Assembly (NCBI GenBank): GCA_017480225.1
Contig: JAFVBB010000002.1
Location: 1-51,976 of the forward strand
DNA: 51,976 nt
From: Bacteroidales bacterium
GTDB taxonomy: Bacteria > Bacteroidota > Bacteroidia > Bacteroidales > P3
Direction of reading: 5' to 3'
Positions 1 through 51,976 of the stretch are shown in pieces. Position numbers and translations under genes: made by a program. Under the pieces are notes generated by a model, which did no database searches, was not told the DNA's origin, and saw nothing but the letters and a program-made list of their open reading frames with translations. Every line of letters begins with the position of its first letter. Positions within the stretch are counted from its first letter, which is position 1.

Positions 1-189
1 CGCTGGAATGTCTTTAATGACAAGAATAGCGAGATAGAATCCATGATCAAGAAAGACTCCACAATTAATTGGGGGAAGTTTGTGACGGACGCCCACCCAC
101 TCCCAAAACAACAATCACACGAAGGAGGAAGCGGCAGCGGCCCCAACGCCAAACCTGAAACCAGTGACGAAAAATTACTCGAGATATGA
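1..189 (+). CDS. C-terminal end of an unknown protein (partial)
   Basis: Frame 1 is open from the window edge to a TGA at 187-189, giving the last 62 residues of a protein that begins upstream. The tail is hydrophilic, with a Gly/Ser-rich stretch (GGSGSG) near residue 43 and no recognisable domain. Its stop overlaps the next start as ATGA (186-189), so the two are probably translationally coupled in one operon. The function is unknown. Coding status rests on the open frame and the overlap. Confidence 0.6.
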   Translation, partial: RWNVFNDKNSEIESMIKKDSTINWGKFVTDAHPLPKQQSHEGGSGSGPNAKPETSDEKLLEI

Positions 190-1073
190 AAAATAAGTAT
201 TTAGGGATAATTATTATGGTGGCCGTCGTGGCAGCCTTGGTAACTGTGGGTATATTGAGCCACCACCATGTGGAAAAGATGGCGGAACATCATATCCCCG
301 AACACGACTTCTATAAATATATCTCCGAGAAGTCGAACAAACAGATAGCCTCTGTTTCGTCGCACAATGCTGCACACAATGCCTACCTGCGGCTCTATGC
401 GGAGGTCAACACCGAAGCAAACATCACCCTCATGAGTGGCAAAGAGTTGATAGGGGCAAGTATGGCCGAAGACTGCTACGAGAAAATCTACGCCGACTAT
501 TTCCCACATTTTGGAGCCAAAGCCAACGACCTCTTCGGTTCAACCAAATGGGGAAAATCTCAGCTGGAATCCATAAAAATGGAGGCAGGGGATTTGCTTA
601 ATAGAGAGGGCTGCACTTTCGCGCGAGACAGTCTTCAGCGGTGTGTCGACTACGTCAAAGGTTATTATGATGCACTGAACATCAAAAGCATTGCGTCAAG
701 ATGTCGAGAAGAGAGTGTCTATAGGCGCGTTGTCAGCCGTGCAAGCAAGTACAATAGTGTACCGTATACAAACAGCTCCGAGATAGGCAGCGATTTCAAG
801 AGCAGAATCCAAACAATGGCCAGGGAGAATTGGAACAAAAGCATAGAGGTCGACATGAAGAGTTTTGTGAGGAAATGTGACACTTCTTATTCGCGCTGCG
901 GATTCTATTCAAGCGAAGACTGCAAAAATGAGCTTGATTGGATTATGGGGCAGATACAGAGCTTTTATAATGTATGTGGTGTCGCAATAGATTACGCTGC
1001 CATTAATGCGGGATACAAGAAAGTGACGGTCTTCTTCGACAAGAGGAGAATGTCACTCACTGGTAATTATTAA
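186..1073 (+). CDS. Membrane-anchored Cys-rich protein of unknown function
   Basis: This is a 295-residue protein. Residues 6-24 are a strongly hydrophobic segment after a Lys-containing start, so it is either a signal anchor or an uncleaved signal peptide, with the rest outside the cytoplasm. The exported part has eight cysteines (for example in DCYEK, EGCTF, QRCVD, SRCGF and EDCKN), an even number that would suit four disulfides in the periplasm. I recognise no family. It overlaps the preceding gene by ATGA and is followed 22 bp later by another exported protein, so the three genes form a small accessory operon. The base composition is AT-richer than the housekeeping genes further right. 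Confidence 0.7.
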   Translation: MKNKYLGIIIMVAVVAALVTVGILSHHHVEKMAEHHIPEHDFYKYISEKSNKQIASVSSHNAAHNAYLRLYAEVNTEANITLMSGKELIGASMAEDCYEKIYADYFPHFGAKANDLFGSTKWGKSQLESIKMEAGDLLNREGCTFARDSLQRCVDYVKGYYDALNIKSIASRCREESVYRRVVSRASKYNSVPYTNSSEIGSDFKSRIQTMARENWNKSIEVDMKSFVRKCDTSYSRCGFYSSEDCKNELDWIMGQIQSFYNVCGVAIDYAAINAGYKKVTVFFDKRRMSLTGNY

Positions 1074-1095
1074 CAAGGTCATCTTATTGTGGTTC

Positions 1096-1848
1096 ATGAA
1101 ACGATATGCATTTTTTGTGCTACTGACCATGATGTGGTTCTGTGGCACTGCTCAAGAAGAGAATACGGGCATATTCGGCAAGCCGAAAAAGATACTAAGT
1201 GCTGAAGGATCAACGCCCAGCCTTGACTCGATGCCGATTATGCGCGACTCTATTGTCACGCTCACGAATCGGATTGATAGCGCAGAAGCCTCCGGGATGA
1301 TTCTGCATCACCGATTGGATTCTATTGATGCACAGTTGCAGAACTTGCGCCAAGCGTTTGCCGACACACTGTTCTCCTCGTTCGGCCCTCGTGTCCACTA
1401 TAACGAAGCGTTTTATGTTCGATTGCTGATGGAGTCGTCGCTCTTTATGCGCTATTCGGAGTATAACGTCGACTTCACACTGCGTGCTGCCGATGCGTTG
1501 GGCTACAGCCGTGAGGAACACGAGTGGTATAACCTCTACATCCTCTATGCAGACTTGCTGCGCAATTACGACCTCTACACGCAGGAGTTGGTCAAACTTG
1601 TCGACAACATCCTCGCCTCTTTCGATACAGGAAATGTCTACCGAGACCTGGAATATGCTCTTTTCGAGTCGAAGTTGAAAAAGATGCGCTACCAGCAAGT
1701 GCGCGGAAAAGATCCAAACTACCCTTCCATGAAGCACATTGCCTATCTTGACTTGCAGGTGGCAAACCTCCGGGAGTGCTTCTCTGACGAGAGAAAGTTC
1801 CGTGCGGAAAAGTTCAAGCAAATCCGGAAATACCTTACAGGAGAATAA
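1096..1848 (+). CDS. Secreted protein of unknown function
   Basis: A 250-residue protein, taking ATG 1096 as the start rather than the in-frame TTG nine bases upstream. With this start the N-terminus reads MKRYAFFVLL and is a standard Sec signal peptide ending near GTAQ (about residue 20). The mature part is mixed helical and rich in Tyr, Leu and Asp. Residues around 45-90 (DSIVTLTNRIDSAEASG and after) have a heptad-like pattern that may be a short coiled coil. I recognise no domain. It is the last gene of the three-gene operon and is followed by two hairpins. The function cannot be inferred. Confidence 0.7.
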   Translation: MKRYAFFVLLTMMWFCGTAQEENTGIFGKPKKILSAEGSTPSLDSMPIMRDSIVTLTNRIDSAEASGMILHHRLDSIDAQLQNLRQAFADTLFSSFGPRVHYNEAFYVRLLMESSLFMRYSEYNVDFTLRAADALGYSREEHEWYNLYILYADLLRNYDLYTQELVKLVDNILASFDTGNVYRDLEYALFESKLKKMRYQQVRGKDPNYPSMKHIAYLDLQVANLRECFSDERKFRAEKFKQIRKYLTGE

Positions 1849-1870
1849 TACGTGACAAGACGAACATCCG

Positions 1871-1950
1871 AGAGGGCGGGAAATGACGTAGTTTCCCTCC
1901 CTCTGCGTTATTTCCCCATTCGCCATCACGCAGCAATGTGTGATGGCGGA
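1871..1950 (+). terminator. Two consecutive hairpins after the accessory operon
   Basis: The first stem pairs 1871-1883 with 1892-1904 (AGAGGGCGGGAAA against TTTCCCTCCCTCT, one mismatch). The second pairs CGCCATCAC at 1921-1929 with GTGATGGCG at 1940-1948. Neither is followed by a strong T run, so termination is inferred from position, just after the operon stop. The rest of the gap up to the Fic promoter (1951-2148) is AT-rich and shows nothing else I can name. Confidence 0.45.
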
Positions 1951-2148
1951 AATGTATAGATTCAGAAAAAAACACAATATTCTTATAAAACTTTACATAA
2001 TCTATGAGTTTTTGTGGACTCTGCATACTGTTGCGGTTCTTATTTCTATTAGGGGTAAATTGCTATACTGTAGATTAATAGAGGGGTTGGGCTTTTGCTT
2101 AAATGAGGAATAACTTAAAGATTTTTCAAGTGCCTATAAGATTTTTTG

Positions 2149-2156
2149 TATCTTTG
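2149..2156 (+). promoter_or_regulatory. Bacteroidota -7 box for the Fic gene
   Basis: TATCTTTG matches the Bacteroidota -7 consensus TAnnTTTG exactly. A T-rich stretch about 20-25 bp upstream could serve as the weak -33 element. The transcript would begin near 2160-2163, which bears on the choice of start codon for the gene that follows. Confidence 0.6.
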
Positions 2157-2178
2157 CATGATGAAAAAGGATATTCAA

Positions 2179-3492
2179 ATGATAGAACAACCTCCACATA
2201 TAAATGAGCAATCCCAGCAGAAGGCGTTGGCGATAGTGCGTCGCGATGATACGCGCCAGCTGATAAGTGAGGCCAATGACAACTACTGGTATTGGTCAGA
2301 TGTGAAATACAAGTCTTGTCCGGCCGGAATAAGTGTAAACGATTTTTGGGCAGCAATCAAGTTCAGCAGATATGCCCAAAGCAGAGTTATTTGGAAGAAA
2401 TATGGCCTTACCTTGTTCATCACAAACAAAATGCAACAGCAATGCCATTACTTTGATATGAATTTTGGTGGCACCTGGGGTAGTTCGTCAGTTATTCCAA
2501 ATGAAGACAGGACCCAATATTTAATATCGTCGCTAATGGAAGAGGCAATTTCATCGAGTCAGATGGAAGGGGCCTCCACGACCAGGAAAGTGGCAAAAGA
2601 AATGCTTCGAAAGAAGATTTCGCCGCGTAGCCGTTCCGAGCAGATGATATTCAATAACTATAACTCCATCAGGTTCATCACGGAGCATAAAAACGAGGAT
2701 CTTTCGCCCGAATTATTACTGCGTATCCACTCGCTAATGACCCATCAGACATTGGATTCCTCGAATGATGAAGGCCGTTTCCGGACATCGGATGATATTG
2801 TTGTCGGTAATGATCTAACAGGCGAAATTGTCCACAACCCACCCGCATACACGGAAATTCCTGTGTTTGTGGATGAGTTGTGCAAGTTTGCCAACAACGA
2901 TAATGAGGATAGTTTCATTCATCCCATCATCAAGGCCATTGTAATCCATTTTATGGTGGCGTATGTGCATCCTTTTGTGGATGGAAACGGGAGGACTGCA
3001 AGAGCGCTATTCTATTGGTATATGCAAAAGAAAGGGTATTGGTTGACGGAGTATCTCTCTATTTCAAGAGTGATATACAAGAGTAAAACAAGTTATGAAA
3101 GATCATACCTTTACACAGAGTTCGACGGGGGTGATATGGGGTATTTTGTCACATACAATCTCAAGGTGCTTGAGTTGGCTTTCAAAGAGCTTCAGGCTTA
3201 TATTAGAAGAAAAGTGGCGCAACGGCAAGGCAATACCAATTACATCATCAATAATGGCGTGAATGAAAGGCAGGCTGCCATTATTTCTTTGTTTAGAGAC
3301 AATCCTCAAATGGCCATTACTGTAAAAGAGATTGAGAATAGATTTGGCGTCAGCCAACCTACTGCCAGGTTGGACTTGGAGGGGCTTGTCGGGAAGGGCT
3401 TTTTGACGAAGGTTCCCGTGAACAAGGTAAAAAGCAACTATGTGAAGAGTGAGCATTTTGACAGGTTGATTTCACCTGACTCGAGTAAATAG
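2179..3492 (+). CDS. Fic-domain protein with N-terminal inhibitory motif and C-terminal winged helix
   Basis: A 437-residue Fic protein, counting from ATG 2179. The Fic core motif HPFVDGNGRTAR (residues 264-275) is complete, with the catalytic His264 and phosphate-binding GNGR, so it should transfer AMP or a similar moiety from a nucleotide to a target hydroxyl. An inhibitory helix motif S-x-x-x-E-G (Ser126 to Gly131) lies N-terminal to the core, as in class II autoinhibited Fic proteins. The flap strand is near TGEIVHNPP (214-222). Residues 362-412 look like a winged helix (VSQPTARLDLEGLV), suggesting DNA binding or autoregulation. Upstream ATGs at 2158 and 2161 also exist, but they sit at the predicted transcription start; 2179 has AAAAAGG in front. 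It stands alone with its own promoter and terminator. The target is unknown. Confidence 0.88.
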   Translation: MIEQPPHINEQSQQKALAIVRRDDTRQLISEANDNYWYWSDVKYKSCPAGISVNDFWAAIKFSRYAQSRVIWKKYGLTLFITNKMQQQCHYFDMNFGGTWGSSSVIPNEDRTQYLISSLMEEAISSSQMEGASTTRKVAKEMLRKKISPRSRSEQMIFNNYNSIRFITEHKNEDLSPELLLRIHSLMTHQTLDSSNDEGRFRTSDDIVVGNDLTGEIVHNPPAYTEIPVFVDELCKFANNDNEDSFIHPIIKAIVIHFMVAYVHPFVDGNGRTARALFYWYMQKKGYWLTEYLSISRVIYKSKTSYERSYLYTEFDGGDMGYFVTYNLKVLELAFKELQAYIRRKVAQRQGNTNYIINNGVNERQAAIISLFRDNPQMAITVKEIENRFGVSQPTARLDLEGLVGKGFLTKVPVNKVKSNYVKSEHFDRLISPDSSK

Positions 3493-3571
3493 TTGTGCAT
3501 ATATACGTTATGAGTTTCCTGTACAGCAAGCAAAATGCAACGGGCTGGGACAATGAATTAAACAAAAGGCA

Positions 3572-3608
3572 ATTCTTATAGGTTTTTCTAAAATCTATAA
3601 GAATTTTC
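3572..3608 (+). terminator. Rho-independent-type terminator after the Fic gene
   Basis: A perfect 10-bp stem, ATTCTTATAG (3572-3581) with CTATAAGAAT (3595-3604), has a 13-nt loop and is followed by TTTTC. It lies 80 bp past the Fic stop. The sequence between this hairpin and the tRNA terminator near 3809 holds nothing I can support as a gene. Confidence 0.65.
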
Positions 3609-3808
3609 ACGTGTGGCTGCAATTTGTGCCCCTTCTGTTGACCTATCCATGTGCGGGGCACTCTGTCAGCGTATTCTTCCAATGATTGTATACCAAAGGG
3701 ACTTTCTCTGACTCCGCTTGGCCGGGAAGTGGTGTTTCTCATATCGGCGATTGCCTCTGAAAATGCGGAAACGACGGCCAAAAGGTGGCCGAAATTTGGG
3801 GATAGAAG

Positions 3809-3856
3809 AAAGGGGTTTTGCATTCCTCCCATGTTGAGTCGTTTGCAAAATCCCCT
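3809..3856 (-). terminator. Possible terminator of the tRNA-Leu transcript
   Basis: On the minus strand an AAGGGG-A-TTTTGC arm (3856-3844) can pair with GCAAAACCCCTT (3821-3810), with one bulged base and a 22-nt loop, directly downstream of the tRNA pair. There is no long T run, so the call is tentative. Confidence 0.35.
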
Positions 3857-3858
3857 TG

Positions 3859-3940
3859 TGCCCGGAACAGGACTTGAACCTGCACTCCTTTCGAAATACG
3901 CACCTGAAACGTACGCGTCTACCAATTCCGCCATCCGGGC
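3859..3940 (-). tRNA. tRNA-Leu (anticodon CAG)
   Basis: Read on the minus strand, the acceptor GCCCGGA (3940-3934) pairs with TCCGGGC (3866-3860), followed by discriminator A. The D-arm GGAATTGGTAGAC and the T-arm GGTTCAAGTCC are canonical. The anticodon stem TACGT/GCGTA encloses the loop TTCAGGT, giving CAG (reads CUG), and there is a class II long variable arm as expected for Leu. The 3' CCA is not encoded. Confidence 0.93.
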
Positions 3941-3955
3941 TGCTTTCTGATTGCT

Positions 3956-4042
3956 TGGTGCCCAGGACAAGACTTGAACTTGCACGCCTTAATCGGCACT
4001 ACCCCCTCAAAGTAGCGTGTCTACCAATTCCACCACCTGGGC
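3956..4042 (-). tRNA. tRNA-Leu (anticodon GAG)
   Basis: The acceptor GCCCAGG (4042-4036) pairs with CCTGGGC (3966-3960) and is followed by A and an encoded CCA (3958-3956). The anticodon stem CTACT/GGTAG holds the loop TTGAGGG, giving GAG (reads CUC and CUU). A long class II variable arm is present. It is transcribed first, 15 bp upstream of the CAG isoacceptor, in a two-tRNA operon. Confidence 0.93.
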
Positions 4043-4076
4043 AATCAGTACTTTCTCTTTCTCTTGAAAGCGAGTG

Positions 4077-4107
4077 CAAAAGTACACATATTTTTCCTAT
4101 TGGCAAA
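4077..4107 (-). promoter_or_regulatory. Promoter of the tRNA-Leu operon
   Basis: On the minus strand, TTTG (4107-4104), a 19-bp spacer and TACTTTTG (4084-4077) match the Bacteroidota sigma-ABfr consensus TTTG-N19-TAnnTTTG at both boxes. Transcription would start about 25-30 bp upstream of the first tRNA. It is the cleanest promoter in the window. The sequence from here to the rluD stop at 4244 contains nothing else I recognise. Confidence 0.75.
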
Positions 4108-4243
4108 ATATTTTTTTGACTTTTTGATTGTGGTGGTTGCTTGGATGGTGATTGTCAGTTGGTTGCTGTTGGTGGCTTCTATCACTTTGCAGTGTGCCGC
4201 AGCAGTGAAAAAATGGTGCTACGGGCGGTTGTTGCGGCGTTTT

Positions 4244-5242
4244 TCAGCCTTGCTGGCGCGATGATGTGTATGCCCGCCAGCGCTCTACGCACGAGGTGAA
4301 GTCGTCGGGCAGTGGCGATTCGAAGTGCATGTGCTGACCTGTGGAGGGGTGCTCGAAACCCAGCACGCGTGCGTGGAGCGCCTGTCGCGGCAGGGCGGCG
4401 AAGCAGTTGGCCACAAACTGGCGGTAGCGTGTGAAGGTCACCCCCTTCAGTATGCCGTTGCCTCCATAGGCCGCGTCGTTGAACAGGGGGTGGCCTATGT
4501 GGCGCATGTGGGCACGTATCTGGTGTGTGCGACCTGTCTCCAGGCGGCATTCCACGAGTGTCACGTAGCCGAATCGCTCCAGCACGCGCCAGTGGGTGAC
4601 GGCGTGTTTGCCATGGTCGTAGTCGCAGACGGCCATGAAGCGGCGATCCTGCGGCGAGCGTGCCAGGTTGCCGGTTATCGTGCCCTCGTCGCCGTTCATG
4701 TCGCCCCACACCAATGCGGTGTAGAGCCGTTCTATGGTGTGGTAGAAGAACTGCTTGGCCAGTATGGCCTGCGCGGTCTCATTTTTGGCCGCTATTATCA
4801 GCCCAGAGGTATCCTTGTCGATGCGGTGCACCAGGGCAGGGGTGGGGTAGCGGTAGAGTAGTCCGTTGAGCAGTGTGCCGCTGTAGTTGCCCACTCCCGG
4901 GTGCACCACCAGTCCGGCAGGCTTGTCAACGACCACCACATCGTCGTCCTCATACACCACGGGGAAGTCGACCGGCTCGGGCACCAGCTCGTACTCCTGC
5001 GGCTCGTCGGGCAGAAGCACGGCAATGGCGTCGAGCGGCTTCACCTTGTAGTTCGACTTGGTGGGGTTTTCGTTCACCAGCACGCAGCCTGCCTCTATGG
5101 CGGCCTGCACCCGTGTGCGCGACACCCCCTCTATCCTCATGCTCAAGTAACGGTCCAGCCGCATGGGTTCCTGCCCGCGGTCCACGTTGAAGCGGTAGTG
5201 CTCGAATAGTTCCTGCTGTTCGTTTTCGGGTTCTTCGGTCAT
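4244..5242 (-). CDS. rluD: RluD-type 23S rRNA pseudouridine synthase
   Basis: A 332-residue RluA/RluD-family enzyme that isomerises uridines in 23S rRNA to pseudouridine. Residues about 27-75 form an S4 RNA-binding domain (RLDRYLSMRIEGVSRTRVQ). The catalytic core follows, with HRIDKDTSG at 139-147, where Asp142 is the expected nucleophile, and the later RTHQIRAHM motif. The length is normal for the family. It is the last gene of the miaB-PASTA-T9SS cargo-rluD transcription unit and starts 3 bp after the upstream stop. RluA-family members with other targets cannot be excluded by eye, but an N-terminal S4 domain plus this context favours RluD. Confidence 0.88.
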   Translation of the reverse strand: MTEEPENEQQELFEHYRFNVDRGQEPMRLDRYLSMRIEGVSRTRVQAAIEAGCVLVNENPTKSNYKVKPLDAIAVLLPDEPQEYELVPEPVDFPVVYEDDDVVVVDKPAGLVVHPGVGNYSGTLLNGLLYRYPTPALVHRIDKDTSGLIIAAKNETAQAILAKQFFYHTIERLYTALVWGDMNGDEGTITGNLARSPQDRRFMAVCDYDHGKHAVTHWRVLERFGYVTLVECRLETGRTHQIRAHMRHIGHPLFNDAAYGGNGILKGVTFTRYRQFVANCFAALPRQALHARVLGFEHPSTGQHMHFESPLPDDFTSCVERWRAYTSSRQQG

Positions 5243-5245
5243 GGG

Positions 5246-7099
5246 TTAATGGCTGATTATGACGCGGTGGGTTGATGCGGGGCCGTCGTCGTCTGCCACG
5301 CGCAGCAGGTACAGCCCTTGCGGCAGGCCGTCCACCTCGAGCGTGTTGCCCCTGGCGGAGGCCACGGTGCGCCCTGTGCTGTCGAGCAGGAGCAGGGTGG
5401 GGCGGGTTGCGCCGTCCACGTGTATGCGGCTTGTGGCGGGGTTGGGATACACCACTGTGCGCGCGGCGGATTCTGCCTGCGTGGCGCCGAGGGTGGCCGC
5501 CGTGCCGAAGCAGGGGCGTATCATCAGCGACCCGGCAAGTATGCTGCGCTGCCAGCCGGTGCCGGTCAGGTAATAGACCTTGTCCGAGTTGTCGGTCGAG
5601 CGGTCGAACCCCAGGTTTATGTAGTTGTTGCCAGTCTGCTCGAAGCCCACGAACAGCGGCCCGCTGCCCACCACGACCGGGCTTTCCAGCGTGTGGCGCA
5701 CGAATGTGCCGGTTGTGCTGGCGAGGCGTCGCGACTGGTCGCGGTAGACAACCTTGCCGGGCTCGCCCTCCTCGGCCGTCCATAGGGTGATGTAGAATGG
5801 AATCTGCCCGTTGCCGCCGTCGGCGGTGGGGTTGAAGTACAGGTCGACGGCCGTCAGCGTGTCGTCTGTCGCCACGTCGAAGCGGCAGGCCAGGTATAGC
5901 TGCGAGGCGGTAGAGGTAATGCCGTAGCCGTTCTCCGGGGTGCCGTCGTCGTAGGCGTAGCAGTGGCCGAAACGCTGAGTGTAGGCCACCGTGTCGTTGC
6001 GTTGGTGCAGGTCGCCGTCGGAGCCTTGCCTGACGGTGTGCACCACCCTGAACACAGATGGCCCGTCCATGGCCGGGAATACGAAGTCGGCCGGCGGTGC
6101 GGCGTGGGCTGAGGCCTGCTGGTAGACCTGGTCGAGCCAGTGGGGCGGCGCGTTCTCCGAGCCTCCGTCGTAGGTGTGCAGCGCTGTGCCGGCGCTGTCG
6201 AGCACGGTGTAGGTGTAGTGCGTGGCCAGCGGCGAGCTGTAGAGGTTGGTGATGAGCAGCGGCATCGTGTCGGCCATGCTGGCGGCTGAATAGTGGCGGT
6301 AGGGCATGGCTGAGTAGGCAGCCAGCGGCCTTGGCGCCGGGGCAGCGAAGGCCACGTCGCGCAGTGCCCCGGCATCTGCCGTGCTGCGGCCGCTGTCCAG
6401 CTCCACATAGTCTATGTGCCAATAGTCGCAGTTGCCCGCGCGGCCAGCCTTGGCGGTGGGTTCCAGGCTGGCCAGGTTGCGGAATCGGAATCGGAACGCG
6501 CTGTCGAGCCACTCGCTGCCGAGGGCTATTGCCACGCGCTGCCATGCTGAGCCGGTGCGCTCCACCAATGTGTCGGCGCAGGTGCCGCCGCGCCCCCACA
6601 CGTTGATCCAGCTGCTGTCTGCCGTGCGGAAGAAGTCGAGCAGCAGTGAGTCGTGTGCGTCGGGTGCGTCGCCTACGCGACGCCAAAGGTCGCCCAGGCC
6701 GCCGCCAGGCATGTAGTGGAACGACAGCACCACCGAGTCGACCTCGGCCAGGCTGTCGAGCCTGATAGGCAGCGAGCAAAGCGTGTCGGCGCGGAAAGTC
6801 GAGGTCGAGGCGGAGGCGTAGAGCTGGCCGTCGCTGCCGATGGCGTCGAGCGTGGCCACGCCAACCGTGGGCGCGGCGGGGCTCACGTCGGCCGTGGCCG
6901 TGGCTCCTCCATGGGGCTCCCACAGGGAGGACGTGACGGTGCAGTCGGCGAAGTCGTCGAAGAAGGGCAGCCGCAGCGGGCCTGCCTGCTTTGCGGCACG
7001 GCGTGCAGCGGCAGGCGCCGACTGCAGCGGCAGCAGGGCTTCCTGCGCGGCGGCGGCCAGCGGCAGCAGGCACAGCGCTATGGCCAGCCTCTTCACCAT
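5246..7099 (-). CDS. Secreted protein with T9SS C-terminal sorting domain
   Basis: A 617-residue exported protein. ATG 7099 is chosen because it gives a clear signal peptide (MVKRLAIALCLLPLAAAAQ). The last ~75 residues form a type A T9SS sorting domain: VYPNPATSRIHVDG, then LPQGLYLLRV near the end. Such domains direct cargo across the outer membrane, where they are removed and the cargo attached or released. The middle has beta-rich, jelly-roll-like segments and an Asp-rich stretch, but no enzyme motif I can name. The start overlaps the PASTA gene stop within ATGGTGA (7099-7093), so it is co-translated with it. Substrate or ligand unknown. Confidence 0.85.
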   Translation of the reverse strand: MVKRLAIALCLLPLAAAAQEALLPLQSAPAAARRAAKQAGPLRLPFFDDFADCTVTSSLWEPHGGATATADVSPAAPTVGVATLDAIGSDGQLYASASTSTFRADTLCSLPIRLDSLAEVDSVVLSFHYMPGGGLGDLWRRVGDAPDAHDSLLLDFFRTADSSWINVWGRGGTCADTLVERTGSAWQRVAIALGSEWLDSAFRFRFRNLASLEPTAKAGRAGNCDYWHIDYVELDSGRSTADAGALRDVAFAAPAPRPLAAYSAMPYRHYSAASMADTMPLLITNLYSSPLATHYTYTVLDSAGTALHTYDGGSENAPPHWLDQVYQQASAHAAPPADFVFPAMDGPSVFRVVHTVRQGSDGDLHQRNDTVAYTQRFGHCYAYDDGTPENGYGITSTASQLYLACRFDVATDDTLTAVDLYFNPTADGGNGQIPFYITLWTAEEGEPGKVVYRDQSRRLASTTGTFVRHTLESPVVVGSGPLFVGFEQTGNNYINLGFDRSTDNSDKVYYLTGTGWQRSILAGSLMIRPCFGTAATLGATQAESAARTVVYPNPATSRIHVDGATRPTLLLLDSTGRTVASARGNTLEVDGLPQGLYLLRVADDDGPASTHRVIISH

Positions 7100-7977
7100 G
7101 CCCACTCCTCGCTCTCCTCTATCTGTTCGGGCGTCGGACGCCCGTCGTCGATGAAGTTGGGGTCGATTATCTTGCTCGAGTCTACCTTGAACTCGCGCAC
7201 CATCTTGTCCACGTCGGTGGCGTCGGCGTCGATGTACCACAGCTCGACCGACGTGCCGTAGGGGTAGCGCGACACGCCGGTGTAGTCGGGCTCCTGCCTG
7301 CACACCACCGCCGTGGCCTTGTTCTTCACCCCGCTGTAGTGCTCGCGCCCCACGTTGAGCGAGGCCGTCAGTATGTCGCGCCGCGCCCGCTCGGCTGTCT
7401 TGCCCAAGGTGAAGGGCACCACGCTGCGCCCGCTGCCGTCGCCCAGCCCCACGGTGAGGTCAACCACCGAGCCGCGCTCTATCTGCTGCCCGGCGTATAT
7501 GGCCTTGCCCTTGCAGGTCTGGTCGATGACGTTGTTCTTGTAGGGGTCGTCCACGAACTTGAGCCTGCCCACCTGCAGCCCGCTGGCCAGCAGCTCGCTC
7601 ACCGCCTGGCGCACAGTGAGGCCTGCCAGCTCGGGCAGCACGGCGTCCTCGGGGGTGAAGGCGGTGGTGGTGACATACACCTTGCGCCCTTTCTTCACGC
7701 GCGTGCCTCCCTTGGGGGTCTGCGTGAGGATGACGCCGCCCTCCTGGCCGGGGCGGTAGACGGAGTCCATCACCACCAGCTCGAGCTCTATCGGGTTGTC
7801 TGCCGTCAGCTGCGCCGTGGTGGTGCCCACCATGTCGGGCAGCTCGTACTCCTGCCCCTGGCGGGCATAGATGCGTATGCCCTGAAACACCAGCACCAGT
7901 ATCACCAGGCTCGCGCCCAGCATCAGCAGCAGGTGCAGCACCCACGGAAATCTCTTGAAAAACGGTTCTTTGGCCAT
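7093..7977 (-). CDS. PASTA-domain membrane protein
   Basis: A 294-residue protein with one N-terminal transmembrane helix (about residues 12-34, WVLHLLLMLGASLVILVLVF) after a short basic cytoplasmic tail. The periplasmic part carries about three PASTA repeats, recognisable from phrases such as LPDMVGTTTAQL, LPELAGLTVRQAVSELLASG and VVPFTLGKTAERARRDI. PASTA repeats bind peptidoglycan stem peptides or muropeptides in many bacteria. No kinase or transpeptidase domain is attached, as is usual for the stand-alone Bacteroidota form. It follows miaB by 5 bp and overlaps the T9SS cargo gene. A role in cell-wall sensing or scaffolding is inference. Confidence 0.87.
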   Translation of the reverse strand: MAKEPFFKRFPWVLHLLLMLGASLVILVLVFQGIRIYARQGQEYELPDMVGTTTAQLTADNPIELELVVMDSVYRPGQEGGVILTQTPKGGTRVKKGRKVYVTTTAFTPEDAVLPELAGLTVRQAVSELLASGLQVGRLKFVDDPYKNNVIDQTCKGKAIYAGQQIERGSVVDLTVGLGDGSGRSVVPFTLGKTAERARRDILTASLNVGREHYSGVKNKATAVVCRQEPDYTGVSRYPYGTSVELWYIDADATDVDKMVREFKVDSSKIIDPNFIDDGRPTPEQIEESEEWAW

Positions 7978-7982
7978 AGTCG

Positions 7983-9299
7983 TCAGTTGTTGTGTGTGAG
8001 GCTGCCGAGCAGCGTGGCGGCGGTGCAGTCGTCCACGCGCACGGTGCGGTAGGTGCCTGGCTGCGCGTCGCCGCGGTCGAACACCAGCACCTTGTTCTGG
8101 CTGTTGCGCCCGAAGAGGCGCTCCTTGCTGCGGTGGCTCTCGCCCTCCACCAGCACCTCGTATTCGCGGCCCACCTCGCGGCGGTTGTTCTCGAGCGCTA
8201 TCTGCCCCTGCAGGGCAATGATCTCGTTCAGCCTCCGCGTCTTCACCTCGTCGGGTATGTCGTCGGGCAGGTGGCGCGAGGCGTAGGTGCCCTCGCGCTG
8301 CGAGTACTTGAACATGTAGGCGTAGTCGTAGCGCACGCGGCGGAAGAGGTCGAGCGTGGCCTGGTGGTCGTCCTCGGTCTCGCCGCTGAAGCCGGCAATC
8401 ACGTCGGTGGTGACCGAGCAGTCGGGCAGCAGCCGGCGTATGGCCTCTACGCGACCCAGGTACCACTCCACGGTGTACTTGCGGTTCATCATCTTCAGCA
8501 TACGGTCGCTGCCGCTCTGCACGGGCAGGTGTATGCAGCGGCAAATGTTGGTGTGCGAGGCCATCACCTCGAGCAGGTCGTCGCCGAGGTCCTTGGGGTG
8601 CGAGGTGGCGAAGCGCACGCGCAGCCCCGGGTCGATTGATGCCACGGCGTCCATGAGCGCGGCGAAGCCGGTGTCGCCGTGGCGATAGGAGTTCACGTTC
8701 TGTCCCAGCAGGGTCACCTCGCGGTAGCCCCTTGCGAAGAGCCCTTCGGCCTCGGCCACGACGGTGCGCGGGTCGCGGCTGCGCTCGCGCCCGCGGGTGT
8801 AGGGCACCACGCAGTAGGTGCAGTAGTTCTGACAGCCGCGCATGATGCTGATATAGGCCGATATGCCGTTGGAGGCCAGGCGCACAGGCTCGATGTCGGC
8901 ATAGGTCTCGGTGGTGCTGAGCTCCACCTCGGCGGCCTTGCGACCCTCGGCCACGCCGCGCAGCAGGTCGGGAAGGCGGCGGTAGGCGTCGGGGCCGCAC
9001 ACGAACGACACGTTGTCCTCCTCCTCCATCAGCCTGCTCTGCAGCCGCTCGGCCATGCAGCCCAGCACCCCTATGCGGAGCCCGCCGCGCCCCTGGCGGC
9101 TGCGCAGCTCGCGCACACGGTGGCGCACGCGCTGCTCGGCGTTGTCGCGTATGGCGCAGGTGTTAATCAGCACGTAGGCAGCCTCGTCGAGCGTCGCGGC
9201 AAGCGTGTAGCCCGCCTCGCGCAGTATTGAGCCCACCACCTCGCTGTCGGCGAAGTTCATCTGGCAGCCGTAGGTCTCTATGTATACTTTCTCGCTCAT
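7983..9299 (-). CDS. miaB: MiaB, tRNA-2-methylthio-N6-dimethylallyladenosine synthase
   Basis: A 438-residue radical-SAM methylthiotransferase that adds the 2-methylthio group to i6A37 of tRNAs reading UNN codons. The N-terminal UPF0004 domain has its cluster cysteines in YGCQMN, NTCAIR and LGCMAE. The radical-SAM motif is GCQNYCTYC, and the C-terminal TRAM domain covers roughly the last 65 residues. The length and the NTCAIR signature fit MiaB rather than RimO or MtaB. It is the first gene of the minus-strand operon and has its own -7 box 24 bp upstream. Confidence 0.93.
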   Translation of the reverse strand: MSEKVYIETYGCQMNFADSEVVGSILREAGYTLAATLDEAAYVLINTCAIRDNAEQRVRHRVRELRSRQGRGGLRIGVLGCMAERLQSRLMEEEDNVSFVCGPDAYRRLPDLLRGVAEGRKAAEVELSTTETYADIEPVRLASNGISAYISIMRGCQNYCTYCVVPYTRGRERSRDPRTVVAEAEGLFARGYREVTLLGQNVNSYRHGDTGFAALMDAVASIDPGLRVRFATSHPKDLGDDLLEVMASHTNICRCIHLPVQSGSDRMLKMMNRKYTVEWYLGRVEAIRRLLPDCSVTTDVIAGFSGETEDDHQATLDLFRRVRYDYAYMFKYSQREGTYASRHLPDDIPDEVKTRRLNEIIALQGQIALENNRREVGREYEVLVEGESHRSKERLFGRNSQNKVLVFDRGDAQPGTYRTVRVDDCTAATLLGSLTHNN

Positions 9300-9322
9300 T
9301 GCAAATGGTCGAATCGAAACTG

Positions 9323-9330
9323 CAAAGATA
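9323..9330 (-). promoter_or_regulatory. Bacteroidota -7 box for miaB
   Basis: On the minus strand TATCTTTG (9330-9323) matches TAnnTTTG and sits 24 bp before the miaB start, preceded by a run of nine T on that strand. It reads GTATCTTTGCA, the same context as the boxes in front of the Fic and UpxY genes. Confidence 0.6.
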
Positions 9331-9455
9331 CAAAAAAAAACTCACCCGCGCGAAAAATATTGTCCCACAGCCCCAGTGCGCCGCGGCCACGGTGCCCGGA
9401 TGGCGCCGCCGGCGTCCCCCTCCTGAGGCGTGCTGACACCGTGTCAACACCGTCT

Positions 9456-9546
9456 GTTCTTCGATTGTTCTCCGATTGTTCTTCGATTGTTCTTCGATTT
9501 AGTGTCGAAGAACAATCGAAGAACAATCGGACATCAATCGCAGAAC
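9456..9546. repeat. Palindromic 11-mer array, copy 1
   Basis: The left arm is four 11-bp units (GTTCTTCGATT, GTTCTCCGATT, then two more GTTCTTCGATT; 9456-9499). The loop is TAG (9500-9502). The right arm is four inverted units: TGTCGAAGAAC, AATCGAAGAAC, AATCGGACATC and AATCGCAGAAC (9503-9546). On the left the 11-bp phase continues into two related units, CTGACACCGTG and TCAACACCGTC (9434-9455). The array lies in the divergent gap between miaB and ribE. The right arm is the more diverged one. Confidence 0.9.
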
Positions 9547-9572
9547 ACACTGTCTTGCCGCGCAGTAGGGGC

Positions 9573-9622
9573 GGGGCACGCCGCAGCCGATATTTTCGCG
9601 GCGGCGCAATAAAACCGTGCCC
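9573..9622 (+). other. Structured sequence upstream of riboflavin synthase
   Basis: GGGCACG (9574-9580) can pair with CGTGCCC (9616-9622), enclosing a possible inner GC-rich helix (CGCCGC at 9579-9584 with GCGGCG near 9598-9606, partly exclusive of the outer stem). It ends 43 bp before the ribE start. I do not see the conserved blocks of an FMN riboswitch, so it is only recorded as a potential leader hairpin. No TAnnTTTG box is visible between copy 1 of the array and the gene. Confidence 0.3.
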
Positions 9623-9664
9623 TGCGGCGTTACGAATGGGCATAAACAACAAAGCAACAACGCA

Positions 9665-10285
9665 ATGTTCACAGGAATAATAGAGACTACGGCCCGCGTG
9701 GTGGGCATAGAGAAGGAGAACACCAACTATCACTTCACGCTCGAGGTGCCGTTTGCCGACGAGCTGGCCATCGACCAGAGCATGGCCCACGACGGCTGCT
9801 GCCTCACGGTGGTCAGGGTAGAACGCGAGCGCCGCCGCTACACGGTGACCGCCATGGACGAGACGATGCTCAAGACCAACCTCGGCACATGGCGCGAGGG
9901 CACGGAGGTGAACGTCGAGCGGTCGATGCGTATGGACGGGCGCTTCGACGGCCACATCGTGCAGGGCCACGTCGACCTCACTGCCCGCTGCACGCGCGTG
10001 GTCGACGACAACGGCTCGTGGCGCTTCTACTTCGAGTATGACGCCTCGGCAGCACCCTCGATCACGGTGCCCAAGGGCAGCATCAGCATCAACGGCGTGA
10101 GCCTCACGGTGGTTGACAGCCAGCCCGGCATGTTCTCCGTGGCCATAATACCCTACACCTACCAGGTGACCAATTTCCACAACTTCCGCGAGGGCACGGT
10201 GGTAAACATCGAGTTCGACGTGTTCGGCAAGTATGTGCAGCGTCTGCTCGAGCAGTACGTGCAGAGCGGGGCGTTGAAGGCATGA
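9665..10285 (+). CDS. ribE: Riboflavin synthase alpha chain
   Basis: A 206-residue enzyme that dismutates two 6,7-dimethyl-8-ribityllumazine molecules to riboflavin. It consists of two similar lumazine-binding barrels: the first starts at MFTGIIETTARV and the second near residue 98, with GRFDGHIVQGHVD. VPKGSISINGVSLTVV and the C-terminal oligomerisation helix (FGKYVQRLLEQ) are typical. ATG 9665 is chosen because the family nearly always begins MFTGII; an upstream in-frame GTG at 9617 is rejected. The downstream phosphatase gene overlaps its stop as ATGA. The symbol is ribE (ribC in some genomes). Confidence 0.94.
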   Translation: MFTGIIETTARVVGIEKENTNYHFTLEVPFADELAIDQSMAHDGCCLTVVRVERERRRYTVTAMDETMLKTNLGTWREGTEVNVERSMRMDGRFDGHIVQGHVDLTARCTRVVDDNGSWRFYFEYDASAAPSITVPKGSISINGVSLTVVDSQPGMFSVAIIPYTYQVTNFHNFREGTVVNIEFDVFGKYVQRLLEQYVQSGALKA

Positions 10286-10929
10286 CGAGGCTTCTTGCCC
10301 TCGATTTCGACGGCACGCTGGCCGACACGCGCCCGCTGATAGTGGCCTCGATGCAGCGCACGCTGGCCGAGATGGGGCTTCCTGCAAGGAGCGAGGCTGA
10401 GTGCGCCGCCGTCATCGGGCTGCCCCTGGCCGAGTGCTTCGTACGAGTGGCCGGTGTTGACGGCGTGGCGGCCGAAAGGTGCGCCGAGGTCTACCGCAGG
10501 CTCTTCGACGAGCACAACCATCCCGGTGCGGTGACGCTCTTCCCCCACGTGCTCTCCACGCTCTCCGTCCTGCACCGGCGCGGCGTGAGGCTTGCTGTGT
10601 GCAGCAGCCGCGCAAGGGCCACGCTCGACGCCTTTGTGCGTGGCTTCGGTCTGGAACCGATGGTTGAGATGGTGGTGGGGGCCGACGACGTGGCTCATGC
10701 CAAGCCTCACCCGGAGCCGGTGCTGCGTGTGCTCGGCGCGCTGGGCGTCGGGGCTGGCGACACGCTGGTGGTCGGCGACACGTCATTCGACATTCTGATG
10801 GGCGCCGCGGCGGGCTGCCGCACGTGCGGCGTCACCTACGGCAACCAGTCGGCCTCGGAGCTTCGCGCTGCCGGAGCCGACTGGCTGATTGACGATTTCG
10901 CCGCGCTGGAGGGTTTGGTCGGCGATTAG
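10282..10929 (+). CDS. HAD-IA phosphatase, coupled to riboflavin synthase
   Basis: A 215-residue HAD hydrolase of the Gph/PGMB type. Motif I is LDFDGTLAD (Asp8 nucleophile, Asp10 acid/base), motif II is the Ser in VCSSRARA, motif III is the Lys in AKPHPEP, and motif IV is GDTSFDILM. A helical cap lies between residues about 16 and 90. The ATGA overlap with ribE indicates translational coupling, so I infer a role in flavin metabolism, perhaps dephosphorylating a pathway intermediate or FMN. Phosphoglycolate phosphatase is the conservative alternative. Its stop codon overlaps the stop of the converging protease gene (10926-10929), leaving no room for an intergenic terminator. Confidence 0.88.
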   Translation: MTRLLALDFDGTLADTRPLIVASMQRTLAEMGLPARSEAECAAVIGLPLAECFVRVAGVDGVAAERCAEVYRRLFDEHNHPGAVTLFPHVLSTLSVLHRRGVRLAVCSSRARATLDAFVRGFGLEPMVEMVVGADDVAHAKPHPEPVLRVLGALGVGAGDTLVVGDTSFDILMGAAAGCRTCGVTYGNQSASELRAAGADWLIDDFAALEGLVGD

Positions 10930-12149
10930 TCGTAGACGAGTGTGGAGAGGCTCTCGTCGGCGAAGAAGGCCTGCGCGGCCTGCCTCAGGTCGGCTGGGCT
11001 CACTGCCTGCACATCGGCAGCCATCTCCTCGAGTGTGTCCACATGGTCGAAGTTGAGGAAAGCCTTGCCAATCGACTGCATTTCATTGAGCCCCAGGTCG
11101 GCGTTGACGGCCATCTGCCCCACCATCTGGCGCGCGGCGCTCCGCAGCTGGCGCGCCGTGAGCTCGGTGTCGGCCATGCGCCGCAACTCGTCCTTGATCA
11201 GTTCTATGGCCTTGGACTCGGCCTGGTGGTCCACTCCAGCGTAGATGTAGAACAGGCCGCTGTCGGTGAAGGGCACGTATTGCGACTCGATGGTGTAGCA
11301 GAAACCGTACTTCTCGCGTATTGCCACGTTGAGGCGCGAGTTCATGGCAGGCCCTCCAAGAATGTTGTTGAGCAGCGAGAATGCTGTTTTCTGCGGGTGG
11401 TAGATGCCCGGAGCCTCGCAGCCGAGCAGCAGGTGGGTCTGGTGTGTGCGTCGGTGTATGCGCCGGTCGAAGCGGTGCACCACAGGCTTCCCCTCTGTGC
11501 GCCAGGGCTGGCTTGCGTCGTCCTGTGGCTGGTGTCCGAAGTGACGCTCGCAGAGCCTTGCCAGCCTTTTGAAGTCAACGTCGCCCGCCACGGCCACCAC
11601 CATGCGCCGGGGCTGGTAGCAGCCGCGCAGCCTGCCGCGCAGCCTCTCGGCCGTGAAGCGGCGCACGTTGCGCTTGCTGCCCAGTATGTTGTGAGCCAGC
11701 GGGTGCCCCTCGAAGGCCAGCTCCTCGAACTGGTCGAATATTAGCTCGGACGGTGAGTCGTTGTAACTCTCAATCTCCTCCACCACCACATCCTTCTCGC
11801 GCTCAATCTCGGCCTCGGGGAAAATGCTGTTGAACAGCACGTCGGCCATCAACTCAAGGCAGCGGTCCAGGTGCTCGGCCAGCGAGGTGGCGTAGATGCA
11901 GGTCTCTTCTTTGGTGGTGAATGCGTTCAGCTCGCCCCCGACGCCGTCTATGCGGTTCAGTATGTGGTGGGCGCGCCGGTGTGTGGTGCCTTTGAAAAGC
12001 GAGTGCTCAATGAAGTGGGCCATGCCTTCGTCGGCTCCGGTCTCGTCGCGGCTGCCAACGTTTATATACACGCCCGAGTATGTCACGCGCGAGTTGGTGC
12101 GGCTCAATATTATCTTCACGCCGTTAGGCAGAGTGTGGCTTTCGTACAT
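10926..12149 (-). CDS. M16-family zinc metalloprotease
   Basis: A protein of about 407 residues with the inverted zinc motif HFIEH near residues 45-49 and a downstream acidic ligand within EKDVVVEEIESYND. This is the pitrilysin/insulinase family, of processing-peptidase-like single-chain length. The second M16 domain (FSLLNNILGGPAMNSRLNVAIREK) is present. ATG 12149 is preferred because relatives begin just before THTLPNG-like sequence; ATG 12164 is also possible. Either start lies inside the 3' end of the ligase gene, so the two are overlapping and co-transcribed. No signal peptide is seen, so it is probably cytoplasmic. It may degrade peptides or process exported proteins. Confidence 0.88.
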   Translation of the reverse strand: MYESHTLPNGVKIILSRTNSRVTYSGVYINVGSRDETGADEGMAHFIEHSLFKGTTHRRAHHILNRIDGVGGELNAFTTKEETCIYATSLAEHLDRCLELMADVLFNSIFPEAEIEREKDVVVEEIESYNDSPSELIFDQFEELAFEGHPLAHNILGSKRNVRRFTAERLRGRLRGCYQPRRMVVAVAGDVDFKRLARLCERHFGHQPQDDASQPWRTEGKPVVHRFDRRIHRRTHQTHLLLGCEAPGIYHPQKTAFSLLNNILGGPAMNSRLNVAIREKYGFCYTIESQYVPFTDSGLFYIYAGVDHQAESKAIELIKDELRRMADTELTARQLRSAARQMVGQMAVNADLGLNEMQSIGKAFLNFDHVDTLEEMAADVQAVSPADLRQAAQAFFADESLSTLVYD

Positions 12150-13638
12150 TTGGTCTGATTGCAAGGAAAAAAGTGCAGAACAGGATGCCTGCCAGTGTGT
12201 CGAGGGTGTCCTCGGTGAGCATACTGACCAGCACGGTGAGCAGCCATGCCAGCATCAGTGCCGAAGGCCTCCTCTGCGCCAGCGCGCGCAGGAACATTGC
12301 GGCCACTGAGGCAAAGCCAACGATGCCCAGGGCTGCCATCAGCGACAGGTATTGGTTGTGCGGACGCTTGCCGCTGCCGCAGAGCTCGGAGCCCGACTGG
12401 CAGAGGTCGGACTGCAGGGTGGCGTCCACGTCGCCAGTGCCCACGCCGAACATGCGGTTGCGCACCACAATGTGCCAGGTGGCCTTCCAAAGCTCGAAAC
12501 GCTGTATCATGGTGAAGCCGCGCACCTGGTGCGTGTGGGTGTGGAACTCGTGCTCGAAGAGCATCACGCAGACCATCTTGCGCAGCGGGTTGTGGCTGGT
12601 GTAGGCCGGGTTGGGAATGCCGCGCTCTATGTCGGCAATCTGCGGCTGGGTGAGGCTCCACACTCCCACGCTGTCTTTGGTCAACCCCAGGGCGTTAAGG
12701 TAGCGCACCAGCTTGGGCTGCACTGTGTAGCCGTCGGGCTGCAGGCTGTCGTAGGGCACCGCGCTGCGGCGGCTCCACTCGGCGCGGAGCTCGTCGGTGC
12801 AGATGTAGTTGTTGACGTAGTTGCCGCTTTCCACAATGCCGTCGTTTGCGTGAATGTATGGCCTGCCGTTGGCGGTGAGTGCAGCTTGCGGCTCTTTGGC
12901 CAGGGGGTGCATGGTGTAGTAGCGGTGAGCCTCGAAGGCCACGCCCCCGGCCAGGGTGGCCAGGGCGGCCAGCCACACGGCCAGCAGAGGCTTCGTGCCG
13001 GGCTTGCCTGCCAGCACCAGCGGTGGCACAATGGCCATGACGGCCAGGGCTGTGTAGGACCTGATGAGCATGATGAAGACCAGCAGCCACAGCGCGGCCG
13101 CGCCCAGCGCCACGCGCCCCAGCGGCTTGGCCGCACGCATGACTCCGGCGCAAAGGTAGATGGCCATGCAGCAGTTGAGCGCGAAGCGTATGTGGGAGAT
13201 GTATGGCACGGCCTCGCGGTAGGGCAGGCCGTCGATGGTGAGCATACGTACCAGCCCGATGACGCTCACCACCAGCACCGCCGCTGTGTATACCCCGGCC
13301 AGCACCTTGCGCGGTGTCCCTGCCACGGGGCGCGTGGTGAGCAGCACGAGCGGCACTACCAGCAGCGGCAGCTTCACCTGCAGCACCGCCCAGCCTGCCG
13401 CCGTGTGTTCCGTCCAGCCCATGCCCAGCAGCAGCAGCGCGTAGAGGGCGGCGTAGGCCTGCAGCAGGCGGCTCGACCGTGCCATGTCCCACTTCTCGCG
13501 CCACCGGCCTTCAAGCAGCCAGTTGGCGCCGAGCAGCACCCACGCCAGGTTGGCCATCCACACCGAGGTGACCATGCTCGCCGCCAGCAGGGCCAGCAGC
13601 GCTATGAAGATGCGTCTGTGTGCCGTTGCGGTCAACAT
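12124..13638 (-). CDS. O-antigen-ligase-like (WaaL/Wzy-C) membrane protein
   Basis: A 504-residue polytopic protein with about ten to twelve predicted membrane helices and one large periplasmic loop (about residues 235-400, GVAFEAHRYYTMHPLAKEP onward). After the loop, GVGTGD and PHNQYLSLMAALG match the Wzy_C domain; the PHN-type His is typical of WaaL ligases, which move undecaprenyl-linked glycan to lipid A core or another acceptor. It sits between two protease genes on the strand opposite to the capsule cluster. It could act on that cluster's product, which lacks an obvious ligase of its own, though a Wzy polymerase or PglL-like role is equally possible by sequence alone. Confidence 0.82.
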   Translation of the reverse strand: MLTATAHRRIFIALLALLAASMVTSVWMANLAWVLLGANWLLEGRWREKWDMARSSRLLQAYAALYALLLLGMGWTEHTAAGWAVLQVKLPLLVVPLVLLTTRPVAGTPRKVLAGVYTAAVLVVSVIGLVRMLTIDGLPYREAVPYISHIRFALNCCMAIYLCAGVMRAAKPLGRVALGAAALWLLVFIMLIRSYTALAVMAIVPPLVLAGKPGTKPLLAVWLAALATLAGGVAFEAHRYYTMHPLAKEPQAALTANGRPYIHANDGIVESGNYVNNYICTDELRAEWSRRSAVPYDSLQPDGYTVQPKLVRYLNALGLTKDSVGVWSLTQPQIADIERGIPNPAYTSHNPLRKMVCVMLFEHEFHTHTHQVRGFTMIQRFELWKATWHIVVRNRMFGVGTGDVDATLQSDLCQSGSELCGSGKRPHNQYLSLMAALGIVGFASVAAMFLRALAQRRPSALMLAWLLTVLVSMLTEDTLDTLAGILFCTFFLAIRPNVRKPHSA

Positions 13639-13642
13639 GCCC

Positions 13643-15256
13643 CTATCGCGACATCTCCTCTATTGCGCGGAGCACCACCGGGTCGCTCTTCATGGCTCCC
13701 TCTATGCGCCCCTTGTTGTAGTAGTAGCGCGTGAGCAGTTCGGCCTTGAGCATGTCGCGCACCTCGTCGCTGTGCTTGTGCAGGTCGTCGGCCTTCTCTT
13801 TTTTCAGCGCGGCCTCTATAGCCTTGAGGTGGAGGTCGATGGCGCTGTCGTATTTCTCCTGCCGCGCCACCTCGCGCAACTCTTTCGCCACGCGCTCGGT
13901 CACGGTGCTGTAGTCAAGCCCGCGCTTGTCGAGGAAGCGGCAGAAGTCGTCGTAGAGCGAGTCGCTCACCTCGAACTCGGCGGCGGGGGCGATGCTTAGG
14001 TGCGAGCGGTGGTAGAGTGTGGCATAGTCGAAGACAAGGAATTTCTGCACCAGGGCCATGGCTATGTTCGACATGTACTCCGGCTCCACCTCCACGTCGG
14101 GCTCAATGCCGAACCCGTCGTACACGGTGCGCCCGCCCTTGGTGGTGAAGGCCGTCTTGAGCGAGTCGGGCACCTTGACGGCGCGCCCCTGCTCGTCGCG
14201 GTGGCTGTAGTCTATGGCTTGTATGCAGCGCCCGCTGGGAATGAAGTATTTGCTCACCGTCACCTTCATCTGGCTGTTGTAGGGCATGGGCAGTATGTTC
14301 TGCACCAATCCTTTGCCGAAGCTGCGCTGGCCGACGATGACGGCGCGGTCGAGGTCCTGCAGCGAGCCGCTCACAATCTCGCTGGCCGAGGCCGACTGGC
14401 CGTCGATCAGCACCGCCAGGGGCATCTCCGTGTCCTCCGGCTGGTTGTGGGTGAAGCTTTTGCTGTTTTTCGAGGCTACCTTGCCACGCGTCTCGACCAC
14501 CAGCGTGCCGCGCGGCACCCATATGTTCACTATGTCCACCGCCTCGTTCATCAAGCCGCCGCCGTTGCCGCGCAGGTCGAGAATGCAGCCCTTCATGCCT
14601 GGGTTGCCCTCTTTCAGCTTCACGAAGGCCTCGCGCACGTTTTTAGCGGCGTCGGTGGTGAACTCGTCGAGGTAGATGTAGCCGTAGTCGCCCTGCACGT
14701 AGCCGTAGTAGGGCACGTTGGGCATCTTGATGGCGCGGCGTGTGAGGGTGCGCTCGAACTCTTTGCCGCCGCGCTCCAGGCGCAGGGTGACGGTTGTTCC
14801 GGCCTGGCCTCGCATGGCCGAGCTCACATCGGCCGTGGTCTTGCCGCGCGTGCTCTGTCCGTCGACGGCCACTATGCGGTCGCCCGCCTCGAGCCCTGCC
14901 TCGGCGGCGGGCAGTCCCTCGTAGGGCTCGCTGATGTAGACCGAGTCGCCGCGCTGCATGATTATTGACCCTATGCCACCGTATTCGCCCAGCAGCTGCA
15001 GGCGCACATCCTCCATCTGGCTCTCTGGGAAGTAGTTGGTGTAGGGGTCGAGAGAGCCCAGCATGGCGTCGATGGCCACCTTGATGGTCTTGCCGGGATC
15101 CACGTCGTCAACATAGTTGTTGTTCAGCTGCTTGTACACGTTGGAGAAAATCTCCAGATTCTTCGATATCTCGAATCCGCGGTCGTCCTGCGCTATGGCG
15201 GCGGCAGGCAGCAGGCAGGCCAGGGCGACGGCCAGCGGCAGTGTCAGTCTTCTCAT
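13643..15256 (-). CDS. S41 carboxy-terminal processing protease (Ctp-like)
   Basis: A 537-residue exported protease. ATG 15256 is chosen because it gives a signal peptide (MRRLTLPLAVALACLLPAAAIAQ). Residues about 85-165 form the PDZ domain (GIGSIIMQRGDSVYISEPYEGLPA). The S41 core has LDLRGNGGGL at 227-235, GQSASASEI with the probable nucleophile Ser290, and SFGKGLVQ with Lys315 as the general base. The C-terminal ~170 residues are helical and charged, as in Bacteroidota homologues. It cleaves periplasmic or outer-membrane proteins at the C-terminus. It heads the protease-ligase-protease operon, with 4 bp between it and the ligase gene. Confidence 0.92.
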   Translation of the reverse strand: MRRLTLPLAVALACLLPAAAIAQDDRGFEISKNLEIFSNVYKQLNNNYVDDVDPGKTIKVAIDAMLGSLDPYTNYFPESQMEDVRLQLLGEYGGIGSIIMQRGDSVYISEPYEGLPAAEAGLEAGDRIVAVDGQSTRGKTTADVSSAMRGQAGTTVTLRLERGGKEFERTLTRRAIKMPNVPYYGYVQGDYGYIYLDEFTTDAAKNVREAFVKLKEGNPGMKGCILDLRGNGGGLMNEAVDIVNIWVPRGTLVVETRGKVASKNSKSFTHNQPEDTEMPLAVLIDGQSASASEIVSGSLQDLDRAVIVGQRSFGKGLVQNILPMPYNSQMKVTVSKYFIPSGRCIQAIDYSHRDEQGRAVKVPDSLKTAFTTKGGRTVYDGFGIEPDVEVEPEYMSNIAMALVQKFLVFDYATLYHRSHLSIAPAAEFEVSDSLYDDFCRFLDKRGLDYSTVTERVAKELREVARQEKYDSAIDLHLKAIEAALKKEKADDLHKHSDEVRDMLKAELLTRYYYNKGRIEGAMKSDPVVLRAIEEMSR

Positions 15257-15512
15257 TGTTGTGGTTGCGGTGTTTGTGTTCTTTTCGTTGCCAACGACTG
15301 CACAACGCCCGCTGTGCCGAATTATTGCGCGCCGCGAAAAATAAGGCCGCCCAGGCCGTGAGGCCGTGCCGCTGGCGCAGACAGCGGCCTGTGCCGGCAC
15401 GGCTTTCCTGTCCATAAAACTAATATTCTCATTTGCAGGGCTTTGTACGTTTTGTTGGGGTGGGGTAAAATAGTGGTGCGGAAAATGCTGTAAATCAACC
15501 ATAAAGCCATAC
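15257..15512. other. Intergenic region upstream of the S41 protease
   Basis: About 250 bp without a credible ORF. It should contain the minus-strand promoter of the protease operon, but I find no TAnnTTTG box here. The nearest such box on the minus strand (TACTTTTG, 15573-15566) lies at the centre of the neighbouring repeat array. Confidence 0.4.
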
Positions 15513-15624
15513 CAACTCCTACTCAACTCCTACTCATCTACTACCCAACGCCTACTTATCACCTACAAAAGTAGTAGTTGACAAGTCGTTGATAAGCGCA
15601 AGACAAGTGATTGACAAGGTGATG
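15513..15624. repeat. Diverged inverted array with 11-bp period
   Basis: Five left units in strict 11-bp phase (CAACTCCTACT, CAACTCCTACT, CATCTACTACC, CAACGCCTACT, TATCACCTACA; 15513-15567) meet at the palindromic centre CTACAAAAGTAG. Five units of inverted character follow: AGTAGTAGTTG, ACAAGTCGTTG, ATAAGCGCAAG, ACAAGTGATTG and ACAAGGTGATG (15570-15624). The arms pair only partly, but the period and mirror layout equal those of the four GTTCTTCGATT arrays, and its left unit resembles the flanking unit TCAACACCGTC of those arrays. Confidence 0.65.
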
Positions 15625-15716
15625 GCCTCGCCTTGGGGCTGCTTTCAGGGTGGGGTGGGGCTGGGTAATGTTGGTGCGTCTGTGAAAAAAGTAGTGTGGG
15701 GTTGGAGAAAAATGCG

Positions 15717-15724
15717 TATCTTTG
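15717..15724 (+). promoter_or_regulatory. Bacteroidota -7 box for the capsule operon
   Basis: TATCTTTG in the context GTATCTTTGCA matches TAnnTTTG. It lies about 195 bp upstream of the UpxY start, giving a long untranslated leader of the kind seen before upxY genes in Bacteroides capsule operons. A convincing -33 TTTG is not present at 19-21 bp. Confidence 0.6.
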
Positions 15725-15784
15725 CATCGGTGTGCAGTGTGCCGGTTTTTGCTGTGCGCGCTGTATGCCAGAGGGTTGCGTGGA

Positions 15785-15803
15785 GCCTCCTGCGACAGGA
15801 GGC
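15785..15803 (+). promoter_or_regulatory. Leader hairpin before the UpxY-like gene
   Basis: GCCTCCTG (15785-15792), CGA and CAGGAGGC (15796-15803) form a perfect 8-bp stem with a 3-nt loop, about 60 nt into the predicted leader. There is no T run after it. Leader hairpins are where UpxY-type antiterminators act in Bacteroides, so a pause or recruitment role is plausible but inferred. Confidence 0.45.
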
Positions 15804-15918
15804 AGCGCAGACACGCGCCACTACAGGCCGACCACCCCCTGGATTGCCCCATGCACCATGCGTGGGGGAGGCGGAGATGTGTCGGCAAGCGTAAAAAAAT
15901 TGTAAAGGCAGGCTTGCC

Positions 15919-16410
15919 GTGGCAACCGACTTCGACACCGAGAACCGATGGTATGCGCTGAAGGTTTACTTCAACCGCGTGCAGCCGCTGCTGCGCGAGG
16001 CCGAGGAGATGGGACTTGAGCGCTTTGCTCCCACGGGCGTGGTGGGCAACCTGCTCTTTCTGCGCTGCCGCGAGGAGCAGGCGTTGCGCTTTGCCGACAG
16101 GCACTGGAGCCACGCGTGGCTCTACCGTGAGTCGTCGAGCCGTCGCCCGGCGGCCATCCCCGACGCCGAGATGGAGGTGTTCCGATTCGTGGTGAGTGCC
16201 GGCCGCAGCGGGCTCACGCTGCTGGGCTCCGACAAGCCCGAATACCACGAGGGCGACCGCGTGGTGGTGACGGGCGGCCCGTTCAAGGGCGCCGAGGGGC
16301 ACATTCGCCGCATCAAGCGCGACCGCCGCCTGGTGGTGGCGGTGCGCGGCGTGGTGGCCGTGGCGCTGGCCTACATCCACCCAAGCCTGCTGCGCCCCGT
16401 AGACGAATGA
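15919..16410 (+). CDS. upxY: UpxY-type NusG paralogue (transcription antiterminator)
   Basis: A 163-residue protein with a NusG N-terminal domain (RWYALKVYFNRVQPL, residues about 10-24) and a KOW segment (EYHEGDRVVVTGGPFKGAEG, about 108-128). Specialised NusG paralogues such as UpxY load on the leader of their own capsule operon and prevent premature termination. Position supports this: it is the first gene after the leader and promoter, and a sugar transferase follows 7 bp later. The start is GTG 15919, with AGGCAGG upstream; no ATG is available in frame. LoaP or RfaH-like naming would be equally valid. The leader element it recognises is not established. Confidence 0.85.
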   Translation: MATDFDTENRWYALKVYFNRVQPLLREAEEMGLERFAPTGVVGNLLFLRCREEQALRFADRHWSHAWLYRESSSRRPAAIPDAEMEVFRFVVSAGRSGLTLLGSDKPEYHEGDRVVVTGGPFKGAEGHIRRIKRDRRLVVAVRGVVAVALAYIHPSLLRPVDE

Positions 16411-16417
16411 TCGCACA

Positions 16418-17584
16418 GTGAAGAGGAGGCTGTTCCGACTGCAGTATGAGACCGACGGCACCTTTGCCGAGCCGGGCAGCGACGTGGGCGCCAGGCTGGA
16501 GGACGGCGAGGCCGTCGACCCGGTGGCGGCGCTCCTGCTCGACGAGATTGCCGGCATGGGCTGCAAGCAGGCGGTGACCCACCTCGGCGCGCGCCAGGCC
16601 GCGCTGGGCGGCGACGTGGTGGTGATGCCGTTCACCACCCGCACCCCCGAGGCCATTGCCTGGCGGCTCGACGGGCGCGACCCGAAGCTGGTCTTCCTCT
16701 CGCGGCCGCTGCACACCACGGAGCGGCTCGACGAGTGCCTGGCGGCGCTCAACGAGAGCCTCCCGGCAGGTGCCTGCGTGGTGTGCCACTCGATGACGTC
16801 GGTTCTGCGCCGCAGCCTGATCAGGTCGAACTATCCCTGGGGGGTGAGGCATGTGCTCGAGGCGTGGGAATACGTGTGGCACAGGGTGTGCCCCAAGCTG
16901 AGGCTCACCCACGGCCTCTACTTCGCGCTCACCCATGGCAAGAACCGCTCGTTCAGCCGGGTGGAGATAATGGGCAGGCTCTACAGGGCGGGCTTCGAGG
17001 TGATTGACGAGCAGTCGCGCGGCGGCGAGTTCTTCGTCACCGCCCGCAAGGCTGGCCTGCCGGTGACGGTGCCGCCACCCACCGGCTCGCCTGTTATTCA
17101 CCTGCGGCGCATAGGCTATGGCGGGAAGGAGATAGTGGTTCACAAGCTGCGCACGATGTATACCTATTCCGAGTACCTGCAGCCCTACGTGTACCGCTAC
17201 AGCAAGCTCGACCACGGCGGCAAGTTCAAGGACGACTACCGCGTCAACTTCTGGGGCAGGCTGCTGCGCCGTGGCTGGCTCGACGAGCTGCCTATGGTGT
17301 GGAACCTTGTGAGGGGCGACATCAAGCTGGTGGGCGTTAGGCCGTTGAGCCGTCAGTATTTCAGCCTCTACAGCCCCGAAATGCAGCGGCTGCGCACACA
17401 GGCCAAGCCCGGCCTGCTGCCGCCGTTCTACTACGACCGCGTCACGCCCGACAGCCTGGACGAGGTGCAGGCCTCGGAGCGGCGCTACCTGGAGGCCTAC
17501 CTCAAGTCGCCGCGCCGCACCGACTGGCGCTACTTCTGGGGCATCGTGGGCAACATCGTGCTGCGCCGCAAGCGCAGCAAATAA
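16418..17584 (+). CDS. Initiating sugar (phosphoglycosyl) transferase
   Basis: A 388-residue protein starting at GTG 16418; the nearby ATG at 16407 runs into a stop. The C-terminal half (from about residue 225) carries bacterial sugar transferase motifs: HKLRTMY, a Lys/Asp segment, DELPMVWNLVRGDIKLVGVRPLSR-like sequence and KPGLLPPFYYD. These enzymes move a sugar-1-phosphate to undecaprenyl phosphate and start repeat-unit synthesis at the membrane. The N-terminal ~220 residues lack the usual helical bundle and are soluble-looking. This is a recurring Bacteroidota variant, and the N-terminal part may be a regulatory or nucleotide-binding domain. It belongs to the UpxY operon. Confidence 0.8.
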   Translation: MKRRLFRLQYETDGTFAEPGSDVGARLEDGEAVDPVAALLLDEIAGMGCKQAVTHLGARQAALGGDVVVMPFTTRTPEAIAWRLDGRDPKLVFLSRPLHTTERLDECLAALNESLPAGACVVCHSMTSVLRRSLIRSNYPWGVRHVLEAWEYVWHRVCPKLRLTHGLYFALTHGKNRSFSRVEIMGRLYRAGFEVIDEQSRGGEFFVTARKAGLPVTVPPPTGSPVIHLRRIGYGGKEIVVHKLRTMYTYSEYLQPYVYRYSKLDHGGKFKDDYRVNFWGRLLRRGWLDELPMVWNLVRGDIKLVGVRPLSRQYFSLYSPEMQRLRTQAKPGLLPPFYYDRVTPDSLDEVQASERRYLEAYLKSPRRTDWRYFWGIVGNIVLRRKRSK

Positions 17585-17596
17585 CAGAGGAGAATA

Positions 17597-18454
17597 ATGG
17601 AGAGGGAGGACAACTGGACCACCGTCATTCAGCCAAAGGAGCGGCTGCTGCACGTGGACTTCGCCGAGCTGTGGCACTACCGCGACCTGTGCATGTTGTT
17701 TGTGCGCCGCAACATCACCACGCAGTACAAGCAGACGGTGCTCGGGCCACTGTGGTACATTGTGCAGCCGGTCCTCACCGTGCTGATGTACATGGTGGTG
17801 TTCCGCGGCATAGCCAATATTTCCACTGACGGGCTGCCCGAGCCGCTGTTCTACATGGCGGGCGTCTGCATGTGGCAGTATTTCAGCGACTGCCTGGGCA
17901 AGACGTCGTCAACCTTCGTCGACAACGCCTCGATATTCGGCAAAGTGTACTTCCCGCGAATGGTGATGCCCATTGCCAGCGTGTTGAGCAACCTGCTGCG
18001 CTTCGGCATTCAGTTCGCCCTCTTCCTGGTGATATACGCCATATACCAGATTTTTGTCATCCCCGGACAGATACACACCAACCTTTATGCGCTGCTCACC
18101 CCGGTGCTCGTGCTGCTGCTGGCCATGATGGCCCTGGGTTTCGGTGTGCTATTCTCCAGCCTCACCACAAAATACCGCGACCTGCGGCTGCTGCTCGACT
18201 TCTTTGTGAGGCTGTGGATGTATGCCACACCGGTGGTGTGGCCAATGAGCACCATCAGCAACGCCAAGCTTCATCTGGCCATGAGCCTCAACCCGCTGAC
18301 CCCTGTGGTGGAGGCTTTCAAGTACGGATTCCTCGGTGCTGGCGAGTTCAGCTGGGGTGGGCTGGCCTACAGCGCTGCCTTCGCCGTGGTGCTGCTGGCC
18401 GTGGGGGTGGTGTTGTTCAATCGCGTGCAGCGCACGTTCATGGACACCGTATGA
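17597..18454 (+). CDS. ABC-2 polysaccharide export permease (Wzm-like)
   Basis: A 285-residue inner-membrane permease with six predicted helices. LFVRRNITTQYKQTVLGPLWYIVQP near the N-terminus is the hallmark of the ABC-2 export family for O-antigen, teichoic acid and capsule chains. With the ATPase encoded at 19525 it should move completed, lipid-linked polysaccharide across the inner membrane. Its stop overlaps the next gene as ATGA. The cluster has no obvious Wzx flippase, so ABC-dependent export is the likely route. Confidence 0.9.
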   Translation: MEREDNWTTVIQPKERLLHVDFAELWHYRDLCMLFVRRNITTQYKQTVLGPLWYIVQPVLTVLMYMVVFRGIANISTDGLPEPLFYMAGVCMWQYFSDCLGKTSSTFVDNASIFGKVYFPRMVMPIASVLSNLLRFGIQFALFLVIYAIYQIFVIPGQIHTNLYALLTPVLVLLLAMMALGFGVLFSSLTTKYRDLRLLLDFFVRLWMYATPVVWPMSTISNAKLHLAMSLNPLTPVVEAFKYGFLGAGEFSWGGLAYSAAFAVVLLAVGVVLFNRVQRTFMDTV

Positions 18455-19473
18455 CCGAGCTCGATGCCGCCTATGCACTGGTGCGCCAGTCGATTGGCTG
18501 CGGCCGTGCCGACAGCCTGCCTGCGGGGCAGGCCCAGTGGTGGCGCATGTTCCGCCTGTTGCAGCAGAACCATGTGGCCGCGCTGTGCTGCGAGGCCGCG
18601 TCGGCTTCGGGCGCTCCGCGCGAGGTGCTGGTGCCGTGGATGGCCGAGCGCGAAAAGGCTGTGGCCTGGCACCGCTACCAGCGCAGGGTGCAGGACGACA
18701 TCGTGGCTGCGATGAGCCGCCACGGCATCGACACCATGGTGCTGAAAGGCACCCGCACGGCGCGGTTCTACCCTGCTCCTGAGTTGCGCGAGTTCGGCGA
18801 CATCGACCTCTTCTTCCACGACCGTCACGCCGAGGCCGACAGGGTGGCCGCCGATGAGCTGGGCGTGGAGGTAGGCCGCAGTGCCCACCACCATACGAAA
18901 TACGACTACCGGGGCGTGACCGTCGAGAGCCACTACGACTTTGTAAACCGTCACACCCCGCCCAGCAACCGCCGTTACGAGCAGCTGCTGAAGGCGGCAG
19001 TGGGCGGCGCGGAGTTTGAGCCGCTGTTCCTGCTGCGCCACATGGCCGGTCACTTCGCCTCGGCAAGAATCACGCTGCGCGATTTGTGCGACTGGGCTTT
19101 GCTGTGGTGCTCGGAGGTCGGCGGCATCAACACGGAGGCTTGCGGCGAGGTGGTGGCGAGGTTCGGTATGCTGCGGTTCACGGCGGCGTTGCACGCGATA
19201 GCGGTGCGGCGGCTTGGCGTGGAGGTGCCGTCGTTTGGCGGCGAGGCCGACGAGGCCACGGTGCGCCGCGTGGAGAGGGACATCGTGTACGGCAGTCCTG
19301 AGGCTGTGGAACACGAGGGCGACGGCGTGGGCCGCCTGCTGTGGAAGACGCGACGCTGGAGGTCAATGCGCTGGAAGCGCAGGCTGGTGTACAGCGACAG
19401 CGCCGCCTCGATGCTCCTGTCGTCAATCCTCTCACATGCCGAGAAACCTGCCAGCATATTGCACAAACAATAA
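18451..19473 (+). CDS. Putative nucleotidyltransferase (NTP_transf_5-like)
   Basis: A 340-residue protein. Around residues 92-115, VLKGTRTARFYPAPELREFGDIDLFF holds the KG.....Y....R..GDiDl pattern of the polymerase-beta-like nucleotidyltransferase family found in polysaccharide loci. A conserved HYDFVNRH and a C-terminal helical part follow. The substrate is unknown. It overlaps the permease gene by ATGA and lies between the two ABC exporter genes, so a role tied to chain synthesis or export is inferred. No membrane segment is seen. Confidence 0.75.
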   Translation: MTELDAAYALVRQSIGCGRADSLPAGQAQWWRMFRLLQQNHVAALCCEAASASGAPREVLVPWMAEREKAVAWHRYQRRVQDDIVAAMSRHGIDTMVLKGTRTARFYPAPELREFGDIDLFFHDRHAEADRVAADELGVEVGRSAHHHTKYDYRGVTVESHYDFVNRHTPPSNRRYEQLLKAAVGGAEFEPLFLLRHMAGHFASARITLRDLCDWALLWCSEVGGINTEACGEVVARFGMLRFTAALHAIAVRRLGVEVPSFGGEADEATVRRVERDIVYGSPEAVEHEGDGVGRLLWKTRRWRSMRWKRRLVYSDSAASMLLSSILSHAEKPASILHKQ

Positions 19474-19524
19474 CCCGCCGGGCGGCGCGGCGGAAGGCTG
19501 GCCGCAGGCAATCTGCAAGTAACA

Positions 19525-20832
19525 ATGTCAACGGCAATAGAGTTCAACAACATTAGCAAGCTCTACAGGCTCGGCCTGGTGAGCACTGGCACCCTGTCGC
19601 ACGACCTCAAGCGGTGGTGGACGGTCAATGTGCGCCGCCGCGAGGATCCTTACATGAAGATAGGCGAGGTGAACGACCGAAGCAGTCGGGGTGGGAGCGA
19701 CTATGTGTGGGCGCTGAAGGACATCGATTTCAAGGTGGAGCAGGGCGATGTGGTGGGCATCATTGGCAAGAACGGCGCCGGCAAGAGCACGCTGCTGAAG
19801 ATACTCTCGCGCGTAACCGCCCCCACCACCGGCTCCATACGTGCCAAGGGGCGCATAGGCTCGCTGCTCGAGGTGGGCACGGGCTTCCACCCTGAGATGA
19901 CTGGCCGCGAGAACATCTACATGAACGGAGCCATACTCGGCATGAGCAAGGCCGAAATCACGCGCAAACTGGATGAGATAATCGATTTCAGCGGCTGCGA
20001 GCGGTATATCGACACCCCGGTGAAGCGGTATTCGAGCGGCATGATGGTGCGCTTGGGGTTTGCCGTGGCAGCCCATCTCGACCCGGAGATACTGGTGGTC
20101 GACGAGGTGCTGGCCGTCGGTGATGCCGAGTTCCAGAAGAAGGCCATCGGCAAAATGCAGGACGTCAGCCGAGGCGAAGGCCGCACGGTCCTCTTTGTCA
20201 GTCACAACATGGCAGCGGTGAGGAAACTTTGCCGACAAGGGGTTGTGCTTGATAATGGGCAGATGAGCTATATAGGTACAGCTCACGATGCCGTGGAAAA
20301 ATATATGCTCGATAAAAACACCTACAATAGTGAGGTGCGTACCATAGTCACCCCGGAGATGCGTGATATAAACAGAAGTCTGAAGGTGAAGTTTATCAGT
20401 ATTGAACACGCAAAGGGGGACAATACATATGCTGCAGACGAGGACATTGTATTGCTGATAGAGGTTAAGTCTGATAAGAGCGTGGAGCATTGCAGAATTA
20501 ATTGTACGATACGCACAACGGATGACCTCTCTATATGCACTAATTCCTCAACTAAATATTTTAATATAGGACAAGGGGAGAGCAAACGATTTAGGTATAC
20601 CCTGCACAATCCAGGACTAGTCGTTGGTAATTACCTGCTGTCTTTCTCGGTTGGAGTAGGGAATGCAGAAGAAGGGGAGACAAACTTTGATGTTGTGACA
20701 AATGCTACGTCAATAAATATTGATCGGCCTCGCAAGAATGAAGAAAGTTATTTCTTGAAGTGGGACACTTTCTCATGGGGACATATCTTGATGGAAAATA
20801 GTTTGGAGGAGTTGTCGTCATGCGATATGTGA
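19525..20832 (+). CDS. Polysaccharide ABC exporter ATPase (Wzt-like) with C-terminal substrate domain
   Basis: A 435-residue ATPase with Walker A GKNGAGKST (about 80-88), signature YSSGM (about 169), Walker B ILVVDEV (about 188) and the switch His in VSHNM. Residues from about 270 form a beta-rich Wzt C-terminal domain, which in known exporters recognises the capped end of the glycan. The coding sequence becomes clearly AT-richer from about position 20220, near the end of the ATPase domain, while the first two thirds match the GC-rich neighbours. This looks like exchange of the substrate-specificity module. The gene overlaps the next one by 13 bp. Confidence 0.92.
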   Translation: MSTAIEFNNISKLYRLGLVSTGTLSHDLKRWWTVNVRRREDPYMKIGEVNDRSSRGGSDYVWALKDIDFKVEQGDVVGIIGKNGAGKSTLLKILSRVTAPTTGSIRAKGRIGSLLEVGTGFHPEMTGRENIYMNGAILGMSKAEITRKLDEIIDFSGCERYIDTPVKRYSSGMMVRLGFAVAAHLDPEILVVDEVLAVGDAEFQKKAIGKMQDVSRGEGRTVLFVSHNMAAVRKLCRQGVVLDNGQMSYIGTAHDAVEKYMLDKNTYNSEVRTIVTPEMRDINRSLKVKFISIEHAKGDNTYAADEDIVLLIEVKSDKSVEHCRINCTIRTTDDLSICTNSSTKYFNIGQGESKRFRYTLHNPGLVVGNYLLSFSVGVGNAEEGETNFDVVTNATSINIDRPRKNEESYFLKWDTFSWGHILMENSLEELSSCDM

Positions 20833-21749
20833 CCATTAATGAGTTAAGCCAAACAATCAAAAATAACTTGTGGCAGATACCGCGAGATATTGACCTCGTT
20901 GTGGGCGTACCCCGCAGTGGTATGCTTGCCGCTGAGATGATTTCGCTATACCTGAATGTTCGTTTGTCAGATGTAGATTCTTTTGCGAATGGGAGAATAT
21001 ATTCTGTGGGTGAAACTAGGTCAGACTCCATCCAAATGGGGCACATTAATCATGTCCTTGTGGTTGATGATAGCATTAACTCTGGAATGTCAATGTCTCA
21101 TGTACGAGAGAAGTTGCAGCCGCTACAGTCGGAATATCGATGGACATATATGGCTGTTGTCGCTTCATCCGAGGGAGTCCACTATGTGGATATTAGTATG
21201 TTAATCATCGACGATGAGCGAATATTCGAGTGGAACCTGTTCCATCATGGCTATATATCGCGTGCTTTTCTCGACATGGACGGAATTCTGTGTGAAGACC
21301 CTACTGAGGATGATGATGGAGAACGGTACAATCTGTTTCTTGAGACTGCAAAACCTCGATTTATCCCGACGGTCGAGATAGATACAATAATAACTTGTCG
21401 GTTGGAGAAGTACCGCCAACAGACTGAGCTGTGGCTTTCGAAGCATAATGTTCGCTATCGACACCTGATAATGCTTGATATGCCGACCCGCGATGCCAGA
21501 AGGAAATGGGGAAAACACGGAGAGTGGAAAGGACTGCACTACCGCAGGAGTGGCTGCATCCTTTTCATAGAGAGTAGTAGTTCGCAGGCTAGGCAGATCG
21601 CGTCTTCTTCGGGTAAACCTGTAATAGATTTTGAAAGTGATACCCTACTTGTCTATCCAAAAATGCCTTTAAGGCGACGGATCAAACGAAAAATCAGCAG
21701 ACTCTCTCCTACGCTCTTCTCGATTATTTTTCACGCAAAGGAAAGATGA
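20820..21749 (+). CDS. Phosphoribosyltransferase-HAD two-domain protein
   Basis: A 309-residue protein with two domains. Residues about 20-140 resemble a type I phosphoribosyltransferase: DLVVGVPRSGM and the PRPP loop VLVVDDSINSG. Residues about 145-290 begin with RAFLDMDGILCEDP, a HAD motif I (DxDGxL), and contain GCILFIESSSSQARQIA in the position of a late HAD motif. The fusion suggests making or hydrolysing a phosphosugar or phosphoribosyl precursor for the polysaccharide, but the substrate is unknown. The gene is AT-rich and overlaps the ATPase gene, so both belong to the AT-rich insert at 20.2-22.9 kb. Confidence 0.75.
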   Translation: MRYVTINELSQTIKNNLWQIPRDIDLVVGVPRSGMLAAEMISLYLNVRLSDVDSFANGRIYSVGETRSDSIQMGHINHVLVVDDSINSGMSMSHVREKLQPLQSEYRWTYMAVVASSEGVHYVDISMLIIDDERIFEWNLFHHGYISRAFLDMDGILCEDPTEDDDGERYNLFLETAKPRFIPTVEIDTIITCRLEKYRQQTELWLSKHNVRYRHLIMLDMPTRDARRKWGKHGEWKGLHYRRSGCILFIESSSSQARQIASSSGKPVIDFESDTLLVYPKMPLRRRIKRKISRLSPTLFSIIFHAKER

Positions 21750-21824
21750 GATTGAAACATAATAGTATGCTCAAATAGATCTCGTATTTGATGCAGCAAA
21801 CGCATTATTCGACATCTCTCAACA

Positions 21825-22961
21825 GTGAATAATCCCACCGTCCTATATATTTGTACAGACACCGACCGCCTTGCTGGTTCGTCAAGGTCATTATTGGCCA
21901 TGATAGATGCCATGGGAGAAAGGGTGCATCCGGTGGTTCTTTTCCCACAGGAGTGTCCTGTTGAGGATTATTATCGCAAAAGAGGAATTGAGACAATTGT
22001 ACACCCATTCTCCTTTTTGATTGAAAAGCAGAGGTATTGGCTGGTAAAGATACTAAAGAACCCCAGGGGCAGCGGGTTCTATAAAGACGTGAGGACTGAC
22101 ATCGAGTGTTGTCGGTTTGTGAAAAGAAAGTTGTCAGGACGCGGGATCAGCCTTGTTCACACTAATGTGTCAGTTGCTGCGGTCGGCGTGCTGATTGCGA
22201 GGAGTATGCATGTCCCTCATGTTTGGCATATACGCGAGATGCTCGGCATGTATTCGAGCTGTATTACTCCGCGACTGTGGCGTTTGCTGTTGAATACTGC
22301 CTCCGCCAGGATATTCATTTCCAATGCGGTCGCGGAGAGCTGGTCAACAAGGCAACGCCATTCTTTTGTGATTTACAATGCAGTCGTTCCGGGTGACCGG
22401 CCGCCGACCACGCGGGAAAAAAACAAGACAATCCTGCATTGTTCGGCCTATCTTGAGGACAGGAAAGGGGTGAAGACTGCAGTAAGGGCCTTCACTGCCT
22501 CCGGGCTGTATATGCAAGGCTACAAACTTCTGCTTATTGGCTCCTGCACAGAAGAGCGCAAGATGGCTCTGCTTCGCGAGGTCGGTGATGTGCCGCAAGC
22601 CGTTGCTGCAATTGAGTTTGTGGGCTATACCAACGATGTGCCCCAATATTTCTCGCAAGCGTCCGTGTTCTTGATGTGTTCGCCAAGCGAGCCTCTCGGA
22701 CGTGTCACCATAGAGGCGATGTACTACGGCTGCCCTGTGATTGGCCGAGCGTCGGGTGGAACAGTCGAAATAATAGACGACCGGCGTACCGGCTATTTGT
22801 TCAAAGATGACGACGAGTTGCCTTCCTTGCTCAACGAGGTCGTTTCGAATGACCAGTCAGAAGTAGTCTCGCGTGCGCAGAAACAAGTGATTGATAAGTT
22901 TTCCGAGAGTGCTTTTTTGCCAAAACTAATCGAGGTCTACACAGGATTGCTTGATAAGTGA
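21825..22961 (+). CDS. GT4-type glycosyltransferase
   Basis: A 378-residue GT-B enzyme. The N-terminal Rossmann part has TDTDRLAGSSRSLLAMIDAM, and the C-terminal half has the GT4 donor motif SPSEPLGRVTIEAMYYGCPVIGRASGGTVEII, where the two conserved acidic residues stand in SEPLGRVTIE. Start is GTG 21825. The gene is AT-rich like the two genes before it and is separated from them by 75 bp. It probably adds a sugar from a nucleotide donor on the cytoplasmic face of the membrane. Donor and linkage are not readable from sequence. Confidence 0.86.
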   Translation: MNNPTVLYICTDTDRLAGSSRSLLAMIDAMGERVHPVVLFPQECPVEDYYRKRGIETIVHPFSFLIEKQRYWLVKILKNPRGSGFYKDVRTDIECCRFVKRKLSGRGISLVHTNVSVAAVGVLIARSMHVPHVWHIREMLGMYSSCITPRLWRLLLNTASARIFISNAVAESWSTRQRHSFVIYNAVVPGDRPPTTREKNKTILHCSAYLEDRKGVKTAVRAFTASGLYMQGYKLLLIGSCTEERKMALLREVGDVPQAVAAIEFVGYTNDVPQYFSQASVFLMCSPSEPLGRVTIEAMYYGCPVIGRASGGTVEIIDDRRTGYLFKDDDELPSLLNEVVSNDQSEVVSRAQKQVIDKFSESAFLPKLIEVYTGLLDK

Positions 22962-23013
22962 GTGCACAAGCAGTCCTTGCCCCGTTTTCTGCACAGCTGT
23001 TTACATCAGGCCG

Positions 23014-23889
23014 ATGATTTCTGTAATAATCTGTTCCCGTGCTGCCGATATTGCACCCGCGCAGCGCGAAAACATAGACGCCACCATTGGTGTGCCCCAC
23101 GAGATTGTGGTGATTGACAACTCGCAGGGCCGCTACAGCATATTCCAGGCCTACAACGAAGGGGTGCGTCGCGCCAAGGGAGACTTGCTCTGCTTCATGC
23201 ACGACGATTTGGAGATTGTCACCCCTGGCTGGGGGGGGCATGTTGAGCGGATGTTCGCGGCTGACAGGCAAAACGAGAACACATTGGGCATGGTGGGGGT
23301 GATTGGCTGCCGTGTGGTGCCCGACTGCCCGGCCTCATGGTTTACAGGAGGATTGCTGAGTGGCCATGTGTGGCACAGGATGCCGCATATGGCCGAGCCG
23401 GATTATCTGGAAAACGGGTCGGACGGCGGCGACGAGGTGGCCATGGTGGACGGATTGTGGTTCTGTATGCCAAGAGCCGTGTTCGGGCAGGGGGTGAGGT
23501 TTGATGAGGAGACCTATCACGGTTTTCATTGCTACGACTCCGACATCTGTATTCAGGTGCTGCAAGCAGGGAAAAGAATATTGATTGACCGCGAGATAGA
23601 CATTGTCCACTTCAGTTACGGCAGCATCAATCAAGTGCTGATTGAGCAGCGTGAGGTGTGGTACAACAAATGGAAGGGCATTCTCCCGCTGTGCCGGGGT
23701 GTTGACCTCACCCGATGCGAGATGGACCTGGTGACAGATATGGCCATCAGGTTGAATGAGTGGGTGGAGCATGTGACCATGAGTGAGCGGGAGGTGCGCC
23801 GCCTGCAGGGCACATGGGCATTCCGTTTGGGCAAGGCTATTCTCCGTCCGTTCAATTGGGCGAGGAACGCCATCCGTAGAAAGGGATAA
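23014..23889 (+). CDS. GT2-like glycosyltransferase, first of a tandem pair
   Basis: A 291-residue GT-A protein beginning MISVIICSRAADIAPAQ, with EIVVIDNSQGRYSIFQAYNEG and the metal-binding FMHDDLEI in place of a classical DXD. It belongs to the group in which the N-terminus reads SVIICSR. ATG 23014 is preferred over the upstream in-frame ATG at 22951. It shares a nearly identical stretch with the gene at 23947, while the C-terminal halves differ, so a duplication followed by divergence is likely. An in-frame G8 run at 23231-23238 lies in codons for W-G-G. Confidence 0.85.
   Translation: MISVIICSRAADIAPAQRENIDATIGVPHEIVVIDNSQGRYSIFQAYNEGVRRAKGDLLCFMHDDLEIVTPGWGGHVERMFAADRQNENTLGMVGVIGCRVVPDCPASWFTGGLLSGHVWHRMPHMAEPDYLENGSDGGDEVAMVDGLWFCMPRAVFGQGVRFDEETYHGFHCYDSDICIQVLQAGKRILIDREIDIVHFSYGSINQVLIEQREVWYNKWKGILPLCRGVDLTRCEMDLVTDMAIRLNEWVEHVTMSEREVRRLQGTWAFRLGKAILRPFNWARNAIRRKG
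23231..23238 (+). repeat. G8 homopolymer inside a GT2 gene
   Basis: Eight consecutive G within the codons for W-G-G (after TPG). The current length is in frame. The paralogue at 23947 has the same residues encoded as TGG GGC GGA, so its run is broken. Loss or gain of one G would truncate the enzyme after about 75 residues. Confidence 0.75.
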
Positions 23890-23946
23890 GGGTATGTGTG
23901 CCCGCTTTGTTTTACTTCCTGTCGCTAACCCGATAACTTGCCTGTA

Positions 23947-24789
23947 ATGCTTTCTGTCATTATTTGTTCGCGAGCCGCAGACATCCCTGAGGCTCAGCGG
24001 CGGAACATTGAGGCCACTGTTGGCTGCGGGCACGAGATTGTGGTGATTGACAACTCGCAGGGCCGCTACAGCATATTTCAGGCCTACAACGAGGGTGTGC
24101 GCCGTGCCAAGGGCGACCTGCTCTGCTTCATGCACGACGACGTCGTGTTCGCCACCGATGGCTGGGGCGGACGCATAGCCCGCCATTTCGACGATCCTGC
24201 TGTGGGCGTCGTGGGCTTCGGCGGCGCCCACTTTGTGCCCGACGCCCCGCTTTACTGGACAGAGCTGCCTTTCGTTTCGGAGCATTGCCGGAATGATGAT
24301 GGGCATGGTACGCTCACCGACTGCGTCTGCACCGACTACTTCCGCGGCGGGCTGGCCGATGTGGTGGTGGTCGACGGCTTCTGCATGGTGGTGCGCGCCA
24401 GCCTGTTCGGGCAGATATCGTTCGACGAGAAGACCTACGCCGGCTTCCATGCCTACGACATGGACCTCTGTATGCAGGTGGTGGCGCTCGGCGGCCGCGT
24501 GTGCGTTTGCCGCGACGTGATGCCCGTCCACACGTGGTCCGAGGCCATGGCTGGCCGGAAGAAGGGCATGGAGTTGCTGCGCCCTAACATGCGCCTGTTC
24601 CAGCAAAAATGGAGCCACATGCTGCCCTTGTGGCGCGGCATGGAGCTGCAGCCCCAAGCTGCGCGGCGCCTTGACGGCCTGTGCCGGCGGGCTGCCGATT
24701 CGTATGCGGCGCGCCACTCGGCCGCCTACCGGCTGGGCAGCGCGGTGGTGCGTCCGGTGAAGCGGCTGCTCGGCAGGTGTGGCCGGTGA
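23947..24789 (+). CDS. GT2-like glycosyltransferase, second of a tandem pair
   Basis: A 280-residue GT-A protein beginning MLSVIICSRAADIPEAQ, with HEIVVIDNSQGRYSIFQAY shared with the preceding gene, FMHDDVVFATDGWGG as metal site and a VVVDGFCMVVR segment like other family members. About 100 bp (24031-24140 against 23098-23207) are nearly identical between the two genes apart from scattered third-position changes. After that the two diverge. It ends the first block of the capsule cluster and is followed by a T-rich stretch and palindromic array copy 2. Confidence 0.85.
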   Translation: MLSVIICSRAADIPEAQRRNIEATVGCGHEIVVIDNSQGRYSIFQAYNEGVRRAKGDLLCFMHDDVVFATDGWGGRIARHFDDPAVGVVGFGGAHFVPDAPLYWTELPFVSEHCRNDDGHGTLTDCVCTDYFRGGLADVVVVDGFCMVVRASLFGQISFDEKTYAGFHAYDMDLCMQVVALGGRVCVCRDVMPVHTWSEAMAGRKKGMELLRPNMRLFQQKWSHMLPLWRGMELQPQAARRLDGLCRRAADSYAARHSAAYRLGSAVVRPVKRLLGRCGR

Positions 24790-24862
24790 TGTTTTTTTGT
24801 TTTTTGAGACAAACAGCCCCCTGCCTGGCTGGGGCGATAACGGTGCCAAAGCAATGTCAAGG

Positions 24863-24965
24863 CCGTCTGTTCTTCGATTGTTCTCCGATTGTTCTTCGAT
24901 TGTTCTTCGATTTTTAATCGAAGAACAATCGAAGAACAATCGGAGAACAATCGAAGAACAGACGG
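24863..24965. repeat. Palindromic 11-mer array, copy 2 (perfect palindrome)
   Basis: CCGTCT, four 11-bp units (GTTCTTCGATT, GTTCTCCGATT, then two more GTTCTTCGATT; 24869-24912), a TTT loop, and the exact reverse complement of all of it (24916-24965) make 50-bp perfect arms. The variant C in left unit 2 is matched by G in right unit 3. On the right the 11-bp phase continues as GACGGTGTTGG and TGCGGTGTCAG, the inverse of the units flanking copies 1, 3 and 4 on their left. It lies 64 bp upstream of the RAYT-like gene. The gap 24790-24862 holds only a T-rich tract. Confidence 0.95.
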
Positions 24966-25029
24966 TGTTGGTGCGGTGTCAGAGCCTGCCTGGAGTGGGG
25001 CTTGCCTGCCTGGCGACGGGGGCCGCGGC

Positions 25030-25950
25030 ATGATGATCCGCGCTCCATACGCCAAGCCGGGCCGCGCGCACGACTTCGCCGCGCCCTGCGTGTACTACCT
25101 CACTGTGCGCACGCATGGCTGGCAGCCGCTGCTGGGCCGCATCGAAGGGTCGACCGGCGACGCCTGGGTCGTGCCGTCGGCCTATGGGCAGATTGCCGCC
25201 GAGGAGCTGGCCGCGCTGCCCCGGCGGTTCGGCGAGCTGATGCTGGTGGCGCACACCGTCATGCCTGACCATGTGCACTTCATCCTCAACGTCCACTCGA
25301 GGCTTGCCTGCCCTTCGGGTCTGCCCGGAGTGATTGCCAGCTGGAAGGCGGCCTGCATGGAGAGGGTGGGGGACGGACGGCCGCTCTTTGCCGACGGCTT
25401 CGAGGCGAGGGTGATGGTCGACGAGGGGCAGTACATGCGCGTGTCGCGCTATATGCACGACAATCCGCGGCGGACGCTCATGGCTGCTGCCGCGTGTGGG
25501 CTGTTCGATGTCAGGCGCGGCGTGGAATACGGCAGCTACCGCTTCGACGCCGTCGGCAACGCGGAACTGTTGCGGGGCTCGCTGGTGGCAGTGCATGTGC
25601 GCCGCCACTGGTCGGAGCGGCAGTGGGTTGACTACGGCAACCGCTGCCTACGAGCGGCGGGCGAGGGGTGCGTGCTGGTGGGTGCGTTTGTGTCTGAGGT
25701 GGAGCAGTCGATAGGTATCAAGGCGGTGGAGCATGGCGCGTCGGTGGTGAGGCTTCTGCCGCACCCCATGGACGACCACTACAAGCCTGCCGTCAACGCC
25801 TTCTACACCTGTGCCGAAGGCCGCCTGCTCCACCTGTCGCCCTGGCCGGCCATGGGTACGCCGCCACCCGCTGGACGCGACCGCTTCAACTCGCTCAACG
25901 TCATTGCCGAGGGCATGGCGTTGCACAGCAGAATACTGTCAAACGGATGA
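25030..25950 (+). CDS. REP-associated tyrosine transposase-like protein (RAYT, Y1/HUH family)
   Basis: A 306-residue protein. MPDHVHFIL (residues 78-86) is the HUH metal motif in the form typical of IS200-like Y1 transposases and RAYTs, and SRYMHDNPRR (139-148) is the Y-x-x-x-N-P motif carrying the probable catalytic Tyr141. RAYTs are single-copy, vertically kept proteins that cut and mobilise nearby REP palindromes. A palindromic array ends 64 bp upstream. Beyond the Y1 domain there is an extra ~110-residue C-terminal domain (from about 195; VLVGAFVSEVEQSI, CAEGRLLHLSPWP) with an alternating strand-helix look that I cannot assign. The stop overlaps the next capsule gene as ATGA. It might instead be an ordinary IS200-like transposase, but no IS ends are seen. 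Confidence 0.85.
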   Translation: MMIRAPYAKPGRAHDFAAPCVYYLTVRTHGWQPLLGRIEGSTGDAWVVPSAYGQIAAEELAALPRRFGELMLVAHTVMPDHVHFILNVHSRLACPSGLPGVIASWKAACMERVGDGRPLFADGFEARVMVDEGQYMRVSRYMHDNPRRTLMAAAACGLFDVRRGVEYGSYRFDAVGNAELLRGSLVAVHVRRHWSERQWVDYGNRCLRAAGEGCVLVGAFVSEVEQSIGIKAVEHGASVVRLLPHPMDDHYKPAVNAFYTCAEGRLLHLSPWPAMGTPPPAGRDRFNSLNVIAEGMALHSRILSNG

Positions 25951-26750
25951 TACCAAAGATAATACACTATTGCTGGTTTGGCCGTGGGCTGATGCCCAAG
26001 TCGCATCGCGACTGCATCAAGGGCTGGAAGCGCCTGATGCCCGACTGGCAGTTTGTGCGCTGGGACGAGCGTAACTTCCCTATCGACTATTGTGCCTACA
26101 CGCAGGAGGCCTACCGGCAGGGACGGTATGCTTTTGTGGCAGATGTGGCCAGGCTGTATGCGCTCTACACGCAGGGCGGGATATACCTCGACACCGACGT
26201 TGAGCTTCTGCAGCCGCTGGACCGATTCCTTGACGACAGATTCTTCACAGCCATAGAACGGTACTACAAGTTTGAGGAAGATCACATAGCGGAGCAATAC
26301 CTGCACGAGGACGGCTCACCAATCAATCCTGACCAGGATGTGCCCAACATGGAAATCCTCACCTCCACAATCGGGAGCGAGAAAGGGCACCCCCTGCTGT
26401 CGACCCTTATTGGGTTCTATTCGTCCATACAAACAGAGGCTGGCTCCAATTTGCGCCAAAGCGTGGTGTTCGACCGCTTGGTGGCGCGCAGCCTTGTTCC
26501 ATGCGGTTTCAAGTACAAGGATGAGACCCAGCATCTCTCCGACGGCATAGTGATCTATGGCACAGGCCTCTTCGGCTATGCCCATTCGCCCAACCCAGAC
26601 TATTCGGTGTCGTACCACTACAACACCGCCACATGGGATCAGGACGGATGGTCGCTGGGAAGAAGGCTGGCCCTGAAATCGGATGAGCTCGGGGTTCGCC
26701 ACCTTTATGAAAGAGTGAGAAAGATAAAGAAGAGGTTATGCAACAGGTGA
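25947..26750 (+). CDS. GT32-type glycosyltransferase (first of two)
   Basis: A 267-residue protein with the Gly_transf_sug pattern: MIPKIIHYCWFG at the start, then YAFVADVARLYALYTQGGIYLDTDVELL with the DXD metal site at 82-84. Such enzymes (Och1/mannosyltransferase-like) transfer a hexose from a nucleotide donor. It overlaps the RAYT stop by ATGA and the next gene by 13 bp, so it belongs to the second block of the cluster. It is a paralogue of the gene at 36828, with identical spacing between start and DXD. Confidence 0.88.
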   Translation: MIPKIIHYCWFGRGLMPKSHRDCIKGWKRLMPDWQFVRWDERNFPIDYCAYTQEAYRQGRYAFVADVARLYALYTQGGIYLDTDVELLQPLDRFLDDRFFTAIERYYKFEEDHIAEQYLHEDGSPINPDQDVPNMEILTSTIGSEKGHPLLSTLIGFYSSIQTEAGSNLRQSVVFDRLVARSLVPCGFKYKDETQHLSDGIVIYGTGLFGYAHSPNPDYSVSYHYNTATWDQDGWSLGRRLALKSDELGVRHLYERVRKIKKRLCNR

Positions 26751-27586
26751 GGGCCTTGGCTGGACGCATTGCCCCGCATTTGGCGCTGCTTGCGGCGGCG
26801 GCGGGGTTTGTCTTCCTGTTCTCGTTCAGCAGCTCGCCGCTGTATCTGGGCTATGGGGGCGACTCGTCGGTGTACAAGAACATGGGGTGGCTGATATTGC
26901 AAGGCGGCACGCCCTATGTGGATCTTTACGACAACAAAGGCATACTTCTCTACCTGTTCAACGCGCTGGGACTGTTGATCAGTCCGCAGTGGGGAATTTG
27001 CGCGCTGCAGACCCTGATGCTGTGGGGCACCTTGACGGTGTGGGACATGATGCTGCGCGAGTTTGGCATGGGCTGGGCTCGCTATGCCGCCATCGCTGTG
27101 GCTCTGCTGGTTCTGCTTCTCTACTATGAGGGGGGCGGACTGACTGAGGATTTGAGCCTGCTTTTCATCAGTGTGCCGCTCTACATCTGGGTGAAGGCTG
27201 AGCGTCGCGATGCGGAGATACCGATGAGGGGGTGGCTGGCTATGGGCTTGTGTGCGGGGACGCTGGCATTCATCCGTATCAACAATGTGCTGCCTTTTGC
27301 AGGCTTTTACTTGTGGAGTCTGGGCGAGATGGCTGTAGGCCGCAAATGGAAGCTGTTGGCCAGGTCGTTGGGAATGGCAGCCGCCGGTTTTGCAGTGGTG
27401 GCGGCCTTGTGTGTGGGCTATGTTGCGGCCGCATTCGGATGGCCGGGAGTGGCAGCCATGTTCGACTGGATGTTCGCGAAGAACTTTTCGCGCATACTTT
27501 TCCACAGCGACCGTGGGGCAACCCTGAATGGATACGTCGCTGTATTACCCCCCCCTGTTCGTTTTGTTGCTGATAATCATGTGTAA
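26738..27586 (+). CDS. GT-C-like membrane glycosyltransferase, N-terminal part (frameshifted)
   Basis: A 282-residue frame with about seven hydrophobic helices. A DSSVYKNMGWLILQGGTPYVDLYDNKG loop after the first helix carries acidic residues, as in Pmt/ArnT-like GT-C enzymes that use polyprenyl-linked sugars. The frame runs through a C8 run at 27548-27555 and stops at 27584-27586. The neighbouring +1 frame (27528-28184) continues the membrane pattern. Removing one C would join them into about 481 residues, reading VLPPLFVLLLIIM across the joint. The gene is therefore either phase-off, recently broken, or affected by a sequence error. It overlaps the GT32 gene by 13 bp. Confidence 0.75.
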   Translation: MQQVRALAGRIAPHLALLAAAAGFVFLFSFSSSPLYLGYGGDSSVYKNMGWLILQGGTPYVDLYDNKGILLYLFNALGLLISPQWGICALQTLMLWGTLTVWDMMLREFGMGWARYAAIAVALLVLLLYYEGGGLTEDLSLLFISVPLYIWVKAERRDAEIPMRGWLAMGLCAGTLAFIRINNVLPFAGFYLWSLGEMAVGRKWKLLARSLGMAAAGFAVVAALCVGYVAAAFGWPGVAAMFDWMFAKNFSRILFHSDRGATLNGYVAVLPPPVRFVADNHV

Positions 27587-28184
27587 GCGTAGGAAGTCGG
27601 CATATATTGTCCCTGTGGCTTTTGCCGTGCTCTGTTGCCTGGTGTCGGTGGCACTGCGTCCGTTCCCGCACTACGTGATGGCAATTGTTCCGGTGATGGT
27701 GGTGGTGCTTGGGGTGTCGGATGTGCGGCACAAGTGGCTGTGGGTGGTGTTTTTGTGCGTCATTAATCGTGGCGAGTTGTATTCCTCGGTCATGCGTGTT
27801 CGCCGTGAGGTTTGTCTGCACAGGGTGTGGTACAAGGAGGGATATGAGAGGTTCGATGCTTTTGTGGATGGATTGTCCGAGGAAGAACGTGGAAGCATGT
27901 TCAATTTTATTGACTGGCAGGGATTGAGCCTTATGAATCGCAAGGGGGTGGTGCAGTGCAACCGCAATACGATAACCGATGCCGAGGAAGAGTTCCACCG
28001 GATGCGCTCTTGTGGAGATGCGGAGGCGATGCCAAGATGGGTCATCGTCAGCACAGCGGGAAAGATTGCTGATACGACGAGGGCATACCTGGCGCAGCAT
28101 TACACTGACACCGTTGATATTGGAGATGTGGCGTGGAGCCATGTCTATTGTCTGGGTATTGACGTCGGAACATATAGCGATTGA
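27528..28184 (+). CDS. GT-C-like membrane glycosyltransferase, C-terminal part (frameshifted)
   Basis: A 218-residue frame opening at ATG 27528 inside the preceding gene, only because that frame has a TGA immediately before. It starts with two or three helices (YYPPLFVLLLIIMC, AYIVPVAFAVLCCLVSVAL and the following PHYVMAIVPVMVVVLGV) and ends in a soluble domain of about 120 residues. It is best read as the C-terminal part of the gene at 26738, displaced by one base at the C8 tract. Separate translation from ATG 27528 cannot be excluded. The next gene starts 5 bp after its stop. Confidence 0.65.
   Translation: MDTSLYYPPLFVLLLIIMCKRRKSAYIVPVAFAVLCCLVSVALRPFPHYVMAIVPVMVVVLGVSDVRHKWLWVVFLCVINRGELYSSVMRVRREVCLHRVWYKEGYERFDAFVDGLSEEERGSMFNFIDWQGLSLMNRKGVVQCNRNTITDAEEEFHRMRSCGDAEAMPRWVIVSTAGKIADTTRAYLAQHYTDTVDIGDVAWSHVYCLGIDVGTYSD
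27548..27555 (+). repeat. C8 homopolymer at the frameshift
   Basis: Eight consecutive C inside the 58-bp window where both reading frames are open. Seven (or ten) C would restore one continuous membrane protein, while eight puts translation into a stop 29 bp later. Both the position and the composition fit slipped-strand phase variation. Confidence 0.75.
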
Positions 28185-28189
28185 GGATT

Positions 28190-29188
28190 ATGGCACGGGT
28201 GACGGTAATAATGCCAGCCTACAATGTGGCACCCTATATTGAAGAGGCAGTTGAAAGCGTGCTGCGTCAGTCTTTCTCTGACTTTGAGCTGCTGATTATT
28301 GACGACGGCTCATCTGACGGCACACATGAAGTCATCAGCAGAATGAGTGACAGTCGGATAAGGAAGGTGCGGAACGAGTCGAACATAGGCCTCGCCGCGA
28401 CACTCAACAAGGGACTGTCGATGGCGCAGACGGAGTACATTGCGAGGTTCGACGGCGATGATTTGGCCAGTCCGCAGTGGCTGGAAAAGAACGTCGGGTT
28501 CCTTGACAGCCACCCAGATTATGGCATTTGCAGCTCGGGCTTTGAATGGTTCGGCACCAGGAAAGGGACGGTTCGCTACCCGGAACGACATGCGGACAGC
28601 ATGTGCCAGATGCTCTTTGGGTGCACGGTAATTGTCCCTGTGATGAGGCTCAGTGTTATTGAGTCCAGTGGCCTGCGTTATCGTCCGTCGGCGTTCCCGG
28701 CAGAAGATTATGACTTATGGGCCAGTTGTTACAGGGTGACGAAGGTGTACAATCTGCAGCAGACATTGTTCCGCTATCGTATGCACACGTCGCAAATCTC
28801 CACAGCCTTGGCCGAGAGCCAGATTGTGAAGTCCAATGAAGTCAGGCTTCGTATGCTGGAATGGCTTAACCCTGACATTGGTGAGGAGGACAGGCAGTAT
28901 TTCGTTGACAGGTTTGCGCCTGGGAGGATTGAGTCTGAAAGTGATGTGTCTGCCATGCGGCAGTTTGCAGAGAGGCTGGTTGGTTACAATGAGGCGGGGC
29001 ACTACGATGCCGATGCATTGGCACGTAGATTGCGGCATCACATCAGGGCGGCAGTGTATGCGTACAGTGTGCGAGAGTATTCGATGAGGAATTTTGCAAG
29101 AACGCTGCTGTCGGGCAGAATCAAGTATTTCACTCCTCGTCAGGCGGTGCGTACGATGGCAAAAAGTATACTGCACAGACAGGCTTGA
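28190..29188 (+). CDS. GT2 glycosyltransferase
   Basis: A 332-residue GT-A enzyme. VTVIMPAYNVAPYIEEAVESVL, IIDDGSSDGT and the metal site RFDGDD (about residue 87) are the standard family 2 order, followed by a possible catalytic base segment FPAEDYDLWASC. ATG 28190 is chosen, with TTGAGG just in front. The stop at 29186-29188 is 2 bp from the next ATG. It probably adds one residue of the repeat unit at the cytoplasmic face. The base composition is moderately AT-richer than the cluster average. Confidence 0.88.
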   Translation: MARVTVIMPAYNVAPYIEEAVESVLRQSFSDFELLIIDDGSSDGTHEVISRMSDSRIRKVRNESNIGLAATLNKGLSMAQTEYIARFDGDDLASPQWLEKNVGFLDSHPDYGICSSGFEWFGTRKGTVRYPERHADSMCQMLFGCTVIVPVMRLSVIESSGLRYRPSAFPAEDYDLWASCYRVTKVYNLQQTLFRYRMHTSQISTALAESQIVKSNEVRLRMLEWLNPDIGEEDRQYFVDRFAPGRIESESDVSAMRQFAERLVGYNEAGHYDADALARRLRHHIRAAVYAYSVREYSMRNFARTLLSGRIKYFTPRQAVRTMAKSILHRQA

Positions 29189-29190
29189 CA

Positions 29191-29898
29191 ATGAAGAAGG
29201 CTGCCAATATTATCCCACTGCGCAGAATACATAACCTGCTGTTCCCCAAGGTGGGAGAGATATGGATGCTTCATGGTGTTGTCGGGGCTGCTGGTGATAC
29301 AGTTGCCGGCAGGCTTGAGGTTGACCTTGACAGGGTAACCAGGAAAATAGACGCCCTGCTCCAGATGGGCATGTGCTTTTGCTCGATAGGTGATGTACCG
29401 GGCCGGGTGTCCACACGACAGAGTTTCGTCAGTGTCACTTTCGACGATGGTTATCTTGACACCTATACCCTGGCTTACCCGGCCCTCAAGGCTCGTAATA
29501 TTCCCTTCTGTGTGTATGCCACGCGCGATTTCTACATGGGAATGGCTTGGCCGCAGTGGTCGCCATCGGCGAAAATGATGTCTTCCTCTCAACTGAAGGA
29601 ACTTTCGCTTGACCCCCTGTGTACGATTGGCGTGCACACGTGCACCCATCCGCATCTTGACATGTTGCCGGCAGAGACACAGAGGCAAGAGCTTGCCGTC
29701 TGCAAGCAGGATTTGGAGCAGTTGATTGGGCGCGAGGTTGTGCATATGGCTTACCCTCATGGCGATTACAACCAGATTACGGTTGGGCTGTGCCGTGAGT
29801 TGGGTTTTGTCACAGCGGTGGCAGCCAACGGCCGCACGGTGCGCACTGACTCGCGTCCGCTCGAACTCGAGAGGGTTGATGCCGCTGTGATTGTATAG
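29191..29898 (+). CDS. Polysaccharide deacetylase (NodB-like)
   Basis: A 235-residue CE4-type protein. Motif 1 is TFDDGYLDTY (about residue 88), motif 2 is HTCTHPHL and motif 3 is AYPHGDY. These supply the Asp-His-His metal site that removes N- or O-acetyl groups from a sugar. There is no signal peptide, so it would act on a lipid-linked intermediate in the cytoplasm. ATG 29191 is used in place of a TTG 6 bp upstream. It belongs to the tightly packed second block. Confidence 0.87.
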   Translation: MKKAANIIPLRRIHNLLFPKVGEIWMLHGVVGAAGDTVAGRLEVDLDRVTRKIDALLQMGMCFCSIGDVPGRVSTRQSFVSVTFDDGYLDTYTLAYPALKARNIPFCVYATRDFYMGMAWPQWSPSAKMMSSSQLKELSLDPLCTIGVHTCTHPHLDMLPAETQRQELAVCKQDLEQLIGREVVHMAYPHGDYNQITVGLCRELGFVTAVAANGRTVRTDSRPLELERVDAAVIV

Positions 29899-29910
29899 AT
29901 ACACGCCGTA

Positions 29911-30843
29911 ATGTTGTCCACAGTTAAGAACCGCATCGCCAGCTGGCGCTACAACCGGGGCTCGCGGCTGAAATACTACAACTTTTGGAGCGACCAGACA
30001 CCCGCCGAGATGTGGCTCACGCTGTTCATCGCCCACCAGTTCGCCGGACGGCGCCTGCCGAGGGTGAACTTTGTGTCGGTGCTGGGCAGTGCTGACGCAA
30101 TACACGCGCACCGTCCGGGAAGAAACATCTTCTACACCGGTGAGAATATCCATGCCGAGAGGTTCTCGCAGCAGAGGCAGGCTGCGGAGAAGGCTGTGTT
30201 CGATTTGAGGCTGGGGTTTGATTATTGTGACGATGCTGATTATTTGAGGTTGCCGCTGTGGCTGTTATGGACTTTCCCGCCTCAGGCCGACGAGGATGGG
30301 GTGCGCAGGGTTGTCGATGAACTGAACAGACCCCATCCTACTGCCCGCGGTCGTTTTGCCGCGCTGGTGTGCGGCCACGATGCCGGAGGGGTGAGGGGGC
30401 AGATAATGGATGCGTTGACAGAGGTGGCCGAGGTGGCGTCGGCGGGTGCTTTCCGCAGGAACACCGATGAGCTTCACACTGTCTATGGCAACGACAAGCT
30501 GGCTTTTCTGCGGCACTTCAGGTTCACTGTCTGTCCGGAGAACTCTGATGCCGAGGGCTATGTCACCGAGAAACTGTTCGACGCCATCGCCGCGGGCTGC
30601 ATCCCAATCTACACTGGCAGCGGGAACAATCCGGAGCCGGGGCTGATCAATAAGGACGCGGTGCTGTTTTGGAACAACGGAACCGACAACAGGCAGCTGG
30701 TGGAGCAGGTGGGCTGGCTGAACAGCCACGCAGAGGAGTGCGTGCGTTTTGCAGGCCAGGACCGGCTGATGCCTAATGCTGGCGATGTGGTGTGGGGTTA
30801 TTATACGCGGCTGCGCGACCATTTGAGGACTGTGCTGTTCTGA
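29911..30843 (+). CDS. GT10-type fucosyltransferase
   Basis: A 310-residue protein with the GT10 signature FTVCPENSDAEGYVTEKLFDAIAAG (about 206-230), that is the F..C.EN......YVTEK pattern of bacterial and animal alpha-1,3/4-fucosyltransferases, followed by GCIPIYTG. It should transfer fucose or a related deoxy sugar from a GDP donor to the polysaccharide, so the finished glycan may carry host-like fucosylation. No fucose-synthesis genes are in this window, so GDP-fucose must come from elsewhere. The start is ATG 29911, 12 bp after the deacetylase stop. Confidence 0.85.
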   Translation: MLSTVKNRIASWRYNRGSRLKYYNFWSDQTPAEMWLTLFIAHQFAGRRLPRVNFVSVLGSADAIHAHRPGRNIFYTGENIHAERFSQQRQAAEKAVFDLRLGFDYCDDADYLRLPLWLLWTFPPQADEDGVRRVVDELNRPHPTARGRFAALVCGHDAGGVRGQIMDALTEVAEVASAGAFRRNTDELHTVYGNDKLAFLRHFRFTVCPENSDAEGYVTEKLFDAIAAGCIPIYTGSGNNPEPGLINKDAVLFWNNGTDNRQLVEQVGWLNSHAEECVRFAGQDRLMPNAGDVVWGYYTRLRDHLRTVLF

Positions 30844-30847
30844 CAAT

Positions 30848-31762
30848 ATGCCGCTCTTTTCGCTGGTCATTCCGGTTTACAATGTGGCGCCATACCTGGC
30901 CGATTGCCTTGCCAGCGTGGCCAGGCAGGACTTTGGCGACTGGGAGGCCGTCTGCATCGACGACGGCAGCACCGACGGCAGCGGCTCATTGCTCGACGAC
31001 TATTCGCGGCTCGACGTCCGCTTCCGCGTTTCGCACCAGGCCAACCGTGGGTTGAGTGCAGCCCGTAACGCAGGCCTTGCCATGGCCAGGGGCGAATATG
31101 TGCTCTTCCTCGACAGCGACGACACCCTGGAACCCAATGCCCTGGGGTCACTTGCCGGGCAGGTTGATGGCGAGGACCTGGTGTGTTTCGGCGGGTGGCG
31201 AGGCGAGGAGCGTGAGGTGCCTGCCGCTGCGCATTACCCCTCGGGGTGGGACTACTACAACCAGCACGCACTCGAACCGAGGGTGTTCCCCTTTGTGTGC
31301 GTGGTGCTGCGGTGCTACCGGCGTCAATTCTTGTTGGACAGTGGCCTGCGCTTCCGCGAGGGAATACTGCACGAGGACAACCATTTCACCCCTCGTGTGT
31401 GCCTTGCCGCAGGGCGTGTCCGCGCTGTCGGCCTTGCGCTCTACCACTATCGACTGCGCGAGGGCAGCATCATGCACACCCGCAGCCTGCGCAGCCGTCG
31501 CGACCTGATTGCCATTGCCAACGACCTGTCGGCCCACTTTATGCAGTACTCTGTGGACAACAGTGTGATCTACCGCGCCCTGACGCACCACTATCAGGCC
31601 GCCTTCGCCGACGCCACCCGCGACGAGGACGTGCAGCTGCTTCCGCTGGTCGACTGGCACCTCTACCACACCGTGAGCCGCACGCGCCTGCGCCACAGGG
31701 TCAACTACCTTGCCCTGCGCACGTCGCCCGCCCTTTTCAGGCTCATTCTTAGGCTTGGCTAA
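30848..31762 (+). CDS. GT2 glycosyltransferase
   Basis: A 304-residue GT-A enzyme: FSLVIPVYNVAPYLADCLASV, CIDDGSTDGS, RGLSAARNAGLAMARGEYVLFLDSDD (metal site about residue 82) and HEDNHFTPRV as the probable base region. It starts 4 bp after the fucosyltransferase stop and is followed after 21 bp by the HAD-type gene. No membrane helix is evident. Donor sugar not readable. Confidence 0.88.
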   Translation: MPLFSLVIPVYNVAPYLADCLASVARQDFGDWEAVCIDDGSTDGSGSLLDDYSRLDVRFRVSHQANRGLSAARNAGLAMARGEYVLFLDSDDTLEPNALGSLAGQVDGEDLVCFGGWRGEEREVPAAAHYPSGWDYYNQHALEPRVFPFVCVVLRCYRRQFLLDSGLRFREGILHEDNHFTPRVCLAAGRVRAVGLALYHYRLREGSIMHTRSLRSRRDLIAIANDLSAHFMQYSVDNSVIYRALTHHYQAAFADATRDEDVQLLPLVDWHLYHTVSRTRLRHRVNYLALRTSPALFRLILRLG

Positions 31763-31783
31763 AAATACTGACTGACTTAACTG

Positions 31784-33463
31784 ATGCGGACTGTTTCCTC
31801 TTTCGACATCTTCGACACCTGCCTCTGCCGCCTCTGCGGCGAGCCGAGGCTGCTCTTCGACGTGCTTTCGCTTAGGGTGCAAAAGCTCATGGGCGGCAAC
31901 GCGTCCGAGCACATGCGGCAACTCTTTGTGGCGGCGCGCATAGCCAGCGGGGGAAATTCGCTGGAAGAGATATATGGCAATGTGGCCAGAAGCTTCCCCC
32001 TGCCGTGCACGGTAGAGGAGATGGCGAGGCTCGAACTCGACACCGAGCGCGACATGCTGAGGCCCATCGCGGCCACGCTCCGGCTGGTCGACGAGGCACG
32101 GCGGCAGGGACACCGCATCATTTTCATCAGCGACATGTACCTGCCCGACGACTTCCTGCGCGGGCGTCTGGCCGAGTTCGGCTTCTACCGCGAGGGCGAC
32201 GGCCTGTATGTGAGCAACACCGTGGGCGCCTTCAAGTACGACGGCTCGCTCTTCCGCCATGTGAGGGAGCGCGAGGGGCTGTCGTACCGCCATTGGCGCC
32301 ACTACGGCGACAACCCGACGAGCGACTGCACCATGCCCCGCCGCCTCGGCATCAAGGCCAAGCGGCTGGACTACGGCTACCTGCACTACGAGCGGCAGTG
32401 GATGGCACTGCCTGTCGTGGGCTACCAGTGGGCGCGCATCATGGCGGGTGTGGCGCGCGCTGTGAGGCTGCAAAGCGGGGCCGACCTTGACCAGCGGCAC
32501 TTCGTGGCCGACATCTCGGCGCCGTTCATGGTGGCATGGGTGGCCGAAATTTTGCGCGATGCGACCACGAAAGGCATAGGCCGCCTCTACTTTCTTGCTC
32601 GCGACGTGCACAGCCAGTTCCTTATTGCCAGGCACATGGGCGGCCTCTTCCCCGGCGTCGACGTCCGCTACGCGCTTATGTCGTCCTATGCTTTGTATGC
32701 CGACCCCCTCTCGCCCGACTATATGCGAAGCCTGGGCTTCGCCGACGACATGGCAATGGCTGTGGTCGACAGCTGCACCTGCGGCAGGACGCTGCAAGTG
32801 ATCAACCAGCAGGTGGGCAAGCCGGAGAACGACGGAGTGAAGGGTTACCTCATCATGCACATCCCCACAAAGGAGACTCCCTCCATCGACAACAGCGACT
32901 ACATCTTCTCCAGCAGTTATCTCGGTCAGCTCACATCGTCCAGGATCAACCGGGTGGGTGGAATGAGGATATTCTTCGAGCTCCTATTCTCGGTGAACTA
33001 TCACAACACCGTTGTGGGCTATGAATACCACGGCGACAGGCTCAGGCCGGTGTTAGCTCCCGACAAGCGCGACGAATATTCTTTCACAAACCGTCCGTCA
33101 AGGGACATCAAGCGCAACAACGACTCTCTTCTTATGCTCTTCACCGACGCCTTTGTCTCCACGGGGCTGCTTGGCCACAGCGAGGAGGTGCTGCGGCAGG
33201 CCGCCATACCCACTTTGATAGACTTTGTCGACATGCCCCGGCGCGAGTACTGCGCCTACCTGAACCGTTTCCATTTTTGGGGCAAACCCTTTGTTGGCAG
33301 TCTGTGGGGGGGGCATAATGAAGGAGTGTGGAAGCGCGGCAACCGTGCCTATTCGCTGCCGGCGTGGGTGACGACGTGGGGGTACTCCGTCATGCGGAAC
33401 GCTGCGCTGCGCCGTCGTATTAACCATATTGCAGGGCTGCTGCGGCTGCCCCGCCACAAATAG
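31784..33463 (+). CDS. COG5610-type HAD-domain protein of polysaccharide loci
   Basis: A 559-residue protein. The N-terminal ~200 residues are a HAD fold with SFDIFDTCLCR (motif I, Asp8 and Asp11), IIFISDMYLP (motif II) and YGDNPTSDC (motif IV). The C-terminal ~330 residues start with RLYFLARDVHSQFLIARHM and are typical of the COG5610 group found beside glycosyltransferases; some members are fused to transferases. The reaction is unknown; phosphosugar hydrolysis or transfer is possible. An in-frame G8 run lies at 33306-33313 near the C-terminus. It is the last gene of the second block, and array copy 3 follows in the next gap. Confidence 0.75.
   Translation: MRTVSSFDIFDTCLCRLCGEPRLLFDVLSLRVQKLMGGNASEHMRQLFVAARIASGGNSLEEIYGNVARSFPLPCTVEEMARLELDTERDMLRPIAATLRLVDEARRQGHRIIFISDMYLPDDFLRGRLAEFGFYREGDGLYVSNTVGAFKYDGSLFRHVREREGLSYRHWRHYGDNPTSDCTMPRRLGIKAKRLDYGYLHYERQWMALPVVGYQWARIMAGVARAVRLQSGADLDQRHFVADISAPFMVAWVAEILRDATTKGIGRLYFLARDVHSQFLIARHMGGLFPGVDVRYALMSSYALYADPLSPDYMRSLGFADDMAMAVVDSCTCGRTLQVINQQVGKPENDGVKGYLIMHIPTKETPSIDNSDYIFSSSYLGQLTSSRINRVGGMRIFFELLFSVNYHNTVVGYEYHGDRLRPVLAPDKRDEYSFTNRPSRDIKRNNDSLLMLFTDAFVSTGLLGHSEEVLRQAAIPTLIDFVDMPRREYCAYLNRFHFWGKPFVGSLWGGHNEGVWKRGNRAYSLPAWVTTWGYSVMRNAALRRRINHIAGLLRLPRHK
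33306..33313 (+). repeat. G8 homopolymer near the end of the HAD-type gene
   Basis: Eight G within the codons W-G-G (SLWGGHNEG). At this length the frame is intact; a one-base slip would replace or cut off about the last 50 residues. Confidence 0.7.
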
Positions 33464-33560
33464 GAAGCTGCCACACACGCTCTCCCCTGTTTTTTTACAG
33501 GCGCCCAGGCCTGCCTCCAACCCACGGAAAGAAGCCGTCATGTCCGTATCAACACCGTCT

Positions 33561-33651
33561 GTTCTTCGATTGTTCTTCGATTGTTCTTCGATTGTTCTTC
33601 GATTACAAATCGAAGAACAATCGGACATCAATCGAAGAACAATCGAAAAAC
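33561..33651. repeat. Palindromic 11-mer array, copy 3
   Basis: Four identical left units GTTCTTCGATT (33561-33604), an ACA loop, and right units AATCGAAGAAC, AATCGGACATC, AATCGAAGAAC and AATCGAAAAAC (33608-33651). The left flank keeps the 11-bp phase with TCATGTCCGTA and TCAACACCGTC. It lies in the 310-bp gap 33464-33773, which has no gene. The remaining part after it is AT-rich (33735-33773) and may hold a promoter, but no exact TAnnTTTG box is found. Confidence 0.9.
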
Positions 33652-33773
33652 AAGCGTCCCTGGTTCCGTCCTTTCAGAGAAGAACCTGCGGTCGTTCACC
33701 GCTGAGTGTGCGGTGGATAAGTGTTCTGGCAGCTGCATAAAGTCTCATATTTTCTTTTGTAATATTTCGTACC

Positions 33774-34775
33774 GTGAGCCGTCCGCAACTTATTGTCATC
33801 ACGCCTGTGCGCAACGAGGCGTGGGTGCTGGAGGCTTTCCTGACGCACTGCTCGTCGTGGGCGGATCGCATCATCGTCGCCGACCAGCACTCCACCGACG
33901 GCAGCCGCGAGATTGCCATGCGCTTCCCCAAGGTGACGCTCGTCGACAATCCGACCGACGAGTGGGTGGAGTGGCGTTGCCGAGCCAGGCTGCTCGAAGA
34001 GGCCGCCAAGGTGCCGGGCGACAAGATAGTGTTCGCCCTCGACGCGGACGAGTTCCTCTCGGCGGGTTTTGCGCACACCGACGGATGGCGGCGCATCATG
34101 GAGTCCATGCCCAACGAGGTGTTCTGCTTCCGTTGGCTCAACATGTACGGCGACCTGCGCCACGGCGAGGTGGGCGAGTTCCAGGCCGAGTGGGCGGCGC
34201 ACCTGGGGCAGGATGTGGATTTGCAGGGCGAGTATGTAAAGCGCGAGGGGAACAGTGTGCATTGCAGCCGTGTGCCGTGCCTGGAGGAAAGCAGGTGCCG
34301 CTACACCACCATCGATGACGTGCGGTTTGTCCACCTCGGTGGGCTGAACCGTGGCCGCACACGCAACAAGCTGGATTTCTACTCGGTGGTCAATATCGAC
34401 AAGAATGCGAAGAAGGCCAATCCCATAGCCCTTTACCGCGCCTACGCCGGTCAGCTTGCGCACACAGCACCCGAGATGCCCTCCGTGGTGAGGCTTGAGG
34501 CTGCCGGCGGAGACGATGTGAGCCCCCTCCTGCGCACAGCCGACCGTGGGCAGCACTATGTTGACGAGATGGCCGCCATCATGCGTCGTGAAGGGTGCCG
34601 AAAGTTCCGTTGGCTCTGCATCTGGGACAACACCGACCTGTGGGCATCTGGCATCAGCTACCGTCCGCCGTTGCATGTGCGCCTGGTGCACTACTATCTG
34701 CGGCGCACGCAGCCGTGTGCCGGACGTCCGTATATACGGCTCATTGACAAACTTTTGAAGCAGATTGTAGGATAG
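33774..34775 (+). CDS. GT2-like glycosyltransferase
   Basis: A 333-residue GT-A protein, GTG start at 33774. LIVITPVRNEAWVLEAFLTHC, IIVADQHSTDGS and the metal site ALDADEF (about residue 86) are typical of the group that includes LPS core beta-1,4-glucosyltransferase-like enzymes. The Cys-containing middle (VHCSRVPCLEESRC) is unusual but within one frame. It is the first gene of the third block, 122 bp after array copy 3. Its stop is immediately followed by the next ATG. Confidence 0.87.
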   Translation: MSRPQLIVITPVRNEAWVLEAFLTHCSSWADRIIVADQHSTDGSREIAMRFPKVTLVDNPTDEWVEWRCRARLLEEAAKVPGDKIVFALDADEFLSAGFAHTDGWRRIMESMPNEVFCFRWLNMYGDLRHGEVGEFQAEWAAHLGQDVDLQGEYVKREGNSVHCSRVPCLEESRCRYTTIDDVRFVHLGGLNRGRTRNKLDFYSVVNIDKNAKKANPIALYRAYAGQLAHTAPEMPSVVRLEAAGGDDVSPLLRTADRGQHYVDEMAAIMRREGCRKFRWLCIWDNTDLWASGISYRPPLHVRLVHYYLRRTQPCAGRPYIRLIDKLLKQIVG

Positions 34776-35717
34776 ATGGCAATGTTCTCCATAATAATGC
34801 CCCTCTACAACAAGGCTCCCTATGTGAGGAAGGCCGTCGAGGGCGTGTTGTCGCAAACCTGCGGCGACTGGGAGCTGTGGGTGGTTGACGATGGCTCGAC
34901 CGACGGCTCGGCCGACGATCTGAAGGCTTTCAGTGACCCTCGCGTCAACCTTGTGCGGCAGGCCAATGCAGGTGTGAGCGCGGCGCGCAACCGGGGCGTG
35001 GCTCTGTCTGGCGAGGCGGAGGGTGCGTCGCCCTACCTCTGCTTCCTCGATGCCGACGACTGGTGGGACCCCACATTCCTCGCGGAGATGGCCGCCCTCG
35101 TTGCCCGCCACCCTGAGGCTGGCATCTATGGCACAGGCTACAACATTGTGAAGAATGGCCGCAAGCGGGTGGCGCCGGTGGGTTTGGCGGATGGCTATGA
35201 GGGGGTTGTTGATTACTTTGGGTTGTACGCCAGCACCCGGTGTATGCCTCTATGTGTGGGGTCGGTGTGCATCCCCCGCGTGGTCTTCAATGCCGCGGGA
35301 GGCTTCGATGAGGGTCTCTCCATGTCGGAGGACTTCGACCTATGGGTAAGAATTGCCAAGTGCCACAAAGTCGTGCTGATGAACAAAGTGTTGTTCAACT
35401 ACAATCAGGATGTGGAGGTTCGAGCCATGGGCTCGCTGCCTTCGCCCGGCTGCAATTTTGCCTTCCGTGGCACGAGCAATGCCGGTCATGCGCCAAATGT
35501 GCAGCGGGTTGTCGACATGGTGAGGATAATATGCCTGCGGCAATACTACATCTCGCGCAGATACCATAAGCAGGCAGTCCGCGCTTTGGCCACTATAGAC
35601 ATGCGCCCCCACCGTGGCGAGGAATATTCCAGCTACGTGGGCCGTCTTGCGTGCCTTCTGCGTGCGAAAGAGAATGCCTATCAAATTGCAAGCCGATTAT
35701 GGAGACGCCGGTGGTGA
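34776..35717 (+). CDS. GT2 glycosyltransferase
   Basis: A 313-residue GT-A enzyme: FSIIMPLYNKAPYVRKAVEGVL, VVDDGSTDGS, GVSAARNRGVAL, CFLDADDWWDP (metal site about residue 91) and SEDFDLWVRI as the probable base region. The start is ATG 34776, abutting the previous stop; ATG 34782 is an alternative. The gene's end overlaps the next gene. Confidence 0.89.
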   Translation: MAMFSIIMPLYNKAPYVRKAVEGVLSQTCGDWELWVVDDGSTDGSADDLKAFSDPRVNLVRQANAGVSAARNRGVALSGEAEGASPYLCFLDADDWWDPTFLAEMAALVARHPEAGIYGTGYNIVKNGRKRVAPVGLADGYEGVVDYFGLYASTRCMPLCVGSVCIPRVVFNAAGGFDEGLSMSEDFDLWVRIAKCHKVVLMNKVLFNYNQDVEVRAMGSLPSPGCNFAFRGTSNAGHAPNVQRVVDMVRIICLRQYYISRRYHKQAVRALATIDMRPHRGEEYSSYVGRLACLLRAKENAYQIASRLWRRRW

Positions 35718-36826
35718 TGCACGTAATGGGTATGGACGTGTCGAAGTATGGCGGCTTGGAGCGTTTCAACGTGTCGCTTGCAGCCGTGCTTCGCGAGCGG
35801 GGAATGAAGGGTGTGTTTGTGTATGAGTCGAAGCCGAGTGCAGGAAACTTTGAGGAAGATATGGCCACGGCTGGTGGAGAGTTGGTTGTATGCAACTCGC
35901 GCAGAGACCCTGTCCGCTTTTCGTTAAGGTTGGCCAGGCTGATCTCACGCTACCGTCCTGTGATTGTGCACAGCCACTTTACCAAGGCTCGCTTCTATGC
36001 AGTGCCGGTCGCGTTGATGATGGGTGTCAGGCGCCAGTGCTTCACAATGCACAGCGAGCTTGAGGACAAATCATCAATAAAGCCACTTACAAAAATGTGG
36101 TACAGCAGGGCGAACAAGATTGCCGGGGTGCTGACTGTGAGTGGAGCAATTAAACAACAATATCTTGATATTTGGCCAAATGCCAGTGTGGATTGCATCC
36201 ATCTGGGTGTAAGTGAAGTGACGGGCAACAGGCAGGAATGCAGAAAACGGCTTGGTGTCCGTGACGATGATGTTGTTGTACTGACTATTGCAAACTTTAA
36301 TCATATCAAGGGGCTGGATGTCCTGTGCGAGGCGATTGCACGGGTGTTGGGAGAGAATGATAATCTTGCCAGGGTAGACTTCTATGTGGTTGGGCAGCCA
36401 CAAAAGGACATTGAGCAGCTGTCGCGGCTTGCCCGAAAGCTTGGCATTGAGGATAACCTTCATTTGATAGGCGTGTCCAATAATGTGTGTGATTATCTGT
36501 GCGCTGCGGATATTTACGTGCAACCTTCGAGAAATGAGGGTATCTCTATGTCTCTGATGGAGGCTGCGTCTGCCTCATTGCCGTTGGTGGGCTCGCGGGT
36601 TGGAGGAATTCCCGAGGTAATCGCGCATGGTGAGAATGGGTTGCTGGTTGAACCAGGCGATGCCGACCAGCTTGCGAGTGCGTTGTGCCTGTTGGCCACA
36701 GACATTAAGATGCGGCAGCGTATGGGTCAGTCAAGCCTCGATGTCTACAGCAGGAAATACTCTTTGCCATCGGCCACTGGCCGGCTGCTTGACTACTATT
36801 CCAGCCTCATTGCCGATTTGAGATAG
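35699..36826 (+). CDS. GT4 glycosyltransferase
   Basis: A 375-residue GT-B enzyme. The N-terminal strand VVMHVMGM and YGGLERFNVSLAAVL form the acceptor-side Rossmann domain. The C-terminal part has NFNHIKGLDVLCEAI, then PSRNEGISMSLMEAASASLPLVGSRVGGIPEVI, the EX7E donor-binding motif. ATG 35699 keeps the first beta strand intact; ATG 35717, which overlaps the previous stop as TGATG, would cut into it. The gene is AT-richer in its middle than its neighbours. One base separates it from the GT32 gene. Confidence 0.87.
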   Translation: METPVVMHVMGMDVSKYGGLERFNVSLAAVLRERGMKGVFVYESKPSAGNFEEDMATAGGELVVCNSRRDPVRFSLRLARLISRYRPVIVHSHFTKARFYAVPVALMMGVRRQCFTMHSELEDKSSIKPLTKMWYSRANKIAGVLTVSGAIKQQYLDIWPNASVDCIHLGVSEVTGNRQECRKRLGVRDDDVVVLTIANFNHIKGLDVLCEAIARVLGENDNLARVDFYVVGQPQKDIEQLSRLARKLGIEDNLHLIGVSNNVCDYLCAADIYVQPSRNEGISMSLMEAASASLPLVGSRVGGIPEVIAHGENGLLVEPGDADQLASALCLLATDIKMRQRMGQSSLDVYSRKYSLPSATGRLLDYYSSLIADLR

Positions 36827-36827
36827 C

Positions 36828-37544
36828 ATGATTCCTCGGATAATACACTACTGCTGGTTTGGAGGCTCGCCGCTGCCTGCCGAGGCCGAGGAGTGCCTCT
36901 CTTCGTGGCATGAGCATATGCCCGATTGGGACTATCGCCTCTGGAACGAAGACAATTTCGATGTCCAAAGCCACCCATATGCGGCTGAAGCCTACGCTAT
37001 GGGTAAGTATGCCTTTGTCAGTGACTATGTGCGACTTTGGACATTGGAACGCGAAGGGGGTGTGTATCTCGATACCGATGTGAAGGTGTTCCGTCCTTTC
37101 GATAATCTGTTGTCTTTCCCGGCCTTCGCCGGTTTTGAGGGGAGCAAACACAAACCAATGGGGACGTGTGTGTTGGCTACGCAGGCGCACGGTGAGTGGG
37201 TCTCTGAGATGTTGCACCTGTATGACGGCCTGCACTTCATAATGCCCAACGGCACTCCCGACCTTACCACGAATGTGCAGAGACTCACCGCCCACATGAC
37301 CTCAAACGGCCTGCGGCAGAATGGCACCGAGCAGGACTACAGGGATCTGCATCTTTTTCCCACTACCTACTTCTGCCCACGGCAGACCACAGGTGAGTAC
37401 CTGCGCACAGCCGACACATATTGCGACCATCTTGGCCTCGGCTCGTGGGGTGGCGGCAAGGATTGGAAAACTGTTGTGGGAAGGCTGCTTGGCAGCAGAG
37501 TCACAACCCGTTTGATTAAGCTGAAACGCAAACTTCTGGAATGA
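36828..37544 (+). CDS. GT32-type glycosyltransferase (second of two)
   Basis: A 238-residue protein beginning MIPRIIHYCWFG, with YAFVSDYVRLWTLEREGGVYLDTDVKVF and the DXD at 82-84. It is a paralogue of the gene at 25947, from which it differs mainly after the DXD and in being about 30 residues shorter. The stop overlaps the following membrane protein as ATGA. It probably transfers a hexose; the donor is not identifiable. Confidence 0.88.
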   Translation: MIPRIIHYCWFGGSPLPAEAEECLSSWHEHMPDWDYRLWNEDNFDVQSHPYAAEAYAMGKYAFVSDYVRLWTLEREGGVYLDTDVKVFRPFDNLLSFPAFAGFEGSKHKPMGTCVLATQAHGEWVSEMLHLYDGLHFIMPNGTPDLTTNVQRLTAHMTSNGLRQNGTEQDYRDLHLFPTTYFCPRQTTGEYLRTADTYCDHLGLGSWGGGKDWKTVVGRLLGSRVTTRLIKLKRKLLE

Positions 37545-38947
37545 TACCTTACTTCCCGAAACAGATTGCCAGCAAGGCTGTCTACATCTACCTCGGCTCT
37601 TTGGCTGCGGTGTCGCTGCTCTTCCTTCACTACACCATGAAGCTTGAGTACCTTGTGCTGGGCACCGTATGGGTGGCGGGCTTTTTCCTGCTCGTCAGTG
37701 TTTGTTCAAAAAAGTGGCAGCACATTCCTCGCAAGCAGTTTATGCTGAATCTCTTTCTGGTTTCTCTCGGACTGCGGTGGCTATGGGTGGTGTTCAGCTA
37801 CTTCTTCTATTTGCACCAGTGGGGGACACCTTTCGAATGGATGGCTGCCGATGCCGAATCCTACTATTGGGATGCTGTGTTCTACTATTCCCGGCTGCCG
37901 CTGTCTACCATGTGGCGCATCCTTTTTGTCAACACCGGCACAATCAGCGATTCGGGCTATTTCTTCTACCTCGGCAATGTGGCAAGACTCACCGGCCAGT
38001 CTATCATCGCGCCGCGATTAATCAACTCGGTCTTCAGTGCGCTCACTGTGCTGCTCGTCTACCTCATGGCAAGCCGCAATCTGGGTGAGGCTGGCGGCAG
38101 GCTTGCCGCAGTCATGACCTGCTTCATGCCTAACCTCATCTACTATTGCGGGCTGCACCTCAAGGAGACCATCATGGTGTTCCTGATGGTGGCGTTTATG
38201 GAGCGGGCCGACTATCTCATCCGCTCGCGCCGCTTCAATGTGGTGTCTGTGGTTTTGCCGGTGCTGCTGGCATTGTCGCTTTTCTCTTTCCGCACAGTGC
38301 TTGGCATCACCGCGGTCTTCTCACTGGTGACAGCCGTCGTGCTTACCTCAGCCAACACAATAGGGCGCCACAAGCGCTGGGTGCTTATTGTATGGGGGGT
38401 GCTTGCTGTGGCCACCCTGTGGGGCGGCACCGTACGTTCCGAGAGCGAAAGCGCGTGGGAAATGCGTTTTGAGAATCAGGTCGCCAAGCGCGAGGCACAG
38501 ACGCAGGCGGGCAATCGCTGGGCAAAGTATGCCACCGGCACCGTCATGGCTCCAATTATGTTCATGCTGCCGTTCCCCACAATGGTCGACGTCGAACAGC
38601 AGTACAACCAGCAGGTAATCAGTGGTGGCAACTATGTGCGGACTTTCCTGGGAGGCTTTGTCCTGCTGGCGCTCTACATGGCAATCTTCGTCAGGAAGAA
38701 CTGGCGCGACCTCTCGCTTGTAGGGTCGTTTGTGATGGTTTACCTGGCAATCCTCTCCGCCAGTGGTTTCTCAAATTCCGAGCGTTTCCTGCTTCCTGCC
38801 TTGCCCGGGTTGTTGATTATGGCGGCCTACGGAATAACACAGCTCGACGCGAAGAATTACCGTTATGTGCGCGTGTGGTACTACGTCGTGCCTACGGTTA
38901 TCATTGGCTGGGCTGTGTTCAAACTGGGGTCGAGAGGCCTGTTATAA
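37541..38947 (+). CDS. Polytopic membrane protein, GT-C glycosyltransferase-like
   Basis: A 468-residue protein with about eleven hydrophobic helices. The loop after the third helix holds FEWMAADAESYYWDAVFYYSRLP, with acidic residues where GT39/ArnT-like GT-C enzymes bind lipid-linked sugars. NLIYYCGLHLKETIMVFLM resembles helices of that family. A polymerase (Wzy) role is the alternative. The frame is intact. It overlaps the GT32 gene by ATGA and is followed 10 bp later by a GT4 gene. Confidence 0.72.
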   Translation: MIPYFPKQIASKAVYIYLGSLAAVSLLFLHYTMKLEYLVLGTVWVAGFFLLVSVCSKKWQHIPRKQFMLNLFLVSLGLRWLWVVFSYFFYLHQWGTPFEWMAADAESYYWDAVFYYSRLPLSTMWRILFVNTGTISDSGYFFYLGNVARLTGQSIIAPRLINSVFSALTVLLVYLMASRNLGEAGGRLAAVMTCFMPNLIYYCGLHLKETIMVFLMVAFMERADYLIRSRRFNVVSVVLPVLLALSLFSFRTVLGITAVFSLVTAVVLTSANTIGRHKRWVLIVWGVLAVATLWGGTVRSESESAWEMRFENQVAKREAQTQAGNRWAKYATGTVMAPIMFMLPFPTMVDVEQQYNQQVISGGNYVRTFLGGFVLLALYMAIFVRKNWRDLSLVGSFVMVYLAILSASGFSNSERFLLPALPGLLIMAAYGITQLDAKNYRYVRVWYYVVPTVIIGWAVFKLGSRGLL

Positions 38948-38957
38948 AAAGCATGTA

Positions 38958-39866
38958 ATGAGGTTACTGGTTGTGGCCAGCGGCAATAATGGCGGCGTTG
39001 CCCCTTTCGTTTCCGAGCAGGTGGCGGCGTTGCGTCGCGAGGGGTGTGTGGTCGAGGTGCTTGCCGTTGTGGGTCATGGCGCGTCTGGTTACTTGCGTCA
39101 GGCAAGGAGCGTTGTCAGGACTGTCGACAGTTTCCGCCCCGACGTTGTCCATGCCCACTATGGCCTTTGCGGCCTGCTGGCGACGTTTCAACGGCGTGTG
39201 CCGGTGGTGGTTACCTACCACGGCAGCGACCTTAACGACCGTAAAGCCCGCCCTTTCAGCTTGCTGGCCACACGCCGCGCCGCTCACAACATCTTCGTGT
39301 CGCGCCGACTTGAAGAGAGCGTCCGCCGTCGCAACAGCTCGGTGGTGCCGTGCGGAGTTGATTTCGATGTTTTTTCCCCGCGCCCGCAGCAGGAGGCTCG
39401 CGCACTCGTGGGTTGGAGCGACGGCCGCAGGCGTGTGCTTTTCGCCGGTGCCTTCGACAACCCGGTGAAAAACGCCCCCTTGGCAAGGCGGGCTGTGGAA
39501 CTTGTTGACGGAGCCGAACTGGTCGAGATGAAAGGCCTTGGCCGCAGTGATGTCGCCGCGCGGATGAATGCCGCCGACGCACTGCTGCTCACCTCGCTCA
39601 GTGAAGGCTCGCCCCAGGTGGTGAAAGAGGCTCTCGCCGTGGGGCTCCCGGTGGTGAGCGTCGATGTCGGCGACGTGGCCGAACTGCTGGCTGCCACCGG
39701 CGGCGGGCTTGTTGCCGGGCCGAAGGCGGAGGATCTGGCCGCTGCCCTGCGCCAGTATCTTGAACACCCTCGGCGCACCAATGCCCGGCAGCGCATGGCT
39801 CACCTCGACAACCGCCAGGTGGCTCGCCGTCTGATGGAGATTTACCAAAGCGTGATGCAGCGATGA
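38958..39866 (+). CDS. GT4 glycosyltransferase
   Basis: A 302-residue, rather short GT-B enzyme. MRLLVVASGNNGGVAPFVSEQ at the start, VVHAHYGLCGLLA and VVTYHGSDLND in the acceptor domain, then LLLTSLSEGSPQVVKEALAVGLPVVSVDVGDV as the donor motif (EGSPQVVKE). ATG 38958 is chosen because it gives the family-typical first strand. The following deacetylase gene overlaps its stop (ATGA, 39863-39866). Confidence 0.88.
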   Translation: MRLLVVASGNNGGVAPFVSEQVAALRREGCVVEVLAVVGHGASGYLRQARSVVRTVDSFRPDVVHAHYGLCGLLATFQRRVPVVVTYHGSDLNDRKARPFSLLATRRAAHNIFVSRRLEESVRRRNSSVVPCGVDFDVFSPRPQQEARALVGWSDGRRRVLFAGAFDNPVKNAPLARRAVELVDGAELVEMKGLGRSDVAARMNAADALLLTSLSEGSPQVVKEALAVGLPVVSVDVGDVAELLAATGGGLVAGPKAEDLAAALRQYLEHPRRTNARQRMAHLDNRQVARRLMEIYQSVMQR

Positions 39867-40795
39867 GCGACCGGACTGTATTAATAACCAACGACGTGGA
39901 GACAACCTCCATCGTTAACCATAGGCTCGACGACGGCACTGCCCGCTATGTGGTGGAGCAGGGGCTGCCTCGTCTGCTCGACCTCTATGCCAGCCACGGC
40001 GTGCGCGCCACTTTCTTCTTCACAGGGCGCATTGCCAGGCTCTACCCCGACGCGGTGCGCCGCGTGCACAGCCTTGGCCACGAGGTGGGCTCGCATGGCC
40101 TAACCCATGAGGTCGACAAGGCTTTCGACACCATGCCGCGCGCCATGCAGCTCGACCATCTTGTGCAGTCGAAGCATCTGCTTGAGGACATTGTCGGCTC
40201 CGATGTGGTGGCGTTCCGTGCGCCGGCACTGCGCGTCGACAAAGGGTTCGCTGCTGTGCTGAAAGAGGCTGGCTTCCTGATTGACAGCTCGGTGGCGTCG
40301 CAACGGCTCGACATGTTCTTCTCGTTCGGCAGCCTGGGCAAGCTCAATTGGCTGCGGTCGCCACGCCATGCCTACCTCACGTCGTCGGCCGACATTTACC
40401 GCCGGGGCACAGACGGAGTCTTCGAGGTGCCGGTGTCTGCCTTCGCGTTTCCCTATATCGGCACCTTCATGCGCATTGCGCCGCTGCTCAACCGCACCAC
40501 CCGCCGCCTGCTGCATCTTGAGGCGATGGCCACCGGGCGCCAGTTCGTCTTCTTGACCCACCCCAATGAGTTTATCGACGAGCCGCGCGACGGCAATGCC
40601 ATCGACCGGCGTGCAAAAAGTTGGCTGGCCTACCTGATGGGCGACCTGCTGCGCCACGCCTTGAAGGTTCGCAACCTGGGCGCCCAGGCGCTGCCGCTCC
40701 TGGAGCATGAGCTGGCGTTCTTTGATGGCTATGGCTATAAATACCATACATGCAGCGACTTGTATAACCAATACCTGAATACCCATGCCCAGTAG
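39863..40795 (+). CDS. Polysaccharide deacetylase (NodB-like)
   Basis: A 310-residue CE4-type protein with TNDVET as motif 1 (the acidic pair replaced by N-D-x-E, as in exopolysaccharide-associated members), HEVGSHGLTHE as motif 2 and FRAPALRVDKG as motif 3. The HPNEF near residue 234 is the late His motif. It has no signal peptide. It would remove acetyl groups from a lipid-linked intermediate. It overlaps both neighbours (ATGA on the left, 11 bp on the right). Confidence 0.86.
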   Translation: MSDRTVLITNDVETTSIVNHRLDDGTARYVVEQGLPRLLDLYASHGVRATFFFTGRIARLYPDAVRRVHSLGHEVGSHGLTHEVDKAFDTMPRAMQLDHLVQSKHLLEDIVGSDVVAFRAPALRVDKGFAAVLKEAGFLIDSSVASQRLDMFFSFGSLGKLNWLRSPRHAYLTSSADIYRRGTDGVFEVPVSAFAFPYIGTFMRIAPLLNRTTRRLLHLEAMATGRQFVFLTHPNEFIDEPRDGNAIDRRAKSWLAYLMGDLLRHALKVRNLGAQALPLLEHELAFFDGYGYKYHTCSDLYNQYLNTHAQ

Positions 40796-41321
40796 AGAGG
40801 TTCTGCAATACTATGGGATGGATTCGCTGTGGGGGCGTGTGCGCTACGGCGTGCGTTTCCTGTGGCGTTTCTTCCTCGACAAGCTCATTTTCTTTACCCC
40901 GGTAAAGCCTTGGCGCACAGCCATGCACCGCTGGCGCGGCATACGCATCGGCAAGGGGGTGTACATAGGCCACGAGGTTCTGTTCGACCGTGTCTTCCCC
41001 GACCTGATAACCATCGGCGACCACACCTCGATCGGCGACCGCACAATCATCACCGCCCACGCCAACATCCCCTCCGACACGCCCTTGCGGCGCATCTATC
41101 CCCGCACCGTCAAGCCAACCACCATAGGGCGAGGCGTCTGGATAATGCCGGGGGTGACGGTGTGTCCGGGTGTGACCATAGGCGACGAGGCCGTTGTGGC
41201 CACCGGCGCGGTGGTGACTAAGGATGTGCCGTCGCGCACGCTCGTGGCCGGGGTGCCAGCCAGGGTGGTGAAGGACCTCTCGGCAGAGCTCGAGGCAAAA
41301 AGCCACGCCAGCAATGAATAG
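40785..41321 (+). CDS. Hexapeptide-repeat acetyltransferase
   Basis: A 178-residue left-handed beta-helix protein: IRIGKGVYIGHEVLFD, LITIGDHTSIGDRTIITAH, TTIGRGVWIMPGVTVCPGVTIGDEAVVATGAVV and the closing VAGVPARVV. This is the WcaF/maa-like O-acetyltransferase pattern that uses acetyl-CoA in a trimer. The likely role is O- or N-acetylation of a sugar of the repeat unit. It overlaps the genes on both sides. Confidence 0.88.
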   Translation: MPSREVLQYYGMDSLWGRVRYGVRFLWRFFLDKLIFFTPVKPWRTAMHRWRGIRIGKGVYIGHEVLFDRVFPDLITIGDHTSIGDRTIITAHANIPSDTPLRRIYPRTVKPTTIGRGVWIMPGVTVCPGVTIGDEAVVATGAVVTKDVPSRTLVAGVPARVVKDLSAELEAKSHASNE

Positions 41322-42318
41322 TGAGTGCCGTATACTGCATGGAATAAGTGAGATAGGGCGCGTGCGGTGGCTCTCGCTGCAGAGCGCGTCGCCACTGGCC
41401 TCGTTCTTCCAGAGCGTCGAGGCCTGCGAGTTCTTCTCGCGGTGCGGAGCCATGGGCACCTATGTCGTGGGGGTTGAGCGGCACGGGATGCTGAAAGGGG
41501 TGATTGTGGCTATGCTCTACCATGAGGGCCGCTGGCCAAAAAGCAGGCTGTCGGCACGCGCCATCGTGAACGGCGGCCCTCTGGTGGCGCCCGACATCGA
41601 TGACGACGCCCTGCGCAGCCTTCTGCTCGCCTGCCTGCACGACCTGCGGCGTCGATACGTCTACACCGAAATTCGCAACTTCCACGACTACAGCCGTTGG
41701 CGCCATCTCTTCGAGGCTTGCGGCCTGCGCTACGAGCCGCACTACAACTTCCACATCGACCTTGCCCATTATGATGCGCAGAAACAGCTCTCGTCAGCGC
41801 GCCGCTACGAGCTGCGCCGCGCAACCCGCGAGGGCGTGGCTGTCGACATCAACCCCACCGAGGCCGACATCAGTGCGTTCTACCGCATATTGTGCCATCT
41901 CTACTCCCACCGCGTCAAGCGCCCGTTGCCCACGCTGCAGTTCTTTGCTGCCCTCTGCCGCCAGCCCTTCGCGCACTGCATCCTGGGCAAACACCAGGGC
42001 CGCGTCGTCGGGGGTACGCTCTGCGTGGGGCTGCCGGGGCAACCCCTCTACGAATGGTATGCCTGCGGCGACAACAGCGCCGGGGCGCACCTCTACCCCT
42101 CGACCGTGGCCACCTATGGCGCCATCGACTATGCCCTCGCGCACGGCCACCCGCTGTTCGACATGATGGGTGCCGGCTCGCCAGGCGACGGTGGATATGG
42201 CGTGCGCGACTTCAAGGCCCAGTTCGGCGGGCAGCTGGTGGAGCACGGGCGATACATACACGTCAACCAGCGGCTGATATACCAGGCTGGCAAAGCGTAC
42301 CTCAAGATAATGGGCTAA
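41314..42318 (+). CDS. FemAB/GNAT-like protein of exopolysaccharide loci
   Basis: A 334-residue protein with two GNAT-like halves. The second has FAHCILGKHQGRVVGGTLCVGL and LYPSTVATYGAIDYALAHGHPLFDMMGAG, and the C-terminal DGGYGVRDFKAQFGG is the FemAB-type end. Such proteins, common beside deacetylases in exopolysaccharide loci, transfer an aminoacyl or acyl group to a sugar amine. That would fit the deacetylase two genes upstream, which could expose the amine. The donor is inferred, not read. Confidence 0.78.
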   Translation: MNSECRILHGISEIGRVRWLSLQSASPLASFFQSVEACEFFSRCGAMGTYVVGVERHGMLKGVIVAMLYHEGRWPKSRLSARAIVNGGPLVAPDIDDDALRSLLLACLHDLRRRYVYTEIRNFHDYSRWRHLFEACGLRYEPHYNFHIDLAHYDAQKQLSSARRYELRRATREGVAVDINPTEADISAFYRILCHLYSHRVKRPLPTLQFFAALCRQPFAHCILGKHQGRVVGGTLCVGLPGQPLYEWYACGDNSAGAHLYPSTVATYGAIDYALAHGHPLFDMMGAGSPGDGGYGVRDFKAQFGGQLVEHGRYIHVNQRLIYQAGKAYLKIMG

Positions 42319-42330
42319 ACTCCATAGAAC

Positions 42331-42822
42331 ATGACATTAAGAGAAGCCTTCACGCGCGTCGGCAACGCCCTCCTCTACAAGGTGGGTATGCGTATGCCCT
42401 ACAGCAAATGGCGCATACGTGCCATGCGCTCGCTGGGTCACACCGTGGGCAGCGACGTCTATTTCCCGGCCGACCTCACGCTGACGCAAAACTTCGTCTA
42501 CGACCGTGGCCACCTGACGCTGGGCGACCGCGTGAGCATTGGCCCCAACGTGACCATCATACTGGCCTCGCACTCAAACTACTCGTCCACTTCCAGCCTC
42601 GCGCGCAGGAAGGACAGCAGCGTGCTGATAGGCAACGACGTGTGGATAGGGGCGGGCGCCATCATACTGAACGGCATAGAGATTGGCGAAGGCGCCATCG
42701 TCGGGGCAGGAAGTGTTGTTACCCGCCACGTGGCTGCCCACACCACAGTGGCCGGAAACCCGGCACGCGTAATTACCCCCCCCAGCACGCCGCACGCCAC
42801 CCAATGCCCTGGGAACGAATGA
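42331..42822 (+). CDS. Hexapeptide-repeat acetyltransferase
   Basis: A 163-residue left-handed beta-helix protein: LTLGDRVSIGPNVTIILASH (His near residue 87 is the probable catalytic one), VLIGNDVWIGAGAIILNGIEIGEGAIVGAGSVV and VAGNPARVI. It resembles maltose/galactoside and WbbJ-like O-acetyltransferases. A C8 run at 42776-42783 falls in its last codons (ITPPSTP), so a slip would only change the C-terminal tail. It is the last gene of the third block, followed by a terminator and array copy 4. Confidence 0.88.
   Translation: MTLREAFTRVGNALLYKVGMRMPYSKWRIRAMRSLGHTVGSDVYFPADLTLTQNFVYDRGHLTLGDRVSIGPNVTIILASHSNYSSTSSLARRKDSSVLIGNDVWIGAGAIILNGIEIGEGAIVGAGSVVTRHVAAHTTVAGNPARVITPPSTPHATQCPGNE
42776..42783 (+). 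repeat. C8 homopolymer near the end of the acetyltransferase gene
   Basis: Eight C in the codons I-T-P-P-S, in frame. Slippage would alter only about the last 15 residues, so the effect may be mild. Confidence 0.65.
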
Positions 42823-42870
42823 TGAGCGTCTTGATAGTTAGTGTTTCTGCATGGCCTGTGCGCCACTTCC

Positions 42871-42910
42871 GCCGGCAGGCGGCCGTGGCAGTGCGGCCTT
42901 CTCTTTTTTT
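42871..42910 (+). terminator. Terminator after the third capsule block
   Basis: GC-rich stems CCGCC/GGCGG and GGCCG (42881-42885) with CGGCC (42894-42898) are followed by TTCTCTTTTTTT. It lies about 50 bp past the last stop. It suggests the block 33.8-42.8 kb ends here. The remaining gap to 43021 shows no box or ORF I can support. Confidence 0.55.
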
Positions 42911-43021
42911 GACGAAAAAGGCTGGAGCAGAGGCATATATGGAGGCTGCATGAGGTTGCTGCCTGCGTAAGCCGTTCATTTACAGCGTTGAGAATGGGTC
43001 AACACCGTATCAACACCGTCT

Positions 43022-43112
43022 GTTCTTCGATTGTTCTTCGATTGTTCTTCGATTGTTCTTCGATTTTGTATCGGAGAACAATCGAAGAACAATCGAAGAA
43101 CAATCGGAGAAC
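43022..43112. repeat. Palindromic 11-mer array, copy 4
   Basis: Four identical left units GTTCTTCGATT (43022-43065), a TTG loop, and right units TATCGGAGAAC, AATCGAAGAAC, AATCGAAGAAC and AATCGGAGAAC (43069-43112). Two perfect flanking units, TCAACACCGTA and TCAACACCGTC, precede it in 11-bp phase (42999-43020). The gap 42823-43169 otherwise holds only the terminator. Two right-arm changes (A to G) would still pair as G-U in RNA. Confidence 0.92.
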
Positions 43113-43169
43113 AGGGCGTTCTGGGATGCCGCTTGGGGCTGCCGGGGGCTGCCGGTGCAGTGGGTTGGC

Positions 43170-44243
43170 ATGGAGGACTGGCGTGTGAGCAACTTCTTGA
43201 TAGACATTGGCCACCCTGGGCATGTGCACCTTTTTCGCCACCTGGCCGCCGAGCTGCGCCGGCGCGGGCACACGCTCCTCTACTCGGTGCGCGACATCCC
43301 TGTGGCCAAGCGGCTTATGGAGTGCTTCGGCATGACCCCTTACCTCGACCTCGGGGCCAAGCGCGACAGCCGTGCGGGCAAGGCCCTGGCTGTGTTGAGG
43401 CAGGACGCGGCCCTGCTGCGCTTCGTCGTGGCCAACAGGATAGAGTGCGGAATCAGCAGCGGAATATCGCTTGGCCATGTGTCGCAACTCACTGGCATGA
43501 CTGCGCTTATGTTCGATGACGACGACGATGCGGCCGAGCCGCTTGTGGTGCGCTACGGCCACCCGGCCAGCCGCGCCGTGTTCACCCCCGACTGCATAGT
43601 GCGGGGCACGCGCCGCGCCGTCTACTACCACTCCACGCACGAGCTGGCCTATCTGCACCCCGACCTGTTCCGCCCCGACGCCGGGGTAGCAGCCGCTGCG
43701 GGCTTGGCCCCGGGCGAGCGCTACTTCATCATGCGTTTTGTGGCCATGAAAGGCCACCACGACGTCGGCGAGCAGGGACTTGCGAAAGAGCAGAAGCTGG
43801 CCTTGCTGCGGCTCCTCTGCCGTCATGGGCGCGTCATCATCACAGGCGAGCGCGAGCTCGACGCCGAGTTTGAGCCCTACCGCCTGCCGGTGCCGCCTGA
43901 GCAGATGCACTCGCTTATGGCGGGATGCTCGCTTTTTGTTGGCGACAGCCAGACGATGACCTCCGAGGCTGCGGTGCTGGGGGTGCCCGCACTCAAGTGC
44001 AACAGCTTCGCCGGCCGCCTGTCTGTGCCCAACATGCTGGAGGAGAGGTTCCGGCTGTGCCATGCCTACACTCCGTCGCGCTTCGGCGACATGCTCTCCG
44101 AGGCAGGCCGCCTGCTGTCCATGCCTGCAGTTGAGCTGCGCGGCGAGTGGCAGCGGAGGCGCGAGGCGATGCTGCGCGAGCTGGTGAACCCGGTGCCCTG
44201 GCTGGCCGACTACATTGAGGAAAACTATGGATTTCACACTTGA
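43170..44243 (+). CDS. DUF354-family glycosyltransferase-like protein
   Basis: A 357-residue protein. FLIDIGHPGHVHLFRHLAAELRRRGH at the N-terminus is diagnostic of DUF354, a GT-B-fold group related to MurG and UDP-GlcNAc 2-epimerases that occurs in archaeal and bacterial polysaccharide loci. FVGDSQTMTSEAAVLGVPALKCNSF is the C-terminal nucleotide-binding region. ATG 43170 is used; GTG 43185 would start directly at SNFLIDIGHP and fits the family equally well. The start is 57 bp after array copy 4. It overlaps the next gene by 17 bp. Confidence 0.78.
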   Translation: MEDWRVSNFLIDIGHPGHVHLFRHLAAELRRRGHTLLYSVRDIPVAKRLMECFGMTPYLDLGAKRDSRAGKALAVLRQDAALLRFVVANRIECGISSGISLGHVSQLTGMTALMFDDDDDAAEPLVVRYGHPASRAVFTPDCIVRGTRRAVYYHSTHELAYLHPDLFRPDAGVAAAAGLAPGERYFIMRFVAMKGHHDVGEQGLAKEQKLALLRLLCRHGRVIITGERELDAEFEPYRLPVPPEQMHSLMAGCSLFVGDSQTMTSEAAVLGVPALKCNSFAGRLSVPNMLEERFRLCHAYTPSRFGDMLSEAGRLLSMPAVELRGEWQRRREAMLRELVNPVPWLADYIEENYGFHT

Positions 44244-44979
44244 ACGCTACAGGCAGCTGCTGCGTGCGCTGAAAGGGCATGGGAACCACGCCATCAGGCA
44301 CGACGTCGACGTGAGCCCCCGGCAGGCGCTGCGGCTGGCCCGGCTTGAGGCCGAGGAAGGGGCGAGGAGCGTGTACTATTTCCGCGCCAAGCACCTGGCC
44401 TTGCCCGATCAGCGGCACCACATTGAGGCCGTGGCCGCCTTGGGCCACAGCATAGGCTACCACTACGAGAACATGGCCACCTGCCACGGCGACGAGGAGG
44501 CCGCCTACGCCGACTTCGTGGAGGTGCTGCGACAGGCCAGGCAGTGGTTTGTCGTGGAGTATGCCAGCGCGCACGGCAGCCCGCTCTCGCCCTACGACAA
44601 CATGGACCTCTGGAAGAAACGCGACATACACGCGCTGGGCATAGTGCACGAGTCGATGCTCGACACCGACTTTGCCAACACGCTCTATCTCACCGACGTG
44701 GGGCGCATGTGGGACGGCTACAGGGTGAGTGTGCGTGACAAGGTGAGCGCCGTGCAGCGCGCCCAGGCCGACGGCGGCATGAGTTTCCACTCGACCGCCG
44801 ACATCATCCGCGCCCTGTCAACGCCCGGCCATGCCATACACGGCAGGCCGCTGCTTGTCAACGCCCATCCCGAGCGGTGGAACCCCTTGGGTCCCTCGTG
44901 GCTGTGGAACGTGGTGATGCAGACCGCCAAGAACAGCGTGAAGCGCGTGGTGGTGGCTGTCCGCGAGGCGAAGCGTTGA
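44227..44979 (+). CDS. Deacetylase-fold protein of polysaccharide loci
   Basis: A 250-residue protein. NHAIRHDVDVSPRQALRLA (about 21-39) is the motif 1 region (H-D-V-D), GHSIGYHYENMAT is motif 2, ASAHGSPLSPYDN follows, and VNAHPERWN near the C-terminus is the late His motif. It is a distant NodB-like family found beside DUF354 genes. ATG 44227 lies inside the end of the DUF354 gene. Whether it is an active deacetylase is unclear, since spacing differs from classical CE4 enzymes. Confidence 0.72.
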   Translation: MDFTLERYRQLLRALKGHGNHAIRHDVDVSPRQALRLARLEAEEGARSVYYFRAKHLALPDQRHHIEAVAALGHSIGYHYENMATCHGDEEAAYADFVEVLRQARQWFVVEYASAHGSPLSPYDNMDLWKKRDIHALGIVHESMLDTDFANTLYLTDVGRMWDGYRVSVRDKVSAVQRAQADGGMSFHSTADIIRALSTPGHAIHGRPLLVNAHPERWNPLGPSWLWNVVMQTAKNSVKRVVVAVREAKR

Positions 44980-45064
44980 GCATTGTGGACAGGGGATATT
45001 ACACCAGTGTTCAATATTTAACATATTTTAACATGCAATGCGCCTTTTCCGTACAATAATGTGC

Positions 45065-45098
45065 GGGGGGGGGCGTTACCTAATTTGCTTTATTTTTG
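45065..45098 (+). promoter_or_regulatory. Promoter region of the wza-like gene with a G9 tract
   Basis: TATTTTTG (45091-45098) matches TAnnTTTG. A run of nine G (45065-45073) covers the place where the -33 TTTG box would stand for a 19-bp spacer. The ATG at 45104 lies 6 bp after the -7 box, so the message would be leaderless or nearly so. The AT-rich 45000-45060 region upstream could carry further elements. A slipping G tract could tune spacing; this is inference. Confidence 0.55.
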
Positions 45099-45103
45099 CC
45101 TGA

Positions 45104-45856
45104 ATGAAACGAGCAAACTGCATAATATTAGTAATATTGGCCGCCATCCTGACGGCGTCGTGCGTCACGTCGCGCCGTGTGGACTACCTGCAGGACATGA
45201 CGATGTACAGCCAGATACAGGTGGAGAACCGCTTCGAGGCAAGGATTGCCCCCTACGACGAGTTGTCGATAGTGGTCATGTCGTCGGACTTGGAAGGGGC
45301 GAGCCTGGCCGAGCCGTTCAACAAGTCGGGCAACGGCTACCTGGTCGACGTGAACGGCAACATTGAGCTGCCCACGCTTGGCAAGATGCACGTGGCCGGG
45401 CTGACGCGCCTGCGCCTGCAAGACACGCTGACGGCCAGGCTCAGCAGGGGTGGCTACATGCCCAGCCCGTTTGTCAATGTGCGCTTCTCAAACTTCAAGA
45501 TATTCTGCCTCATAGGCGGCACGGGCTCGGTGCTGAACATACCCAACGAGCGGTGCACCTTCCTCGAGGCGCTGGCCATGATGGGTGGGTTGGAGAACCA
45601 CGTGCAGCGCGACAACATCGCCGTGATGCGCGAGGTGAACGGCAAGATGGTGATGCGCTACCTTGATCCGCGCTCGAGCGACATCTTCAACGACCCCTTC
45701 TTCATGCTGCAGCAGAATGACTTCATCATCGCCCCGACCTACAATGCCTCCACGGCCTTGGCGAACCTGACCACAATCACGTCAATCTTCACCGCCCTGG
45801 CCTCCACGGCCTCGCTGGTGGCGACGCTGATGCTGTACAGAAGCATGACTAATTGA
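45104..45856 (+). CDS. Polysaccharide export outer-membrane lipoprotein (Wza-like)
   Basis: A 250-residue lipoprotein: signal peptide with lipobox LTASC (Cys20), then the Poly_export domain (RIAPYDELSIVVMSS, YLVDVNGNIELPTLGKMHVAGLT) and one SLBB-like segment (FKIFCLIGGTGSVLNIPNERCTFLEALAMMGG). It has a hydrophobic C-terminal end (TSIFTALASTASLVATLMLY), the probable outer-membrane helix. It should form the export channel with the Wzc-like protein encoded 10 bp downstream. The start is fixed by the signal peptide. Length is short for E. coli Wza but normal for Bacteroidota. Confidence 0.92.
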   Translation: MKRANCIILVILAAILTASCVTSRRVDYLQDMTMYSQIQVENRFEARIAPYDELSIVVMSSDLEGASLAEPFNKSGNGYLVDVNGNIELPTLGKMHVAGLTRLRLQDTLTARLSRGGYMPSPFVNVRFSNFKIFCLIGGTGSVLNIPNERCTFLEALAMMGGLENHVQRDNIAVMREVNGKMVMRYLDPRSSDIFNDPFFMLQQNDFIIAPTYNASTALANLTTITSIFTALASTASLVATLMLYRSMTN

Positions 45857-45866
45857 ACTGACCGTA

Positions 45867-48320
45867 ATGGCTGACACCACTAACAACGAAACCAACTTCC
45901 TCGACGAGAGCCGAGGCCCGAAGCTGCACGTGAAAGACGTGCTCTTCGTGCTGCTGCGCAACCTGCACTGGCTGATTATATGCGGTGTGCTGGGCGCGGC
46001 GGTGGCAGGCTACCAGGTGCGCCATCAAAACCGCGTCTACGAAAGCAACGCACGCCTGCTCATCAAGAACTCGACGTCGGGGTCGACCGACGCGTCGATG
46101 CGCGAGGTGACGGTGCGCAACATATTCTACTCGCGCCCGCTGTACAACAGCAACATCAACAACGAGATGATGATGCTCACCTCGAAGACGGCACTGATGG
46201 AGGTGGTGAAGAATCTTGACGCAAACATCTTCTACACCAGCAAGACCAAGCTGGTGAACCGCATGAAAGACCTCTATGGCGAAAGTCCGGTGAAGGTGGA
46301 TTTCATCGACGCGCAGGAGGACGACTATGTGGCGTTCACGGTGACGCCCGTCAACGTGCTGTACTACGGCATACAGCTGAGCGGCGACAAGGACGAGCGG
46401 CCGCTGCAGGCCCGCTACGACGACACTGTGGCATTGCCCACAGGGCGCGTGGTGGTGCACAAGACGTGGTTCTACTCCACCAACTACACCGGCATACCGA
46501 TAAGGGTGGTGCACTACGGGGTGAGCCAGGTGGCCGACCATTACCGCGGCGCGCTGGCTGTGACCCGCAACGACGACTTCAACACCATAGTGAACATCAG
46601 CCTCCACGACGCCTCGCCGATACGCGCCGCCGAGGTGATTAACGAGGTGATAAGGGTGTACAACGACGGCGCTGTGGAGGACAAGCAGCGCATCATTGCC
46701 TACACGTACAACTACATCAACGAGCGGTTGAAGCTGCTGCAGGACGATCTGGGCATACAGGAGAACGCCCTGGCTGGCTTCAAGCGCGACCACCAGCTGC
46801 TCGACCTCTCGTCATTCGGACAGAACTACCTGGCGACCAGCATCGAGTCGTCGGAGGAGATACGCCGTCTGCGCAAACAGCTAAATCTGGCGCGCTACCT
46901 CATACAGACCAACGAGAGCAGCGACGAGAACCACATGATCAGCATGAGTAACGTGTTCGACGACGAGAACATCATGCAAATGATCTCGCAGTACAACAGT
47001 GCCGTGCTGGAGTTGGAACGCTACGACAGCCCGAACAACCCCGTGGTGAAGGCCAAGCAGTCGGAACTGGTGACGCTGAAAAAGAGCATGAACCACATGC
47101 TTGACGTCTACATCGGGGTGCTGCAGGAGCGCATCGCCGAGGCTGAGATAGTGTCGACAACGGCCAGCAACAAGATGAGCCAGGTGCCGCAGCAGCAGCT
47201 TTACCTGGAGAACCTGGAGCGCCTGCAGAAGATAAAGGAGGAGCTGTACCTGCACCTGCTCAGCCGTCGCGAGGAGCTAATGATAAGCCAGCCCTCGATT
47301 GAGCCCAACGGCAAGGTGCTTGACGCCGCCCGCATCAACCGCAACCCCATAGCCCCCAACGAGCGCAAGCAGACGCTGTACGGCCTGCTGCTCGGCTTGC
47401 TGGTGCCGGTGGCAATATTCTTCCTGCGCCGCCTGTTCGACACAAAGGTGAAGTACTACAGTGATGTGCTGCGCGGCACCTCGGCGCCATTCCTTTGCGA
47501 GATACCCGGTCGTGGCCGCAAGGACAGTCGCGACCTGGTGGTGAACAGTGGCGACCACGACGCCATGTCGGAGTCGTTCCGCCTGCTGCGTGCCAAGGTC
47601 GACTTCCTCGGCGGGGCGTCGGAGGAGGGCGGCCGTGTAATAATGGTCACCTCGCTGCAGCCGGGCATGGGCAAGACCTTCATTAGCGCCAACCTTGCCG
47701 CAAGTTTCGGCATTGCCGGCAAGCGGGTGGTGGCAGTAGACCTCGACCTGCGCCGCGGCTCGATGACCAGACAGTTCTACTCGCGCAAGCACGCTGGCTT
47801 GAGCAGTTACCTTGCCGGGCACAGCGACGACTGGATGTCGCTCATCAAGCACGGCCTGATGTGTGCCGGTGTTGACAATATCTTCACGGGCCAGATACCG
47901 CCCAACCCCACCGAGCTTATTGGCAACGGACGGCTGAAGAGACTGGTGGCCGAGTTGCGGAAGCACTACGAGTACATCATTATCGACACTGCACCCACTG
48001 GCATGGTGGTTGACACCGACATAGTGAAAAGCCTGGCCGACTACACGCTATTCGTGATACGCTCGGCTCGCTTCGACAAGCGGCTGCTTGAAAATGTGGA
48101 CAAACTGTACAAAGACCACGCGTTCCCCAATATGTCCATTGTGCTCAACGACGTTCACTACAAGAAGATGACCCGGCTTGAGCGCAAGTACGGCTATGGC
48201 TACGGTTATGGTTACGGCTATGGCTACGGCTATGGTTATGGTTACGGATACGGTTATGGCTACGGCTATGGCTATGGAAGCGAGGACAATGAAGAAAAGG
48301 AAGATAAAACAGATAACTGA
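45867..48320 (+). CDS. Wzc-like co-polymerase and tyrosine autokinase
   Basis: An 817-residue inner-membrane protein. It has a Wzz domain with TM1 near 32-50 (LHWLIICGVLGAAVAGY), a long periplasmic coiled-coil part, and TM2 near 500-516 (LLLGLLVPVAIFF). The BY-kinase domain has Walker A GMGKT (Lys603), Walker A' VVAVDLDLRRG and Walker B YIIIDTAP. The C-terminus is an unbroken run of fifteen Tyr-Gly pairs (about 775-804) followed by an acidic tail. Such tyrosine clusters are autophosphorylated and their phosphorylation cycle controls chain length and export. It pairs with the Wza-like lipoprotein. An ABC exporter and a Wza/Wzc pair in one cluster is a group 2/group 1 mixture. Confidence 0.93.
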   Translation: MADTTNNETNFLDESRGPKLHVKDVLFVLLRNLHWLIICGVLGAAVAGYQVRHQNRVYESNARLLIKNSTSGSTDASMREVTVRNIFYSRPLYNSNINNEMMMLTSKTALMEVVKNLDANIFYTSKTKLVNRMKDLYGESPVKVDFIDAQEDDYVAFTVTPVNVLYYGIQLSGDKDERPLQARYDDTVALPTGRVVVHKTWFYSTNYTGIPIRVVHYGVSQVADHYRGALAVTRNDDFNTIVNISLHDASPIRAAEVINEVIRVYNDGAVEDKQRIIAYTYNYINERLKLLQDDLGIQENALAGFKRDHQLLDLSSFGQNYLATSIESSEEIRRLRKQLNLARYLIQTNESSDENHMISMSNVFDDENIMQMISQYNSAVLELERYDSPNNPVVKAKQSELVTLKKSMNHMLDVYIGVLQERIAEAEIVSTTASNKMSQVPQQQLYLENLERLQKIKEELYLHLLSRREELMISQPSIEPNGKVLDAARINRNPIAPNERKQTLYGLLLGLLVPVAIFFLRRLFDTKVKYYSDVLRGTSAPFLCEIPGRGRKDSRDLVVNSGDHDAMSESFRLLRAKVDFLGGASEEGGRVIMVTSLQPGMGKTFISANLAASFGIAGKRVVAVDLDLRRGSMTRQFYSRKHAGLSSYLAGHSDDWMSLIKHGLMCAGVDNIFTGQIPPNPTELIGNGRLKRLVAELRKHYEYIIIDTAPTGMVVDTDIVKSLADYTLFVIRSARFDKRLLENVDKLYKDHAFPNMSIVLNDVHYKKMTRLERKYGYGYGYGYGYGYGYGYGYGYGYGYGYGYGSEDNEEKEDKTDN
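48189..48278 (+). repeat. Hexanucleotide repeat TAYGGN encoding fifteen Tyr-Gly pairs
   Basis: Fifteen tandem TA(C/T)GG(C/T/A) units encode the kinase tail. Third positions vary between units, so protein sequence is kept while DNA identity is not perfect. Gain or loss of whole units keeps the frame. Confidence 0.9.
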
Positions 48321-48327
48321 ATCAGCA

Positions 48328-49839
48328 ATGGCTGAAACTAAGACAACAACTAAAGCGAGCCTCCCGCTGGCGGCCAAGGCGGTGGTGGCACTGGCCTTGA
48401 TGCTGGCGGTGGCGGCTGGCGCTTCGGCGCAGAACAAGCCGAAACATGCGCTTATGCTCGGAGTGGATCGCGACACTCTGCTCTACCTGATTGCCTCACC
48501 CTTTGACAACTGGTGGGTGAATGTGAGTGGAGGTGTGCAGACCTTCTTCGGCAACGAGCAGGACTTCGACGCGCGCGTCAACACGCTAAACCTTGGCGCA
48601 AGGGTGGAAGTGGGCAAGTGGATACTGCCCGACCTCGCCCTCTCGCTGCGCGTGGGCGCGTTCCATGTGAACAGCCAGGGATGCTACGCCGGGCGCAATC
48701 CGTGGCTGGACAAGGATGCCACGCCGTGGACGTCGGACAAAGGCTACACCTATTACCCACAGTCGATACACGGTTTGCTGGCCATGGGTGTGGTGACCTT
48801 CGACTGGACCAACTTCCTCAATGGCTACGAGTCAGGGAAGCGCCACCGCTGGCATTTCTACACGCCGGTGGGAATGGGGGGCATGTGGCTCTATGGCAAG
48901 CAGATCAACCCCCAACCCAACGACCCCTTCTTCGCCGACCATGACGGCAAGCTGCGCTGGAACCGTGAGCTGGCATTCAGCGGCGGCTTCATGACCGAAT
49001 ACTACGCCTTCCCCAATGTCTCGTTCAATGCGGCCGCCGAGCTGCTCGGCACCCGCGGCACGATAGACTGGACCTACACTCAGGACGACCCCAACGCTCC
49101 CCACCGTCACCGCATAGTCGACTGGGTGCCGTCAATCTACCTTGGCGTGAAGATCAGCATGGTGCATCACCGCTACAAGCGCAACCTCTACACTGGCGAG
49201 ATATATCTGGACACTGTCTACCACGAGTTCCAGACGGTAGGCTCACGCAACCAGCTGCTGCGCATCGAGAACAAGGTCAAGGAACTGGCCGACAAGGTGG
49301 ACGACCTGCAGAACCTGGCCGACCAACTGGTAGGCGACACCGCTAAGCTCATGGCGCAGGTTGACGAGGCCAACCGCGAGATTGACTCGCTGCAACGCAT
49401 ACTCGACTCCACCCCGCGCCCGGCCGAGAATATCTTCCAGGACATTGCGCGCATGAATGAGGAATTGGGGCTGCCAGCCACGGTGGTGTACTACCAGCTC
49501 GACAAGTTCGACCTCGACGTGAACGCCCACAAGCGCCTGCGCAACTTCGCCAAGCAGATGGCCAAGCTCAGCGACACACTGGAGTTTGTGGTAATCGGCG
49601 CGGCCGACTCGCTCACCGGCTCCAAGCGCCACAACGACTGGCTCTCCGAGCGTCGCTGCGAGGCTGCGCGCAACTCGCTGGTCAAGGACTATGGCGCCAA
49701 TGCGGCTCAGCTGACGCTCGTGCCCATGGGCGGCATCACGGCCTACGAGCCGAAGGAGGACAACCGCATGGCTATGATTATCCTCCGCACGCCCGAGATC
49801 GAGGCCATCATCGAGAAGTGGACGCGCTACAGGAAGTAA
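48328..49839 (+). CDS. OmpA-family outer-membrane protein
   Basis: A 503-residue protein; ATG 48328 follows the wzc-like stop by 7 bp and gives an N-terminus with a signal peptide ending ASAQ (about residue 35). Residues about 50-290 are beta-rich (GGVQTFFGNEQDFDARV onward) like an eight-strand barrel. A coiled-coil stretch follows (RIENKVKELADKVDDLQNLA, about 310-355), then an OmpA peptidoglycan-binding domain (GAADSLTGSKRHNDWLSERRCEAA). It links outer membrane and cell wall and may brace the export machinery, though co-function with Wzc is inferred from position only. It ends at a strong terminator. Confidence 0.9.
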   Translation: MAETKTTTKASLPLAAKAVVALALMLAVAAGASAQNKPKHALMLGVDRDTLLYLIASPFDNWWVNVSGGVQTFFGNEQDFDARVNTLNLGARVEVGKWILPDLALSLRVGAFHVNSQGCYAGRNPWLDKDATPWTSDKGYTYYPQSIHGLLAMGVVTFDWTNFLNGYESGKRHRWHFYTPVGMGGMWLYGKQINPQPNDPFFADHDGKLRWNRELAFSGGFMTEYYAFPNVSFNAAAELLGTRGTIDWTYTQDDPNAPHRHRIVDWVPSIYLGVKISMVHHRYKRNLYTGEIYLDTVYHEFQTVGSRNQLLRIENKVKELADKVDDLQNLADQLVGDTAKLMAQVDEANREIDSLQRILDSTPRPAENIFQDIARMNEELGLPATVVYYQLDKFDLDVNAHKRLRNFAKQMAKLSDTLEFVVIGAADSLTGSKRHNDWLSERRCEAARNSLVKDYGANAAQLTLVPMGGITAYEPKEDNRMAMIILRTPEIEAIIEKWTRYRK

Positions 49840-49855
49840 CCGTCGCTCAAATACA

Positions 49856-49901
49856 CAGAAACAGGGTGTTCCTGCCAAGCAGGGGCACCCTGTTTCTGTT
49901 T
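49856..49901. terminator. Bidirectional terminator between converging genes
   Basis: CAGAAACAGGGTG (49856-49868) pairs perfectly with CACCCTGTTTCTG (49886-49898), with an inner CCTGC/GCAGG helix and a CAA loop, then TTTCCC. It lies between the OmpA gene (plus) and the helix-hairpin-helix gene (minus) and can serve both. Confidence 0.85.
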
Positions 49902-49913
49902 CCCGCAACCCCT

Positions 49914-51704
49914 TTACAGCGCCAGCCGCATCTGGAGCGAGGCCGAAGGCTGCGTGGTGGTTGTGCCGTTGCGCACGGTGTGCGTGAGGGCGGTCTTGGC
50001 AGCCAGCGTCCAGTGGCTCCCCAGGCTGAGCCTGGCCACCGCATAGCCCCTGGCTCCTCGGCCGTAGAGCATCGGCATCGACCAGTTGTACTGCAGGTTG
50101 CTCTCCGAGACATAGATGCGGGCGTAGTAGCCGCCCACGTCGAACAGCTCCAGCCCACCGTCAAGCCGCAGCCTGCGGCCGTTGTGGCGCACGGTGACAG
50201 CCAGCATTGCGCCGCGCTCACGGTTGCCGTGCTCGGTGCTGAAGTCAACCGCCACGGCCTTTGCCGCGCACCGCCAGCTGCCGTCAGTCCATGACGCCTC
50301 GGCCTGCAGCTGCCGCCGGGCTGTCTGCTCGTCGAGGTAGGCGGTGCTGTCTATGTTGGGCATGTTGCGCTCCTTCAGCCTGTCGGCATAGCGCAGCGAG
50401 GCCGACCACCTGTTCCCCCATTCTCTCTTCAGTTGCAGGCGCAGCCATGCGCCCGACGACGGCATGTAGCACCCATACCGGAGCATGTCGAAGCGGTGCA
50501 TGTCGAGCATGGCGGTGCCGTGCAGACCAAGCGGCAGCGTGGACGCTCCTTCGGCAGTGAAGCCCAGCTCGCCCTGGGGCTGACCCATGAACCACGGCTG
50601 CGCGTGCAGGTTGTTGTAGCGCTTGCCTAACCACCTGCCGCCCACCGCCAGCCATCGCTCTGCCGAGGCCGCCAGCCTTGCTCCGCCGGTAGCCGCCGCC
50701 GAGCCGTCGCCGCCTGCCGCCACCTCGCCGTAGAGCGTCGTGCCGCGCCAACTGTACATCCAGTCAAGGCCGCAGTTGAGCTGCCGCCTGCCTTCGAAGC
50801 GGTTGGCGTTGTAGACCAATGCCCGCGCCTGCGGAAGGCTGTCGAGCATGATTGCCGCCACCGTGGCTCCTGCCACGAGGTTTCCCTTGCGCATCTCCAC
50901 ATGCGCCCCGCCCAGCCACTCGCCGTCGCTGCGCGAGGCGAAGGGCTGCACGCTCCACCCCCTGCCCGCACTGATGCTGGCCGCCACGCCCTGCTGCCCG
51001 TCGTCCTCGTAGAAAGCCGAGGATGCCTTCACGCCTGCGGCATAGCGCATTGTCGGCGTGCCGAATGAGGTGAACGGGCGCAGGCCGGTCCAGAGCGTGA
51101 GCCCCTGCCCGAACTGCAGGTTGTAGCGACCCACGATGAGGCGCTCCAGCCTGCCCACGTCGGCCAGCATGGCGTGCCAGCCCACGAAGTTGCCCTGCCC
51201 CCACGGCTCGCCGGGGTCGCGGTCGGCGGTGAGGCGCAGACGCAGCCTGCCGTGCAGGTTGTAGCTGTAGGCCAGGAGTGCGCGAGGGTCGGCGTCTGTC
51301 AGGTTGCCGTCCGTCATGCCAGCCACCAGGCTGTGGTGCCCGTCGGCCAGGCGCCAGCCGCGAGGGGCAGGGCAGGGGCGAGCCTCGACGCAGTCGCCCC
51401 AGCGTGCCATCCAGGCGCTGTCGAAGCCCGGCACGAAGCGCAGCTCGGCGGTGCTCAGCAGCTGACCGTGAAGCACAATGTATGAGGCCAGCGCCCGCCG
51501 CTGGAAGGGGCTCACTATCGGCACGTCGCACAGCGAGGCCGTGTCGTTGAGGTTGATGCGGTGGCTGTGCCACTCCTCGGCCATGTCGTTCAGCTCGCCC
51601 ATGGCCTCGGCGTCGTCGCCTTCGTCGAACCAGCCCTCCACCTGTGCCGTCGCGGCGAGCGGCAGCAGCAGCAAGGGCAGCAACGCAATCCTCCTCAAAA
51701 GCAT
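49914..51704 (-). CDS. Helix-hairpin-helix outer-membrane barrel protein
   Basis: A 596-residue exported protein. ATG 51704 gives a signal peptide (MLLRRIALLPLLLLPLAATAQ). Residues about 40-100 contain a helix-hairpin-helix (INLNDTASLCDVPIVSPFQRRALASYIVLHG and the following LRFVPGFDSAWM). The rest is beta-rich with alternating aromatic residues and ends in LQMRLAL. This HHH-plus-barrel arrangement recurs in Bacteroidota; a link to DNA uptake has been suggested for ComEA-like HHH domains, but the function here is unknown. The start lies within the end of the upstream gene (10-bp overlap). Confidence 0.82.
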   Translation of the reverse strand: MLLRRIALLPLLLLPLAATAQVEGWFDEGDDAEAMGELNDMAEEWHSHRINLNDTASLCDVPIVSPFQRRALASYIVLHGQLLSTAELRFVPGFDSAWMARWGDCVEARPCPAPRGWRLADGHHSLVAGMTDGNLTDADPRALLAYSYNLHGRLRLRLTADRDPGEPWGQGNFVGWHAMLADVGRLERLIVGRYNLQFGQGLTLWTGLRPFTSFGTPTMRYAAGVKASSAFYEDDGQQGVAASISAGRGWSVQPFASRSDGEWLGGAHVEMRKGNLVAGATVAAIMLDSLPQARALVYNANRFEGRRQLNCGLDWMYSWRGTTLYGEVAAGGDGSAAATGGARLAASAERWLAVGGRWLGKRYNNLHAQPWFMGQPQGELGFTAEGASTLPLGLHGTAMLDMHRFDMLRYGCYMPSSGAWLRLQLKREWGNRWSASLRYADRLKERNMPNIDSTAYLDEQTARRQLQAEASWTDGSWRCAAKAVAVDFSTEHGNRERGAMLAVTVRHNGRRLRLDGGLELFDVGGYYARIYVSESNLQYNWSMPMLYGRGARGYAVARLSLGSHWTLAAKTALTHTVRNGTTTTQPSASLQMRLAL

Positions 51705-51976
51705 AGCGTGATTGATAGTTGAGGACTGATGCCCAGAGCGCTGTGCACGCTGGCGGCCACGTCGGCCTGCACGGCGCCCATCCTGGCTCCAGCGCCAAAG
51801 GTGGCCACCAGCGGATTGGTGGCCAGCCCGGCGCGCAGCCACAGCGAGCCAGCCACGGCCTGCTCCATACCCAGCCGCAGCCGCCACCGTTCAAGCCTTT
51901 CGGCCTGCGCGGCGACCAGCGTGCCCGCCGAGGGGGCGAAGCGAAGCGCCGCCAGCGCAGCGGGCCGGGCAGCCTC
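51695..51976 (-). CDS. C-terminal end of an outer-membrane barrel protein (partial)
   Basis: The minus frame is open from the window edge to TGA at 51697-51695, giving the last 93 residues. The sequence alternates polar and nonpolar residues (GLATNPLVATFGAGARMG, SVHSALGISPQLSITLCF) and ends in Phe, the usual end of a final beta strand of an outer-membrane barrel. It overlaps the following gene by 10 bp, so both form one operon. Family not assignable from the fragment; a PorV-like barrel is one possibility. Confidence 0.6.
   Translation of the reverse strand, partial: EAARPAALAALRFAPSAGTLVAAQAERLERWRLRLGMEQAVAGSLWLRAGLATNPLVATFGAGARMGAVQADVAASVHSALGISPQLSITLCF

Follow-up and report, generated by a model that had tools for sequence, protein, structure and literature searches.

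A Dispersed Palindromic Element on an 11-bp Register in a Bacteroidales Genome and the RAYT-Type Gene beside One of Its Copies

A perfect palindrome lies next to a RAYT-type gene in the genome of a Bacteroidales bacterium (contig JAFVBB010000002.1; the window is the whole stretch analysed, 51,976 nucleotides). This palindrome is one copy of a dispersed and oriented element on a strict 11-bp register; the evidence points, with about even confidence, to arrays that are maintained as sequence and to which the RAYT is a bystander. The RAYT beside the palindrome is most likely a separate gene of glycosyltransferase clusters.

The Palindrome and Its Copies in the Host Genome

The preliminary description of the window had reported an inverted repeat with 50-bp arms, a 3-nt loop and 11-bp units, four dispersed arrays, and a gene with HVH and Y-x-x-x-N-P motifs beginning 64 bp past the palindrome, all of which were confirmed (Table 1). 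Its remark that the modular 11-mer layout departs from that of classical REPs also held, the palindromic region of the aligned copies spanning 81-114 bp with a loop of 3-5 nt. When up to one mismatch is allowed, the window contains 23 occurrences of the unit TTCGATTGTTC, where 0.58 would be expected. As a single strand, positions 24830-25000 have a folding energy of -69.2 kcal/mol; shuffled sequences average -20.4 (z -14.8).

Table 1. Coordinates of the element copies, the second-family array and the RAYT-type gene in the window.
Feature	Position	Strand	Remark
Perfect palindrome, 50-bp arms and 3-nt loop, 11-bp steps, units TTCTTCGATTG / TTCTCCGATTG	24863..24965 (core 24870-24958)	.	
Head-side extension	24842..24862	+	11-bp register kept, weaker match; register inferred from the 85-copy alignment
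Second element copy	9450..9552 (core 9457-9545)	+	Flanked by a radical-SAM/TRAM gene on one side and, on the other, a lumazine-binding (riboflavin synthase-type) gene
Third element copy	33555..33657 (core 33562-33650)	+	
Fourth element copy	43016..43118 (core 43023-43111)	+	
Second-family 11-bp array, CAACTCCTACT units	15513..15566	+	Preceded by a leader resembling that of the first family
RAYT-type protein, 306 aa	25030..25950	+	Sole P0001 or NF047646 match in the host genome
PDHVH, HUH motif, H81 and H83	25264..25278	+	Invariant in A1 and A3
Y141-M-H-D-N-P, presumed catalytic tyrosine motif	25450..25467	+	
DprA/ShosA-like C-terminal domain, residues 159-306	25504..25947	+	No consistent Pfam family

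The window belongs to a draft genome of 2,053,254 bases in 22 contigs (G000), in which a search for the 22-mer GTTCTTCGATTGTTCTTCGATT with up to two mismatches returned 699 matches (340 + 359) and the backwards control none. A sample of 452 kb taken blind to the element (C1 1-260000, C7 1-140000 and the window) contained 26 copies, and the copy number of the genome is estimated at 118 from density and 141 from match counts, the copies being oriented. Together with 59 further copies from stretches picked around exact 22-mer matches, these 26 make up a set of 85, whose cores measure 89 bp (66 copies), 78 bp (8), 67 bp (6) or 100 bp (5), differing in steps of 11. Both 50-bp arms equal the consensus arm in five copies, including the one at 24863-24965. 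In the alignment, the head reads GKCMRTRTCAACACCGTCTG followed by TTCTTCGATTG-TTCTCCGATTG-TTCTTCGATTG-TTCTTCGATT, and the tail arm is variable, often through a GATGTCC unit. An assembly artefact, or local slippage producing minisatellites, would suit the tandem units and the draft state of a 22-contig assembly; however, the order of variant units repeats across dispersed copies with different flanks and shuffled sequence yields no arrays, and such an origin is hardly credible.

A leader of approximately 64 bp (TTgaTTtacAG...TTatG...TTGTAt...aCTGAAAACCAG) stands 5' of the head in 49 of the 85 copies and is missing from the other 36, the palindrome beside the RAYT belonging to the class without it; the two classes are discrete, with a clear gap in score. 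Pairwise identity among the 49 leader-bearing copies is 0.469 in the leader, 0.861 in the tail arm and 0.991 in the head arm, the last value being inflated because unit matches served to find the copies and the better arm to orient them, and being affected as well by the choice of 59 of the 85 copies around exact 22-mer matches. Substitutions fall nearly all in the tail arm, and double changes that preserve pairing are few; thus, the sequence rather than the pairing appears to be conserved. In the favoured reading, a putative DNA-binding protein would read the head arm once per helical turn, and selection or gene conversion would hold this arm as sequence because it is read by that protein. 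The copies themselves would have arisen and spread through copying of whole elements.

A second family of 11-bp arrays, composed of CAACTCCTACT units, is represented by 15 arrays found in 832 kb of the host genome and has a leader resembling the one found in the first family; related arrays are present in two relatives, G031 and G115. The leader was also considered as a free-standing target site, a possibility that was rejected: 22 off-element places in the 832 kb score above 11 (shuffled sequence, 0), of which 12 or 13 are second-family leaders and the remainder resemble chance in AT-rich or coding DNA, and the best off-element score is 22.4 versus at least 26.6 for element leaders. Arm-like motifs lie beside 26 of 32 arrays in the host genome and beside 14 of the 70 arrays from elsewhere, the control motif occurring once in each set. 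Copies that are dispersed, oriented and intergenic, with two end classes and a leader common to two array families, might also be expected of a non-autonomous, MITE-like element moved by another recombinase and devoid of a host role, in which leader and array would be ends and filling and the 11-bp register a by-product of origin. BrickBuilt and PINSR are described as alike in layout and order (PMC4596501, PMC4755523). This account is possible but stays on the doubtful side, as no mobilising gene was found, and the decay of the leader while the head arm does not decay, a difference subject to the ascertainment bias noted above, is unexplained by simple copying.

The placement of the copies bears on a role in transcription. 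A simple gene caller places 78 of the 85 copies between genes, with 5 overlapping a called gene and 2 at edges; stricter gene calls give 81, 2 and 2. The gaps that hold copies are tandem in 48 cases, divergent in 22 and convergent in 8, and background gaps of at least 100 bp in the same DNA number 137, 56 and 26, respectively. The gene contexts of the copies are therefore those of the intergenic background, and a terminator role is not suggested. The hairpin is very stable, and A-to-G changes at three tail positions retain G-U pairing on one strand, as might be expected of transcription terminators or RNA stability hairpins. Nevertheless, divergent gene pairs are used roughly in proportion to their number, no T run was seen by eye after the element, Rfam at the gathering threshold returned two tRNAs only, and several arrays of relatives at the GlnRS-like site described below are non-palindromic and located between the gene and its upstream neighbour, so that a function of this kind is very improbable.

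The RAYT-Type Gene and Its C-Terminal Domain

The RAYT-like identity proposed in the preliminary description was upheld by fold: the 306-aa product is an HUH/Y1 protein with a Y1 fold of RAYT type, in which both the HUH motif and the Y-x3-NP motif are present. Its match to the NCBIfam model REP_Tyr_transpos scores 29.5 bits (E 5.7e-7), below the cut-off of 80. The C-terminal domain has a Rossmann-like DprA fold. Homologues are found in Bacteroidales and, judging from locus titles, also in MAGs of Verrucomicrobia and Kiritimatiellae. Plasmid records gave no P0001 match, PHROGs and PADLOC searches gave no match, and the open-licence literature searched yielded no description of a RAYT-DprA fusion. 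Glycosyltransferase genes surround the RAYT-DprA gene in the window (19525-29188) and in the five closest relatives examined (L171-L174, L176). The fusion, whose glycosyltransferase setting is conserved, combines a single-strand DNA nuclease fold with one that is known to handle single-strand DNA.

Relationship between Arrays and RAYT Genes

In a REPIN or REPtron system, the RAYT-DprA protein would cut and move the element as single-stranded DNA, each RAYT being tuned to its own array family. Consistent with such activity, the RAYT fold has intact HUH and Y motifs, and the gene has a perfect copy 64 bp upstream of it, an upstream copy at 70 bp or less being found for only 3 of 360 genes in the host genome. 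The main result favouring the RAYT as engine is the adjacency in G031, the closest RAYT relative (43%). There, a copy of the genome's own dispersed 11-bp element begins approximately 30 bp past the RAYT stop codon; this element has no fewer than 42 further matches, a minimum given that 40 of 252 candidate places were scored. Both genomes have a single RAYT. The adjacency is one-sided and its side differs, upstream of the RAYT in G000 and downstream in G031. As the two RAYTs adjoined by arrays are the closest pair, a private link between RAYT and array may exist.

Among 27 RAYT loci with 53 flanks of up to 400 bp, arrays adjoin those of G000 and G031, about as expected from array abundance, and no array was found within 400 bp of the other 25; in the lag-11 signal of the survey, G000 stands out and G031 comes second, just under the threshold. 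The base rate for a gene having a copy in a flanking gap is 13% in G000 and up to approximately 19% in G031 (21 copies, 219 ORFs). A RAYT beside a high-copy palindrome is by itself no evidence of a REPIN system where such palindromes border roughly every eighth gene. In G115, which has two such RAYTs, no dispersed repeat was detected in 2.2 kb around one of them. The orientation of copies shows no bias relative to local GC skew of the kind that lagging-strand insertion would produce (40 same, 33 opposite, 10 flat; p 0.48). Around the best 80 of 159 RAYT loci taken from genome contigs, five strong hairpins were located no more than 600 bp from the match, compared with about 1.6 expected from locus density; none of the five has an 11-bp period, and one has a period of 9. 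Separately, other RAYTs of the genus, of the NF047646 type (L146, L147, L148), are bordered on one side or on both by palindromes of 67-77 bp (CGGGCGTACACGGGGGTACGCCCCTAC) in the classical REPtron layout, and palindromes with an apparent 9-bp step were seen at L158 (186-289), L073 (18536-18645) and L181.

Whether array copy number tracks RAYT presence, a check set beforehand, was examined by pattern and family searches in a sample of 120 genomes of the genus, and the answer was negative. P0001-type RAYT matches are present in 55 of these genomes and NF047646 matches in 82; the exact-type 22-mer was found in 17, and the unit pair GTTCTTC-N4-GTTCTTC in 35, many of them with 1-4 matches only, counts close to those of the backwards control, which gave 10 matches in 8 genomes. 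No association between arrays and the P0001-type RAYT appeared at thresholds of 1, 10, 20 or 50 matches (Fisher p 0.55, 0.12, 0.16 and 1.0). In G034 (97% complete, 6% contamination), the unit pair matches 210 times and P0001, NF047646 and PF01797 give no match; G042 (92%) has 187 unit-pair matches, with neither P0001 nor NF047646 and one IS200-type PF01797 match. When 11-bp arrays were counted irrespective of unit in two contig ends per genome, ten genomes without a RAYT match had 13 arrays in 344,401 bp and ten with a P0001-type RAYT had 11 in 339,259 bp, seven of ten genomes being positive in each group and shuffled sequence giving none. These counts are lower bounds for both groups alike because the detector misses imperfect arrays, finding 5 in 280 kb of G031 where BLAST with one element found 21. 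The proposal that the RAYT mobilises or maintains the arrays was consequently not borne out. Taken together, genome searches, Fisher tests, unit-blind counts and RAYT flanks do not support the RAYT as the engine, and a REPIN-like relationship is regarded as unlikely.

11-bp Arrays in Related Genomes

The 11-bp register is shared by relatives of the host. Tandem hits at a spacing of 11 number 26 in 400 kb of G000, versus 0-1 at spacings of 7-10 and 12-16, and 15 in G115, versus at most 1 at other spacings. Likewise, 7-mers recurring in at least three places at spacing 11 number 40 in G000, 22 in G031, 38 in G115 and 0 in G026, where no array was found in 186 kb; the corresponding numbers at spacings 8-10, 12 and 13 are 0-6. 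The spelling of the unit is GTTCTTCGATT and CAACTCCTACT in G000, GAGGGGTTAAx in G031, and ACGGTGCATGT and CATCTCTTACT in G115. Within the genus, GTTCTTC triples occur in 22 of the 120 genomes, and a search of 70 other genomes of the family found none, the constancy of GTTCTTC being imposed by the search pattern and hence uninformative on constraint. In a 20-genome sample, spacings 7, 14, 11 and 9 gave 36, 20, 24 and 12 hits, respectively; since spacings 7 and 14 are also common, 11 is not the sole period there. The similarity at spacings 7 and 14 is concentrated in G086 and G100 (L379, L384, L399, L404). Outside the genus, no excess at spacing 11 was detected among 47 Bacteroidales loci.

Arrays also recur at one place in the gene order. 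Upstream of a GlnRS-like gene (PF00749), an 11-bp array lies within 450 bp in 15 of the 30 best-scoring of 116 matching genomes (L305-L334), G000 included, and a period of 8 bp occurs in 1 of 30 and periods of 9, 10, 12 and 13 bp in none; the chance estimate is 1e-8 on an assumed background. The units at this site mostly differ, although some are alike (GTTTACCGGTT, GTTTAACGGTT, GTTCTACGGTT). Insertion hot spots of a MITE-like element would account for the site. Upstream of a MurB-like gene, an array was found in 5 of 30 genomes, G000 included, which is not above background.

It is tentatively suggested, as a conceivable though improbable extension of the favoured reading, that these arrays form a fast-evolving class in one Bacteroidales genus, in which the register and some sites are kept while units turn over between species and are homogenised within a genome, as would be expected from a co-evolving DNA-binding protein or from a templated enzyme writing 11-nt units. 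Should the register and the places be conserved but not the letters, this would be a class of bacterial dispersed arrays whose function rests on spacing and a co-evolving reader. No report of 11-bp-register arrays with species-specific units in Bacteroidales was found in the open-licence literature searched.

Comparison with Known Systems

The element resembles REP and REPIN sequences in being high-copy, intergenic, palindromic and oriented, with a RAYT-type gene adjoining one copy. Unlike these sequences, which are hairpins of 20-40 bp or pairs of them, it is a hairpin of approximately 100 bp composed of 11-bp units, it has no GTAG or GT[AG]G tag at the hairpin foot in the 85-copy alignment, its abundance is independent of the RAYT, and the RAYT here carries a DprA-like domain. 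In a survey of Y1 proteins, those of the Bacteroidetes subclass TnpAY1 2.6 are reported to be flanked by atypical structures with copies elsewhere in the genome (PMC6006769); because Y1 genes with flanking structures are thus already in print, the idea of the preliminary description is not new. The subclass 2.6 proteins are, according to the same survey, approximately 179 aa long with an NH[LIV]H motif, whereas the window protein has 306 aa, PDHVH and a C-terminal domain (PMC6006769). Y1 subclasses with a large C-terminal domain are described there as having no REP association, which fits the window RAYT (PMC6006769).

As in the CGTC-tagged REPs, CGTC stands near the foot of the element, within a CCGTCTG that is almost invariant in the 85 copies, and the report on those REPs describes no RAYT flanked by CGTC units (PMC3733652). 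The tag of those REPs is unpaired, whereas here, depending on the position, CGTC is paired to the tail arm in 56-92% of 66 copies, and the stem of the element is far longer and modular (PMC3733652). PINSR and BrickBuilt are the nearest described repeats, PINSR being compared by description (PMC4755523, PMC4596501). PINSR of Prevotella intermedia is reported as a lineage-specific intergenic repeat of approximately 188 bp in 177-184 copies, with no terminal inverted repeats (PMC4755523). BrickBuilt of Porphyromonas gingivalis, also a Bacteroidales repeat, shares the intergenic position and the order of leader, tandem array and tail, but is reported to have 23-nt units in 19 copies in one species, as against the 11-bp unit of the element (PMC4596501).

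The unusual feature of the arrays is their 11-bp register with units that differ between species. Tandem 11-bp direct repeats presenting one site per helical turn are known from the operators of PhoB and CarH. Those operators comprise few sites of fixed sequence, whereas an estimated hundred or more are present here, with species-specific units.
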